Below, piece by piece: positions 1 to 64,000 of a stretch of 64,000 nt of DNA. Source of the stretch: Lucinisca nassula (Eukaryota > Mollusca > Bivalvia > Lucinida > Lucinidae); NCBI GenBank assembly GCA_963580285.1, contig OY757020.1:104783497-104847496 (forward strand), written 5' to 3'. Below the pieces are notes generated by a model, which saw only the letters and a list, made by a program, of their open reading frames with translations, was not told the origin of the DNA and did no database searches. Position numbers and translations under genes: made by a program. Numbering within the stretch: the first letter of the stretch is position 1; every line of letters starts with the position of its first letter.

Positions 1-560
1 CTACCATCAAACCTTACAGGAAACATGTCGCTGACCTTTGTAGGCACCTTGATCTGGTGACCTCGACTATTATGTCGAAGTTCAACATTTATGTAGTAGT
101 TTGTGTTGTTCTCAACTACAAGACAAAACAATCATCACACCTTGCAAGTAACAGATGACTGAGCTCTAAATAGACAGGGGCTTTCGCCTGGTGACCTTGA
201 TCTATCTTATTCACCCCGGTGAATTTGACAAATATTACGTTGATATTCCAGTTCTCATCAGACAAAAGGCCTACAACCATCAAATCTTGCAAAGTGCTTC
301 TCCAAGATGTACTGACTCTGCAGGTACATTGATATATGTAGCACAATTTATGTCTATGTTCCAGTTCTCATCAAAAAAAAGAGGTACAACCATCAAATCT
401 TGCATAGTGTTTGTAGTGGACTTGTACCTTGATCCGGTGACCTATATTTTAGTTTTTTATGCTCCACTTACTTTGACAAAAACAACATCGTCATTCCAGA
501 TCTGATAAAATGCCCATAAACATCAAATTTTGCGGAAGGCCAGCAAACACGATTAAGTTT
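1..560. repeat. Degenerate tandem repeat, about 110-145 bp period
   Basis: The phrase CATCAAATCTTGC or a close variant recurs near positions 4, 133, 278, 391 and 520. Phrases such as 'ccagttctcatca' and 'ccttgatc.ggtgacct' recur between them. This looks like the core array of a decayed Helentron/pearl-like element. Reading frames here are by-products of the repeat and I see no gene. Confidence 0.55.
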
Positions 561-712
561 GATTTCCTTTATAATATAGTTCTACTTTCATGACATTCTT
601 ACATCTGTATTCCAAGCACAGCATGAGTTTTGTATTGAACTGAAAAGATGGTGACCGATTTTCAAACAAAAGCGCGCCTCCTGAAATTCATGCCTTTTTC
701 TTTTGTGTGTTT

Positions 713-800
713 TTTTAGGGTTGGGATTTACGGCCCTTTCAAGATTATTTCACTCATATCGAGCCGATCGTTAATCAGAGGTGGAAAAAGAAATTCATGC
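713..800 (-). mobile_element. 3' fragment of a tRNA-derived SINE
   Basis: On the minus strand this matches the 3' part of the SINE at 11037-11248 (shared 'cactcatatcgagccgatc' and 'ctttcaagattatttcac'). The tRNA-like head is missing, so it is a partial copy. Confidence 0.6.
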
Positions 801-891
801 CCTGATTGGAACTATTCTAGTAGGAAATTAGAATGGCTGAATTTGAAAATTCAAACGAAAAACATAAATGAAAATGTAATGAACAGTTTTT

Positions 892-960
892 AGCTCACCT
901 TTCACATTGTGACAAGGTGAGCTTTTGTGATCACATTTTTTCCGTCGTCAGTGCTTGCGT
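892..960 (-). mobile_element. Hairpin terminus of a Helentron-like element
   Basis: Positions 892-923 form a hairpin with arms AGCTCACC and GGTGAGCT. It is followed by 'tttgtgatcacattttttccgtcgtc', the same arrangement as the ends at 14156-14185 and 60603-60634. The rest of this copy is not clearly traceable. Confidence 0.55.
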
Positions 961-987
961 GCATACCACAAATGAAACATGTTTTTC

Positions 988-1400
988 TATTGGCTAGAAT
1001 TGCATCATATGCAAGTCAGTAATCCACGATAGCTGCTCAGCAGGCACTATCACATTTAAATCGGACTGGTCAAAGTGATAGTGCCCGCTACAGACATTAT
1101 ATATAAAAATTTTCAATGCACTAAAAACAACAGAAACCAAAGCTTCGGGCAATATCAAGGTTTATGGACTGCCCTCGGGCCAGGGCCTTGAAACACATTT
1201 TTTTCATTGGCTACAATCGCATGCAAGTCGCTAAGCTTCGATAGCTGCTCAGCGGGCACTATCACATTTGAATCGGACAGGCCCAATTTAAATATGGTAG
1301 TGCCCGCTACGGAGATAACCGAAAATAATTTACGAACATTATATTTAACACTTTTTTTAATGCACTAAAAACAATCGAAACCTAGGCTTCAGGCACTATC
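988..1400. repeat. Two diverged direct repeats spaced about 212 bp
   Basis: GATAGCTGCTCAGC occurs at 1028 and 1240. Each is followed by GGCACTATCACATTT and then, further on, TAGTGCCCGCTAC. In each unit the GGCACTATC and GATAGTGCCC segments are inverted relative to each other, so each unit is itself a potential stem. Confidence 0.6.
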
Positions 1401-1532
1401 AAGGTTTATGAACTGCCCTCGGGCTAGGGCCTGGACCGCCGGGATGATATGTCCCTCGCCTCCGCCTCAGGCCATATCAACCCAGTGCTCCAGGCCCTGT
1501 CCCTCTGGCAGTCCATAAGCCTTGATAATGCC
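1392..1532. mobile_element. Foldback element
   Basis: The left arm starts GGCACTATCAAGG and continues through TTTATGAACTGCCC and GGGCCTGGA. The right arm carries the complements CCAGGCCCTG, GGCAGTCCATAA and CCTTGATAATGCC. It is an imperfect inverted repeat about 140 bp long with no coding capacity. Confidence 0.65.
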
Positions 1533-1980
1533 CTCAGATTAGATTACTATTGTTGACATAGTGCTTGCTAGGCTTCCATCTGGAAATAGAGACTTGTAAA
1601 CATGTGACCGGATTCTGGCCAATATAATCAAGCGTTACATCTGTGATATGCTCTAATTAAGCAATAGTAATCTGAGTTTAGGTCTGAGATTTATGTACTG
1701 CTAGATTGTTGGAGATAGCCTATCCCAGTGTAGGCCCTGATCAGATGCCATCCCATCTGGGTCTACAATGTTTGCCTAAGCAAAATCATAAGTACTTCAA
1801 CTTGCGCTTTATATCTTTTGGTGGATTGCTAAACAATTGATCCAAAAAATATTTTAGATATATTTTGGATGCATTACCATTTCATTATCACCAGAGTGTG
1901 ACAGTGGAAGAGAGAGAATGAACAAAGAACAAAGAATGTTGATGACTCTGGAGTTTGGAGAACACTGTGCATTCCTATAT

Positions 1981-2114
1981 AAGAATCTTATATGGGTGTG
2001 AGGGGTGGATTGAAAAATCCACCCCAAGGGTCACTGTCCGGCATCACGAGGCTTGACAGTGATCCCGAGGGACATATTTTTCCTATCCATCCCTCACACC
2101 CATATTGGATTCTT
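1981..2114. mobile_element. Foldback MITE with terminal inverted repeats
   Basis: The left end AAGAATCTTATATGGGTGTG is the near-complement of the right end CACACCCATATTGGATTCTT. The inverted match continues inwards over GAGGG and TGGAT. Length is about 134 bp and it is non-coding. Confidence 0.7.
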
Positions 2115-2198
2115 TTTCTTGCATACCTTGCATTTCTGTTTGCGGATTTTCATTACTACAGTCACTTTATTTGCAGGCGTCGTTGTCGTGATGTTCAG

Positions 2199-2225
2199 TG
2201 ACGTCACATACATGCAGTGACGTCA
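2199..2225. promoter_or_regulatory. Pair of CRE-type palindromes
   Basis: Two perfect TGACGTCA octamers lie at 2199-2206 and 2218-2225, 19 bp apart. This is the consensus site of CREB/ATF bZIP factors. No gene start is visible next to them, so function is unproven. Confidence 0.25.
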
Positions 2226-2487
2226 AGTTTAACGATGGCACATGTGAGGTCGTATTCAACCAATGCTTATCAAACACATGAGATATTTTGGTCCCTGGGT
2301 CAGAACACCAGGGTCAGAACATAATTTTTATCCCAGGATTAAACCGCAGATTTCCTGATCTGGTTTGCAAGGATTACTTTATGTGTGGCTAGGTGTTCAA
2401 ACTCCCACCCCCTCCCCCCTCTCTTTAACAGTCAACACAATGGAGTCCACAAGGGACAAATCTGCAGATAGTTGACTTGTTAGTAAG

Positions 2488-2585
2488 ACTGCCACGATAA
2501 ATCGGATAATCGATCAATAAATTCCATGAAAATGATACTGCCACGATAAATCGGATAATCGATCAATAAATTCCATGAAAATGAT
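2488..2585. repeat. Exact 49-bp tandem duplication
   Basis: The unit beginning ACTGCCACGATAAATCGG is repeated twice head to tail (2488-2536 and 2537-2585). It contains the inverted-repeat-like string CGATAAATCGGATAATCGAT. Related ATCGATTATCGAT strings reappear near 2830-2870. Confidence 0.85.
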
Positions 2586-2974
2586 TATCATTACTGATTT
2601 GCTTTTAATCAATTACTTGATAAGTACAATTTACCACCCAAATTTGTGTCTTAACTAGCTGGATGAGTGGCAAACAGTGCAGACCCTGATGAGTCTCATC
2701 TGGGTCTACACAGTTTGTTCAGGTATGTCTCTGCAAATACATATGGTAAAGTAAAACATATGGTAAGAGTAATGCTCGGTCAGAAAGCTAGACTGGTAAA
2801 ATTATGACAAAACCTTCAGTGATTACTAATCGATTATCGATCACATTGGGAAGACTGATAATCAATTATCTTTTCAGCTCCTATTAGCCAGCCTTTCTTG
2901 TTAGTACCTCAGTACTTAATGTAAGGGAAAAAGAAAATTGCGGAATGATGTACAATACTTCATAGCTGCTTATG

Positions 2975-3290
2975 TAGGGGGCCACTTGACATTGCTACAT
3001 GCTAAATATCTAAGCTCTGGGCCCAGTGGTTTCAGAGATTTTTTTAAGATTTTCCCATTGTAAGTCTGTGGGAGCTATGTGTTGCTATGGCAACCAGAAT
3101 TCCAATTCGATCAGCCCAAAAACCTTATGCAGCCTTTCTCCCTGCATGATGATGGTTTTCATGAAAAGTTGATAAAAATTGGGCACGGGTATTAGAAATA
3201 TATATATTTGAAATTGTTTATGCACAGACACACAACAGACAAAATGTGATCACAAAAACTCACATCACTTTGTGTGACAGGTAAAAAGTA
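2975..3290 (+). mobile_element. Helentron-like element fragment
   Basis: This matches the core repeat near 62.6-63.3 kb ('gccacttgacattgctacatgctaaatatctaagctctggg'-type phrases, then 'tggtttcagag'). It ends in a degenerate hairpin, 'ctcacatcactttgtgtgacaggt'. Confidence 0.6.
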
Positions 3291-3359
3291 TGTTTCCTTA
3301 TGTTAAAAGTTCCTATCATGTCTTTTTTGTCACAGGATTTTATAATTGATATATTATAG

Positions 3360-3429
3360 ATTTACTCTTAACCTGACACAGCTGCTTGGTGAGGCCAAGA
3401 ACAGTCCAAAATTGAAGATTGCAGATTCT
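3360..3429 (+). CDS. Candidate upstream exon of the spliced recombinase-like gene
   Basis: An acceptor-like 'attatag' precedes an open stretch encoding FTLNLTQLLGEAKNSP and then KLKIADS. It ends at a consensus donor GTAAGTTC in phase 0. The next candidate exon (8359) starts in phase 0, and every later junction to the large exon at 31395 also keeps frame, which supports the chain. The acceptor is weak because it lacks a clear pyrimidine tract. A better tract ends at 3335, but all three frames are stopped just after it. The true start codon is not identified and probably lies upstream, possibly outside the window. The segment has no recognisable domain. Confidence 0.45.
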
Positions 3430-3594
3430 GTAAGTTCTAATAAAAGCAGCATCTAGCTTTTGTTATAAGTATGCTATTCGGCTTGTGGTGCCAGTCAAAT
3501 CTGATTGGTTTAGCAGAGCGGTATTAGGCTTCACCCATTCTCAATGTTACTGTGTAAAATCTTGTAGCTAGGGATTGCAAGTTTAATGCAGGTA

Positions 3595-3865
3595 ACCATA
3601 TTTGACCTTGCCTACATTTCATGGCTCATATCAACTTAACAGATTTCGTGAAAATTTGCGACCAAATTTATTTCTCTATTACAGCTTGATTAATGTTACT
3701 TGGTACAAACTTGTATCTAGGGTTGGCAAGTTCAAGGCAAGCACATTTGACCTTGACCTACATTTCCTGGTTCACACACTTTGTGCACTATTGTGTCAAA
3801 CCTAGTGTTCACGCAAATGGTCCGCTTCATTTCTCATTTTTGCACCTGCTATTAGCATCATGCAG
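3595..3865. mobile_element. Core-repeat fragment of the 50.7-51.3 kb repeat family
   Basis: Phrases such as 'ttacttggtacaaacttgtatct', 'tttgaccttgacctacattt' and 'gttcacgcaaatggtc' match the tandem units at 50715-51345. It is degenerate and non-coding. Confidence 0.6.
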
Positions 3866-4031
3866 TGCCCCAGATAAGGGGAAATTTTGAGTATTTTACT
3901 CCCTTAAAGGTGGGTTATTGAGCTATCAGTAAGAAATTCTTCCAAAAATAAAATACATATAGCTGGTATTTTTCTTTATGATGACAGGTGAACGAGTTTG
4001 AGAGGGATTTCCTAACTAGGGCTTCAACACT

Positions 4032-7000
4032 AAGTAGAAGTAAAACAAAGATCAGGAATTGATACAATTAACTTACTCCATCCATAAAAGACACCAAAGG
4101 GAAAGAAATACAAACATTAAGCGACCAGACCATAATGGAAACCTAAACAAAGGAAGGCCATATGGACAGTTACTTTCCCACAAAATGGCCATATGGCCAT
4201 CCAAAATTAAAAGACACAAGTGATAAACACAGTAAGTAACAAACAACAACATAAATAAAATGCCACGGAAGAGCCGCCTTGGAACGGTCAGTGGAAGATT
4301 TCCACTGGGGGGCTTAAATCGATTCTACATGGCCACAATCCTCGCCCTTACTTCCGTCGCGATTAAGACAAATAATTTGTTCAGTCCGCATGAAGGCCTC
4401 CTAACTCATCAGTGCAACATCTCCGTGAACACAGAAATCAAAGAACCACAGAGGTGAGACAACGGTGAGGACTCGACAGCAAGAAACCACTGAAATGCTG
4501 GAGCAAAAGAAAACCAACAGTTAGACTCCGATGAGCCCGACCAGAGACAGAACATCAGGCACCAACCAACATTATCTCTTTAATTTTCAATAAGCCTTTA
4601 CGTTGGAGCCGTCATAGAATCTGAGGCCTGACCCACCGGCGTGCAATTAAAGAGGGAAGCAAAGTTGCCAACCGTGATTGGGTTAACTACCATGCATGCA
4701 GTCTGTCGTATAATATCCATGTTGTACCCAATCTTTTTATATCGAAGAATGATTTTACGAAATTGGGTGCTGAAGTCATTGCGGTTATATATTTTTCTGA
4801 ATTTATATACTAAGTCACCATAAAATTCGGGTTCCGATAGACCTTGTTGCAGAAGAGATTTAAGTCCAATATTGAATTTTGAAATTAAATCAGAATGGCG
4901 TCTATAAAATTTTGAAAAGGCTTTGCGTAGTTTATGGTACCGATAACCCTGATTAAGGAGTTTAGCCGTTAATAATTTATTACGAGTGTTGAAGTCAGTT
5001 ACATGACTACACACTCTAGCAAATCGAATTAATTGCGAAACATAAACGCCATAGGATGGCGCACGAGGAACATCACCATCCAAAAAAGGAAAATTTACAA
5101 TCTCAAAATCAAAGTCATCGCGTTTATCATAAATTTTGCACGAAACAAATCCATCTACAATAGATAGATGTAAATCCAAAAACGGGGCCTCGTTATCAGA
5201 AGAATTTGCTTTATTTAACTGAAGTTCAAGGGGGTAAATCTGACTGATCAAACCATCAAAATAGGTATTATCAATATTTAATAAATCATCTAAATATCTA
5301 GAAGTAGAGCTAAAAGCTTCAATAATTTCAGATTGGTTATCAATGGAAAGCGACAAAATGAAGTCTCTTTCATAACAATACAAGAACAGATCAGCCACAA
5401 GAGGTGCGCAATTAGTACCCATCGGAATACCCACAATTTGTCTAAATAACTTAGTACCGAATCTAATATAAATATTGTCAAGTAGAAAGGTGAGGGCATC
5501 ACACACTTTCTGACATGACCAAAGTGTATAATTCTTATGCTCTTTAGAAGTGAAAAATGCATTTCTGACATTACATGCAAGATAGAGAGAATCTTCTCTG
5601 TGAAAAGCCCATTCAATTAAATCATTAAGCTTTTCTTTTATAAGATTATGAGGAAGTGTAGTGTAAAGAGTGGAAAAATCGTAGGTAGACAGACTAGAAG
5701 CACGAAACTGTCTAGATTTCAATTTATTTAAAACCTCATTCGAATTTTTTATAGACCAAAACAGATTTCTTCCTGATCTTTCAAAGACTTTATCACAATA
5801 TTTAATTACATGCGTTTTAATAGCAGTAAGACAGGAAGTTAATAATTTAGAAAGTTCAGTGGTAGTGCAAGAGCTAGAATTTGCAATAAACCGTGCTTTG
5901 TAAGGTTTTTTATGAAGTTTTGGTAACCAGTATAGCGTAGGAAGCTTGTCTTGGCCTTCGTTAACACACACAGCAAACTTGGTGGCTGAAAGACAAACAT
6001 GTTTATCTACTATAGCTCTCTCTTCAGCCAAAGGCTGAAGTTCATAGGCCTTAGTACCACCAAGCTCCTGCTTAAGCGTGTTAACATAGTGGAGCCGTCA
6101 CACAACGACGACGTTGTTAGCGGCCTTGTCTGCAGGGGCCAAAACAAACTTCTTATGAAATTCTTGAATACCTAGTTTAAGATGACGTAAAGACGTCTTG
6201 GGCTTAGGAGGTAATAAGTTAGTATTTTGAGAATAGAAAGAAATGCGTTTATTCACTAGTCTTAAAATGCTAAGTTTCCAGTCCAATAGGGCTTTACACT
6301 CAACATACTCTCGCTTACACCATCGATTACCGAATTCATTCAAGGAAGCAGCGATTTCATCTCTACATTTACTGAAATCAATTTTAGAAGGAAACCGATA
6401 TTTCGGTCCTTTAGAAATTATATTCCTTATCCTAGAATCAGGAATAATTTTCAAATTGCCAGTAATTACATGACCAGCAGCAGGATAGCAATACTTTGAG
6501 TTTTTACAATCACATGAATCAGGAGTATTAGTATCAATATCAAGATCTGAAACAAGTTTATTGAAATTAAAAATGATAGATCTAACAGGTTTGTTATATT
6601 TATAGCAAATTATAGGTGTTTCAGTATTTTGAAAATAAGCAGGAATGGAAGAAAGCACCGATCTCTCACGGAAGATACTGGGCAAATCTATAAAATCCAT
6701 ACCCTTATTAATGAAGGATATTTTGAAGAAATGACGTTTATGATTAATTTCAGAATCAATGTAAGGACGGAGAGTATGCTGAGTATAGCCTCTAGTTAAG
6801 AGAGCCGCATCATATAACTGATGAGAACTATCGTAGAATTTATTCGCCTCGGTGTCCAGAAGACGTAAAACAGAAACGGGTAATGAACTTAAAAATGAAA
6901 GCATAGAGTGGCGTCCATGATTTAATAATATAATTGACAGTCACTTCAGTCTAGTATTGTTTCGTTTAAACGCACGTGATTTACGTTTAAAGTTACCATT

Positions 7001-7560
7001 TTTCCTGGTGCCGTGAGATCTAGTTCGGCGTTTTCGACATTCCAGGAGTGAGAAAATATCAAAGTCCGGCATTCTGGAAATATTACCCTCATGATAAATG
7101 TTGTCATTAAATCCCAGTGGAAAAGGGGTCTGTAAAAATTTAATCCATTTCAGTTCAGCTTCATGTCTTTTGATTATTTTGAATCTAGATGTAGAATTTG
7201 CATCGTAATAAAGTTTTTCCACTGGTTGTATAATAATGTTATTTACAGAATGACCTGTACGTCGAAAGTGACGGTACAAGAAAGTGTCAGTTTTCTTAGG
7301 CTTACTCATTCTACGATAATGCTCGTTCAATCTAGTTTTAAGCATGCGGTTAGTTTGACCGACGTACTGCATATTACAGTTTGCAGCACGTCAAGTAATT
7401 AGATAAATTAAATCTGTAGACTGTCATGTCAAATCAGACATGTTAACTACAGAGAAGCGTCTACCGTTTACAGATGAAGTAACGGTAGACGCAGTGCTTA
7501 AATGCGAACAACATCTGCACCTCTTGGCATTGCACTTAGAAATGCTAGGATACATTCCAC
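4032..7560 (-). mobile_element. Naiad-type Penelope-like retroelement with permuted domain order
   Basis: The minus strand carries, in order, a GIY-YIG endonuclease, a linker with a CxC motif, and a Penelope-type reverse transcriptase. This permuted order, with the nuclease N-terminal, defines the Naiad/Chlamys clade of Penelope-like elements and differs from canonical ones with a C-terminal nuclease. About 560 bp of 3' UTR follow the stop codon. The 5' junction with the flanking MITE lies only a few bases upstream of the first ATG, so this copy may be slightly 5'-truncated. Shorter 3' copies of the family occur at 16808-17480, 28742-29110, 30945-31165 and 45793-45960. Confidence 0.85.
4598..7555 (-). 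CDS. Naiad GIY-YIG/reverse transcriptase polyprotein with four in-frame TGA codons (putative selenocysteine)
   Basis: One reading frame runs 985 codons from ATG (7555-7553) to TAA (4600-4598). It is broken only by TGA at codons 44 (7426-7424), 55 (7393-7391), 205 (6943-6941) and 486 (6100-6098). There is no TAA, TAG or frameshift inside. Features in order: Cys-rich start RCRCCSHL (12-19); GIY-YIG nuclease with LIYLIT (49-54) and QYVGQT (63-68); CDC linker (348-350); RT with WLPKLHKKP (about 540), YDFSTLYT (about 625), GIPMGTNCAP (about 710) and RYLDD (about 755). The first two TGAs fall where related nucleases have cysteines (LT-C and IT-C next to LIYLIT). The fourth follows NNVVVV, also a usual cysteine position. 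Naiads with multiple selenocysteines are reported from clams. Ordinary decay to TGA is the alternative, but four of four stops being TGA in an otherwise clean frame argues against it. I could not identify a SECIS element by eye. Confidence 0.8.
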
Positions 7561-8099
7561 TTAGTTAGATCTATTTTTAGTTCATGACAAAAATAGAATC
7601 CCCATATATGACATGAGACGTTCATTTTTGGCCTTGTTTGCTTAGGCCATGCCTGAATTGGAAAAAAATATGATGCTGAATACCATGCCATAAGTAACGA
7701 CGCTCAGAGACGATATTGTCGCCATGTATGTGTAAAGTGACTGATTTATTTTTAGAACAAATTCGAACACATGTTCAGAGTGAGGGGTAAACACCAATGA
7801 AAACGACCATTTTCACAAAGTTCTGAAGCTGTATTTGGCTCCAGAAGTGTACACATGACAAAGGAGAATGAACTGAGGATAAAAAACAGAAAAAAATATT
7901 GAGACCTGGTAGCTCAATAACCCACCTTTAAAATTGGCAAATACTCCCTCATCTTCATTTTTTGCAGTACCATTTACTCCCTGGTTTTCAGTTTTACCCC
8001 CTCATTCTGATTTTTGTAGGATTTTTCAGCTTTATGCGACAAATATGATTTAGAATTTCTTCATCATGTAGAAATTTATATTTATTCATTTTTATGCTT

Positions 8100-8290
8100 C
8101 CTGAAGAATTTCGTTGGAGCATATAACCACCGCTTCGTCCGTGCGTCCGTCCCGCTCTTGTGTGCATGAATTCTCAGAAACTACTGGTCAAACGGCACCC
8201 GAATTTCATGATTTGAACACGGTTTTGCAGTTTGAGCACGGCTTTCCGTCTATTTGACCATGGATTCAAACAGCCATGCCTACAGATATT
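8100..8290. mobile_element. Possible end of a Helentron-like repeat
   Basis: 'cgcttcgtccgtgcgtccgtcccg' followed by 'ctcagaaactactggtc' has the look of the other element ends here, a short CGTCCGTC-type run followed by core repeat. It is too degenerate to bound. Confidence 0.3.
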
Positions 8291-8358
8291 TATGCAAGAA
8301 TATTGAATTGTTAATGCTTTTGTATAAATTGTTTAGGTAATTGAATGTCTCATTTCAG

Positions 8359-8401
8359 AGCGCACACCCAGATATAGAGACAATATCAGCTTCATCATCA
8401 G
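8359..8401 (+). CDS. Small exon of the spliced recombinase-like gene
   Basis: The acceptor 'tgtctcatttcag' and donor 'GTATGTCA' bound 43 bp that enter in phase 0 and leave in phase 1. They encode SAHPDIETISASSS. The Ser-rich, low-complexity product fits a disordered linker N-terminal to the zinc-finger/recombinase exon. It is supported by splice signals and phase only; transcript evidence is absent. Confidence 0.6.
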
Positions 8402-8559
8402 GTATGTCAAAAATGAAGTCACTGCACAAGGACTGATTTTCTTTTAAGAACCTTGAAATCTACACAGACATCTATAGAGAACTAAAGGAAGCATGTTTAA
8501 TATTGGGAATAGGCTGTCGATTGTGAATTCAGCAAACTGAATTGATGAAATAGAGGATA

Positions 8560-8702
8560 TTTGATTTTTTCAGTGTAAGATCGAATTTTATTTCATCGAA
8601 TGAACACCCAAACTGGTATTTTCACGAGTGGTGTAATGAAAATATCAGTTTTGGTGTTCATGAGTGAAATAAAATTTGATCTTGCACTGAAAAAAATCAA
8701 AT
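8560..8702. mobile_element. Foldback element, about 143 bp
   Basis: The left arm TTTGATTTTTTCAGTG...GATCGAATTTTATTTCA is mirrored on the right by TGAAATAAAATTTGATC...CACTGAAAAAAATCAAA. The arms are about 65 bp with few mismatches around the centre 'cgagtggtg'. Transcribed, it would form a long hairpin. It has no coding capacity. Confidence 0.8.
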
Positions 8703-8899
8703 TTTCTGTTTCTTACATGTGAAGAAAGAAATATAGGCAATATTTAGCATTTGTTATGACGTTGCTCACACTCGGAGAAAATTATCTTTGTTCCTGGTCA
8801 TTTCGCGTCAATTTAGTGGCGCCCAACGTGTTTAGGGGGTATAATATTGGGTGTAAACTAAAAGTTTGCACCTGAGAAGTAGCCTGGGATAGTATTATT

Positions 8900-10350
8900 A
8901 TGAATGAGTATTGAAATAAATGAGACAGTAGTTTCTCAAGGAAGTTGTGGGCTGGTCTAACGTCGCGCTACAAAATAAGTGACGTCAGCATCAAAAATGA
9001 CGTAATTAACGTCCTCGTCATGCATGGACGGGCTAAGCGTCAATTAGAACACAGTTCAGTATTTTTCAGTCATCTGACAATGGTAAAACTCAAAACAGAA
9101 TTAGATTTGAAAAAAAAAGTAGTCCCAAACAGTGAAAAATAAAAAATCTTATTTTCACTGTTTGAAACTGAAACTATCGATTTATATTTCACTGATAAAT
9201 CTCTATCATTCATTGAAAGGCATATTAGAAAATGTTTTTTAAGCAGAGATATATTGCAAACTTATGGTATGTTTTACTTTATAAACACTTTATGAACAGG
9301 TTATTTATTCTATTTCATCAAAATATCAGCTTCAGACGTTTCCTTTATCTGGTCAAAGGAACTTAAGGTCATGATATTACCCAGCAGTGTTTCTAGTACA
9401 TCTCATAGCTAGGACTAAGTAAGAATGTTCTGAAGCCTTCTTAATGTAGTTATTGTAAATAGTAGTGTACTGCTTTAGCTGTGACTGGTAATTGATGGCA
9501 AAAATTCAATTGTACATTCTCCTACCCATGACTTTTCAGTACATTATCATAGGAAGTCATGCATACATATGAAAATGCTATGTGAACCCTTTTATTGGAC
9601 AGAGTGACATGGCAAAATGCCATACTGATTAATCCTATTCCTGCTGAATAAGTTAAATTTGACAGAAATTAAATGGCAAACAATCTACCAGTAGCTCCTG
9701 ATCAGATGGCTTATAAGTTATCACATCTGGCTCTATAATGCATATATGCAGTGGTTGTCATGATCAGCAGAACAATGGTTAATAGCACTCTGCAAGAGAT
9801 TGATACTGTTTGTTTGTATGTATGTATGTGATTTTAATGGCCAAATTAACAAAAGTTAGGTCATTTTAACAGGTCAGTTTACCTTTCCTCACTTTCCATG
9901 GGCAAAAACAAAAAGACAGATGCGACCAGCAGAGACTAAAATCAGCCTATGCATCCATCCACTGTGACAAGACCTTTTTCTCATGTCTCTTTGTGTAGAT
10001 CATTTCCTATAGTATGTACATGCAATCAGTGAAGACTCTGTTCAGACTGCACAGGCTGATCTGAGTCTTTGCTGTTTGCCAAAGCTTTCTTGTAGGTCAT
10101 ACCCTGGTTCATATAATGCTTAGCAGTAGAGCCTAGATCCCTACATGTCTTTTGTTGGTGAATTAAGTCAACTGATGCAATAGCTATAAATGAAACTGAC
10201 CTGGTGTGACAGCTGTGGATAAGTTTTGTCAGTTTCAGCTCTGTGAGCATCACATTATGAAAACATGCCTATCTTAATATATTGAAAAATTTATCTCCCA
10301 AAAAGGAAAATTTTCTGATGAAAAGATGCATTTATTCTTCTAATTGTTGC
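8900..10350. other. AT-rich intron/intergenic DNA without a recognisable gene
   Basis: I see only short fragments, including parts of the AACAGTGTAGACC palindrome family near 9690-9745 and 10030-10070, and a TG(TATG)n run near 9820. There is no convincing exon. Confidence 0.4.
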
Positions 10351-10356
10351 TCCAAA

Positions 10357-10424
10357 CATAGATTGTGGGCACTTGTTAGAACTGTCTCCATGAAGCACTT
10401 CTAATGAGTACCCACAACCTATGT
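10357..10424. repeat. Palindromic repeat (ACCTATGT family)
   Basis: The arms ACATAGATTGTGGGCACTTG (extended by TTAGAA) and TTCTAATGAGTACCCACAAC (extended by CTATGT) are imperfect complements around a 16-bp centre. A second palindromic copy lies at 54766-54834. One-arm copies occur near 10655-10690 and 34822-34850. Confidence 0.65.
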
Positions 10425-11036
10425 CTCAGAGCAGGAATAAGGAAAATAATGTTTACCCCTGAAAACCCCAGTTCTACTATATAAAAGTCTCGTTTAAGGA
10501 GGGTCAAGATTATATAGGTGTGTTTTCGTGATGATGTGGCACAATCTATTTCTTCTATTCTTCAAGCACTAACAGGTGGTGGGGTGCAAGAACTGTGGAT
10601 AGGATAAAAGATATTTTAGATACTTTTGCTAGATATAAAGTTGCTGGTACCTGTTAAGGTGATTCTAACAAGTACCCACAACATATTTTAAAGTTAATTT
10701 AGAAGGTTTTTCCTTGGTCCTTAGTTATCTTGTTTCTCCTTTAGAGCTTTAATGTGCCTTCTTCTAGGTTGGCATCTAAGTAGGCCTGAGTTATACATGG
10801 GATAAAAAGAACAGTCGCCTCTTGTGTGCTGTAACAGTATAGTCTACATGCAGCTCTTACATACAATCTTGTTTTGAACATTGTAAAACCAAACCTGTCT
10901 TAGTGGCCACCTCTGTTAAGCAAGCAATCTGTCTAAAGTAAGTGGGCATTTAGTTCCAGAAAAAGGCAAATGAAATAAAACACCTGTATTAAGCAAGCGC
11001 CTGTCTTAAGTAAGCACATTATTACCACCTTTAAAG

Positions 11037-11248
11037 GGCCTCCGTGGCCTAATGGGTAAGATCGCTGACTCTTAGTCATTAGGTCTCCAACCGCCGTGGG
11101 TTTGAGCCTCGCTTGGGTAACATGTGAGACGCCAAGTTCTGCAATGGAAGGTCAGGTGTTTTTTCTCCGGGTACTCCGGTTTTCACTCACCTCTGATCGG
11201 CTCGATATGAGTGAAATAATCTTGAAAGGGCTGTAAAACCCAAACCAA
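11037..11248 (+). mobile_element. tRNA-derived SINE
   Basis: The head resembles a tRNA with an A-box-like 'tggcctaatgggtaag' and a B-box-like 'gggtttgagcc', followed by an unrelated body ending 'cttgaaagggctgtaaaacc'. An inverted copy is at 36449-36620 and a 3' fragment at 713-800. It is not a functional tRNA gene, since the cloverleaf is degenerate and fused to the body. Confidence 0.75.
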
Positions 11249-11250
11249 AA

Positions 11251-14185
11251 CAAGAGGGCCATGATGGCCCTGGATCGCTCACCTGATCCATAGTGTAACA
11301 AGTGGGCCCCAGAGAGGGCCATTATTGGCCCCAGGGCTTTAATGTACATAATGTTGAGGGAGGTCGTAAAGGTGAAGCTTCATACCAAACATCAACAAAG
11401 GCTAAAATTTGAACAATCTTGTCAAAGGTCCACTAGATGAAGCTACACATCAAATATCAAAGACCTGGGCCTAGCGGTTTCAGAGAAGAAGATTTTTAAA
11501 GATTTTGCCTATATAAGCCTATGTAAAATCAAAGGGCCCCGGGACAGGGGCATTTTTTGCCCCAGCACTATAGTTTGAACAATCTTGGTAGGGGTCCACT
11601 AGATGAAGCTTCATACCAAATATCAAAGTTCTGGGCCTTGTGGTTTCAGAGAAGAAGATTTTTAAAGATTTTCCCTATATAAGCCTATGTAAAACCAAAG
11701 GGCCCCGTGGCAGGGGGGGATTTTTTGTCCCAGCACTATAATTTGAACAATCTTGGTAGGGGTCCACTAGACGAAGCTTCATACCAAATATCAAAGTCCT
11801 GGGCCTTGTGGTTTCAGAGAAGAAGATTTTTAAAGATTTTCCCTATATAAGCCTATGTAAAACCAAAGGGCCCCGGGGCAGGGCATTTTTGGCCCCAGCA
11901 CTAAAATTGGAACAATCTTGGTAGGGGTCCACTAGATGAAGCTTCATACCAAATATCAAAGTCCTGGGCCTTGTGGTTTTAGAGAAGAAAATTTTTAAAG
12001 ATTTTCCCTATATAAGCCTATGTAAAACCAAAGGGCCCCGTGGCGGGGGCATTTTTGGCCCCAGCACTATAATTTGAACAATCTTGGTAGGGGTCCACTA
12101 GATGAAGCTTCATACCAAATATATAAGACCTGGGCCTTGTGGTTTCAGAGAAGAAGATTTTTAAAAATTTTCCCTATATAAGCCAATGTAAAAGCAAAGG
12201 GCCCCGTGGCGGGGGCATTTTTGTCCCAGCACTAAAATTTGAACAATCTTGGTAGGGGTCCACTAGATGAAGCTTCATACCAAATATCAAAGTCCTGGGC
12301 CTTGTGGTTTCAGAAAAGAAAATTTTTAAAGATTTTCCCTATATAAGCCCATGTAAAACCAAAGGGCCCCGTGGCGGGGGCATTTTTTGTCCCAGCACTA
12401 AAATTTGAACAATCTTGGTAGGGGTCCACTAGATGAAGCTTCATACCAAATATCAAAGACCTGGGCCTTGTGGTTTCAGAGAAGAAGATTTTTTAAGATT
12501 TTCCCTATATAAGCCTATGTAAAACCAAAGGGCCCCGGGGCGGGGGCATTTTTGGCCCCAGCACTGTAATTTGAACAATCTTGGTAGGGGTCAACTAGAT
12601 GAAGCTTCATACCAAATATCAAAGACCTGGGCCTTGTGGTTTCAGAGAAGAAGATTTTTAAAGATTTTCCCTATATAAGCCAATGTAAAACCAAAGGGCC
12701 CCGTGGCGGGGGCATTTTTTGTCCCAGCACTATAATTTGAACAATCTTGGTAGGGGTCCACTAGATGAAGCTTCATACCAAATATCAAAGTCCTGGGCCT
12801 TGTGGTTTCAGAGTAGAAGAGTTTTGAAGATTTTCCCTATATAAGCCTATGTAAAACCAAAGGGCCCTGGGGCGGGGGCATTTTTGGCCCCAGCACTATA
12901 ATTTGAACAATCTTGGTAGGGGTCCACTAGATGAAGCTTCATACCAAATATCAAAGACCTGGGCCTTGTGGTTTCAGAGAAGAAGATTTTTAAAGATTTT
13001 CCCTATATAAGCCAATGTAAAACCAAAGGGCCCCGTGGCGGGGGCATTTTTCGTCCCAGCACTCAAATTTGAACAATCTTGGTAGGGGTCCACTAGATGA
13101 AGCTTCATACCAAATATCAAAGTCCTGGGCCTTGTGGTTTCAGAGAAGAAGATTTTTAAAGATTTTCCCTATATAAGCCTATGTAAAACCAAAGGGCCCC
13201 CGTGCGGGGGCATTTTTGGCCCCAGCACTATAATTTGAACAATCTTGGTAGGGGTCCACTAGATGAAGCTTCATACCAAATAACAAAGACCTGGGCCTTG
13301 TGGTTTCAGAGAAGAAGATTTTTTAAGTTTTTGGTGAAAAAAATCTGTTTTTGGCTCCTGTGACCTAGATGTGCAACGGACCGGAACCATTTGACCCATA
13401 TTCAAACTTGACCGAGATATTGTCATGATCATCATTCTGAGCAAGTTTGATTAAGATTGGACCAAAATTGTGGCCCCTAGGGTGTTCACAAGGTTTTTAT
13501 ATGATTTGACCCGCTGACCTACTTTTTAACCCGATATGACCCATATTCGAACTGGACTGAAATATTGTCACAATGGTCATTCTGAGCAAGTTTCATGATA
13601 ATTGGACCAAAACAGTGGCCTTCAGAGTGTTCACAAGGTTTTTCTATGATTTGACCTACTGACCTACTTTTTGACCGGACATGACCCATATTCGAACTTG
13701 ACCAAGATATTGTCATGATGATCATTCTGAGCAAGTTTGATTATGATTGGACCAAAATTGTGGCCTCTAGGGTGTTCACAAGGTTTTTCTATGATTTGAC
13801 CCGCTGACCTACTTTTTAAGCCGACATGATCCATATTCAAACTTCACTAAAATATTGTCACAATGATCATTCTGAGCAAGTTTGATGATGATTGGACCAA
13901 AATTGTGGCCTCTCGAGTGTTCACAAGGTTTTTCTATGATTTGACCTACTGACCTACTTTTTTACCCGACATGACCCAAATTCGAACTTGACCGAGATAT
14001 TGTCATGATTATCATTCTGAGCAAGTTTGATGATAATTGGACCAAAACTGTGGCCTCTAGTGTGTTCACAAGAAAAAGTTTACGCACGGACGACGCACGA
14101 CGGACGACGGACGACGCACGACGCACGACGACGCCGGACATCTTACTGTCACAAAAGCTCACCATGACCTTCGGTCAGGTGAGCT
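11251..14185 (+). mobile_element. Helentron-like (HINE/pearl-type) non-autonomous element
   Basis: The 5' end is CAAGAG followed by the palindrome GGGCCATGATGGCCC. About twelve tandem units follow (to about 13340) with a period of 165-168 bp, anchored by AATCTTGGTAGGGGTCCACT. A second array of about five units of roughly 145 bp (13400-14070) carries 'gacctacttttt' and 'gagcaagttt'. A GACGGAC/GCACGAC short-repeat run (14080-14130) then leads to a terminal hairpin (14156-14185, arms AGCTCACC/GGTGAGCT with an inner TGACC/GGTCA stem). It encodes nothing. The layout matches bivalve pearl elements, regarded as non-autonomous Helitron/Helentron relatives. It sits immediately 3' of a SINE. Confidence 0.8.
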
Positions 14186-14751
14186 AAAAAAAAAAAGTAC
14201 CACCTTTACTTAGAGGCTGAAACATTTTTTCTTATATTGCTCTTTTCTGATAGTGCTATGCGTGGCTTTAGTCAGATCTTCTTACAGTTCTAGTTTTATA
14301 TGATATTTATGAAACAAGCCTTTGGCGAGTTCCATAACTCATATGAAATGACCATAAGATCCTGTTCATCAAATGAGCACTCAAAATTGAATTTTATATA
14401 GAAATGCATGGTTAACATGAGTATTGTCATGACGTTACTTAATACTGCCCAAGCGTTATATTACATTTGTACTCATACACAACATTATCCACTTCTTATC
14501 AACAAAGTCATATGATGATTTATGTTGGGGGGATGTAGTTTTTTTCCAAAAACGATACTAGTTACCATTTTGGGTGACTTGTTTGATACTGACAAAATGA
14601 ATGAAAAAAAGTCAGCTCCACTGAGATTGAGTTATGCGTTTTAACATGACATATCATTATATCAACTTATTTGTTGGGGACATCCTTTACTTGTGATTCA
14701 TGGATAGAAAATTTGGCTAATTGTATAATCAAGCATTTCTTCATGTTTCAG

Positions 14752-14805
14752 TGGTAGCTAGATATGAGAGTGGGACAGTGGAAGACTCCAATGTGTCTGC
14801 AATAA
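14752..14805 (+). CDS. Small exon of the spliced recombinase-like gene
   Basis: The acceptor 'tcttcatgtttcag' and donor 'GTATGCTT' bound 54 bp that enter and leave in phase 1. Joined to the previous exon it encodes VVARYESGTVEDSNVSAI. The segment is acidic with no known domain. The phase match on both sides is the main support. Confidence 0.6.
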
Positions 14806-14859
14806 GTATGCTTTAAACAGATTTTTACATACCTATTTTGAAAAAAAAAATGGTTGTAT

Positions 14860-15300
14860 TATGTCAAGGGGTTGGCAATCATTTGCCCATCTGTCTGTCT
14901 AATCTTTTTTCCTTTCCGAATATCTCCTACTACAGTTTTCTTTCAATAAAGCTGAAACTTGGTACATGTAGTAATGGCCCTCCTGTTATGTTTATGGTCA
15001 AACTTCAATGAAACTCGTACATTGGTCTCTAAGGTAAGGAAGGTGTAACAGCAAAATAATGGCACAGAACTCTCAAAGTTAGGTCATTTGGCAGATTTTC
15101 AATTTTTGCCATTCTAAAAATTTTCATCGTAGACTTCCCAGGAACTACATTTTAATAAAAACTAGAAAGCTGAAACTGTTTAAACGTGAATCATCACTGG
15201 TTTATCAAGGGTCGATAATGTCCTTTGATCGGTTTTCAAATTTTGCCTTTCTCGAAAATCATCAGGAGGTCCAAACTATACGTTACTGTATGCCATTAAG
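14860..15300. repeat. Degenerate Helentron-like core fragment
   Basis: 'catctgtctgtctaatc' followed by 'aatatctcctactacagttt' and 'caataaagctgaaacttgg' resembles the core of other bivalve elements here. The ends are not recognisable and nothing in it is coding. Confidence 0.35.
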
Positions 15301-15424
15301 GTTCTGTGTTGTCTATTATAGTAAGCTGTTGAAGCTAAGTGATATTGCTGTTCTTTTGAAGTAACATGCATGATAATTTTCAATTCTGTCTTTAATGTTC
15401 TTACAGTGAATATGTCATTCTGCC

Positions 15425-15575
15425 CCTTCCTCTGATTTAAGAAGGGCATTTGTCATCTTCTGGTAAAAGGATGTTAACTACTGCTTACGGATAAGCTTGC
15501 CTGGGCAAAAGTGTGTATAGGTAAACTGAAATGGTGTTGACTGGGCTGTTCCAAGTACAAACAAACAAACAAAAC
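15425..15575 (+). mobile_element. SINE body/tail fragment
   Basis: It shares 'aagaagggca', 'aactactgcttac', 'taggtaaactga' and 'gactgggctgtt' plus an (AAAC)n tail with the SINEs at 17873-18117 and 19170-19425. The tRNA-like head is absent. Confidence 0.5.
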
Positions 15576-16138
15576 AACATGTCAAAGATAACACTGGTTT
15601 ACTCGTTTTTAGAGTAAAGAAATTATTCATAAAAGTGCCTTAAAAGTAAAGTAAAGTATTTTAAGGCTTAAAGAGCGAAACTGGTTTCAAAGATAGATTT
15701 GCGTGAAGATGGAAGGATTCAACCCTCTATGACAAAGTCAAACGTACGTTTTGGGATTTGCTGTTGATTTTGCGGTGCTTTGGCAACTGAAAAATAATAG
15801 CAATATACGAAAATCATAGGGTACTGTCACGTGACTGGCAGTTAAACACGTGCAAAGCATGTTGTCATGGTTTTGAATATATTTTTCTGCAAATGTTATA
15901 GCCAAACTTGTAAATACATGATTATTTGAAAAATGCTAAATATAATACTTTTTCTCTTTTACACTGCTTCCTGACATTGTCGTAAGAATGTCTAAATGGC
16001 CCTTTTGGTACGTCGGGGCCTATATATATATATTTATCAGTTACCTCCCATATTAATTACGTTGTAGTGCATTCACTGATAAAGATAGGCTATTTCAGGA
16101 CATGTGAGGTTTATCAGGTCAATGTGACGTCGTCAACA

Positions 16139-16146
16139 TGACGTCA
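16139..16146. promoter_or_regulatory. CRE-type TGACGTCA site
   Basis: A perfect TGACGTCA lies among several TGACGT/CGTCA half sites (16125-16160). Without an adjacent promoter this is only a sequence match. Confidence 0.2.
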
Positions 16147-16231
16147 TCAACTTGACGTTGCGCTTTAATGACAATCGATATCTGTTTATTAATTGCATAT
16201 TTAAAGAGTACAATGCGTATAACTGATAAAT

Positions 16232-16370
16232 AGAATACCAGATTCTTGTCATTTGTTATCAAGTTTATCAGGCTCGATTTCGAGATTCTACAAGCCTCGC
16301 GATTCTACAAGCGTTCTCAAAGCCTTGCCTGATTAACTTGATATCAAAAGACACGAACCTGGTATTCTCT
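16232..16370. mobile_element. MITE with about 42-bp imperfect terminal inverted repeats
   Basis: The left end AGAATACCAGATTCTTGTC...ATCAAGTTTATCAGGC is mirrored by the right end GCCTGATTAACTTGATATC...GAACCTGGTATTCTCT. The flanks are TA-rich. A second copy is at 22781-22936. Confidence 0.7.
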
Positions 16371-16452
16371 CTATATATATATTCATTCGGAAAATATGCT
16401 GTCTAAACATACAAAAGTTACAACCTAATAAAGTATATTTTCTTGTCTTCAG

Positions 16453-16504
16453 TTCCATTGCAAGGGCATGTTGGAAGTTCAACATACAGATCAAAAATCT
16501 CCAG
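16453..16504 (+). CDS. Small exon of the spliced recombinase-like gene
   Basis: The acceptor 'tattttcttgtcttcag' has a good pyrimidine tract and the donor is GTTAGTTT. The 52 bp enter in phase 1 and leave in phase 2, encoding PLQGHVGSSTYRSKIS after the split codon. Both phases match the neighbouring exons. No domain is recognised. Confidence 0.6.
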
Positions 16505-16807
16505 GTTAGTTTAAAAATAGAGTCGGTAGTCGCTGGCAGGCCATTGTCAATCCCCATCATAGTTTAGGGAGAAGATCTGAACAATTTCTCAGATATTAGG
16601 CCTTGTATGAAGTGGAGGGGTGGGGCATTGTATATTTATGATTGCTGAAGCGGGATACACACTTCTAAGTACTGCTGAAGCTGTGAAAACAAGTTTCAGA
16701 TTCTTATTCCTGATCACTGCAGAATATCAATTACAGCCTGTTCTTTGTTTTTGAGCTGACAATTGTAGACGGTCATGTTACCAAAAGTTATGTGAGACGC
16801 TTAATAA

Positions 16808-17480
16808 TAAGTAAAGTAGAAGTAAAACAAAGATCAGGAATCGATACAATTAACTTACTCCCCCCAGCAAAGACACTAAAGGGAAAGAAACAAAAACACG
16901 AAGCAACCAGACCATAATGGAAACCTGAACGTAGGAAGGCCAAAAGGACAGTTACTTTCCCACGAAATGGCCTAATGGCCATCCAAATTGAAAGACACAA
17001 GTGATACACACAATAAGTAACAAACAGTGACATAAATAAACTGCCACAGAAGAACCACCTTGGAAAGGTCAGTGGAAAGAATTCCACAGGGGGGCTTTAA
17101 TCGATTTTACATTACCATAATCCTTGCCCTACTTTCTGTTGTGGTATAGACACTAATTTTGTTTAGTTTGCATGAAGGCTTCCTAACTCAACAGTGTAAC
17201 ATCTCCGCGAATATACAAATAAAAAAAACTACAGAGATGAAACGAGGTTGAGGACTCAAAGGCATACAACAGAAATGCTGGAGCAAAAGAAAACCAACAA
17301 TTAGACTCTGAGAGGCAAGAACACGAGCTGATCATCAGGTGCCAACCAACATTAAGAATAATAAAATTCCACCATGTTTTTACGCTGGAACCATCATATA
17401 ATCTTACACTTCATAAATACACAACAAGTCGTAATGCTGTCTACAGTTAAGGGTATGATTAAAATTTTCAATTACTTCGT
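16808..17480 (-). mobile_element. 5'-truncated, decayed Naiad copy (3' UTR and C-terminal end)
   Basis: This aligns along its length with 4032-4740, the 3' UTR and last codons of the Naiad ('aagtaaaacaaagatcagga', 'ggacagttactttccca', 'gagcaaaagaaaaccaac'). It has many substitutions and no open frame. Confidence 0.75.
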
Positions 17481-17771
17481 ATGTAGCTATTTTTATTTTA
17501 CTATAATAAGAAGCTTATTTGGCTCTCTGGTCAGATTTATGTTTTCAAAGGTTAAAATGTTAATATCCCCAGCTACAAAAATGACCTCTTGGACTAGGTG
17601 AGTTATGCTTGCTGTCTGATAACAGTTTACTAGGGCATTCAGAATTTTGTTTCTTGTGCTTACCTCAAGTACATCTGCACTTGGAATTGCCAAGCTTCCA
17701 TGGTTTGTCAAAATGTACAGCTGACCTCACCTGAGCATAGTGGCTTATGAGCCTCTTGTTTTCTTTTTCAG

Positions 17772-17805
17772 TGAAACGGGATGCAAAACATCTCAGAAAA
17801 AATCG
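17772..17805 (+). CDS. Small exon of the spliced recombinase-like gene
   Basis: The acceptor 'cttgttttctttttcag' is strong and the donor is GTATGTAC. The 34 bp complete an AGT codon (phase 2 in) and leave in phase 0, encoding SETGCKTSQKKS. The large exon at 31395 begins in phase 0, so this exon can splice directly to it across a 13.6-kb intron filled with mobile elements. Confidence 0.6.
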
Positions 17806-17872
17806 GTATGTACACAATTTTTGTCAGACTAACAAATTTTTGTCCACTATAAATTAACAACCAAATGTCAGA

Positions 17873-18117
17873 GACCGGCCTTGGTAGCTCAGTCGGATGC
17901 GCGTCTAACTGGTGAGCAGGTGAATTGGGTTTGAAACCTGTCGGGGTCAGCAACATTCTTTCTTGGAGATTGATCATGAAATCTTTTCTGCTGTCATTCT
18001 CTCTCACAGGCTGATGCAAGTTTCTGAGGAAAGAATGTACTGTACTGGTTAACGGCTTATGGGGATAGGTAAACTGACTCACTCAATACTGACTGGGCCG
18101 TTAAACCCCACTACCAA
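17873..18117 (+). mobile_element. tRNA-derived SINE
   Basis: The head 'ggccttggtagctcagtcgg' carries an A-box and 'gggtttgaaacctg' a B-box-like sequence. The body ends 'gactgggccgttaaacccca'. Related copies are at 19170-19425 and a partial one at 15425-15575. Confidence 0.75.
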
Positions 18118-18217
18118 CACAACAACATGTCAGAGATAACACTAGTTTACTCGTTTTTACGAGTAAAGAATTTTCAGTAGGCATGTACCCACTAACTTCA
18201 TTACCCAATATTTATGT

Positions 18218-18808
18218 CTTCAACTTCGAAGAGGTTGTGGGGGGCATATTGCTTTTGCTTTGTCCGTCCAATTTACAATATCTCAGGAACCATATATGCT
18301 AGGGCTCTGAAAGTACTTATTTTTGTTTACAGTCTGAAATCTGGTTACAGAGTTATGACCCTTTGTAGACTTGGGAACTTTGGCATGTATAGGGAAACCT
18401 TGTAAGCAAAATGTCACAAGAACTGCTAGGGTCTAAATGTACAGATGATCCGATTAGTCAATAATTTTATAATTTAAAAAAAAAGTCAACATTATGCCAT
18501 ATTTTGGTCTAATAGGCATTTTGAATAGGTAAAGCATGTAAACAATATATCAAAAGAATCACTTTGGAACCAATGTGAAGATGAAGTGATTAAATTTTGG
18601 TGCAGTTTTATGAAAAATTCATCCAGTTATGCCCCTTTACATACCTAGGCATTTTGGCATAGGAAAAGCTGAAGCTTATAAACACCAGTGAGTAGATGAT
18701 CTCATAAAATTTGAAAAAGAAAAAAAGATTCTTTTTTTTTAATGATGGCTTTTTGAAAAGTTTGGCATCTAAGAGGAAGCATATGATTGGGGGCATGTTG
18801 TTTTACAC
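18218..18808 (-). mobile_element. Helentron-like element, family of 55066-56267
   Basis: The left end holds the degenerate hairpin 'caacttcgaagaggttgtgg' followed by 'gggcatattgcttttgctt'. The right end 'aagcatatgattgggggcatgttgtttta' matches the right end at 56236. The core shares 'ctagggctctgaaagt'-type phrases. It is non-coding. Confidence 0.65.
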
Positions 18809-19169
18809 CCAAGTTACACAGAGCCATCGGTGATTGATCGGTATGTTTTTTTGCCTAACTATGGAGTGAACTGATGACTACGTATTAAACACCCATATCA
18901 CCCATTGTTTTCCACTTATGAACTGCTACTATAGAAAGATAAGTTTTATCGAGAAAAATGACTGGGATTTACAAATATGCTTAAAATTTTCGATCAGTGA
19001 AAATATTTAATGAATAACCGACTGACAAGCTACAAAAACTGATATCACTGATGGCCAACAGATAAGCCAACAATCTGGGCACAGATGTTTGTCAGTGTCC
19101 GTTATGTTCTGTCAACGTTTTGCTTTAAAAGACTACTATTAAACCTTTGGAACAATTTAATTTAAACAT

Positions 19170-19425
19170 CAAGTAGTCTTGGTAGCTCAGTTGGGTGAGC
19201 CTCTGAATGGCAACATTCTCATGTAGATTGATAATGAAATCTTTTCTTTTCTTGTGTAGATTGATAATGAAATCTTTTCTACAGTTATTATGTCTCTTTC
19301 TTAGAATTAAGAAGGGCAGTGATCAGTTTCTGGCCTTATTAACTGCTTACTTGAAAAATGTGGATAGGTAACCTGATCGGCTCAAAAATTACATAAATAG
19401 TCTTGACTTGGCTGTTAAACTAACA
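19170..19425 (+). mobile_element. tRNA-derived SINE, partly deleted
   Basis: The head 'cttggtagctcagttggg' is followed by the SINE body ('ttaagaagggcagtgatcag', 'gacttggctgttaaac'). The B-box region is deleted. 'ttgataatgaaatcttttct' is duplicated at 19229 and 19260. Confidence 0.6.
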
Positions 19426-19599
19426 AACATTTTTAAGTTCACAGAAATAATGCCTTTGCTGCTCTCTGCAAAAACATATTAAATGGTTTTGCTCAGGGGA
19501 ACAAGAGGATTACCAGATCTTAAAAGTAGGAAAACCTAAAGTAGAGCTATAAGTAGAAAAACTTTTAAACATCTCCTCCTCCTTAACTCCTCCTGCAAT

Positions 19600-20945
19600 T
19601 TCATTCAAACTTTCAAAGTCGAGATTGCAGCTCTGAGTGAGACTCGCCTTTTAGAGGAAGGGCAACTAAAAGAAATTGGTGCTGGTTTTTTGGATGAAGA
19701 GTGGCATTATGCAGGAGTAGGTTTTGCCATCAAACTACAGGCTCTCCATAAGGCCTAAATTATAGCACTGAGACATCCCTGGTAAGATGCATGCAACTGT
19801 TGTTTCTGCCTTTACAACTACAATGACCAACCCAGATGAGGTCAAGTGACCTGGATTCTGACTGAAGTCAGATGACCTGTATTCTGTGACACACGCTGGA
19901 CAGAGAAACTAATGAGAGACACTCTTCACTATACAGTTATGGATTCCCTAGTTAGAAGAAAGAAAAGACAGAATTCTGATTCTTTTCGCCATAATTTGTT
20001 TTTTTTCGTTTTTAATTACTTGTTACTTTTAACAGACAGAATTCTGATTATTTTCGCCATCTTATAAGTGTTTTCGAATTTAATTGCTTTTTACTTTTAC
20101 TTTTTAGTTACTTTTGGAATAATCTGAGTCACCACCTGTTTCGAAAGAGCTGCTGACTCCGTTTACCAAAGGTCTGTTTTGTTTATTGTTGTTAATCTAT
20201 GTTTTGAGTTTCCCTAGGTATTTTGTGGGGAGAATTCTTGGAGCATTTCCTTTTTCGATTTCCATAGGAACGTTAACTCGTAAACACCATGGCTGGTTTG
20301 ACAAAATTGATGTCGGAATCCTGGGACTCATAAGAGAAACACCAAAAACACTAGGCATAATTCAGTGATCTCATAATGCAAGACAGTCCAGACTGCTTTC
20401 AGAGATATGCACTACTGATGAAATCCAAACTTTTGCTGATTGGATGGTCTAAAAACAGTTTACGGCCCCAGAGCTCAGAAACTACTCTCTCCTCGGTGCA
20501 GATGGAACACGTCTTCTGACTGACAAAGAGGCTATCTTGGAAAGATGAGCTGAGCTGTTTGAAAGTGTTAATAATGAGCCATTTCTCTATCATTGATGGA
20601 TCTACTATCAGGGAAGTGGAATGTAATTTGAAGCTTGATAAGCTCCCAACTGTTGCTGAAACAACAAATGCAAAGGATTTTCTGTCAACTGGCAAGACTC
20701 CAGGATCAGATACAATACAAAGCAGGAGGTACTTCAGTTGTTAAGATGACAGAGTCATTTCGCTTTATGTGGAGAAAAGAACAACCTCTCAATAAGTCAA
20801 TCAGTGGATGGGCAGGAGTAGTACGTAATCGTTTGAATGAAGACCTTGAACAAACCTTCTACCAGAAAGTCTGTATGAATTCAGAAAGGACAGAAGTATA
20901 ATTGACATGATCGTCATAGCCAGGCAGCTTCAAGAAAATGACAGG
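19600..20945 (+). pseudogene. Decayed LINE, endonuclease and start of reverse transcriptase (CFDP2-like type)
   Basis: In shifting frames the translation gives endonuclease phrases (VEIAALSETRLLEEGQL near 19620) and a pre-RT region (LDKLPTVAETTNAKDFLSTG near 20635-20690, then GKTPGSD). It continues into RT-like phrases (RNRLNEDLEQ near 20830, IDMIVIARQLQE near 20905). These patterns belong to the non-LTR elements often annotated as craniofacial development protein 2-like. Numerous stops and frameshifts show it is dead. Downstream sequence resumes at 22937, so about 2 kb of other repeats lie inside it. The promoter/5' end is not identifiable, and a short duplication of 'gacagaattctgatt' occurs at 19968/20036. 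Confidence 0.65.
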
Positions 20946-21107
20946 AATAGAACATGGACCTTATCAGTCACCCCCTATATTTATTGTTGGACATTGACCT
21001 GTTAAAGATACGCTACATCAGGACAAGTGTTCTTCTTCAGGTCAATATGACATAGCACTTTAATGAATGAATGGTAATACCATACTAAGTTGACAAAAAT
21101 ATTATTA

Positions 21108-21850
21108 TAGCCCCACTTTCAAAAAGTGGGGTCTACATTGGATTTGCCTCGTCCTTCTGCGATTCTGTAATTCAGTAATTCCATTATTTATGATAACTAA
21201 AAAACTGTTTGAGGTATTTTTATGAAACTTCACACAAATGTAAACCACATTTAGGACAATGCGCAGAGCGCATGAACCATAACTCTGGATCACCTACTTT
21301 TGGAGTTATTGCCCTTTGAACATAGAAAAAATGCAATTTTAACCTTGTTTGCTCCAAAATTCAAAAACTGAGATATTTTCATGAAGCCTCACACAAATGT
21401 TTGTTCCATAACTAAAAAACTGTATTAGGTAATTTCATGAAAGTTAATACAAATGTAAAGCACTATGAGACAATGCCTTCTTTTGGAGTTATTGTCCTTT
21501 GAACATTGAAAAAATGCCAATTTTAACCTTGTCCGCGTCAAAACTCATAACAGGTATGAGATATTTTCATGAAACGTCCCACAAATGTAAAGCACTATGA
21601 GACAATGTGCAGAGGGCATGAACCATAATTCTGGATTGCCTACTTTTGGAGTTATTTCTCTTTGAACATTGAAAAATACCAATTTTAACCTTGTTCGCTC
21701 CATAATTCAAAAACTGTTTGAGATATTTTCATGAAACCTCACAAATGTTGAGCACCATGAGACGGTGTGCAGAGCACCATCACACAATTGTAAAGCACCA
21801 TGTAAAGCACCATGAGACAATGTGCAGAGCACAGGAACCGTAACTCTGGA
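21108..21850 (-). mobile_element. Helentron-like element (CCCCACTTTC hairpin family)
   Basis: The left end is the hairpin CCCCACTTTCaaAAAGTGGGG. Core repeats of roughly 180-240 bp follow, sharing 'gagatattttcatgaaac', 'cacaaatgtaaagcac' and 'tttggagttattg'. It is non-coding and inserted in the decayed LINE. Confidence 0.65.
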
Positions 21851-21857
21851 TTGCCTT

Positions 21858-22513
21858 TTTATCCCCACGCTTTAGCGGAGGGGATATTAAAATCGCCTCC
21901 GTCCGTCTGTCCGTCCGTTATGCTATCTCCTCCTTAACTATTGGTCAGAATCCAACCAAATTTGGTGTGTAAGTTCCTTACATGAGTGCGGGGTGTGCAA
22001 CGTCTCATATATTTTTGGCCCCCGCCCCAGTGGCCTTGGGAAGGGGTCAAAAGGTCAAATATTAATAAAATTCAATTACAAAGTCAATTTTATAGATTTT
22101 GATACCAAACTTTGCAGAAGTAATGATTAATGAAATATGTAAAAGATATCGAACAGGATTTTGACTCCGACCCCTGGGTCATGCCTAAGTCGGACTTAGG
22201 GTGTTGGGGTCAAAATTGAACTTTTTCAGAATATAGTCATGTGGCATATCAAATTGAAGGGGATGATTAGTGGAATACAATGCAATTAAAATTTTGACTC
22301 TAGGGTCAGATTGGGGCTGGGGGGAGGGGTCAAAAGGTCAAAATTTAAGTTTTTTTCGGAACATAGTCATGTGACATATCAAATTGAAGGGGATGATTTG
22401 TAGAATATAATACAAGTAAAATTTTTACCCTGGCGTCTGATTGGGGCCCTGTGGGAGGGTTTTTTCAAACTTAGTCCCCGCGGTGAGAGCGTGGGGATTT
22501 GCGATGGCGCACT
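21858..22513 (-). mobile_element. Helentron-like element (CCCCACGC family)
   Basis: The left end 'tccccacgctttagcggagggg' is followed by CCGTCCGTCTGTCCGTCCGT and a degenerate core ('catatcaaattgaaggggatgatt' occurs twice). The right end 'gcggtgagagcgtggggat' mirrors the left-end motif. It lies directly next to the preceding element. Confidence 0.65.
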
Positions 22514-22780
22514 ATCGACCGCATTCTAGTTTAACCTTTAATTAGAAGTTGAAAGCTGAAAACTTTTGTTTTTATTGTATTTTCTTCTTTTCTGATAGCG
22601 CTGTGTGGGGCTATAGTCAGATCCTCTGACAGTTCTAGTTGTCATAATTTTTGGAAAAATGGAACAATAAATGTCACAGGGAAAAATATAGTCAGCTGAT
22701 ACTAAATATATAGACTGCTAGAATGTTAGGATGTCTGAATTGCTAAATTAAGAGTGTACAAGGGGATAAACTGATAAATA

Positions 22781-22936
22781 GAATACCAGATTTGTTTCTT
22801 CTGAAATCGGGTATATCAGGCTCCACTTTGAAAATGCATGTAGAATGGCTCGGCAAGCCTCGCAATTATACAATCATTCTCAAAGGCTTGCATGACAAAC
22901 TTGATATATTAAAAGAAACTAACCTGGTATTCTCTA
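22781..22936. mobile_element. MITE, second copy of the 16232-16370 family
   Basis: The ends 'gaataccagatttgtttct' and 'aaaagaaactaacctggtat' are imperfect inverted repeats. The inside shares 'caagcctcgcaattatacaa' with the first copy. It abuts the point where the decayed LINE resumes. Confidence 0.6.
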
Positions 22937-24090
22937 TATATGTTACCTTTGTTGACCTAAAGGGTCTTTGGAAAATTATGCTAACGTATGGCAGTCCAAC
23001 GAAGCTCATAGCAATGGTGAGGTGGTTCCACGATATGCTTGCATCAACTGGTCCAGAAGGCTGGGGAGATTGCTTATCCATTCTGTGACATATGGAGTCA
23101 AGTAAGGCTGTGTACCCCAAAATGACAGCATGTTGTTCTCTGCGGATGCTTTCAAGGATGGTGACAGTGGTATACGTATTAGTAACGCTTTGATGGGAAG
23201 AATTTTTTCAACCTAAGGCAGTTGCATGCCAAATCCAAGGTGCAGACAGATGTGCTAAATGAATTTCTCTTTGCTCATAACATAGCAAAGAGGCTTCAGG
23301 AGAAGGGAAGAAGCAAAACTGTGTAGCTATGATCTTACAATCAGCATTAAAATTTGAGGTGGTCTAACAACCAGCACCTGGCAGGCCTTAAACGGAGCCC
23401 ACCATCACAGTGAAAGGTCAAAGATTTCAAGTGGCAGGCAAGTTCACATACCTTTGGAGCAGACTTTCAAGAGTCCTGCACATTGATGATGAAATCAATG
23501 CCAGGATTGCCAAGGCTAGTTCAGCATTTGTCCAACTACATGTAAGTGTTTGAAAGCTGAAAGTCTAATGATGATGCCAACACTTTTATATGCGGCAGTT
23601 TACAAACGGCAAGCCAAAAGACTTAAACTACTTCAATACAAGTTGTATTTGAAAACTTGCAAAGATTAAGTTGCAAGACAGGATCTAGAAACAGATACTG
23701 AAAAGGGCAGGGATGCAAAGTTCACAGACTCTTCTGAAACTAGCACAGCTAAGATGGACAGGCCATGTTATCAGGATGCCTGAGGAATTTTTACAAAAGA
23801 GAACTAGAAATGGGCAAACACCCCCACAAGGGGTCAGAAGAAGCATTGAAAGGAAACCCTCACAGACTCACTCAAGGGCTTCAACATACCAAAAGAGTCG
23901 TGTGAACAGATTGTACAGGACATAGCAAAGTTGCAAGGCCTTTAGAGAAGAGTGATTAGTGAATGAGGCAAAAATAATTGGCAAAGGAGAGCTGTAACAA
24001 AAGGCATCACAAACAGAGCTGTCTTTCTTTAACCTCCGGTTCAGCGCTAGAATTGGTTTAATCTGCCATCTTAGAACACACAAATAGTAC
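22937..24090 (+). pseudogene. Decayed LINE, reverse transcriptase and C-terminal zinc finger (continuation)
   Basis: The phrases VTFVDLKGLWKIM (lacking the usual AFD-containing stretch of RT motif A), TKLIAMVRWFHD, VKGQRFQVAGKFTYLWS, LRWTGHVIRMPEE and the terminal SARIGLICHLRTH match the back half of the same LINE type. The last phrase is the CCHH finger typical of the C-terminus, with its first cysteines lost. There are many stops and frame changes and the YADD region is unrecognisable. Together with 19600-20945 it is one dead element with later insertions. Confidence 0.65.
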
Positions 24091-24201
24091 TTAGCATTTC
24101 TCAAATGTGATTAAGATTGGCCATTGAATGACAAACTATTTTTATGGCTCTCACTTAATGCAGCACTTTTTGGACACGTTTTAAGCTCACTAGAGCCGAA
24201 G

Positions 24202-24214
24202 ACTATGGGGAGCT
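24202..24214. repeat. Target-site duplication, left side of the minus-strand LINE
   Basis: ACTATGGGGAGCT here is repeated exactly at 28362-28374. The flanking sequence (24184-24214 plus 28362 onward) reconstitutes a hairpin end of a Helentron-like repeat like that at 61807, so the LINE jumped into that repeat. Confidence 0.9.
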
Positions 24215-24362
24215 GATGATGATGATGATTTCGTGTTTAACGACGCGTCAACCCTCTTTGTGGGTCATAAGCGTCAAACGGTTGATGGTTAAACGGCATG
24301 AATAATTATGATGATATTAAAAGTAAAAAGTCAGAATGATAATGTATAAAAATCTGAAACAG

Positions 24363-27300
24363 TTAAATCTTATGAAAAAGTCCAATTTCTTTTAAGAATA
24401 AAATAATATTATCAACAGGTACATCTCGAAACAGTTGTTGCAAAGTGTCAGCTTTGAAATATAAAATACGTGAGGGTGAAAAGTCAACACAGTCAATTAA
24501 GATATGTTTCACAGTGAATGGCTGATCACAACCTACACAAGAAGGCTGATCATCACCATTAAAAATATAAGAATGAGTAACTCTAGTATGGCCGATGCGC
24601 AGTCGTGTTAATACTACGTCCTCTTTTCTGGAAAACTGTGGAGGAGAGCATTTTGTACTAACGACAGGTTTAATGGCATGGAGTTTGTTATTTATTGCAC
24701 GGTCCCATTCGCCTTGCCATTCCGACAAGATGTATCTATTGATAAATGGTTTAAAATTGTTAAAAGGAATTTTAAAAGCAGATGGATCAAGATTGAGCGA
24801 TTCCTTTGCTTTCTTGTCAGCATATTCATTGCCGACAATGCCAATATGGCTCGGAAGCCAACAAAACAAGATTTGTTGTGTTTTAGAAATTTCATGATGT
24901 TTTTCGATCAATTTTTGAATTTGAGGATTTTTAGATGATGAATGGTCTAAAGCCTTAAGCACAGAAAGTGAATCCGAAAATATAATTGCTTTTTGAATTG
25001 TTGAAGAACTGATAAAATCTAAAGCTAGGTCTATTGCTTTGGCTTCAGCTGTAAAAATAGATGAACCATCTGGAAGGCGCATGGTTTTGTGCGTATCTTT
25101 AGAAACATACGCACAGCCAACTTTATCTCCTTCTTTGGAACCATCAGTATAGACTTGCTGGTAATCATTGTAACGTGACTGCAGTACCTGAAAGTTTTGT
25201 TTGAGAAGTATTGGATTTGATTCGGATTTTTTTCCATCATGTAAGTCGAACAGAATAGAAGGTTGTTTAATACACCAAGATGGAACTTCGGCGGTTTCAT
25301 GTTTTTGAATATTTTTAAGGTCGATACCTGAATTTTCCAGCAGTGGTAAAATACGTAATCCAAAAGGTTTGATTGCTGTGGGTTTTGTTTCATACTTATC
25401 TACAAATTGAGGTCGAAATGAAATTTTGGATGCCGGGTTAGATGGATTTGCAGCAAGTCTGATAGCATACTGAAGAGAAAGTTTCTCTCTGCGCGAGGTT
25501 AAAGATGGTTCACCTGCTTCTACATAAAGGCTTAATACGGGAGAAGTACGGAAGGCTCCCATGGCCAGACGAAGGCCTTGGTGATGGATAGTATCCAAGG
25601 ATTTTAAATAGGACTTTCTGGCAGAACCATAAACAACAGACCCATAATCTAATTTAGATCTTATTAAAGACCGGTAAAGATGTAATAAAGTATACCGATC
25701 TGCTCCCCAACTTGTATGAGCTAAAACTTTCAAAAGATTCAAAGCTTTTAAGCATTTCGCTTTAAGATATTTAATATGTGGAATAAAAGATAACTTTTGA
25801 TCAAATATGACCCCAAGAAATTTGGCTTCTTCAACAACAGGAATTTGTGATCCGTATAAAAACAGGGAAGGATGTTCGTGTTTCTTCCGTAGTTTACAAA
25901 AATGAACACACTGCGTTTTCGACTTGGAGAACTTGAAACCATTTTTATCAGTCCATTCTTCTATTCTTTTTAAATTTTGATGTAACTTTCGTTCAATTGT
26001 TTTCATATTTTTTGAACGGTAACATATACAAAAATCATCAACATACAATGAACAATCAGTTTTGTCGTCCAAACATTGTACAATATTGTTTATTTTGATG
26101 TTAAATAGCGTAGTTGAAAGAATACTACCCTGTGGGACACCCTGTTCTTGATCATATAAATCTGACAGGGTAGACCCCACACGCACCTGAAACATGCGCT
26201 CCCCTAAAAAGCTTTCAATAAAACTGGGAAGTTTTCCTCTTAAGCCAATGTTATGTAGATCTTTCAATATTCCATAACGCCATGTTGTATCATATGCTTT
26301 CTCCAAGTCGAAAAAGACAGCCACTACGTGTTCTTTGTTAATAAAAGCATCTCGTATAAATGTTTCTAGTCTTATTAAATTGTCATTGGTACTACGTTCC
26401 GAACGAAAGCCCGATTGATATTCTGAAATGAGGTTGTTGGACTCTAAGTACCAGACTAATCTCTTGTTTATCATTCTCTCCAATGTTTTACACAAACAAC
26501 TTGTCAAAGCTATCGGACGATAATTTGTAGGTTCTGCATGATCTTTCCCTGGTTTCGGAATTGGTACAACTGTAGCTACACGCCAACTCTCAGGACAGAC
26601 CCCCGTTTCCCAAATATTATTAAAGATATCTAAAAGTGTTGTAAGAGAACTTTTTGGCAGATGCTTAAGCATCTGATAATGAATTTCATCGGGGCCGGTT
26701 GCCGTATCATGTGATTTTTCAATGGCTTCAACGAGTTCTGATAAGTTAAATGGTGTGTTGTATTCTTCGTGATTAAGGGATTTGAAGTTAAGTTTTCTTT
26801 TCTCCTGGTCCTTTTTGAAATTTCTAAAAGTGTCAGAATAATTACGCGATGATGAATTTCTCAAAAATGTGTGACCAAGAGTATCTGAAATATCTTTTTT
26901 TGTTGAAGCTATTGTGTCAAATTCAGTATTTAAATGTGTAAAACTAGAAGACTTTGTTTTTCCTGAAATTTTTCGTACCATATTCCAAACCTTTTTAATG
27001 GGGGTTTTATAGTTCAATTTGGAGACATATTCTCTCCATGACTTTCGTTTGGAAGCTCGGATTGTTCGCCGAGCTTTAGCTCTAAAAACTTTTACGTCGT
27101 TGAGCTTTTCTGAAGTGGGATTTTTGCAGAACTTATTTAGAGCCTGTTTACGCTTTTTAATAGCTTCTTTACAGTCATTATTAAACCAAGGCTTGCTTTT
27201 CTTAGTATTTGTGGAGGTCTTTGGAATGCATTGTTCTGATATGTTAATAAGTGTATCTGTGAAATCAGAAACAATGTCAGATGATTCATTTAAGTGATCA

Positions 27301-28049
27301 ACTGATAACTCTTCTTCACATAAATTATGGAATAATTCCCAGTCGGCTTTATTCATTTTCCATTTCTGGTTACAGTCTTCATCTGGTTCGTTTACGCTCT
27401 CTATTATAACAGGAAAGTGATCACTTCCGCACTGATCATCATGAACAGACCAGTCATAGTCCAAGAAGAGAGATGGGTGACACAAAGAGAGATCTAAAGA
27501 AGACAAATGACCTGTCGCAGGGTGAAGGTAAGTATAAGATTTATCATTCATCAAGCAAAGATCCTTCTTTGCAATAAAATCTTCGACAAGTGCTCCTCTG
27601 TTATTGACATCTTTACAGCCCCATAGAATATTGTGACCATTGAAGTCGCCAACTAAAAGATATGGCGATGGAAGTTGACTCAGCAATGAGTCAAGATGTT
27701 CGGGCTTTAAAGAAAATGAGGGTGGGATATATAGAGAGCAAACTGTAGTTTCTTTATCCAGAGAAACCGATACTGCTACAGCTTGAAGGTCGGTTTTTAA
27801 TTTGATCTCTCTTTGTGGTAAACATGATTTAACAAAAATTGAGCTGCCACCAGATGGTTTGTTACCATCAGAATAGATATAGTTGTATGTATTGAAACCC
27901 CTGACATCTATGTTGTCATCAGTTTTTAAAAAAGTTTCTTGCAAACAAAACACCGATGGGGTTAGTAGCGAAATAAGTAATAAGAGTTCATTATAATTTG
28001 ATTTAAGACCTCGACAATTCCATTGTATTATTTTGTGCTTTAAATCCAT
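24363..28049 (-). CDS. LINE ORF2: endonuclease, reverse transcriptase, RNase H
   Basis: An uninterrupted 1228-aa frame. The N-terminal endonuclease/exonuclease/phosphatase domain shows QWNCRGL (about 9), QETFL (about 37), GDFNGHNILWG (about 136) and SDHFPV (about 210). The reverse transcriptase shows PIPKPGKDHAEPTNYRPIAL (about 500), FFDLEKAYDTTW (about 575), GVPQGSILS (about 640) and YVDD (about 675). RNase H shows YTDGSKEGDKVG (about 965), AEAKAIDLAL, FSDSLSVLKAL and WLPSHIGIVGNEYADKKAK. A C-terminal CVGC...HILIDC knuckle follows. The RNase H places it in the I superfamily (I/Nimb-like); the clade was not resolved. It begins 33 bp after the ORF1 stop. All visible catalytic motifs are intact, so it could act in trans even though the copy is 5'-truncated. 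Confidence 0.93.
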   Translation of the reverse strand: MDLKHKIIQWNCRGLKSNYNELLLLISLLTPSVFCLQETFLKTDDNIDVRGFNTYNYIYSDGNKPSGGSSIFVKSCLPQREIKLKTDLQAVAVSVSLDKETTVCSLYIPPSFSLKPEHLDSLLSQLPSPYLLVGDFNGHNILWGCKDVNNRGALVEDFIAKKDLCLMNDKSYTYLHPATGHLSSLDLSLCHPSLFLDYDWSVHDDQCGSDHFPVIIESVNEPDEDCNQKWKMNKADWELFHNLCEEELSVDHLNESSDIVSDFTDTLINISEQCIPKTSTNTKKSKPWFNNDCKEAIKKRKQALNKFCKNPTSEKLNDVKVFRAKARRTIRASKRKSWREYVSKLNYKTPIKKVWNMVRKISGKTKSSSFTHLNTEFDTIASTKKDISDTLGHTFLRNSSSRNYSDTFRNFKKDQEKRKLNFKSLNHEEYNTPFNLSELVEAIEKSHDTATGPDEIHYQMLKHLPKSSLTTLLDIFNNIWETGVCPESWRVATVVPIPKPGKDHAEPTNYRPIALTSCLCKTLERMINKRLVWYLESNNLISEYQSGFRSERSTNDNLIRLETFIRDAFINKEHVVAVFFDLEKAYDTTWRYGILKDLHNIGLRGKLPSFIESFLGERMFQVRVGSTLSDLYDQEQGVPQGSILSTTLFNIKINNIVQCLDDKTDCSLYVDDFCICYRSKNMKTIERKLHQNLKRIEEWTDKNGFKFSKSKTQCVHFCKLRKKHEHPSLFLYGSQIPVVEEAKFLGVIFDQKLSFIPHIKYLKAKCLKALNLLKVLAHTSWGADRYTLLHLYRSLIRSKLDYGSVVYGSARKSYLKSLDTIHHQGLRLAMGAFRTSPVLSLYVEAGEPSLTSRREKLSLQYAIRLAANPSNPASKISFRPQFVDKYETKPTAIKPFGLRILPLLENSGIDLKNIQKHETAEVPSWCIKQPSILFDLHDGKKSESNPILLKQNFQVLQSRYNDYQQVYTDGSKEGDKVGCAYVSKDTHKTMRLPDGSSIFTAEAKAIDLALDFISSSTIQKAIIFSDSLSVLKALDHSSSKNPQIQKLIEKHHEISKTQQILFCWLPSHIGIVGNEYADKKAKESLNLDPSAFKIPFNNFKPFINRYILSEWQGEWDRAINNKLHAIKPVVSTKCSPPQFSRKEDVVLTRLRIGHTRVTHSYIFNGDDQPSCVGCDQPFTVKHILIDCVDFSPSRILYFKADTLQQLFRDVPVDNIILFLKEIGLFHKI

Positions 28050-28081
28050 TTTAAGGAGAGATATTTAAAGACTAGAAACTA

Positions 28082-28361
28082 TTATGGAGGTGCAATTGGT
28101 GATATAGATCTGCTACCACCAGCTCGCGGCGTGGCAGACCTCGATCTGTTATTGCCACTTGGTGATGATGGAGTTTCAGTCAACTCCATATCACTGTCAC
28201 TCAAAGATCCGAATCTGTTCTGAAATTTTATATTGTCTCTTTCCATTTTACGTTGTCTGTCTGTTTGTCTTTGAGACAATTGATGTTTTTTTATCGGATC
28301 TTGCGACCCCTTATTAGTTCGACCTGGGTCGGGTTTCTCTTTTACATTCGGCGCTGGCTTC
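28082..28361 (-). pseudogene. C-terminal part of LINE ORF1 (5'-truncated)
   Basis: The frame encodes the basic, Ser-rich tail (RTNKGSQDP, TDRQRKMERD, FQNRFGSLSDSDME, SRSATPRAGG) and stops 33 bp before ORF2. The zinc knuckles and N-terminus are lost by truncation at 28361. Upstream sequence belongs to the target repeat. Confidence 0.8.
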
Positions 28362-28740
28362 ACTATGGGGAGCTTATAGGATAGGTAGTGGTATGTTATC
28401 TGTTGTTGTCGTCGTCCGTCGTCAACATTTTTAAACATCTCAGGAGGACATTGAAACTACTGTCAGAGTCAATTGAAACCAAATTGGATGTTGATCCTTC
28501 ATCGGAATAGGGAGCAAAGTTTGCAATGATTGGGTCACTTGACCAAGATGGCCGCCAGGTCCATTTATTCCTCTGGCATGAGAATTAATGTTTGCAGTCA
28601 GTTAAATGGAAGTTGATAAATATAGCCAAATTGGCAACCATACCCTTATATGGTAAAGGACTTGAAACTCCTCATTTCATAAATTGAAAGCTAGATTTTC
28701 AAACCACCATGTATAGTTTGTTGAACAACATTACTTCCAG
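28362..28740 (-). mobile_element. Helentron-like repeat interrupted by the LINE
   Basis: It starts with the repeated ACTATGGGGAGCT and continues 'tataggataggtagtgg', 'gtcgtcgtccgtcgtcaac' and 'ttaaacatctcaggaggaca'. This resembles 61807-62073. Its hairpin lies on the far side of the LINE (24184-24214). It is non-coding. Confidence 0.7.
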
Positions 28741-28741
28741 G

Positions 28742-29110
28742 GGAGGGTTTAGTTAGGAAGTCTTCATGCGCGCTGAACAAAATTAATGTCTATACCGCTG
28801 CAGAAGTAAGGGCGAGGATTGTAGCCACGTAATATTGATTTAAGCCCTCCAGTGGAATTCTTTCCACTGACTGTTCCAAGGCAGTTCTTCTGTGGTGGTT
28901 TATATATATGTAATTGTCTGTTACTGATTGTGTGTATCACTTGAGTCTTTTTATTTTGGATGTTTGTGGGAAAGTAACTGTCCTTTAAGCTATCCTCTGT
29001 TGAAGTTACCATTATGGTCTGGTCGCTTTGTGTTTCTTTCCCTTTGGTGGGCAGAGTAAGTTAGTTGTACCGATTTCTGATCATAGATTAACTTCAACTT
29101 TTATTCACAC
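28742..29110 (+). mobile_element. Naiad 3' UTR fragment
   Basis: It matches the Naiad 3' UTR in sense orientation ('aagtaagggcgaggattgt', 'tttccactgactgttccaag', 'gggaaagtaactgtcc', 'tatggtctggtcgcttt'). It lacks coding sequence. Confidence 0.75.
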
Positions 29111-29399
29111 TGGTGAGCATATTGGCCCATGAGTCTCTTGTTTAAAAAAATCAGTCCTTTAATATAGCGATGTCCGGGCGGGTAGTTTGTGAGCAGATGG
29201 GTGGGGTTGCGGGCGTTGTCTAAGGTTTACATTTTGGATAACTTTTTTTCAAAGTGAAATATTACCTCTATTCTCCTTTGGATTGCTTTCATATTAGGGC
29301 TGTTGCTTTATAATTGGAGTTATTCCATTCAAATAAAATCTATTAATGGCATCAAGCACCAATTTTTTGTGGAAATTGTCTTTTTTCAAACTTGAAGTA

Positions 29400-29475
29400 T
29401 CAGTTTAGTGCACAGAGTGCTGGACTATGGATCAAGCGGTTATGAGCTCAAGTCCTGGTGGAGGTATTTTTCTTT
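29400..29475 (+). mobile_element. tRNA-like SINE head, degenerate
   Basis: 'agtgcacagagtgctggact' and 'ggttatgagctcaagtcctgg' resemble A- and B-box regions of tRNA-derived SINEs, as at 55826-55925. The body downstream is unclear. Confidence 0.45.
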
Positions 29476-29479
29476 TTGC

Positions 29480-30100
29480 CTTTTTTTCTTCATGAAAACC
29501 TATACAGTTATCCCCCCCCCCAGCACAACTAGGTCCTGGGCCAAAGGTCAAGGTCACTGGCTAATTTTAGAAAAAAAAAATGTCATTGCTCTAGCACTAA
29601 CATTTATTGATAGATTTTAATAAAACTTCACATGCATATTGCTTATGATGATTCCTTGAGCAAGTTCGCCTTTCAGGGTCCTAGGCCCAAGGACAAAATC
29701 ACTGCTGCTTTTTTTTCCAGGAAAATAAGAAACTTTATCATTGGTCTAGCGTCACATGTAACTTATACATTTTTTATATGAAAATATCTTTAGTACTATA
29801 TTCATTGCAAGCTTGATAGTGCAATGGATAGAATGCTGGACATGATTTTGGTACTCTTTCAACTGCTGCAGTCTGCTTAGCCTATTCACATAAGAAAATA
29901 GCTTTTTGGGGCAAAATGGGAAGAATTGGAATTGTATTTTTTTAGACTAAAAAGATAGGATTTTTTTTTAGTGTTTCTCAGGGGTAATATGTGGTTCTCT
30001 TGATTACTAAGGTCTATTGGGCTCTTCTACAAAAGAAATTTAAAAACCCGTCCATTATGCTGTGTGGCTTTTTTTTCTTGGTAACATATTGCATTTAACA
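29480..30100. other. No gene seen; T-rich degenerate repeat DNA
   Basis: Homopolymer T runs and phrases such as 'ttattgatagattttaataaaac' suggest an old Helentron-like core. There are no splice-bounded open frames. Confidence 0.35.
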
Positions 30101-30102
30101 AA

Positions 30103-30264
30103 TAGATCAGCTCTAGCCATGAATTGTTGAGTAATAAATCACAGTTTGTAGGTCAGTTGAAAGCAGATCAAATCACGAGCACGCAGCGCGAGTGATTTGT
30201 CTACTTTCAACTGACGGACAAACTAATTTATTACTCAACAATTCACATGACAGAGCTGATCTAT
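30103..30264. mobile_element. Foldback element, about 160 bp
   Basis: The arms ATAGATCAGCTCT...GAATTGTTGAGTAATAAAT and ATTTATTACTCAACAATTC...AGAGCTGATCTAT are complementary, with further pairing inwards through GTCAGTTGAAAG and GTGATTT. A partial second right arm lies at 30320-30410. Confidence 0.8.
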
Positions 30265-30944
30265 TTTGATTCTAACACACTGAAAATGTGTAATCGTAAT
30301 TATGTTGTTGAATTACTCTATGCGCTTGTGATTTGCTCTACTTTTAACTGACCTCCAAACTGTAATTTATTACTCAACAATTCACATGTCAGAGCTGATC
30401 TATTTCAATTCTAACATACTGAAAATGGGTAATTATGGTGTTGATTTATTCAAATTCTCCCAGCCCAAAACCATAGTTAGAAGCAATCCTGCCAAAATTA
30501 TTGACTGACTGTAATACATGCATTTACGTCCTTTTCTAACGTTGTACATACGAGAAAATTATGATACACCATCTAACACCAAGAAAATCAACAAGTGACA
30601 TCATAAACTTGTACTTTTTAATGATGTCACTCGTCACGCTCTCCAAGCCATGATTTGTTGCAGAATAAAACACAGTTCTTTTCCACTGCCTATTTAGGCG
30701 CGCTGTGTTAGAACATCGGTTTTATAATAGCATGGCGTTTTGATAATAGATCAATGATTTTGCCTTTTATCTGGAATTCTTCTAAATGAAGAAACACAAT
30801 ATATCATGATTAGATTATGAGTTCCATATGAAGCATGGTTCAGTGATTTTGGATTAATCTTGGCTAATATTTGTTTGAGATATGTCATATGAGCAATATA
30901 TTTGTGTTTGGAAAAGAAATCCTATTAAAATACTGGCGGTTTAT

Positions 30945-31165
30945 TTGTGGTATTGTTTGTCAGAAACTATGTATTGCTTATATATTTTTATTTTGGATAG
31001 CCAGTTGGCCATTTTATGGGAAAGTAACTGTCCCTTTGGCTTTCCTCTGTTATTGTTTCCATCAGGGTCTAGTTACTTCTTGTTTGTGCTTCTTTCCCCT
31101 TTGGTGTCTCTGTTGGGAGGTGTAAGTTAATTGTATTGATTCCTGATCACTGCTTTACTTCTACT
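30945..31165 (+). mobile_element. Naiad 3' UTR fragment
   Basis: It matches the far 3' end of the Naiad in sense orientation ('gggaaagtaactgtccctt', 'tttccctttggtgtctctg' with changes, 'aattgtattgattcctgatc'). It lies about 230 bp upstream of the large recombinase exon. Confidence 0.7.
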
Positions 31166-31394
31166 TTTTATGTTAGAGCTATTCCAAAAAATTTTTATAT
31201 ATGTGAGACATTGTTTGACAAGTAGGCGAGCTATGCTTTCTTGATGACACTTTGGTAGGGGATAATAGGGATTTAATTTCAGCCTAAATGCACAAATGTT
31301 TGACAGTTCTGACCTTACATTTGTGCCATACTTTTTTTCCCATAGAATACATACTCTATTTCCAGGGACTGCATTGATTAATCTGTCATTTCAG

Positions 31395-32978
31395 AAACCG
31401 GATCGCTTCTGTGTTTTTTGCAAAAATATATTTAGGGGTGGAAAATTAAAAAAACACCAGAAAAGAGCACACAAAGATGTCCCAGAAATTAAAGAAATTA
31501 TGAAGATGGACAAGACTACTCAGAACAGGTTTTTTGACCAGAAAAGGAAAGAAGGGATTTATCTTTTCAATTATGACTTAATTACACAGGATAAAGACCC
31601 AATTATGAGGGAAAGAAAGCCCCAACATGCCGATAATCTTAGAATATGTTCAGAATGTAAGGGGTACTATTCGAGCAAGTACTTCTTTAAACACAAATGC
31701 CTAACAAAAGCTCCTGTTGCTCTGAAGCCAACTCTTCTGCAAAAAGTAAATATAGCTAAAATAGACAAAGACACAGATTTCCAAGACATTTTAAACAGGT
31801 TAACTGACAATGAAGTAGGAAATTTAATTCGAACAAATTATACTGTACAATTAATCGGATATAAGCACTTCAGTCTGAGAAAACATGAAGAGGGTAAAGA
31901 AGATGAAGTGAGAATAGTAGTAATGACAGATATGAGGGAGCTTTGTAGATTATTTTTAACATTTAAAGATTTAAAGGGTGCAGAATTAGAGGTCGAAGAA
32001 ATGTTCAAAAGGGAAAATTTAGATGACCTTCAAGAGGCTATAGAGCAAATGGTGAAAAAAGAGAATAATGAAGAAAAATATGGATTGAAACTTTTGTTAG
32101 ACGCATTTATATTGAGGGCTATCAAAACACTAAAAGGTCACTACTCAGAGACAATCCAAGACACCAAAGGCAAAGAACTGAAAAATTTTTTAACAGCTTA
32201 CAAGTACAGATCCTGTGAGATGTTCCCTAAAGCTAGACAAGCCTGCATGAAAAAGTCTAAAGAAATAGCCAGAAGACCTGCAAATCTACCAGATGAAATG
32301 GAATTAAGAAAACTTCAAGACTACATCAAATTTAATATGAATCGCATAGTGACAAACTTTCAAGTCAAACAGTATACAGAGTTAAGATCACTAGCAGTTG
32401 CAAGACTAACCCTTTTCAATGCACGCAGAGGCGAGGAGCCATCTCGTATGCTGTTGAAAGAATGGGAGGATGCTGAGAAAGGGGTCTGGGTCCCACCAGA
32501 GCAATTGAAAGGTATGAAAGATGAGGCCGAAAAGTTCTTGGTAGGTCAGTACAAATTGTGCTATCTGTCTGGCAAAGGTAAAGATTTGGTGTCGGTCTTT
32601 ATACCAATTGACACTTTGCCAGCTATCAGAATTCTAGTGAAGGAAAGATATAATTATGGGCTGTCACCACAAAACAATTTTGTATTTGCTACAAAGACAA
32701 TTCCAGGTAGAAAGCCAGCACATACTTCAGGATGGCATGCTTTGAATGATTTATGTCGCTTGGCTGATGTCAACATACCTATTACGGCAACAAAGATGAG
32801 ACATCGCCTCTCCACCGTATATGCAAGCTTAGACATGTCAGAATCAGACCTTAAAATCTTCCTAGAGCACATGGGCCATGAATCAACAATTTCCAGGGAG
32901 AATTACCAGTGCCCGCCTGGAGTCAGTGCTATGAGAGTGATGGGGAAGCTTCTTCAGGATGTGGACCAAGGTATCTAA
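31395..32978 (+). CDS. Terminal exon: two zinc fingers plus Crypton-like tyrosine recombinase domain
   Basis: The exon starts after 'aatctgtcatttcag' and runs 527 codons to a TAA. A C2H2 finger opens it (FCVFCKNIF...HQKRAH). A second finger-like C-X2-C...H-X-C follows (CSECKGYY...FKHKC). A long helical region precedes the catalytic part. Tyrosine-recombinase signatures are LTLFNARRGE (first Arg), TATKMRHRLST (second Arg-His pair, with Thr where the family usually has His three residues before Arg), EHMGHES (His) and ISRENY (candidate nucleophile Tyr). Phage-type recombinases cut and rejoin DNA through that Tyr, and Crypton transposons use such enzymes. The chain of upstream host-style exons suggests a domesticated gene rather than a mobile copy. 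Termini typical of a transposon were not seen. An AATAAA follows at 33053. A GTATCT near the end (32970) could instead act as a donor. Confidence 0.7.
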   Translation, partial: KPDRFCVFCKNIFRGGKLKKHQKRAHKDVPEIKEIMKMDKTTQNRFFDQKRKEGIYLFNYDLITQDKDPIMRERKPQHADNLRICSECKGYYSSKYFFKHKCLTKAPVALKPTLLQKVNIAKIDKDTDFQDILNRLTDNEVGNLIRTNYTVQLIGYKHFSLRKHEEGKEDEVRIVVMTDMRELCRLFLTFKDLKGAELEVEEMFKRENLDDLQEAIEQMVKKENNEEKYGLKLLLDAFILRAIKTLKGHYSETIQDTKGKELKNFLTAYKYRSCEMFPKARQACMKKSKEIARRPANLPDEMELRKLQDYIKFNMNRIVTNFQVKQYTELRSLAVARLTLFNARRGEEPSRMLLKEWEDAEKGVWVPPEQLKGMKDEAEKFLVGQYKLCYLSGKGKDLVSVFIPIDTLPAIRILVKERYNYGLSPQNNFVFATKTIPGRKPAHTSGWHALNDLCRLADVNIPITATKMRHRLSTVYASLDMSESDLKIFLEHMGHESTISRENYQCPPGVSAMRVMGKLLQDVDQGI

Positions 32979-33052
32979 AATAAGAGCTTTTCTTATACTG
33001 CAAAGAAATTTCCAGACTTTTGATTGAACTGCGCCATAAGTCTGTGGGTAAA

Positions 33053-33058
33053 AATAAA
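33053..33058 (+). terminator. Candidate polyadenylation signal
   Basis: AATAAA lies 75 bp after the stop codon of the recombinase exon, within usual distance for a short 3' UTR. The match is common in AT-rich DNA. Confidence 0.35.
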
Positions 33059-33274
33059 TCACCCTTTGCTCTGTCGATTTGCTGTAGTTGGTATGAAATA
33101 GCAGCAAAATAATTCAATATATATTAAATGCACCACATTAACTCAAGAAAATACATGTAAATTGATTTATAAAAAGTTTTAATGTTGTTTTTTTTTATTC
33201 ATTTTGTACTTTGTTTTATTATAAACATGATTTGATAAATTTCCCACTCAGCACTGTGATCAACGTGGTGTGTG

Positions 33275-33548
33275 CAGAATTTGGCCCTATCTTGGAGAAA
33301 TAGCTGCCTGGTGTTAGCATGCAGAGCTGAGTACTGGTAAACCCCTTAGAAGGCCTAAGCCTGTCCAGGCAGAGTGATGTGAATCAGACTGTTCAATGAT
33401 TTTAAGCTTTTTAGTTTCATTGGGTGGAAGGGATTGAGGTGTCATTTCATTTCATTTTCATCTAAAAGTCCCACAAATTTGGAAGCAATATCTCAAAAAT
33501 GACATAAATAGTGTTAACAGAGAAGTTAAGCCTTAATTCAAACAAACA
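33275..33548 (+). mobile_element. About 300-bp SINE-like repeat, old copy
   Basis: It shares 'agcatgcagagctgagtactggtaaac', 'tttcattgggtgg', 'aaaagtcccacaaa' and 'tggaagcaa' with the better copies at 34128, 46524 and 48182. It is strongly diverged. Confidence 0.65.
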
Positions 33549-34127
33549 TGTGGTGATGTCTGCAGCATTGCAGTAATGTACAAATGTGGTCAAATAGCTT
33601 TCCAGTATATTTTGTTTTCTAATGGCTCAGAAAGGAATTGAAAGAAATCCCAAACATGCTACAAATACAGATTAATATACACAAATTGAAACAGAAAAGC
33701 AACACTTATTACATCATGAGAAAACTTGCAAATAACAAGGGCACATGAGTTGATCACAGAATGAATACTCAAGCTGATCTATGCAAAAAAATCATGCCTC
33801 TGTTGGCTATTTTAGTCACACCTCATGTCATGTGTGACTGGTGTCCACTTACAAATGTGCCAAGCCATGTTTGCATCCATTTGTCAACAGGTCCGTCGAC
33901 TTTTCAACGTCTACAGATCATAGATTCTTCAACAGTGCATAGTGTTTGTCCTCTACATGCTCATTATTTACCAAGCCCGTGATGGATGCTAGAACCTTGA
34001 AAGCTTGCTACTCCTTGACATGCTGGTTATACAAAGAAACGACAGATAAGCCACTTATGACTCGTGGAAATTGGTTTAACTGGAACTCTGCAGCAAAACA
34101 AAACCAATAGTGATTCAAATAAGAGAT

Positions 34128-34430
34128 TGTTTGTTTGTTTGATTTGAGGTTTAACGTCCCCGTCAACACTGTAAAGGTCATTTTGGAGACGTTGCTTCCA
34201 ATTTTGTGGGACTTTTACCCGACATTGAGATGAAATGACATCTCAATCCCTGTCGCCCAATGAAACCAATAGGGTTTATTAGCATGGACGGTCCGCCTCA
34301 CACGGCGGTTCCTGGACAGGCTTAGATCCTCTAAGCGGTTTACCAGTACTAGTGTGCGGGCCAGATTCAGCTCTGCGTGGAAGCATCGTGCAGCCCATAT
34401 ATTTCTTCAAGCCCCTATGGGCGGGGGCGG
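34128..34430 (-). mobile_element. About 300-bp SINE-like repeat with (CAAA)n tail
   Basis: A good copy on the minus strand: tail 'caaacaaac', 'tttaacgtccccgtcaac', 'ttggagacgttgcttcca' and the head 'gcccctatgggcggggg'. The family is repeated at least eight times in the window, in both orientations. It ends in GACGTTAAAC plus a CAAA tail, as mollusc SINEs do. Confidence 0.8.
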
Positions 34431-34530
34431 TAAGAGATATAAAAGCACTGGCTCCAACAAACAGTTACAAGCTACGCTGCTCATATTATGATTTTTTTGT
34501 CTTCTATAAAGTTTGTCTGCAATTTTACAG

Positions 34531-34590
34531 GCACAGTTAATGTTAAAACAATTATTGGCTCAGGAGCAACAATTAATGCTGATAATTCAG
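34531..34590 (+). CDS. Candidate 60-bp exon
   Basis: The acceptor 'tttgtctgcaattttacag' and donor GTATAATT bound 60 bp open in one plausible frame (TVNVKTIIGSGATINADNS). That frame needs a phase-1 entry. A splice from the cryptic donor at 32970 inside the recombinase exon would supply it, giving an alternative C-terminus that avoids the stop at 32976. A downstream partner was not found, so this could also belong to another gene. Confidence 0.35.
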
Positions 34591-35448
34591 GTATAATTAT
34601 TATGGTTTATTTCATTTTCAAAATTTCAAGATTCTGTTTTGTTCATGTTCTTGTCTCTTACAGTTGTTTTCAGGGTTAATTCAATGGAACAGTTTCTACT
34701 CTTTAGACTCTCTCATCTTAGCCAAAGGAGGCACACATGCCAACTGGTATTGCTTTATTATCTGTCTGTCAATTGTCAATATTTTCAAACACCTATGATG
34801 GAAGTCAAATTTAGGCAGTTCTAACGAGTACCCACAACCTATGTCTTGGAACAGAAATAAGAAAATTAGTAGTGTATACTCCACTTAACCACACTTGTCT
34901 ATATATAAAGTGGGGTTTAGATGGGGTATTGATTTTATGATTTTTAGCACGAAGTTTGGTTGACTATTAGCCTAAGGTTAACTGGACAGAACCAGGACTT
35001 GAGTGATCTGTTAAAAGAAAAGATATCTGAAACATGTAACACAGTATCTTTGTGATATTAGATGGAAAAACAGTATTTATATACAGCATTAAGGGAAATT
35101 GGACCAGTGTGTAGAGATGTGGCATTAGGGGGAACAGCATATATATGCAACATTAGGGAGAACTATATATATATATGTCACTGCAGTTTTATACTTTATC
35201 CAGAAAAAGATTTCAAGTGCATGAAGTGAAAGTGAACATCCACTTTGCCTGTAAATGACCTCTTGATTATTGCTTTTCAGGTCTTTATGATATGTTTTCC
35301 CAGAATACACTCTGTTCATCAATCATATACGCTGCTAGCTGATGTAATGTTAAAATGTATTTCAGTGGAACTTCAACGGCTTAAACCATAAAAAATTGGT
35401 TTTAGACAAAGCTAGTTTGAGCCACTAAGGATTACTTTTGGTGCGTAA

Positions 35449-36430
35449 TGGAGATTATTTTTAATCTCCCGCCGCAAACTGGAGCGGGTATTATAGGAAT
35501 GGCCTCCATCTGTCTGTCTGTCCATAACACTTTCATGTCCGCTCTATATCTCCCGCACCCTTTGACAGAATTTCATTAAACTTTGGTTAGTTGTTCTCCT
35601 TAGTAAGAAGTGTCACAAGACCCAGGTCCATACCTCAAAGGTCAAGGTCATACTTAGAGGTCAACTGTCAACTGTCAAAAAAGGGTCTTTTTGTCATGTC
35701 CGATCAATAACTTTCTTATCCCTGGATGGATTTAAATATTATTTGGCAGAAATGTTAACCATAATGTGACAGTGTGTCGCACCCAAGACCCAGGTCCCTA
35801 CCCCAAAGGTCAAGGTCATACTTAGAGATAAAAGATAAAAAAAGGGTCTTTTTTTTGGTGTCTGATCAATAACTTTCTTATTCCTGGATGGATTTAAATA
35901 TTACATGGCAGAAATATTAACCATTATGTGAAAGTGTGTCGTGTGCAAGATCCAGGTCGGTACCTCAAAAGTCAAGGTCATACTTAGAGGTGAAAGTCCG
36001 AATGTCCATCCATAACAATTTCTTGTCTGCTCCCAGTCTCTTGAACCCTTTGAAAGAATATCACTAAACTTTGGTTAAATATTATTCTCAGTGAGATGAA
36101 GTGTCGCGCACAAGACCAGATCTGTTCCTCAAAGGTCAAGGTCATACTTAGAGCTCATAGGTAAAAAAAACAGTATTTTTATCTTGTCTTATTCCTGGAT
36201 GGATTGAAAAATTACTTGGGCAGAAATGTTAAACATAATGTGACAGTGTGTCAGGCACAAGACCCACGACCGTACCTCAAAGGTCAAGGTCATACTTAGA
36301 GGTCATCAGTTACGGTATTCATCATGAGGTGATGTGTCGTGCGCAAAACCAAGGTTGGTTCCTGAAAGGTCAAGGTCATATTTAGAGGTCAAAGGTGAAA
36401 AGGGTCTTTTTGGGGTGTTTTGGCAATAAT
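35449..36430 (-). mobile_element. Helentron-like element (CTCCCGCC hairpin family)
   Basis: The left hairpin CCCGCcgcaaactggaGCGGG is followed by a CTGTCTGTCTGTCC run and then about six units of roughly 165 bp, each with 'caaggtcatacttagagg' (near 35643, 35813, 35978, 36138, 36288, 36372). It is non-coding. Confidence 0.7.
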
Positions 36431-36448
36431 TTGTTTACTCCCAGATGG

Positions 36449-36620
36449 ATTATCGTTAATCATAGGTGGGCGAAAACCGGAGTACCTGGAGAAAACCTAT
36501 CTGACCTTCCGTTGCAGAAATTGGCGTCTCACACGTGACCTGAGCGAGGCTCGAACCCACGGCCATGAGAAACCTAATAACTAGGAGTCAGCGCTCTTAT
36601 CCATTAGGTCACAGAGGCCC
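36449..36620 (-). mobile_element. tRNA-derived SINE (same family as 11037-11248)
   Basis: On the minus strand the tRNA-like head carries 'gggcctctgtgacctaatgg' and 'gtgggttcgagcctcgctc', the latter including a near-perfect B-box. The body then matches the first copy ('ggagtacc', 'tctgcaacggaaggtcag'). Confidence 0.75.
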
Positions 36621-36936
36621 GTCACAAGGTTAAGCTTTGTTACTGAAGTGCGGCAGGGGATTATGGCTTTCCCTGACTGCATTCTTTTTGGATATTGTTT
36701 TAGTGTTCTATAAAAACCATGTACGTTGTTATATGTTGTGTCATTGAGGTGATTCCAATGAGTACGCACAGCATACATTTACTTAAATAAGAGGAAAAAA
36801 ATCCCCCTTGATTACCTCTTACTATTTAAGTTCCCAGCATATGAAGTATGTCAAGGGGTATATAGTTTTCCTCTTCCCGTCATTTTGTTTGTTTGTTCAT
36901 CCATCTGTCTGTCTGTTGATTTTAACAACAAAGTTT

Positions 36937-36959
36937 NNNNNNNNNNNNNNNNNNNNNNN
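36937..36959. other. Assembly gap (23 N)
   Basis: Unknown bases. The gap sits just before the 5' end of the + strand LINE, in TA-rich sequence. Confidence 0.99.
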
Positions 36960-37530
36960 ATATATATTATGATGATAGTTCCCCCAGGTATTAGACTTCC
37001 TGCCTTGCAGTGGCCCTGGGGGCTCAATTCCCACTGGGCACATTGCCGCTGTGGTCTCTGTGCCCACTGGGAAGAGCTAAAGGAAGTACCACCCGTTTGC
37101 CGTGGGTGGCGTCCTGTAAGCCGGAAGAAGGGATCCTGGAGGTTGAGGGTTACCTGAGGTGGCGGTGCTTCAGGTACCCAACACGCCTCTTTGGCCTGGC
37201 TTTTCGGTGTAGACGGGTGGCCGTGCGGTCCGGCACGGTCAATCGGCTGGTCGCGCCGACCCCTAGAGATACCGCTTTGCTTTCTCTTCAACTCTTTTTG
37301 TATCTTTCCTGATACCAACCATATGCCCATTTACCTTAGCCTTTTCTGTCTTTTTATCTCTAGAAGGCGGTGGCTAAACGGATCAATCGTGTAGGCATTT
37401 TGTTTATGCGAGTATATCTCACGTGTATCTCTAACACCTGCGAGTTGGATAACCACTCCATTATGGTGTTCCCTTGTAGGGCTCCACGGAGGGCGGAGAG
37501 CACTTGGGACGAAACTAGAAATTTTTCCTT

Positions 37531-38541
37531 ATGCCTCATGGAAAAAAACATAACCGCAACGCAGCTAAACGTAAAAAAGACGAGGATACATCCGGAACGG
37601 ATGAACCCAGTCAACAGTCAAGTCAGCAGTCTCAGCATTCTACTCAACAGTCTAGTCAGCACTCTGCAGCACCAAAGTCAACCAATTTTCCACGTTTCTT
37701 GGTAATGACCTCCAGTGACGATGCACGCACTGTGTCCAGTTTATCACCATTCGTGATAGAAAAAAGCATAGTGTCCATTGCCGGACATCCCAAAAGCATA
37801 AAAAAGCTTAAGTCAGGTGACCTTTTATTAGAAGTCGAGAGAGAGCAGCAGGTGAAAAGCCTGCTTGGTACCACAAAGCTCTTCGATCTCAAGGTCAAGG
37901 TTTCTCTGCACAACACTCTTAATTCATGTAAAGGTGTCATCCGCAGCCCAGAGTTGCGTCCATGTACTGATGCAGAGATCATTGACAACTTGAGATCTGA
38001 GGGCGTCATTGGCGTACGTAACATCCAAGTTCGTAGAGGTGGTGTATTGAAGCCAACAGGTACTTACGTGTTGACTTTCAATACACCAGTTCTGCCCAAG
38101 AAAATCAAAGTAGCTTACCTTTCAATTAACGTAGAGGTGTACATACCAAACCCTCTCAGATGTTACTCGTGTCAAGTTTTTGGCCACCACGAAAGCAGAT
38201 GTCAGAAGAAGCAACTCTGTCCAAATTGTGGTGAAGAAAAGCATGTCGATAACCATCAAAACTGTAAGAATGAGGCCAAATGCGTCAATTGTGGTGGCAA
38301 GCATGCTGTTTTCTCTCGAGATTGTCCGGCATGGAAAAAAGAAAAAGAAATACTTACTGTCAAATACCAAAGGGGGTTAACATTCCCAGAAGCACGGAAA
38401 ATTGTTGACGAGCGATACACAACACCAACGACCAGTTACGCCAGCATCACAAAGGGTGCTGGTGTACAAGTTTCTACCTCCGCAACGCAGACTGTTGAAT
38501 CATGCATAGCTGAACTGAAAAAAATCTGGTGCATGGAGTAA
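37531..38541 (+). pseudogene. LINE ORF1 (gag-like, CCHC zinc knuckles), frameshifted
   Basis: The ORF starts ATG with a basic head (MPHGKKHNRNAAKRKK), a Ser/Gln-rich linker and a middle domain likely to bind RNA. Three knuckles follow near residues 210-270: CYSCQVFGHHESRC, CPNCGEEKHVDNHQNC and CVNCGGKHAVFSRDC. The frame ends early at 38541. A run of seven A (38518-38524) shifts the frame. With six A it would continue through SGAWSKSTPAP into the conserved tail and stop at 38897-38899, 25 bp before ORF2. ORF1 proteins of this class coat LINE RNA. Confidence 0.85.
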
Positions 38542-38899
38542 ATCCACTCCAGCACCACAAAGTTCAACCAAATTATCAAATGGCGCAATCCAGGTTGCTT
38601 CGGATCGGTCGACAGCGACCGTACCGAAGCCAGCGCCACATGCAAAAGAGAAACTCGACTCGGGTCGAACTAATAAAGGATCGGAAGATCCGAAAAAAAC
38701 AATTGTCTCAAAAACAGACAGACAACGTAAAATGGAAAGAGACAATATAAGATTCCAGAACAGATTCGGATCTTTGAGTGACAGTGATATGGAGTTCGCT
38801 GAAACTCCATCATCACCAAGTGGCAATAACAGATCGAGGTCAGCAACACCACGAGCTGGTGGTAGCAGATCTATATCACCAATTGCAGCTCCAATATAG
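38542..38899 (+). pseudogene. ORF1 C-terminal tail in the shifted frame
   Basis: The other frame encodes RTNKGSEDP, TDRQRKMERD, FQNRFGSLSDSDME and SRSATPRAGG, matching the tail of the minus-strand copy, and ends in TAG. It shows that the upstream stop results from a single-base change in an A run. Confidence 0.85.
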
Positions 38900-38924
38900 T
38901 TTCTAGTCTTAATCTCTTCAAATA

Positions 38925-41001
38925 ATGGATTTAAAACACAAAATAATACAATGGAATTGTCGAGGTCTTAAATCAAATTATAATGAACTCTTATTACTTA
39001 TTTCGTTATTAAACCCGTCGGTTTTTTGTTTGCAAGAAACTTTTTTAAAAACTGATGACAACCTTGATGTCAGGGGTTTCAATACATACAACTATATCTA
39101 TTCTGATGGTAACAAACCATCTGGTGGCAGTTCAATTCTTGTTAAATCATGTTTACCACAAAGAGAGATCAAATTAAAAACAGACCTACAAGCTGTAGCA
39201 GTATCGGTTTCTCTGGATAAAGAAACTACAATATGCTCTTTATATATTCCACCCTCATTTTCTTTAAAGCCCGAACATCTTGACTCATTGCTGAGTCAGC
39301 TTCCATCCCCATATCTTTTAGTTGGCGACTTCAATGGTCACAATATTCTATGGGGCTGTAAAGATATCAATAACAGAGGAGCACTTGTTGAAGATTTTAT
39401 TGCAAAGAGCGATCTTTGCTTGATGAATGATAAATCTTATACTTACCTTCACCCAGCGACAGGTCATTTGTCTTCTTTAGATCTCTCTTTGTGTCACCCA
39501 TCTCTCTTCTTGGACTATGACTGGTCTGTTCATGATGATCAGTGCGGAAGTGATCACTTCCCTGTTATAATTGAGAGCGTAAACGAACAAGATGAGGACT
39601 GTAGCCAGAAATGGAAAATGAATAAAGCCGACTGGGAATTATTCCGTAATTTATGTGAAGAAGAGTTATCAGTTGGTCACTTAAATGAATCATCTGACAT
39701 TGTTTCTGATTTCACAGATAAACTAATTAATATATCAGAACAATGCATTCCAAAGACCTCCACAAATACTAAGAAAAGCAAGCCTTGGTTTAATAATGAC
39801 TGTAAAGAAGCTATTCAAAAGCGCAAACAGGCTCTAAATAAGTTCTGCAAAAGTCCCACTTCAGAAAAGCTAAACGACGTTAAAGTTTTTAGAGCTAAAG
39901 CTCGGCGAACAATCCGAGCTTCCAAACGAAAGTCATGGAGAGAATATGTCTCCAAATTGAACTACAAAACCCCCATTAAAAAGGTTTGGGATATGGTACG
40001 AAAAATTTCAGGAAAAACAAAGTCCTCTAGTTTTACACATTTAAATACTGGTTTTGATACAAAAGCTTCAACTAAAAAAGATATTTCAGATACTCTTGGT
40101 CACACATTCTTGAGAAATTCATCATCGCGTAATTATTCTGACACTTTTAGAAATTTCAAAAAGGACCAAGAGAAAAGAAATCTTAACTTCAAATCCCTTA
40201 ATCACGAAGAATACAACACACCTTTTAACTTATCCGAACTCGTTGAAGCCATTGAAAAATCACATGATACGGCAACCGGCCCCGATGAAATTCATTATCA
40301 GATGCTTAAGCATCTGCCAAAAAGTCCTCTTACAACACTTTTAGATATCTTTAATAATATTTGGGAAACGGGGGTCTGTCCTGAGAGCTGGCGTGTAGCT
40401 ACAGTTGTACCAATTCCAAAACCAGGGAAAGATCATGCAGAACCTACAAATTATCGTCCGATAGCTTTGACAAGTTGTTTGTGTAAAACATTGGAGAGAA
40501 TGATAAACAAGAGATTAGTCTGGTACTTAGAGTCCAACAACCTCATTTCAGAATATCAATCGGGCTTTCGTTCGGAACGTAGTACCAATGACAATTTAAT
40601 AAGACTAGAAACATTTATACGAGATGCTTTTATTAACAAAGAACACGTAGTAGCTGTCTTTTTCGACTTGGAGAAAGCATATGATACATGGCGTTATGGA
40701 ATATTGAAAGATCTACATAACATTGGCTTAAGAGGAAAACTTCCCAGTTTTATTGAAAGCTTTTTAGGGGAGCGCATGTTTCAGGTGCGTGTGGGGTCTA
40801 CCGTGTCAGATTTCTATGATCAAGAACAGGGTGTCCCACAGGGTAGTATTCTTTCAACTACACTATTTAACATCAAAATAAACAATATTGTACAATGTTT
40901 GGACGACAAAACTGATTGTTCATTGTATGTTGATGATTTTTGTATATGTTACCGTTCAAAAAATATGAAAACAATTGAACGAAAGTTACAACAAAATTTA
41001 A
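38925..41001 (+). pseudogene. LINE ORF2, N-terminal part (endonuclease and most of reverse transcriptase)
   Basis: This is 692 codons nearly identical to the intact ORF2 at 24363-28049, from MDLKHKIIQWNC through YVDD to ERKLQQNL. One Thr codon is missing in RT motif A (AYDTWRY here, AYDTTWRY in the other copy). The frame is cut at 41001 by the pearl-like insertion and reads on for only 19 codons of foreign sequence. Confidence 0.9.
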
Positions 41002-43918
41002 CAAGAGCTCCGCAAGCGGGGCATTATACGCCCGTGGCAAATTCGTATTTGGTAGACTGAAATCTGAAAACAGTATTCATTGCTTATTCATGGTGGAACT
41101 ATTTTTCAAGTTTCAATGGGTGACAGCAAAATGCAAGAAGAGCATGCACAGTGCGAATCCAGAGCTAGGGCATCACAAACAGAGCTTTCTTCCTTTTCCC
41201 TGTATTGCTGCATCCACAGCAAACAGCTTAGAACTAGAATTAATCTGATTAGCAATTTAGTACACATAAAAAAGAGCACTTATAGCATTTGCTTAGCCTT
41301 TAACCTGCTGAATATTCAATTAAGCCACACCCAAATCTGACTTTGAACCAATCAGATTACTCGATGCAGTTTATTTCTACATGTTCATTTACTGAATGTC
41401 AGTGTAGATCCTGATCAGATGACTTCTTCAGAAGGTGCCACAAAACAATACTTACAGTTAGAAAATATGCAATGTAAAATCAATCTCAGAATAAGAGCCC
41501 ATCTGAAAAAAACAAAACAAAACAAAAGATACAACTTCAAATATAAACACCACAGGAGTCTCATCTTGATCTAGGCTGAGTTATCTGGAAACCAAGCTGT
41601 TTACTGAAGGACGGATGGATGGACACAAACACCATAGCATTATGTTTGTTTTTTTTCTTCTCTTTTTTTTTTAGAACAGGCATATCTACCTCAGACAATC
41701 AGAAAAAAGGTACCTACAAACCCTGCCCAATGGCAGACAGACCCCAGCCCATAACAAATTCAAGCTTTTTTTTTCAAACAGCAGTATTGACCTCAGAATA
41801 AGTACCCCCAAATGAAAATGTTTTTTACAGAAATTTTCAAAGGGTCATAACTCTATTAATATTTGGTGGACGGTTCACCTCGAAACCTCACACACATGTT
41901 CAGACCACAGTCTTGCTATCTTCCAAGTGTCAGGTTGATCGAATGAAAACTGACAGAGGCGTTATCCTGAAAAGAAGAAGCTTATGGGCAGATGGGCGGA
42001 AAGGCGGACGGAGGCGGTCCTAATGGATGCCAACTCCATAACATAATGCGACGTTTTTTATCAAAATGGGCATATGTTTAGGTTAATCACTTGTTATCCA
42101 TAAACAAAATTTTCAAGGGGTCATAATGTTATTAATATTTTGTGTATGGTTAACCTCAAAACTTAACGCACATTTCCAGCTCAGTCTTACTATCTACAAA
42201 GTATCGGGTTAATCAGAATAAAACTGTAGTACGAGATATGCGGAATGAGAATGTTTACTGAAAAAATTCAAAATTTATCTACCAATTGTCAGGTTGATCG
42301 AATGAAAACTGACAGAGGCGTTATCCTGAAAAGAAGAAGATTTTGGGCAGATGGGCGGAAAGGCGGACGGAAGCGGTCCTAACGGACGCCAACTCAATAA
42401 CATAATGCGACGTTTTTTATCAAAATGTCCGGAAACGAAAATGTTTACAAAAAACTGACAGAGGCGTTATCCTGAAAAGAAGAAGATTTTGGGCGGATGG
42501 GCGGATGGGCGGAAAGGCGGACGGAAGCGGTCCTAACGGACACGAAGTCAATAACATAATGCGACGTTTTTTATCGAAATGTCCGGAAACGAAAATGTTT
42601 ACAAAAATTTCAAAGGGATATAACTGTTAATATTTGGCGGACGTTAATACTCGAAACTTTACGAACATCTATACATCAAGGTTTATCTACCTACCAAGTT
42701 TCAGCTTGATCTGATGAAAACTCTAGGAGTAATCCGGAAATGAAAATACTTACAAAAATTTCAAAGGGGCATAACTCTTTTAATATTTGAAGGATGTTAA
42801 TTCTCGAAACTTTACCCACATCTACACATCATGGTCTTACTACCTCCCAAGTTTCAGCTTGATCGGATGAAAACTGTAGGAGGAGTTATCCGGAAACGAA
42901 AATGTTTACAAAAATTTCAAAGGGACATAACTCTGTTAATATTTGGCGAACGTTAATTCTCGAAACTTTACGCACATCTACACATCATGGTCTTACTACC
43001 TACCAAGTTTCAGCTTGATCGGATGAAAACTGTAGGAGGAGTTATATGGAAACGAAAATGTTTACAAAAATTTCAAAGGGACATAACTCTGGTAATATTT
43101 GGCGAACGTTAATTCTCGAAACTTTACGCACATCTACACATCATGGTCTTACTACCTACCAAGTTTCAGCTTGATCGGATGAAAACTGTAGGAGGAGTTA
43201 TCCGGAAACGAAAATGTTTACAAAAATTTCAAAGGGGCATAACTCTGTTAATATTTGGCGGATGTTAATTCTCGAAACTTTACGCACATCTACACATCAT
43301 GGTCTTACCACCTACCAAGTTTCAGCTTGATCGGATGAAAACTGTAGGAGGAGTTATCCGGAAACGAAAATGTTTACAAAAATTTCAAAGGGACATAACT
43401 CTGTTAATATTTGGCGAACGTTAATTCTCGAAACTTTACGCACATCTACACATCATGGTCTTACTACCTACCAAGTTTCAGCTTGATCGGATGAAAACTG
43501 TAGGAGGAGTTATCCGGAAACGAAAATGTTTACAAAATTTTCAAAGGGGCATAACTCTGTTAATATTTGGCGAACGTTAATACTCGAAACTTTACGCACA
43601 TCTACACATCATGGTCTTACTACCTACCAAGTTTCAACTTGATCGGATGAAAACTGTAGGAGGAGTTATCCGGAAACGAAAATGTTTACAAAATTTTCAA
43701 AGGGGCATAACTCTGTTAATATTTGGCGAACGTTAATTCTCGAAACTTTACGCACATCTACACATCATGGTCTTACTACCTACCAAGTTTCAACTTGATC
43801 GGATGAAAACTGTAGGAGGAGTTATCCGGAAACGAAAAGTTTACGGACGGACGGACGGACGGACGGACAGACGCGGACCCCATAACATAATACGTCCCGT
43901 TTTTTCAAAACGGGCGTA
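41002..43918 (+). mobile_element. Pearl-like (Helentron-related) element inserted in LINE ORF2
   Basis: It begins CAAGAG followed by the palindrome GCTCCGCaaGCGGGGC. An array with 156-bp period follows (about 42590-43840, anchored by 'aaaatgtttacaaaaatttc' at 42901, 43057, 43213, 43369, 43525 and 43681), with rougher repeats from 41820. Next come an (ACGG)n run (43843-43868) and the terminal hairpin CCCGTTTT/AAAACGGG (43892-43913). A tandem core near 160 bp plus an ACGG microsatellite is the described architecture of bivalve pearl elements. The junction lies in TTTAA/AAAAG, so any target duplication is at most 2-3 bp and ambiguous. Confidence 0.85.
41150..41275 (+). pseudogene. Captured fragment of a LINE C-terminus inside the pearl-like element
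   Basis: 'ggcatcacaaacagagct' followed by a frame reading CCIHSKQLRTRINLISNL resembles the terminal finger of the decayed LINE at 24000-24090, which has the same 'ggcatcacaaacagagct' lead-in. It is too short for function. Confidence 0.55.
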
Positions 43919-43920
43919 TA

Positions 43921-45528
43921 AAAAGAATAGAAGAATGGACTGATAAAAATGGTTTCAAGTTCTCCAAGTCGAAAACGCAGTGTGTTCATTTTTGTAAACT
44001 ACGGAAGAAACACGAACATCCTTCCCTGTTTTTATACGGATCACAAATTCCTGTTGTTGAAGAAGCCAAATTTCTTGGGGTCATATTTGATCAAAAGTTA
44101 TCTTTTATTCCCCATATTAAATATCTTAAAGCGAAATGCTTAAAAGCTTTGAATCTTTTGAAAGTTTTAGCTCATACAAGTTGGAGAGCAGATCGGTATA
44201 CCTTATTACATCTTTACCGGTCTTTAATCAGATCTAAATTAGATTATGGGTCTGTTGTTTATGGTTCTGCCAGAAAGTCCTATTTAAAATCCTTGGATAC
44301 TATCCATCACCAAGGCCTTCGTCTGGCCATGGGAGCCTTCCGTACTTCTCCCGTATTAAGCCTTTATGTAGAAGCAGGTGAACCATCTTTAACCTCGCGC
44401 AGAGAGAAACTTTCTCTTCAGTATGCTATTAGACTTGCTGCAAATCCATCTAACCCGGCATCCAAAATTTCATTTCCACCTCAATTTGTAGATAGGTATG
44501 AAACTAAACCCACAGCAATTAAACCTTTTGGATTACGTATTTTACCACTGCTGGAAAATTCAGGTATCGACCTTAAAAATATTCAAAAACATGAAACCGC
44601 CGAAGTTCCATCTTGGTGTATTAAACAACCTTCTATTCTATTCGACTTACATGATGGCAAAAAATCCGAATCAAATCCGATACTTCTCAAACAAAACTTT
44701 CAGGTACTGCAATCACGTTACGATGATTACCAGCAAGTCTATACTGATGGTTCCAAAGAAGGAGATAAAGTTGGTTGTGCGTATGTTTCTAAAGATACGC
44801 ACAAAACCATGCGCCTTCCAGATGGTTCATCTATTTTTACAGCTGAAGCCAAAGCAATAGACCTAGCTTTAGATTTTATCAGTTCTTCAACAATTCAAAA
44901 AGCAATTATATTTTCTGATTCACTTTCTGTGCTTAAGGCTTTAGACCATTCATCATCTAAAAATCCTCAAATTCAAAAATTGATCGAAAAACATCATGAA
45001 ATTTCTAAAACACACCAAATCTTGTTTTGTTGGCTTCCGAGCCATATTGGCATTGTCGGCAATGAATATGCTGACAAGAAAGCAAAGGAATCGCTCAATC
45101 TTGATCCATCTGTTTTTAAAATTCCTTTTAATAATTTTAAACCATTTATCAATAGATACATCTTGTCGGAATGGCAAGGCGAATGGGACCGTGCAATAAA
45201 TAACAAACTCCATGCCATTAAACCTGTCGTTAGTACAAAATGCTCTCCTCCACAGTTTTCCAGAAAAGAGGACGTAGTATTAACACGACTGCGCATCGGC
45301 CATACTAGAGTTACTCATTCTTATATTTTAAATGGTGATGATCAGCCTTCTTGTGTAGGTTGTGATCAGCCATTCACTGTGAAACATATCTTAATTGACT
45401 GTGTTGACTTTTCACCCTCACGTATTTTATATTTCAAAGCTGACACTTTGCAACAACTGTTTCGAGATGTACCTGTTGATAACATTATTTTATTCTTAAA
45501 AGAAATTGGTCTTTTTCATAAGATTTAA
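43921..45528 (+). pseudogene. LINE ORF2, C-terminal part (end of RT, RNase H, zinc knuckle)
   Basis: The frame resumes at KRIEEWTDKNGFKFSKSK and runs 535 codons to TAA, exactly where the first part broke off. RNase H motifs YTDGSKEGDKVG, AEAKAIDLAL, FSDSLSVLKAL and WLPSHIGIVGNEYADKKAK are intact, as is CVGC...HILIDC. The two parts total 1227 codons, one fewer than the intact copy. Confidence 0.9.
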
Positions 45529-45792
45529 CTGTTTCAGATTTTTATACATTATCATTCTGACTTGTTACTTTTAATATCATCATAATTATTCATGCCGTTT
45601 AACCATTAACCGACTGACGCTTATGACCCACCAAGAGGGTTGACGCGTCGTTAAACACGAAATCATCATCATCATCATGATAGTTACAGGTCCAAAGGTT
45701 GATTTGGCAATACCCTGATCCATGCTAATGTGTGTCAACATGGAAATGGTTTGTGTTATGTCTTATTTGACATGCTGCATTAGTTTTGCAAA

Positions 45793-45960
45793 GTACCGTA
45801 AAAGTAAAACAATTATCAGGAATAGATACAATTAACTTACACCTCCCATCAGAGATACCAAAGGGAAAGAAGCACAAAAATGGAGTGACTAGACCCTAAT
45901 GGAAACAATAAGAGAGGAAAGCCAGAAGGACAGTTACTTTCCCACAAAATGGGCTCGGGT
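45793..45960 (-). mobile_element. Naiad 3' UTR fragment
   Basis: On the minus strand it matches the last about 170 bp of the Naiad ('ggaatagatacaattaactta', 'accaaagggaaagaagcaca', 'ggacagttactttcccacaa'). Confidence 0.75.
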
Positions 45961-46041
45961 AGCGGAAAAAGGATTAATTCAGCACTAAAAAAATGGTCAA
46001 AACAGAAATCCTCCGGTAGAAATTAAATTGAAAATCGACTA

Positions 46042-46365
46042 CCGTATTCGACCTATTTACCGCACCGTGCGCTTAGTTTTTTCAAAATTGTATGAAAATA
46101 TTGTGGTGAAAAATCTTACCTAATAAGCGCACACTCAATACGAAAAAAATACGAATAAAAAGCTTCCGATAGGATTATTTTATAGAGTTGCATTTCAGCA
46201 TAGGGATTCACCACATATACATATGATTGTCTGGGTCAAAGATGCAGCAAAACTCAATATGAATTTGTTGGGAGGTTACTGTAAAGTGTGCGCTTGTGTA
46301 TTTTTTCCAGGAAAAGCTTGGGTGTGCGCTTATAGGAGCATGTGCGGTAAATAGGTCGAATACGG
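46042..46365. mobile_element. TA-flanked MITE (Tc1/mariner-like)
   Basis: The ends CCGTATTCGACCTATTTACC (continuing GCAC) and GTGCGGTAAATAGGTCGAAT (continuing ACGG) are perfect inverted repeats of 24 bp, flanked by TA on both sides (46040-46041 and 46366-46367). A GTGCGCTTA-type motif is also inverted inside. It is 324 bp and non-coding. Confidence 0.85.
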
Positions 46366-46523
46366 TACTTGCCTTTTCATGTCCACACCTACCTTGTCTG
46401 ATGCAGAAAGGAAAGTTAAGGAGAATGGTATTGCTTGATTTTTCAAAATACATGTATGTTTACAAAGTTGTCTAAAAATCCGAAATCGTGAACACTCACC
46501 TGTAAGTTGACAATCATAACCAA

Positions 46524-46808
46524 CCGCCCCCGCCCATCGTGGGCTTGGAGAAACAGATGAGACTGCACGATGCTTCCATGCAGAGCTGATACCAACCGCA
46601 TATTAGTACTGGTAATCTGCTTAGAAGGTCTAGGCCTGCCCTGGGAAACTACTGCAAGTTGGCCCGTCCATGTTTATAAGCCTATTAGTTTTATTGGGCG
46701 GCTATTTCATCTCATTGTCGGGTAAAAGTCCCACAAAATTGGAAGCAACGTCTCCAAAATGACCTAAATAATGTTGACTAGGACATTAAACCTCAAATCA
46801 AACAAACA
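46524..46808 (+). mobile_element. About 300-bp SINE-like repeat
   Basis: A good copy of the 34128-34430 family: 'cgcccccgcccatcgtgggc' head region, 'agtactggtaatctgcttag', 'attgggcggct', 'caacgtctccaaaatgacc' and a tail of CAAACAAACAAAC. Confidence 0.8.
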
Positions 46809-46859
46809 AACAGTCATAACCAAGGATCTAAAAAGGATTTTGAGTGCCTGTTTCCCTAT

Positions 46860-48000
46860 AAAAGTCTTCCAGGTGTGAAAAAAAAAGTCCCAATCCTCAA
46901 AACTGATAGCATTTATTGAACCAATTATCATTAATTCAAGGCATTACAGATGGAAGAACCGAGCTGCCATTATTGAAAGTTGATTTTTAAAATTAAGTTT
47001 CTATGTAATTACATTTCTACTTCCGGTACTGGACCGCGTTACTCCACTTCCGCTGTTCGTTTGCTACATAAAATAGTCCAAAGGAACTCTTGAAAATTAA
47101 TTTTGCAGGCATGGAACGTCTTTCAAAATAGTTCAGTTTTTGAGACTTTATACGGATTGAATATAAATTGCACAGAAAGACAAATTCTGAAAAGAAAACA
47201 GTACTCTGGGACTATTTTCCTACGCGCTTTCTGATGATGTTTATGTTTTACTCTTTCATTCCTGAGTTTCTAAATAGGACTCTTCTCGCTTCAAATATAT
47301 TCTTATAGAAAGGGATTTCTGATTAGTTCACTGACATGAAAACATGCTAGCTACGTGCCGTCTTATCAGGATCTGCAAGGTTTGCATAGATAGTGAATTT
47401 CTACCTGGGCATCTGCACCGGTCTACAGGGTTAAAAGGGTTAGCTTATCAGTGACCAACAGAACAACCCTTTACTGACCTACAATTCGCCTGCTTTCGAG
47501 AGCTCTAATTACAAAACACGTGTTGCAAGCTGTGTTCCGTACTTTAGCAAATAGTGAAGACACCGATCAACATTCTGTGGCCTCTAATCTAAAAATGTCC
47601 CAGTATTGAAACAATTGGCATTTATGGGTTAATGTTTTTAGGACCCCATACAGGTTGGAATAAACGTATTTTAATTCGTCTTGGGTAAACGCGGCGTCTG
47701 ATCAGGGTTATAATGTCTAAATCAAATGGTTTAAAAATGATCTTTTTTACCAAGTTATTCTCCTTTTTATGTCCCGACGCCCGAAGGAACATAGCTCCAA
47801 GCGGCTGCACATCGTATGTGCATCGTCGTATCAATGCGACGTTGATGTGACGCTGCTAAGACACCATGTGCCCGCTGTAAGATTATTAGCGGGTACTGAG
47901 CTAATTTAGAAATGTATGGTTTGACCACTAAGAAATTGGCAGACACGTTTATCTTTCTTTCTTCCGTTTTTTTTTTTTTTTTTTTCGTGTGGGTAGTTGA
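46860..48000. other. Intergenic/intronic DNA, no gene recognised
   Basis: No repeat with clear ends and no splice-bounded open frame. It contains a pure T run near 47970-47984. The longest reading frames have no domain features. Confidence 0.4.
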
Positions 48001-48181
48001 GTGAGGCAATCTTGTCACTGGGGAGTCCAGCTAATATTGACTTACAGTTGGGCAACACTTGCTGTCCTTGCAGGAGGTAACGATAGACTGGGGGGGGGGG
48101 GGTGTTGTTATTACTTCTGTTTCTACACTTCCATTCATTTTCGTCTTTCTCCTCTGTCCCTCACTTTCATCTCCTCTACAA

Positions 48182-48483
48182 CGCCCCTGGCCCATGGGGG
48201 CTTGAAGAAATACATGGGCTGCATGATGCTTCCACGCAGAGCTGAAACCGACCCCCACACGCGTACTGGTAAACTGCTTAGAGGATGTAAGCCTGCCCAG
48301 GCAAAGCGGTGCGAGTCGCCCGTCCATGCTTATATACCCCAGTGGTTTCATTGGGCGACAGGGCTTGAGATGTCATTTCATCTCAATGTCGGGTAAAAGT
48401 TCCACAAAATTGGAAGCAACGTCTCCAAAATGACCTTTACAGTGTCGACAGGGACGTAAAAGCTCCAATCAAACAAACAAACA
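48182..48483 (+). mobile_element. About 300-bp SINE-like repeat, well preserved
   Basis: It carries all family landmarks from 'gcccctggcccatgggggct' through 'ccgtccatgcttatatacc' and 'ttcattgggcgacagg' to the tail 'caaacaaacaaacaaa'. It lies just upstream of the first RPA-like exon. Confidence 0.85.
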
Positions 48484-48615
48484 AATCATCTCCTCTACTG
48501 TCTCTTCTATCTCTTTTCCCCCTTTCTCTTGGAGACGACAGAAATGATCCTCTAGGGTTGTCGTTTAACTCAAAACAATCGAATTTTTTAACCCCCTGGG
48601 ACCTTGTCAAATCAG

Positions 48616-48675
48616 AATCAGAAGTGTTACTGGTGACACGTCAAATGACATTCATACACCAGGACCTCTGATATG
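48616..48675 (+). CDS. Candidate 5' exon of the RPA-like gene
   Basis: The frame RSVTGDTSNDIHTPGPLI ends with TG before the strong donor GTAAGTTA. Joining TG to the next exon's first base gives TGG and enters the downstream frame (TPVCLENVLT) correctly. The acceptor (one of two AATCAG sites, 48610-48621) is weak. The start codon is not identified. Confidence 0.4.
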
Positions 48676-48914
48676 GTAAGTTAGTAACAAAATATCTAGA
48701 TAACTGCTTGATCTACGACTAACATTGTTATATAATAATTATTCCTCATAAATCAACTTTCCTCAGTACTTTCAGTACTTTGATATTCTATAATCTCTTT
48801 CATAATCATGATAAAATTATTAATTTGCAGCATTTTATGAACAAAGTGTCACAAGTAATATTACTACTTGTAAATATTGATCATTTCATGTCTGTTATTG
48901 TTTTCACTTCACAG

Positions 48915-49113
48915 GACACCAGTATGCCTTGAAAATGTGCTAACCATACCTAGCCTGCAATCTCCAGGGCAGTTTGACTGGAAATTCTCGGGATCAGCAA
49001 GGGTTACAAGTGCGGAGGAAACCGTAAAATTTCCATTCAGTGCAAATAAAGAAAAACGAGTTCAAACAGTTACTATTGACCAAGTGATAAACACATGCTC
49101 TGAGTATCAGAAG
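48915..49113 (+). CDS. RPA-like gene, exon with first OB-related segment
   Basis: The acceptor 'attgttttcacttcacag' and donor GTAAGAGA bound 199 bp in frame. They encode TPVCLENVLTIPSLQSPGQF, then SGSARVTSAEETVKFPF and INTCSEYQK, ending in phase 0. The next exon starts in phase 0 with VDVVAKV. The segment has no strong motif alone and is assigned by its continuity with the OB-fold exon. Confidence 0.6.
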
Positions 49114-49289
49114 GTAAGAGAATTCTTGTCAGATTCAAAGCAGGGCTCAAGTTCTTGTTCAAGGCACTCCTGTGACTCTTTGGATGCACTGCATCTGATA
49201 TAAGACAAGTTGAACTGGACCAAAGATATATTGAAATTCATACTTAATTGACAAACTCATCAGACTGTTTTTATTAGACAGTGACAACC

Positions 49290-49333
49290 GGTTGTCAGGA
49301 GCATTTTTGCTATCAAAAATGCTCCTGACAACC
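49290..49333. repeat. Perfect 20-bp hairpin in the RPA-like intron
   Basis: GGTTGTCAGGAGCATTTTTG and CAAAAATGCTCCTGACAACC are exact complements separated by CTAT. It could be a foldback MITE core or a structured RNA. Only the hairpin itself is certain. Confidence 0.8.
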
Positions 49334-49489
49334 AGCAATATTTTTCCAATAAAAACCTATGATATTAGTATTATTAAGCTACCTTTTTAGTATTTCATGG
49401 TTCTTGATACATGTTTAATGCTTTTTGTCATGTTTTCAAACGAACTTACTTGTGGTTCTTGCTCATAAAAGACCTTAACCTTGAGTACA

Positions 49490-49672
49490 AGGCAAAGCTG
49501 AGCGAGTCGGACCGTCCATGCTTATAAACCCTATTGGTTTCATTGGGCGACAGGGCTTGACATGTCATTTCATCTTAATGTCGGGTAAAAGTCCCACAAA
49601 ATTTGAAGCAACATCTCCAAAATGACCTTTATAGTGTTGACGGGGACGTTAAACATCAAATCAAACAAACAC
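49490..49672 (+). mobile_element. 3' part of the about 300-bp SINE-like repeat
   Basis: It starts at 'aaggcaaagctgagcgag' and runs through 'ccgtccatgcttataaacc', 'attgggcgacagggcttga' and the tail. It forms an inverted pair with the next copy. Confidence 0.8.
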
Positions 49673-49726
49673 AATCACATAAGCTGTAGAACTGCATACT
49701 TGCTGGAATGCATTAGATTTTGCGAG

Positions 49727-50028
49727 TAATTTGTTTGATTTGAGTTTTAACGTCCCCGTCAAACTGCAAAGGTCATTTTGGAGACGTTGCTTCCAATTTT
49801 GTGGGACATTTACCTAACATTGAGATGAAATGACATCTCAAGCCCTGCAGCCCAATGAAACCAATAGGGTTTTTAAGCATGGTCGATCCCGACTCGCACC
49901 GCATTGCCTAGGTAGACTAAGATCCTCTAAGCGATTTACCAGTACTTGTATGAGGGTCGAGTTCAGCTCTGCGTGGAAGCATCATGCAGCCCATCTATTT
50001 CTTAAAGCCCCGATGGGTGGGGGCTATT
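49727..50028 (-). mobile_element. About 300-bp SINE-like repeat, inverted
   Basis: A full-length copy on the minus strand, from the tail (tttgtttgatttgag) to 'gccccgatgggtggggg'. It ends about 45 bp before the acceptor of the OB-fold exon. Confidence 0.8.
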
Positions 50029-50075
50029 TGCGAGTCATAGCGTAAGTTTAACTGTTGATTTGTTGCTTGTTTCAG

Positions 50076-50339
50076 GTTGATGTTGTTGCCAAAGTAACAC
50101 AGATGTCATCAGCTATATTAATTAATGACAACTTGACCAAGGCCAGTCTCAAAGTGGCGGATACTTCGGGGTCAATCATGATGGCCATCTGGAATGAGCA
50201 CATTGACCAAATTAAAGCAGGGAAAACGTACAAGATGACGAATGTCACCGTCAGATACTACAATGAACAGAAGAACCTTTCATCGAATGTAGAAAGTTCA
50301 TTTGAACTGGTAGAAGACATAGCTGTTGATATTGAGTGA
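50076..50339 (+). CDS. RPA-like gene, OB-fold exon
   Basis: The acceptor 'tgttgcttgtttcag' opens a phase-0 frame encoding VDVVAKVTQMSSAILIND, SLKVADTSGSIMMAIWNEH, KAGKTYKMTNVTVRYYNEQK and a VEDIAVDIE end at TGA. The order of a VxAKVxxM strand, a (VADxSGSIxxxIW) strand pair and a GKxYKxTNVxVRxY strand is typical of single-stranded-DNA-binding OB folds like those of replication protein A. The zinc ribbon that would be expected next lies in another frame from 50326, so this copy is frameshifted or ends here. Whether it is a host paralogue or a domain from a mobile element cannot be told from this window. Confidence 0.65.
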   Translation, partial: VDVVAKVTQMSSAILINDNLTKASLKVADTSGSIMMAIWNEHIDQIKAGKTYKMTNVTVRYYNEQKNLSSNVESSFELVEDIAVDIE

Positions 50340-50673
50340 TAAACCATTAGAAATGACGGTTGAGATTAGTAGTTCGGTGGCTGAAAACCGCAAACAATGT
50401 CCGTTTTGCCACAGTGCAATCATATGCAATACAGAACTTCCAACTGTAAAGTGCATGTCGTGCACAAGAAAGCTAAGAACTGCAAATCTTGAGTCGCAGA
50501 TTGTAGTTACTGTTATCTTTGACAATGAAGAATATATTGTCAAAAAAGATGTTCTTTCAGCATACCTTCCTGGCTTGACTGAAATGACTAATGATGAAAT
50601 TGAGGACAAGCTATTACTTAACACAGATGCTGTAGTTGTTGACCGAGACGTTGTTAAATTTGTACCAAAATAA
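50326..50673 (+). pseudogene. RPA-like gene, zinc-ribbon C-terminal part in shifted frame
   Basis: This frame encodes LSDKPLEMTVEISSS, then CPFCHSAIIC and VKCMSC (a four-Cys ribbon), IVVTVIFDNEEY, and DVLSAYLPGLTEM to a TAA that overlaps an AATAAA (50669-50674). It overlaps the OB exon's stop by 14 bp and reads as its natural continuation. One base change would fuse them. That suggests a recent frameshift, an assembly error, or less likely a programmed shift. I found no small intron with GT/AG ends that would restore the frame. Confidence 0.55.
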
Positions 50674-50714
50674 AACATTGCCATCCAAATACAGTACACC
50701 CCCCACAATTTTTG

Positions 50715-51350
50715 TCGCGCCTGCTATTAGCATGGTGCGATATAGGCGCCCGGTTTTCCGTTTGTCAAGGTGTCAACATTTGCGACCACCCTAGCATTCA
50801 CCCAAATGTTCAAGTTTATTTCTCAAGAACTATAAGAGCTTCATTAATTATACTTGGTACAAACTTGTATCTGGGGATGGCAACTTAAATGCAAGTATCC
50901 ATATTTCACCTTGACCTACATTTTATGGTTCACTGACTTTGTAAAATATTGCGACCACCCTAGCTTCACCCTAATGGTCAAGTTTATTTCTCAAGAGCTT
51001 TAGAGCTTCATTAATGATATTTGGTAAAAACTTGAATCTGGGGATGGCAACTTAAATGCAAGCATCCATATTTGATCTTGACCTAAATTTCATCGTTAAC
51101 TGACTTCATAAAATATTGCGACCACCCAAGCATTCAACCAAATGGTCAAGTTATTTTCTCAAGAACTAAGAGCTTTATTAATGATACTTGGTACCAACTT
51201 GTATCTCGGGATGGCAACTTAAATGCAAGCAATCATATTTGACGTTGACCTACGTTTCATGGTTCACTGATTTTGTATAGTAATACAACCACCCTAGCGT
51301 TCACCCAAATGGTCAAGTTAATTTCTCAAGAAATATAAGAGTTTTATTCC
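50715..51350 (-). mobile_element. Helentron-like element with about 180-bp core repeats
   Basis: The left end 'gcgcctgctattagcatggtgcg' and GGCGCC are followed by four units sharing 'acccaaatggtcaag', 'tatctggggatggcaactt' and 'ttgacctacatttcatgg'. Fragments of the family occur at 3595-3865 and 53600-53850. It is non-coding and immediately 3' of the RPA-like gene. Confidence 0.7.
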
Positions 51351-51689
51351 TCTGCTATCTATAGATTTTCCTCCCCTGGAGAAGTAGACCAATCACATCG
51401 CTGGAGCCTTTGACTTTTTTGTTTAACGCTTAAATTCTTGTTCTAATTGAAACAATGCAGACCATAATCAGATACCACATTCTGAGGTGTCTTATCTGGT
51501 TCTATACTGTTTGCTAAACCCAACACCAACCGTTGATCACAGTGCAGATTTCACAGATAATACTTTTACATGTACACAACACTGACCTCATTGTAATACA
51601 ACTAATGTCACTTTGTTTGCTCATAAGTTAGAGAGGAAAAGCTCTTAAGGGCTAATGTACATGTGACTATCAAAGACTTATTAGAATAA

Positions 51690-51820
51690 CTTTTTCCAGT
51701 CCAAGACTTCCTAAGCCTACATTTTAGGTCAACTCAACCCTGCCAATGCGTAGATTGAGCTGCATGATGTTTCTGCGCATAGCTGAAACCACATATACAT
51801 TAGTACTGGTAAACTGGTTC
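51690..51820 (+). mobile_element. Fragment of the about 300-bp SINE-like repeat
   Basis: 'gagctgcatgatgtttctgcgcatagctgaaacc' and 'attagtactggtaaactg' match the 5' half of the family. The rest is missing. Confidence 0.5.
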
Positions 51821-52034
51821 TTGTAATTTGTTTTTGTTTAAGCTCATATTCTTTACAATATTTCTATTCTTATCCTCTATAATCCAAATTCATGTTACCT
51901 TTGGGTTTCTTTCTTGCCAACAGACCTAAGTAAAACAAAATTCAACACCCCGAACCCCCTTGGTCTTGAAAAAATAGATCTGTGTAAAGAGGGTTATCTG
52001 TGAATCTGGTCTGGGCTGAAGAGCTGTGTCATTG

Positions 52035-52114
52035 GCAAACAGTTTAGACCCAGATCAGACGCTGCAGAATGCTGCTTCTGTATATGGCATCTGATCTGGG
52101 TCTGAACTGTTTGC
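52035..52114. repeat. Palindromic repeat of the AACAGTGTAGACC family
   Basis: GCAAACAGTTTAGACCCAGA (plus TCAGA) and its mirror TCTGATCTGGGTCTGAACTG (plus TTTGC) form near-perfect arms around about 30 bp. Other members are listed under findings. Confidence 0.8.
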
Positions 52115-52260
52115 TTAAAACACAAGAATTCAAGTGTTGAACAAAACAGTCTCAGTTTATGTTCAATTTTATCAGTGCAGTCCAAGAGTTGACGCAATAG
52201 TGCTGTCATTTGAACAGGGTAACTGGGAAATTGAGAATTTTTTTTTATAAATTAACACTT

Positions 52261-52760
52261 GTGCTTTTCATTGTCTGGTGGTGCTTTTCATTGTCTGGTG
52301 CTGCTTATCATTGTCTGGTGGTGCTTTCCATTGTCTGGTGCTGCTTTTCATTGTCTGGTGGTGCTTTTCATCGTCTGGTGGTGCTTTTCATTGTCTGGTG
52401 CTGCTTTTCATTGTCTGGTGGTGCTTTCCATTGTCTGGTGCTGCTTTTCATTGTCTGGTGCTGCTTTTCATTGTCTGGTGGTGCTTTTCATTGTCTGGTG
52501 GTGCTTTTCATTGTCTGGTGCTGCTTTTCATTGTCTGGTGGTGCTTTTCATTGTCTGGTGCTGCTTTTCATTGTCTGGTGCTGCTTTTCATTGTCTGGTG
52601 CTGCTTTTCATTGTCTGGTGCTGCTTTTCATTGTCTGGTGCTGCTTTTCATTGTCTGGTGCTGCTTTTCATTGTCTGGTGCTGCTTTTCATTGTCTGGTG
52701 CTGCTTTTCATTGTCTGGTGGTGCTTTCCATTGTCTGGTGCTGCTTTCCATTGTCTGGTG
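52261..52760. repeat. 20-bp minisatellite, 25 units
   Basis: The unit (C/G)TGCTTTTCATTGTCTGGTG is repeated 25 times with a regular 20-bp period. Variants affect mainly the first base, with CTTTCC or CATCG occasionally. All three + strand frames stay open because the unit has no stop and 20 is not a multiple of 3. The encoded hydrophobic 20-residue period is a by-product, not evidence of a protein. Confidence 0.97.
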
Positions 52761-52859
52761 CTCTGAATCACCAATTGTTGGTGTCAGTTTGTTTGAAGAA
52801 AGAATGCTATAATTTTCTCAGGGACCATTAGCCATATATATAGAAAAAATATGGCATGT

Positions 52860-54360
52860 ATTTTAACCCTTTACCACACAATCCCTTCTTTAAATGGCCC
52901 TGAGAAAGAAGGCCTTAGAAAAGGACAAAATGCTGGTAACCAGCTTTTTTTCCTTTTCCTACAATGTTTTCTTCTCTGTTAGATATCTCCAGCATGGCAT
53001 TTGAACCATTTTGAAATTTGTTGTCTACAGATGCTTTCAGTATGGACAAGTTAAAAAGTTGGCATTTGGGATTCAAAGAAGTTTTAGGACTTTTATGGTC
53101 ATATCTTTACAGCAACATAATGGTTGGTATTTTGTGATAAAGGTTAGTTTTACCTTATTTCTCGATGTAAACCTGGGGGTTTGACAAAAACTGCCCTTCA
53201 ATTATCACAAAATAAGAATCATATCTGTTCATATGATCTTTCTTTGTTAGTTCATTTTATTCAGGAAATGCCAAAACAGGACACTTGCAAATGTTGGCAG
53301 CCCTAACCAGATGTTGTTGAACCCAGTATAAGGACCTTCACTATTTGCAAAAAAGGTGTTCAGCTATTTTCGTTGTGCCTGGTTTTATCTTGCACACTAT
53401 TGGGAACTGGTTTTTTGTTTGTGTGTCCAGCTATCAGCATTAACCCATGTTTACCAAATGGAAGTTTCCTTCTTGTATATACCAGGAGTCCATTGTGTGT
53501 GGTTTTTTTTTTCAAAATTTACCTGGAAAATGACTTAAAACTTTGCAAACAGTAATAAGCCCTGATCAGAAATATTGCTTCAGCCCTTCTGTTTAACTGT
53601 AATAGCAACAATAATTAAACAATTACATGGTACAGACATTTAGTATCAAGAGATGGCAACTGAAATGCTAGCATCCATATTAATTTTTACCTACATACAT
53701 GGTTCAGTGACTTCTGGACTTCTGAAATATAGTGTAGATCCTTGTGTTGACCCTAATGTTCAAGTTAGTTTCTGAAGAACTGTAAGAGCTACATTATCTT
53801 TGTACAAATTTGCATCTGTGGAGCAAGCATCCATATTTAACCCATTTTGAACCCAAAATCCCAAAACAGGTAGTTGGCAAACAGTGCAGCCCCCCCCCCA
53901 CACACACACAGAATGTGGCATTTGATCAGGGCCTACACTGTTTGCAAAAATGTTCAGCCATTTGAAAAAAAAAAACACAACCTGACACCCCTAAATTTTG
54001 AAATGGACTGCTATATATATAGGAGGAAGACTCCATTTGGTACAAAATGGGTTAACATTGTCTTGCTGACAATGTTAACACCTACCTTTGCAAATAGTTT
54101 AGATCCAGATCAGATAGGCTTTGAAGAAGCCATCTGCTCAGGATCAACACTGTTCATTTTTCAGTTTGTGAATTTGAATACATTATATCTAGTAGTTTTA
54201 TTGATTGATAATTAGAAATGGGTGTAGCAAACTTAATTTGTTCAGCAGGACAAAGGCTAGAATCTATAGCTGAGATTTAGAAAATAGGGAGGTCTATTTC
54301 ATTTCATGGTCTATTTTATTTATATATGTGGTACATCCAGTTCTGATATCTGATATAAGC
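52860..54360. other. Repeat-rich intergenic DNA, no gene recognised
   Basis: Contains a fragment of the 50.7-kb core repeat (53620-53840), palindrome-family members near 53876-53945 and 54090-54160, and poly-C/poly-A runs. Open frames have no domain or splice support. Confidence 0.4.
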
Positions 54361-54765
54361 AGTGTTAATTTTTAACCTATGTCCTTTGCAGGCAGTGTTC
54401 ATCCAGATCAGATGGCAATCTGATCAGGATCTACACTGTCATTCACTTTGTGAATTTGAAGGAAGACATTAAATCATGTAATCTGATTGGCTGATAGTCT
54501 GAAATGGGCGTGGCCAATTGAAATATCCAACAGGATAAGGGTCAATATATGTGAGCCTCCTTATAACACTATTCATTTTAACATGGTTTGGGATATAAAA
54601 TGGTTTAAAGATGCATGTCAGAATATATTTATTATATAGAAAAAACGGACATTCTTGTTTGGATATAAAATAGTTTATAGTTTGGATTGTGATAACAGGT
54701 CTGTTACGGACAACCATATAACCCCATTTTATATAGAGAAAACTGGGGTTTATTTCTGCCCTAAG

Positions 54766-54834
54766 ACATGAGTTGTGGGTACTCATTAGAAGCGCCTCAA
54801 AGAGGCATTCCTAATGAGCACCCGCAACCTATGT
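54766..54834. repeat. Palindromic repeat (ACCTATGT family)
   Basis: ACATGAGTTGTGGGTACTCA and its mirror TGAGCACCCGCAACCTATGT pair imperfectly, with an inner GCCTC/GAGGC stem. It is the counterpart of 10357-10424. Confidence 0.7.
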
Positions 54835-55825
54835 TTAGAATATCAGTAAGTTAATGTCATCTTTTTCATTAGAAAAGTGTCCATTACGGACACATATGAA
54901 AGAATTCACTACGTGTCATATGTTATCCTAATGATACTGTTATAAAGAGGTTGAGGTGTATATTTTGAGAATATTTAGTCTTCACATTTAGTCATGATGA
55001 CTTTCAGGCCAAAAAATTGCTAGTCTGACAAATTTCATGTATTGTCTGATATGATGTGATAATTATGCCCCCAACTTCGAAGAAGTTGGAGGGGCATATT
55101 GCTTCTGCTTCGCTCATCTGTTATCCGTCCGTTACGCTTTTGATGCATAGCATAACTTAAGAACCCTGTATGCTAGGGTTTTGAAATTTCATATATGGAT
55201 TCCTCATGGAAAATTTGGGGACGCATGTTTTTTTTTTCTCATCCTGATTATGCCCCCTTTCAAGAGTTATTGCCCTTTGAATTTTTTTTGATAAATTCTT
55301 GTCAGCAAATTATCTCGAAAACTATAAGAGCTAGAGGCTTGAAAGTTAGTGAATAGATCGCTGGTGATAAGTAGATGACCTGATTAACTTTTGACTAAAT
55401 TCAAAAAAAAATACTTAATGACTTATGGCCCTTTGTCACTTTCCATGGGTATTTTACATTGTACCACTATATGCTTTATGATTCATAGCATAACTTGAGA
55501 ACTGTATATGCTAGGGTTTTTGAAATGTCATATATGGATTCCTCATGGAAAATTAGGGAATGCATATTTCTTTTCTCATCCAGATTGTGCCCCTTTCAAG
55601 AGTTATTGGCCTTTGAATTTTTTTTATAAAATCTTGTCAGCAAAATATCAAAAAAAAATATTAAGAGCTAGAGCCTTGAATGTGGGTGAATAGATTGGTG
55701 GTGATGAGTAGATGACCTGATTAACTTTTGACTAAATTCCAAAAAATACTTAATGAGTTATGGCCCTTTGTCACTTTGGGTATTTTTACTTTGTGAACTT
55801 AGTACATTGTGAAACGCAGATCTTA

Positions 55826-55925
55826 TGAGCAGTGTGCCAGTGTGGTGGATAGAGTGCTGGACTACAAATCAGTTTGTGGACAATGACTTTGAGGGGCGTG
55901 CGTTCAAACCTCGGTGGAGGACTGG
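55826..55925 (+). mobile_element. tRNA-derived SINE head
   Basis: 'gtggatagagtgctggacta' (A-box region) and 'cgtgcgttcaaacctcggtgg' (B-box) are spaced like a tRNA-derived promoter. It lies inside the Helentron-like element. The 29400 repeat is a relative. Confidence 0.6.
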
Positions 55926-55934
55926 AATTTTTTT

Positions 55935-56200
55935 TACCATGCAAGCACACATGCACTAATGCATGAGTGTGTGTATGCATGTACACACACTCATGCCGAC
56001 ATGCATGCATGCACTCACAAATGCATGTATGTATACATGCATACATGTGCATGCAAACACATACATGCATGTACATGTGCACTCACACATGCATGCACAC
56101 ATGCATGTATACATGCACACATGCATGTATACATGCAGACACACACGCATGTATACATGCAGACACACACTCACATGCATGCACACACACACATGCATTT
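55935..56200. repeat. Alternating purine-pyrimidine tract (ATGCAC/ATACATGC)n
   Basis: About 260 bp of almost strictly alternating RY sequence made of CATGCA, TACATGCA and CACACA blocks. Both strands give Cys/His/Met-rich open frames that are repeat artefacts. Such DNA can adopt Z-form or cruciform structure. Confidence 0.85.
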
Positions 56201-56503
56201 GGTTATGGCTCTTGGAAAATTGGGCATTTATGGGCAAGCATATGGTTTGGGGGCATTGTGTTTTACAAACACCATTTTTAGTTTTTGTGAAGGTTTTCAG
56301 AATTTCTAGTCATGTTACGGATTTAATCCAATTTCCATTTTCATTTTTTTTGTTTTCTAGTCATGTGCATGATTTCTTATTTCATAAGCCAAGTTACATC
56401 TACTTTCTAGTCATATGCAGAACTGCATTAATACACTAGTCAGATACTTGTCATACTGAGTTTTATTTTATTAATATAATGATTTAAGGGAAAAATGTAC
56501 TGA

Positions 56504-56630
56504 AAATTGTCATTTGGGGAGGTAAATCAGAGTATTTACGGTCGGAAATTTTGTTTTACGGCAATAGCGGGGCCCTAAAGTGTAATTTGCGATTGTAAAT
56601 CCGACGATTTACCTCCACAAATGACAATTT
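56504..56630. mobile_element. 127-bp MITE with 25-bp inverted repeats
   Basis: AAATTGTCATTTGGGGAGGT (plus AAATC) and GATTTACCTCCACAAATGAC (plus AATTT) are complementary with one mismatch. The interior also has a weak TTTACGG/CCGTAAA-like symmetry. Confidence 0.8.
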
Positions 56631-56939
56631 AATTTATCCCCATTCTCACCCAGTTATTAGGTTGTTTAGTTAAAAATTGTACTATTTTGCACAAAGCGGC
56701 AAACACTGTGAGCTGTGCAAAACCAAATGTCAGCCAGAAAAGCGACATTACATGATGGCTTCGGGTTTCCAACAGTATTTTGCAGAATATACTGTCGCAA
56801 ATTTTTGACGTTATCCAATCAGACATCACGTTACATACGCAAGTGCATTAGATTTCTTATTTCATATATGCCAAGTTACATCTACTTGCTAGTCATATGC
56901 AGGATTGCATTAATATACTAGTCAGATACTAGTCATATA

Positions 56940-57755
56940 CTGAGATTACTTTTTTGGGACTTTGGAGGTGTTATGGAACATTTTCAAATGCATGCAAATG
57001 TAGGCTAGATACATTTGTATTGTTTACATTAAAGGTGCATTATTGAGTTATCCGGAAAAAATGCTTCCAAAAATAAAATACATATAACCGGTATTTTTCT
57101 TTAAAACAATACAAATGAATGTATTTTATGCAAAAATGCGAACAAATGTGATGACAGGTAAACGAATTTGAGAGGGATTCCCTAACTATGTTTCGAACTC
57201 TAGTTAGATCTATTTTTAGTTCGTGACAAAAATAGAATCCCCATATATGACGTTATGCGACGTTCATTTTTGGCCTTGTTTGCTTAGGCCATGCCTGAAT
57301 CGGAAAAAATATGACGCTGAATACCATGCCGTAAGTATTGACACTCAGAGACGATACTTTCGCCATGTATGTGTAAAGTTAAAGATTTATTTTTAGAACA
57401 GAAAATCCGAACACATGTTCAGAGTGAAGGGTAAACACGAATGAAAACGACCATTTTCACAAAGTTCTGAAGCTGTATTTGGCTCCAAAAGTGTACACAT
57501 GACAAAGGAGTATGCATTGAAGATAAAAACCAGAAAAAAAAATTGAGACCTGGTAGCTCAATAATGCACCTTTAAGCCCACTTGTTTCATTTATAAGATT
57601 TCAAATATATGGTTCCCTTGTCCCAAAAAAGTAGTTGTGTGTGTTTTATCACAGCCTGCGATGCAGGATGTGTCTATCCATAGACATCATCCAGTGGATT
57701 GTTGCCTGGCACCCGCAGGAGGCTGTCTATGGTTACGCAGTGAACAATTTAATAG
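56940..57755 (+). repeat. Local duplication, copy 1 (contains a MITE)
   Basis: Sequence flanking the MITE (about 56960-57032 and 57572-57755) is repeated at 58685-58941 with about 5-8% differences. Phrases include 'aaattttcaaatgcatgcaaatg', 'gcccacttgtttcattta' and 'ggctgtctatggttacgcag'. Confidence 0.85.
57033..57571. mobile_element. 539-bp TTAA-flanked MITE (piggyBac-like), intact
   Basis: The ends AGGTGCATTATTGAG and CTCAATAATGCACCT are exact inverted repeats, flanked by TTAA (57029-57032 and 57572-57575). The interior aligns with the MITE split by the Naiad at 3908-7927. The empty site is preserved at 58758. Confidence 0.9.
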
Positions 57756-58680
57756 AGAGATTAAAGTTAACCCTGTTTTAAAGTGTGAACGGATGTTTAA
57801 TTTCATTTTCACTGGTAGCAATAATTATCTCCATTGCTTCTCGTTGAATCTCACGAGAGTGTCTGTTCTTGTTTGAGAGATCCAAGTATTACTTACATCT
57901 GTTGCTGTTTCATCGCACCCCATCTCTCACATTCACATCATTTTGGTTGTCCTTGTGTGTTGGCATGGTAACCTCCATTACCTGGTCAGACGTGTCTAGT
58001 GCTCCCGTCTGTTTTGCACACGGCACCAAGGTTAACTACATGTTTTCTGTCACTGATGTGGCCAGTTGCTGTGGCGACCAATCATATATTGGGCTGGCAG
58101 TTCAGTTAACCAGTGGCATTGCCGATGAGCCCAGGGCTTTCAAATACCTAGCGTGCTAACCAGTTTTAAATTGAATGCCACAGCATGCTTACCTGTGACT
58201 TTTTCACCCACCCACCCTACCCGTTTACACATGTACATAGAAGTCTAGTTTTAATGTAGTTTTATTAGTGAAGGAACCATCGTAGAGCCTTTTACCTTGT
58301 GCATTATCAAGTAAACATAAGTTCTGTGCTTTACAGATTGTTATAAGCTTGTCTGATGAAATGCTTACATTTGACTTTGGGAGTACTGTGAATAATATGT
58401 TGAGACAATTAGGGGGCTGTAGCCTAAGATCCCCCATATTTATGTGCACCTATGTTTATGGGCAATTCCCTACTTGGAATATGCATAAAGATACAGTTCA
58501 CGGACACAGTTCGCAGTACATTCAATGTAGATTTAAATCGGAAGTTAGTAATTCTATTGAGGAACTTATGTGATATTTGAAGCAGTGCAGTTGAACACTA
58601 CTTAGTGGAAATGCGACTCTTGTGTTAAAATATTACTGTTTACGGGAATTACCTGACAAACAAAGACTAAATTCATTTTT
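57756..58680. other. Sequence between the duplicated blocks; no gene confirmed
   Basis: One + strand frame (57869-58159) encodes 96 residues ending in a Cys-containing segment (VTDVASCCGDQSYIGLAVQ), but no splice context or family match was recognised. Another segment (58336-58440) is open after a possible 'tgctttacag' acceptor. Confidence 0.3.
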
Positions 58681-58684
58681 TTAT

Positions 58685-58941
58685 AGGGGGTGTTTTGGAA
58701 AATTTTCAAATGCATGCAAATGTCGGCTAGATACATTTGTCTTGTTTACATTAAGCCCACTTGTTTCATTTATATTATGAAAATATTTCAAATACATGGT
58801 TCCCTTGTCCCAAAAATGTAGTCGTGTGTATTTTATCACAGCCTGCTATGTAGGATGTGTCTATCCATAGACAGCATCCAGTGGGTTGTTGCCTGGCACC
58901 CGCACGAGGCTGTCTATGGTTACGCAGTGAACAATTTAATT
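58685..58941 (+). repeat. Local duplication, copy 2 (empty MITE site)
   Basis: It matches copy 1 on both sides of the MITE but reads straight through 'tttacaTTAAgcccac' with a single TTAA and no MITE. Confidence 0.9.
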
Positions 58942-60311
58942 CCATATCATAATGATTTAGTTTATTAGATCGCCAGAGCCAAAGGTTCGGAAAAGCTTAT
59001 AGGAAAGGCAGTGGAAAGTTGTCTGTGTCTGTGCCATCATATGTAATATATCTACATATCCTGAAAATGCTAGGTCAAGTAAAAGTAAATTAACCCTTAT
59101 CCTGCTGAATAACTTATTTAGCCACACCCATTTCTGATTTTGAACCAATTAGAATACTTGATGTAATTTACAGCTCGTCTGTTTACGAAGAAAACGACAA
59201 GGTACTGTCATAGCTCTAGCGCCGTCTGTGGCGTCGTCGTCGTGCAAAAACTTGGACATTTTGTAATATCTCTGTCATTATTGAATATATTTACTTGAAA
59301 CTCGGACTAGTTGTATATGAGAAGCGGAAATCATACCAATAGGTGAGGTAACCCTCAAAATATTTTTGGCACAGTTATGCCCCTTTTTCGACAGAATTTT
59401 TGCGGCCCAGCATTGGCACTCGCATGCGGTGCTCCTGTTTTCTACAAATTCAATAACTGATCTAACAGTGTAGATCCTGATCAAGAAGCCATCTGATCTG
59501 CATATACACTGTTTGCAAAGGTGTGGGTTGTCATGAACAGCAGGATAAAGGTTATGTGTGGAGCTTCCATGGGGTGGGTCACATGATCAAGATGACTGTG
59601 GTGCCCTCATGTGGTACAAACCTTTGAAAAGCTTCTCAGGAACCGAGTGGCCAATGACCCTGAAACAAGGTATGTAGCATTGGGGAGGCAGACCCTACCA
59701 AGTTGGTTCAAATGATAGTCCTTAGCTAACCTGAGCACATAGCACTCAAGGAGAGCTATTGTGATCACTCTTTGTCCTTCATATGTGCTTCATTCATCAT
59801 CCACATTTATGTTGTTCACCCTCCTAAGAGGTCATTATTTTGCTTCAATCTTAATGAAACTTTACCTGACATTATTTTGGTCATTTTAAATATGGGTCAA
59901 ATCATGCTCTATTCAAAGGCACATTGAAGGTTTTTCTAACAAAAGCAAACAGACACACACTATGGGTGTGTGCCTGCAGGTGTGTGAAAAATATTATTAG
60001 CCTTTGAGATGCCAAGAAAAACTGCATCTGAAAATTTTGGCTGCCGCATCTTCCAAACTCTTAAAACATATTTTTGCATACAGGCAAACAGAGTGGGCCC
60101 AGATCAGACTGCTCCTACTAAAGGAGAAGTCTGAACCGGGTCAACACTGTTTGCATCAATGACTTAAAGTAACAGACAGAAAATAAGGCTGACAACAATT
60201 GTTGTGATTGGCATTTGAAGGGTTAGCCCATTGCTTGATGTTTGACCAAGTACTGCACAACAGTCTTTCTAAACCCATTGAAGGCGGGAAACCTCAAGAG
60301 GCGTACCTTGG

Positions 60312-60375
60312 CAAACAGTGCAGGCCCAGATCAGACGCCACAAATGCAGCATTTGATCTGGGCCTGCACTATTTG
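60312..60375. repeat. Palindromic repeat of the AACAGTGTAGACC family
   Basis: GCAAACAGTGCAGGCCCAGA and TCTGGGCCTGCACTATTTGC are near-perfect mirror arms around 'tcagacgccacaaatgcagcatttga'. Confidence 0.8.
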
Positions 60376-60602
60376 CTAACAGAATTTTCCTTCAAAAATA
60401 GAATAAAAACAAACAAAATAAGCCTACCACCCCTGATATGACAAATGAACTTGTCCAACATATAGCAATGGTAGAGTCCACTATAATACAATGGGTTAAT
60501 TGTTGTAACCATCACATTAACAAGTCTGAACCACCCCTGTAAACCCATTTTATAAACAGAAAAGTGGGGTTGATGAGGGTATTCATTATTTTCCTTATTT
60601 TT

Positions 60603-61802
60603 AGTTCACCTGTCACATAGTGACACAATGAACTTCTGGGATCACTTTTTGTGCGTCCGTGCATCTGTGTATCCGTCCATAAACTTCTTCTTCAAACGAA
60701 TCTCCTAAACCACCAATCAGATTTTGACCAACCTTCACGGGAATGATCCTTAGATGGTCTCCTTTCAAACTTGTTCAAATGGTTACGGTCCGTTGCATAT
60801 CTAGGTCACAAGCCAAAAACAGATTTTTTTTAAGCGAAAATTGAAAAAAATCTTCTCTGAAAGCGCGCGGCCCAGGTCTTTGATATTTGCTATGAAGCTT
60901 CACCTAGTGGACCTCTACCAAGATCGTTCAAATTATAGCCCTAGGACCAAAAATTCCCCCCACCTCGGGGGGCGTTTTGGCCCCCGCCCATTGGGGCTTG
61001 AAGACATAGATGAGGTGCATGATGCTTCCACGCAGAGCTGAATCTGACTGCACACGAATACTGATAAACCGCTTAGAGGATCTAAGCCTGCCCAGGCAAA
61101 GCGGTGCGAGTAGGACCATCTATGCTTATAAACCCTAGTGGTTTCATAGGGCGACAGGGTGAGATGTCATTTCATCTCAATGTCAGGTAAAAGTCTCACA
61201 AAATTGGAAGCAACGTCTCCAAAATGACTTATACAGTGTTGGAGACTTTAAACCTCAAATCAACCAACCGGGGCCCTTTGGTTTTTCATAGACGTATATG
61301 GGAAAATCTTTTCTCTGAAACTGCAAGGCGCAGGACTTCGATATTTGGTGTGAAGCGTCATCTAGTGGACCTCTATCAAGATTGCTCAAATTACAGCCCT
61401 GGGACCAAAAATTCCCCCAGCCCGGATCTTCTTGTCAAACTCGAAGGACGAGGTCTTTGATATTTGGTATGAATATTCGTCTCATGGATTTCTACCAGGA
61501 TTGTTCAAATTCGTGGATTTCTACAAGGATTGTTCAAATTATAGCCCTGGGGCCAAAAATGGCCCCGCCCTGGGACCGACAGGTTATATATAGACTTATT
61601 TAAGGTAAACCTTTATAATTTTAAATCTTCCTGTCTGAAACCAGAAGGCTCTGGTCTTTGATATCTTCTAGGAAGCCTAACCCTTAAGACCTCTCTCAAG
61701 ATTATGCAAATTATAGCCCTTGAGTCAGTAATGACCCAACATGTGACCCACTTGTTTCATTATAGATCAGGTGAGTGATCCAGGGCCATCATGGCCCTCT
61801 TG
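60603..61802 (-). mobile_element. Helentron-like element, same family as 11251-14185
   Basis: On the minus strand it begins CAAGAGGGCCATGATGGCCC (61802-61783) and ends in the hairpin 60603-60634 (AGTTCACC...GGTGAACT-like with changes). Core units share 'atttgaacaatcttg' and 'tccactagatgaagctt' in reverse. A SINE interrupts it at 60975-61268. Confidence 0.75.
60975..61268 (+). mobile_element. About 300-bp SINE-like repeat nested in a Helentron-like element
   Basis: It starts 'ggcccccgcccattggggct' and ends 'ctttaaacctcaaatcaacc'. The surrounding core repeat resumes with 'ggggccctttggtttttcat'. Confidence 0.8.
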
Positions 61803-61806
61803 TTTT

Positions 61807-62073
61807 AGCTCACCAGAGCCGAAGGCTCCGGGGGAGCTTATAGGATAGGCAGTTGTCCGTCGTCGTCTTCGTCTGCGTCTGCGTCGTCGTCTTCGTCAAC
61901 ATTTTCAAACGACATCTCCTCTGAAGCCACTGGGCCGATTAAGCCCAAATTTCATCTGTAGCATTCTTGGGCAGGGGGGTTGAAAGTTTGTGTTTTTAAT
62001 GAAAATCGGCTCATTAGTTTGGTTGCTATGGCAACTTAGAGTTTCCATAGACTTATAATGGGGGAAAATAGAA
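61807..62073 (-). mobile_element. Helentron-like element end (GAGCCGAAGGCTC hairpin family)
   Basis: The hairpin AGCTCACCAGAGCCGAAGGC (then TCCGGGGGAGCT) is followed by a GTCGTCGTCTTCGTCTGCGT microsatellite and the core 'cctctgaagccactgggcc'. It is directly joined to neighbours on both sides. It resembles the LINE target site at 24184/28362. Confidence 0.65.
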
Positions 62074-63398
62074 CAAGAGGGCCCAATGGCCCTATATCGC
62101 TCACCTGTGTACGAGAAAATCATTAGTGTAGTAGACCACTTGACATTGCAACATACTAAATATGTAAGCTCAGGCAAAGCGGTGTCCATGCTTACAAAAC
62201 CTACTGGTTTCATTGGGCGACAGGGCTTGAGATGTAATTTCATCTCAATGTCTGGTAAAAGTCCCACAAAATTGGAAGAGACATCTCCAAAATGACCAAT
62301 ACAGTGTTGTCGGGGATGTAAAACCTCAAATCAAACAAAATCTGTGACTTATGGTTTTGGAGAATAAGATTTTTTTTAAGTTTTTTCAAGTATTAGTCTA
62401 TAGAAGCTAATGAGCCAAAGGGCACGGTTGGCAGGTGTATGTAGGCGACCATTTTGTGTTGCTATATACTAAATATCTAAGGTCTGTACTTCATGGTTTC
62501 AAAGAAGATGTTTGAAGCTTTTTCCATTATAAGTTTGTTGGAGTTAAGGGGCCACAGGATTTGGACCCAAGGGGCATGATTGGCAGGATTCATGTAGGCG
62601 ACCACTCGACATTGCTACATGCTAAATACCTAAGCTCTGGGACTTATGGTTTCAGAGAAGAAGAATTTTGAAGCTTTTTTCCATTATGAGTCTATGGGAG
62701 CTAAGGGGCCCGGGGCGTGGCCCATTTGGACCCTACGGACATGATTGGCAGGATTTTTGTAGGTGACCACTTGCCATTGCTACATGCCACACATCTCAGC
62801 TCTGGGCCCTGTGGTTTCAGAGAAGAATATTTTTGAAGTTTTTTTTTTCCATTATGAGCCTATAGAAGATAGGGGCCCCGGGGCGTGGCCCTTTTGGACC
62901 CCAGGGGCATGACTGGCAGGAATTATGTAGGTGACCACTTGCCATTGCTACATGCTAAATATCTAAGCTCTGGGTGCTGTGGTTTCAGAGAAGAAGATTT
63001 TTTAAGCTTTTTTTAAATATGAGTCTATGGGAGCAAAGGGGCCCCTGCGCGTGGCCCATTTGGACCCCAGGAGCATGATTGGCAAGAATTATGTAGGTGA
63101 CCACTTGCTGTTGGTACAAGCTAAATATCTAAACTCTGGGCCCTGTGGTTTCAGAGAAGAAGATTTATGAAGCTTTTAATTTTTCAATTATTAGTCTATG
63201 TGAACAAAGGGGCCCCGGGGCGTGGCCCATTTGGACCCTAGGGGCATGATTGGCAGGATTAATGTAGGTGACCACTTGCCGTTGCTACATGCCAAATACC
63301 TCAGCTCTGGGCCCTGTGGTTTCAGAGAAGAAGATTTTTGAAGCTTTTTTCCATTATGAGTCTATATGAGGTAAAGGGCCCGGGGGGTGGCCCGTTTG
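62074..63398 (+). mobile_element. Helentron-like element, 5' end and core, interrupted
   Basis: It begins CAAGAGGGCCCAATGGCCC, then a SINE fragment (62163-62338), then five or six units of about 165-185 bp with 'gaccacttgccattgctacatgc', 'tggtttcagagaagaaga' and 'ggccccggggcgtggccc'. No 3' hairpin is seen before the coding fragment at 63399. Confidence 0.7.
62163..62338 (+). mobile_element. 3' part of the about 300-bp SINE-like repeat
   Basis: 'caggcaaagcggtgtccatgc', 'ttcattgggcgacagggctt' and 'aaaatgaccaatacagtg' match the family. It is nested in the Helentron-like core. Confidence 0.75.
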
Positions 63399-64000
63399 GA
63401 AGTTGGTGCAATGGGTCTTTATCCAAATGATGTCCCTGTTGAAAGAGTTCTCTACCCTCGCATAGTGAAAGCTGATGGTAATAGTTTACCATCTTCAGGC
63501 AGTGTATATGGGTCTGGACGTCCTGATTTTAGTGCTGAAATGAGAATATGGATCCTTTGTGAACTTGTCCTCCATGAGGATACATTACCTTAATAACGAT
63601 TTTTTGCTTCAGGGCCTGCCTCGGAATGAACAGGGCAGGTGTTCAGTTAAATCCTGTGCCATATATTCAGATATGTGGATTCCTGGTATGTTGTTAAATA
63701 ATATGATTAAAAGTATCTACCACATGTTAGGAAAAATAATTCTTATATGGGTATATGGCAGATCAATGCCGTTTCAAGTGTCCTCAAAGTACCTATGTAT
63801 TCTGTTTACCCTCAAAACAGAAGTACAGAGCTTCGCAGGGACCTTAATCGTCTTATTCTGCCAAGGTAGAGTAGTCAAAATCGAACACTAGTGTACGTCT
63901 TTTGGACCTCAACTTGATATAATGAAATGGTTAATGAGCACTGGCGGCCTTATCACTTTGTACCATGCCTACCAGTTGATGAAAATACTGTTTACTCAAA
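63399..64000 (+). pseudogene. Vertnin/OTU-like coding fragment, frameshifted, running off the window
   Basis: Three segments in changing frames read as one protein: YPNDVPVERVLYPRIVKADG with GSGRPDFSAEMRIWILCELV (63410-63575); LNNDFLLQGLPRNEQGRCSV with YSDMWIPGM (63589-63690); and YMGIWQINAVSSVLKVPMYS, RRDLNRLILPR, VYVFWTST and EHWRPYHFVPCLP (63740-63975). The order ADGNSL...SAEMRI..CELVLHE...SSVL..P.YSVYP...RPYHFVP resembles vertnin and related OTU-like proteins expanded in molluscs. A frameshift (about 63585), another near 63735, and in-frame TAG and TGA (about 63867 and 63918) show that it is broken. It abuts a Helentron-like core repeat. Confidence 0.55.

Follow-up and report, generated by a model that had tools for sequence, protein, structure and literature searches.

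A Naiad-type retroelement of a lucinid clam with four in-frame UGA codons and a SECIS-like element across its stop codon: a probable multi-selenocysteine reverse transcriptase

Naiads are defined by an N-terminal GIY-YIG nuclease that is followed by a CxC linker and then by the reverse transcriptase (RT), and their further traits include an RT related to that of telomerase, an insertion-in-fingers domain, a CCHH arrangement in the nuclease, with two His following two Cys that lie between the GIY and YIG motifs, tandem copies, 5' truncation, the lack of a hammerhead ribozyme and a bias toward insertion at microsatellites. Craig, Yushenova, Rodriguez and Arkhipova reportedly described the Naiad clade in 2021, with multi-selenocysteine forms in clams and spiders. 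Mobile DNA rarely encodes selenoproteins. A SECIS inside an ORF is said to have been described by Mix et al. in 2007 for the GPX4 of fowlpox virus. The SECIS of fowlpox virus GPX4 lies within the ORF and is reported to be functional (PMC6769590, PMC8310308). Selenoprotein P has several UGAs in one ORF and two SECIS elements in its 3' UTR (PMC2397514, PMC8310308), and SECIS elements of the 3' UTR are given as more efficient than those in coding regions (PMC2397514).

The stretch analyzed here, 64,000 nucleotides of the Lucinisca nassula genome (the window), carries on its minus strand (7555-4601) 985 codons that are open except for four TGA, at codons 44, 55, 205 and 486, with no TAA, TAG or frameshift inside, and that end in TAA (4600-4598; Table 1). 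Re-reading of the minus strand from 7555 to 4598 agreed exactly with this frame, its TGA positions and its end as first described, and the CDC motif also lies at codons 348-350, where the original prediction had placed it. In random sequence of the same composition the probability of 985 codons without TAA or TAG is ~4e-22, which rules out a chance frame, and such a frame would be expected to hold ~17 TGA versus the 4 observed; the plus strand is full of stops. The element is a Penelope-like element of the Naiad type, with the GIY-YIG nuclease first, the CxC linker next and the RT last, an identification that was made at the outset and that holds, as nuclease motifs, CxC and a telomerase-like RT are all present. 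The 85 related proteins found with the frame align over nuclease, linker and RT. The Pfam GIY-YIG family (PF01541) matches the N-terminal region over the cut-off in four of six tested relatives (P0025, P0034, P0037 and P0053) and falls just under it in P0028, with no match in P0022; the protein of the frame itself (P0001) has no Pfam match at 1e-3, but the GIY-YIG motifs nonetheless align. U55 and C60 fall between LIYLIT and QYVG, where the two Cys of a CCHH would be expected, and C350 of the CxC is nearly invariant in an alignment of 70 of the 86 proteins (alignment A1). An AlphaFold2 model on 70 sequences has a mean pLDDT of 88.5, and when it was compared with the PDB by Foldseek ranks 1-16 were all telomerase, at global TM-scores that are low (0.24-0.33 by query); by this model the RT is related to telomerase RT. 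By sequence, no PDB chain was matched. We propose, with good confidence, that the single ORF of this Naiad-type element is translated as a selenoprotein in which the four UGAs are recoded via a SECIS that straddles the stop; very probably it is a Naiad with several selenocysteines, a known kind.

Table 1. Positions of the features discussed, in window coordinates.
Feature	Position	Strand	Remark
Naiad insertion within another repeat, approximate bounds	4019..7561	-	5' end truncated
Region 3' of the stop, common to sibling copies and to solo tails in the window	4032..4597	-	
SECIS-like element	4546..4625	-	Rfam SECIS_1, 24.9 bits (cut-off 35)
Open frame, 985 codons and TAA: GIY-YIG nuclease, CxC linker, RT	4598..7555	-	translation, alignment, model
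YLDD, RT catalytic motif, codons 754-757	5285..5296	-	D756 and D757 nearly invariant (alignment A1)
TGA codon 486, Cys column upstream of the RT	6098..6100	-	
CxC motif CDC, codons 348-350	6506..6514	-	many relatives have a stop at codon 348
TGA codon 205, linker, lineage-specific	6941..6943	-	
TGA codon 55, first Cys of the pair between the motifs GIY and YIG	7391..7393	-	
TGA codon 44, Sec/Cys column directly upstream of the GIY motif	7424..7426	-	
Copy of the host repeat without Naiad (empty site)	57029..57575	+	brackets the insertion at ~4019-7561

The original prediction held that the TGAs stand at or near Cys positions and looked to an alignment for Cys or Sec in the same columns; this is borne out strongly at 44, 55 and 486, which are Cys in relatives, and weakly at 205, which is usually Asp. 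In the 86 aligned proteins, where the query is scored as C, 53 rows have a residue at column 44 and 51 of these are Cys (the others are W and P; P0014, P0019 and P0024, among the 51, seem to be misaligned); column 55 is Cys in 51 of 53 such rows, query included, and column 486 is Cys in 72 rows, again including the query, and W in 9. At column 205 the query is the only C of this alignment; among 125 closer relatives the column holds D (87), N (11), C (6), E (6), V (5) and others, one of the six Cys (P0015) being of uncertain alignment. A single Cys is also found there in P0278 and in the contig L047, and in distant relatives the column is scattered. Because Asp is present in most relatives and Cys in few, we regard codon 205 as a lineage-specific site; the sister group of the lineage with TGA at 205 is weakly supported in the tree (0.31). 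Scans of viral contigs found no relative, and a scan of genome contigs found one distant relative, on the contaminant contig L047, which has Cys at all these columns and in which no SECIS match was obtained. Another relative, P0175, was found in a MAG of Thiodiazotropha, a clam symbiont.

Further relatives were reached with pieces of the frame between TGAs as queries, the matches being ORF fragments cut by gene predictors in other assemblies, whose ends reveal a stop and not which stop codon it is. The query of codons 56-290 drew 1438 fragments, and among the best 120 there are 54 that break off precisely at 347, where the next residue would be the first Cys of the CxC. For codons 206-485 (1536 fragments), 63 among the best 120 break off precisely at 485, and 51 of the 63 show <60% identity. 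Two of a best 120 (99% and 87% identical) stop exactly before codon 205, and the 99%-identical one may come from the same species as the window. Relatives with as little as ~50% identity still have stops at the same columns. Among fragments that pass column 348, the column holds C (56), W (40), R (10), S (6), a gap (3), L (2), A (1) and V (1), and at the protein level most of these would be Cys, W from a translated TGA, or residues a single change away from TGA. With a stop at 348 in many relatives and Cys here, the set of stop positions therefore differs between lineages, within the same columns. It might be argued that UGA is read as Trp, or as a near-cognate residue, by readthrough or a changed code, and W does occur at these columns in some predicted relatives. 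More distant relatives, however, have Cys and not Trp, W is also expected from TGG or from translation with table 4, R, S and L occur too, and the genome has tRNA-Sec genes as well as a SECIS-like element; we consider a reading of UGA as another amino acid highly unlikely. The view that every W in the relatives is a TGA read with table 4 was itself softened, R, S and L being found as well; some may be TGG or other one-step changes of TGA, since proteins hide their codons.

The copies within the 2.93-Gb genome tell which stops are shared. In a first search, the best 46 matches, the window's own included, all cover codons 1-985, and 44 of them carry the four TGAs, one with an extra TAG; the other two, neighbors in one array, carry three TGAs and have TGT (Cys) at codon 55. 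Thirty of the 44 were read as loci, and all 30 retain the TAA along with each of the four TGAs. With a second query, all 64 matches listed carry two TGAs in the matched span, at places that are all absent from the first list, and three loci read from this search form a sister subfamily, B (the window's own being A), with TGAs at the same sites (L034 of B is truncated and shows only 205 and 486). Among the 110 scored matches listed (46 + 64) there is no copy without TGA; the first query held C at the four TGA sites, which should favor Cys copies. As the matches listed are those ranked best by protein score, decayed copies are under-represented. TGA sharing within the genome is partly a matter of recent common descent. 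An older subfamily, C, was obtained as 10 loci through a solo tail at 17 kb of the window, and most of the C copies obtained are truncated.

The window copy itself is a truncated member of this family. Its homology to siblings ends 7 bases upstream of its ATG (the last base in common with the full-length sibling L002 is 7562), and 29 other loci match each other for at least ~95 bases upstream of the position of that ATG. An in-frame ATG lies 89 codons upstream in 24 of the 29, with no intervening stop, and the remaining five (L006, L013, L015, L024 and L028) end before it. Because the sibling frames extend 89 codons further and the homology of the window copy stops 7 bases before its ATG, the copy is 5'-truncated; its ATG is ruled out as the true start and the 985-codon frame is only part of the ORF of the element. 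The suggestion that this copy may be intact was thus wrong, the first 89 codons of those siblings being missing here, and judged from its sequence it should not give a working protein. By the count from the listing, the open frame is 1097 codons in 34 of 46 scored copies versus 988 in the window copy. The 3' end common to other Naiad copies lies at ~4032. As for the site of insertion, this single copy sits in another dispersed repeat. One pair of sibling copies belongs to a tandem array, in L031, of 4151-bp units that are 99.9% identical, and the spacings among the best 46 genome matches suggest further tandem arrays. The four matches listed for positions 3400-8200 (E up to 10) include no hammerhead ribozyme.

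The comparison of dN/dS across copies, also suggested at the outset, gave values of 0.19-0.41 between subfamilies, which is purifying selection. These are 0.19-0.24 in four A-C pairs and 0.34 in a fifth, 0.23 and 0.33 for B against C, and 0.41 for A against B, from a set of 14 pairs among 10 loci, with 10 further loci giving no reported pair. Full-length pairs within A gave 0.05 and 0.18 over the whole frame, on few changes, and truncated C copies compared among themselves gave 0.87 and 1.29. The four low A-C values were measured on codons after 486; a TGA is spanned only by the pairs that include L046 (codon 486) and by the full-length pairs of A and B, which cover all four. From the low values between subfamilies it follows that the sequence beyond the last UGA is translated and under selection as protein. 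This bears on the view that the family consists of decayed pseudogenes, with TGAs that are chance nonsense mutations. The truncation of the window copy and of most subfamily C copies obtained is in keeping with decay, but the recurrence of the same four TGAs in every sibling locus read and in nearly all of the best-listed copies, with one TAG in all, does not resemble the random stops that the original prediction had considered for siblings. The stops at the same columns in much more distant relatives and the low dN/dS between subfamilies also speak against decay, and we regard it as extremely unlikely.

The same selection data leave more room for the UGAs being real stops, with nuclease and RT made separately (by reinitiation, for example) or with copies moved in trans by Cys-only copies. 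Most of the measured selection lies downstream of codon 486, which alone is no proof of one continuous protein, and for this reason our confidence in a selenoprotein was slightly lowered and that in a split protein raised. A helper can, in addition, amplify a young, near-identical burst, and two sibling copies already have one Cys reversion. However, three of the four UGAs replace a conserved Cys, two of them in or beside nuclease motifs, the full-length pairs within A have low dN/dS over the whole frame, and no copy lacking TGA was among the scored matches listed although the first query carried C, even if a rare Cys-only copy may lie beyond the listing. Taken as real stops, the UGAs would make an unlikely arrangement, and we continue with the selenoprotein reading.

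The host has two tRNA-Sec genes. A tRNA-Sec model gave 31 matches in the genome, 9 of them over the 47-bit cut-off; ARAGORN identifies the two highest-scoring ones (80 and 77.4 bits) as tRNA-Sec with a TCA anticodon, and the third (49.5 bits) is a tRNA-Ser. Matches to the model occur in 14 of 14 control genomes and exceed the cut-off in 5, so that the score alone is permissive.

A SECIS had been expected in 4597-4032, entirely after the stop. A SECIS-like element does exist, but it lies at 4625-4546, is partly coding and runs across the stop, so that the stretch originally proposed would split it. It is the only SECIS among the 33 Rfam matches listed for the 64-kb window, with a SECIS_1 score of 24.9 bits, under the cut-off of 35, and an E of 0.13 over 4227 families, or ~3e-5 for one family by division. 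The final sense codons hold the AUGA core (ATG ACG of SMTAPT), 12 bases separate it from the apical AAA, which consists of two A's of the UAA stop and the next A, and the 3' arm is on the untranslated side. The SECIS_1 score is 25.1 bits in six of six subfamily A loci tested, 24.1 bits in one B locus tested and 21.1-21.3 bits in two of seven C loci, the other five not being among the matches listed at E up to 10; for the solo tail copy at 17 kb no SECIS was among the matches listed at E up to 3. All three subfamilies retain core and arms despite a changed protein (SMTAPT versus YMTVPA), with the exceptions of L029, in which the 3' arm is deleted, and L043, in which the A run has lost one base and the 3' arm is altered. 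Neither L029 nor L045, which has no ORF match, fits the SECIS pattern, and B has an additional hairpin in the loop. Helix II pairs in 104 of 104 cells, the SECIS alignment comprising 13 of the 18 distinct sequences found (omitted are the commonest A form, of the L002 type, L019, L025, the L032 form and L042). Covariation in helix II is not above that of shuffles, and an argument from compensatory change is weak, with one pair varying as CG/UG/UA and a score reached by 148 of 500 shuffles; a comparison of helix I by eye was dropped, given register shifts between subfamilies. In a pattern scan the candidate came second among 313 and the 17-kb copy ninth. Free folding of the region is no better than that of shuffles (z -0.16 and -0.88), and the 17-kb copy alone folds differently. 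The end of the protein recurs elsewhere, 15 of 325 proteins (query included) ending in SD[SA]M plus four residues and nine of them in SDSMMAPT, and these shared ends would be compatible with the same overlap of SECIS and stop in other elements. A stop-spanning SECIS may be new; a literature search, incomplete for subscription journals, found, among the entries listed, no report of a SECIS that overlaps a stop codon, and likewise none of a Naiad selenoprotein.

The earlier statement that the copy uses selenocysteine is well supported when read at the level of the family, by the Cys columns, the shared TGAs, the SECIS-like element and tRNA-Sec. Frame, columns, siblings, purifying selection, the SECIS-like sequence and the host tRNA-Sec are direct observations, and alongside them we infer that the SECIS is functional and that Sec is inserted. 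In the mechanism that we put forward, the host Sec machinery would read the four UGAs as selenocysteine, three of them at conserved Cys columns, and recoding would be directed by the SECIS straddling the end of the ORF, with the UAA stop supplying its apical adenosines. The same columns would have switched repeatedly between Cys and Sec codons, the simplest reason being that a single, tolerated step leads from Cys to UGA wherever a SECIS is present. This amounts to a permissive ratchet, in which a change from Cys to UGA would cost little once the SECIS is in place. A bolder option than the ratchet is a selenium-dependent limit on expression. A terminating ribosome would have to melt the SECIS that let it reach the stop, and heavy translation would therefore limit further Sec insertion; we tentatively suggest, as a real possibility, that the SECIS across the stop is a self-limiting, selenium-dependent switch on the output of retrotransposon protein.

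A young and abundant retroelement with four UGAs offers a natural experiment on the exchange of Cys and Sec, in which a given column holds Cys in one copy and UGA in another. Should the stop codon indeed belong to the SECIS, termination would compete with recoding for one and the same RNA. There is also a warning here for gene annotators, as such ORFs resemble pseudogenes and break into fragments. Two points deserve to be followed, namely the shift of UGA sites between lineages and the SECIS that spans the stop.

Compared with the selenoprotein Naiads reported from clams and spiders, the element has the same N-terminal GIY-YIG nuclease, CxC linker and RT, several in-frame UGAs, a high copy number and tandem copies; it differs in the lineage-specific UGA at 205, in Cys at the CxC position 348 and in the SECIS candidate across the stop. 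With Selenoprotein P it shares several UGAs per ORF, but that protein is unrelated and has two SECIS elements in the 3' UTR. In fowlpox virus GPX4 the SECIS is likewise not confined to the 3' UTR; there it lies inside the frame, whereas here the candidate straddles the stop and the stop itself is part of the conserved loop.

The Naiad element in the window, a Penelope-like retroelement, interrupts one copy of a dispersed repeat whose termini (3904-3929 and 7906-7931) are inverted repeats of 26 bp, and a second copy of this repeat lies in the window without a Naiad. The solo 3' tails are from related Naiads, and the one at 16814-17404, by way of which the older subfamily C was reached, starts a short distance upstream of the SECIS-like candidate. 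The two ORFs of the pair apparently represent a single non-LTR element, the halves of which lie ~3 kb apart.

Features in the window
Feature	Position	Strand	Remarks
Dispersed repeat	3904-4018 + 7562-7931		Naiad-interrupted
Dispersed repeat	57029-57575		second copy, without Naiad
Solo 3' tail	16814-17404		related Naiad
Solo 3' tail	28751-29100		related Naiad
Solo 3' tail	30934-31166		related Naiad
Solo 3' tail	45798-45952		related Naiad
Non-LTR retrotransposon	24363-28049	-	open 1228-aa ORF; endonuclease, RT, RNase H
ORF pair	38925-41060 + 44149-45528	+	endonuclease, RT, RNase H between them, order as in 24363-28049
560-aa ORF	31296-32978	+	weak match to PF00589 (tyrosine recombinase), below cut-off

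Elsewhere in the L. nassula genome, Naiad units are arranged in tandem at locus L031 (G000:C16:64834600-64842800), with a unit of 4151 bp and an identity of 99.9%, and codon 55 (numbered as in the window's Naiad frame) is Cys in both units. The Naiad-like element of L047, a distant relative, lies on a contig assigned to a Flavobacteriales MAG, and this contig is probably animal DNA inside a bacterial bin.
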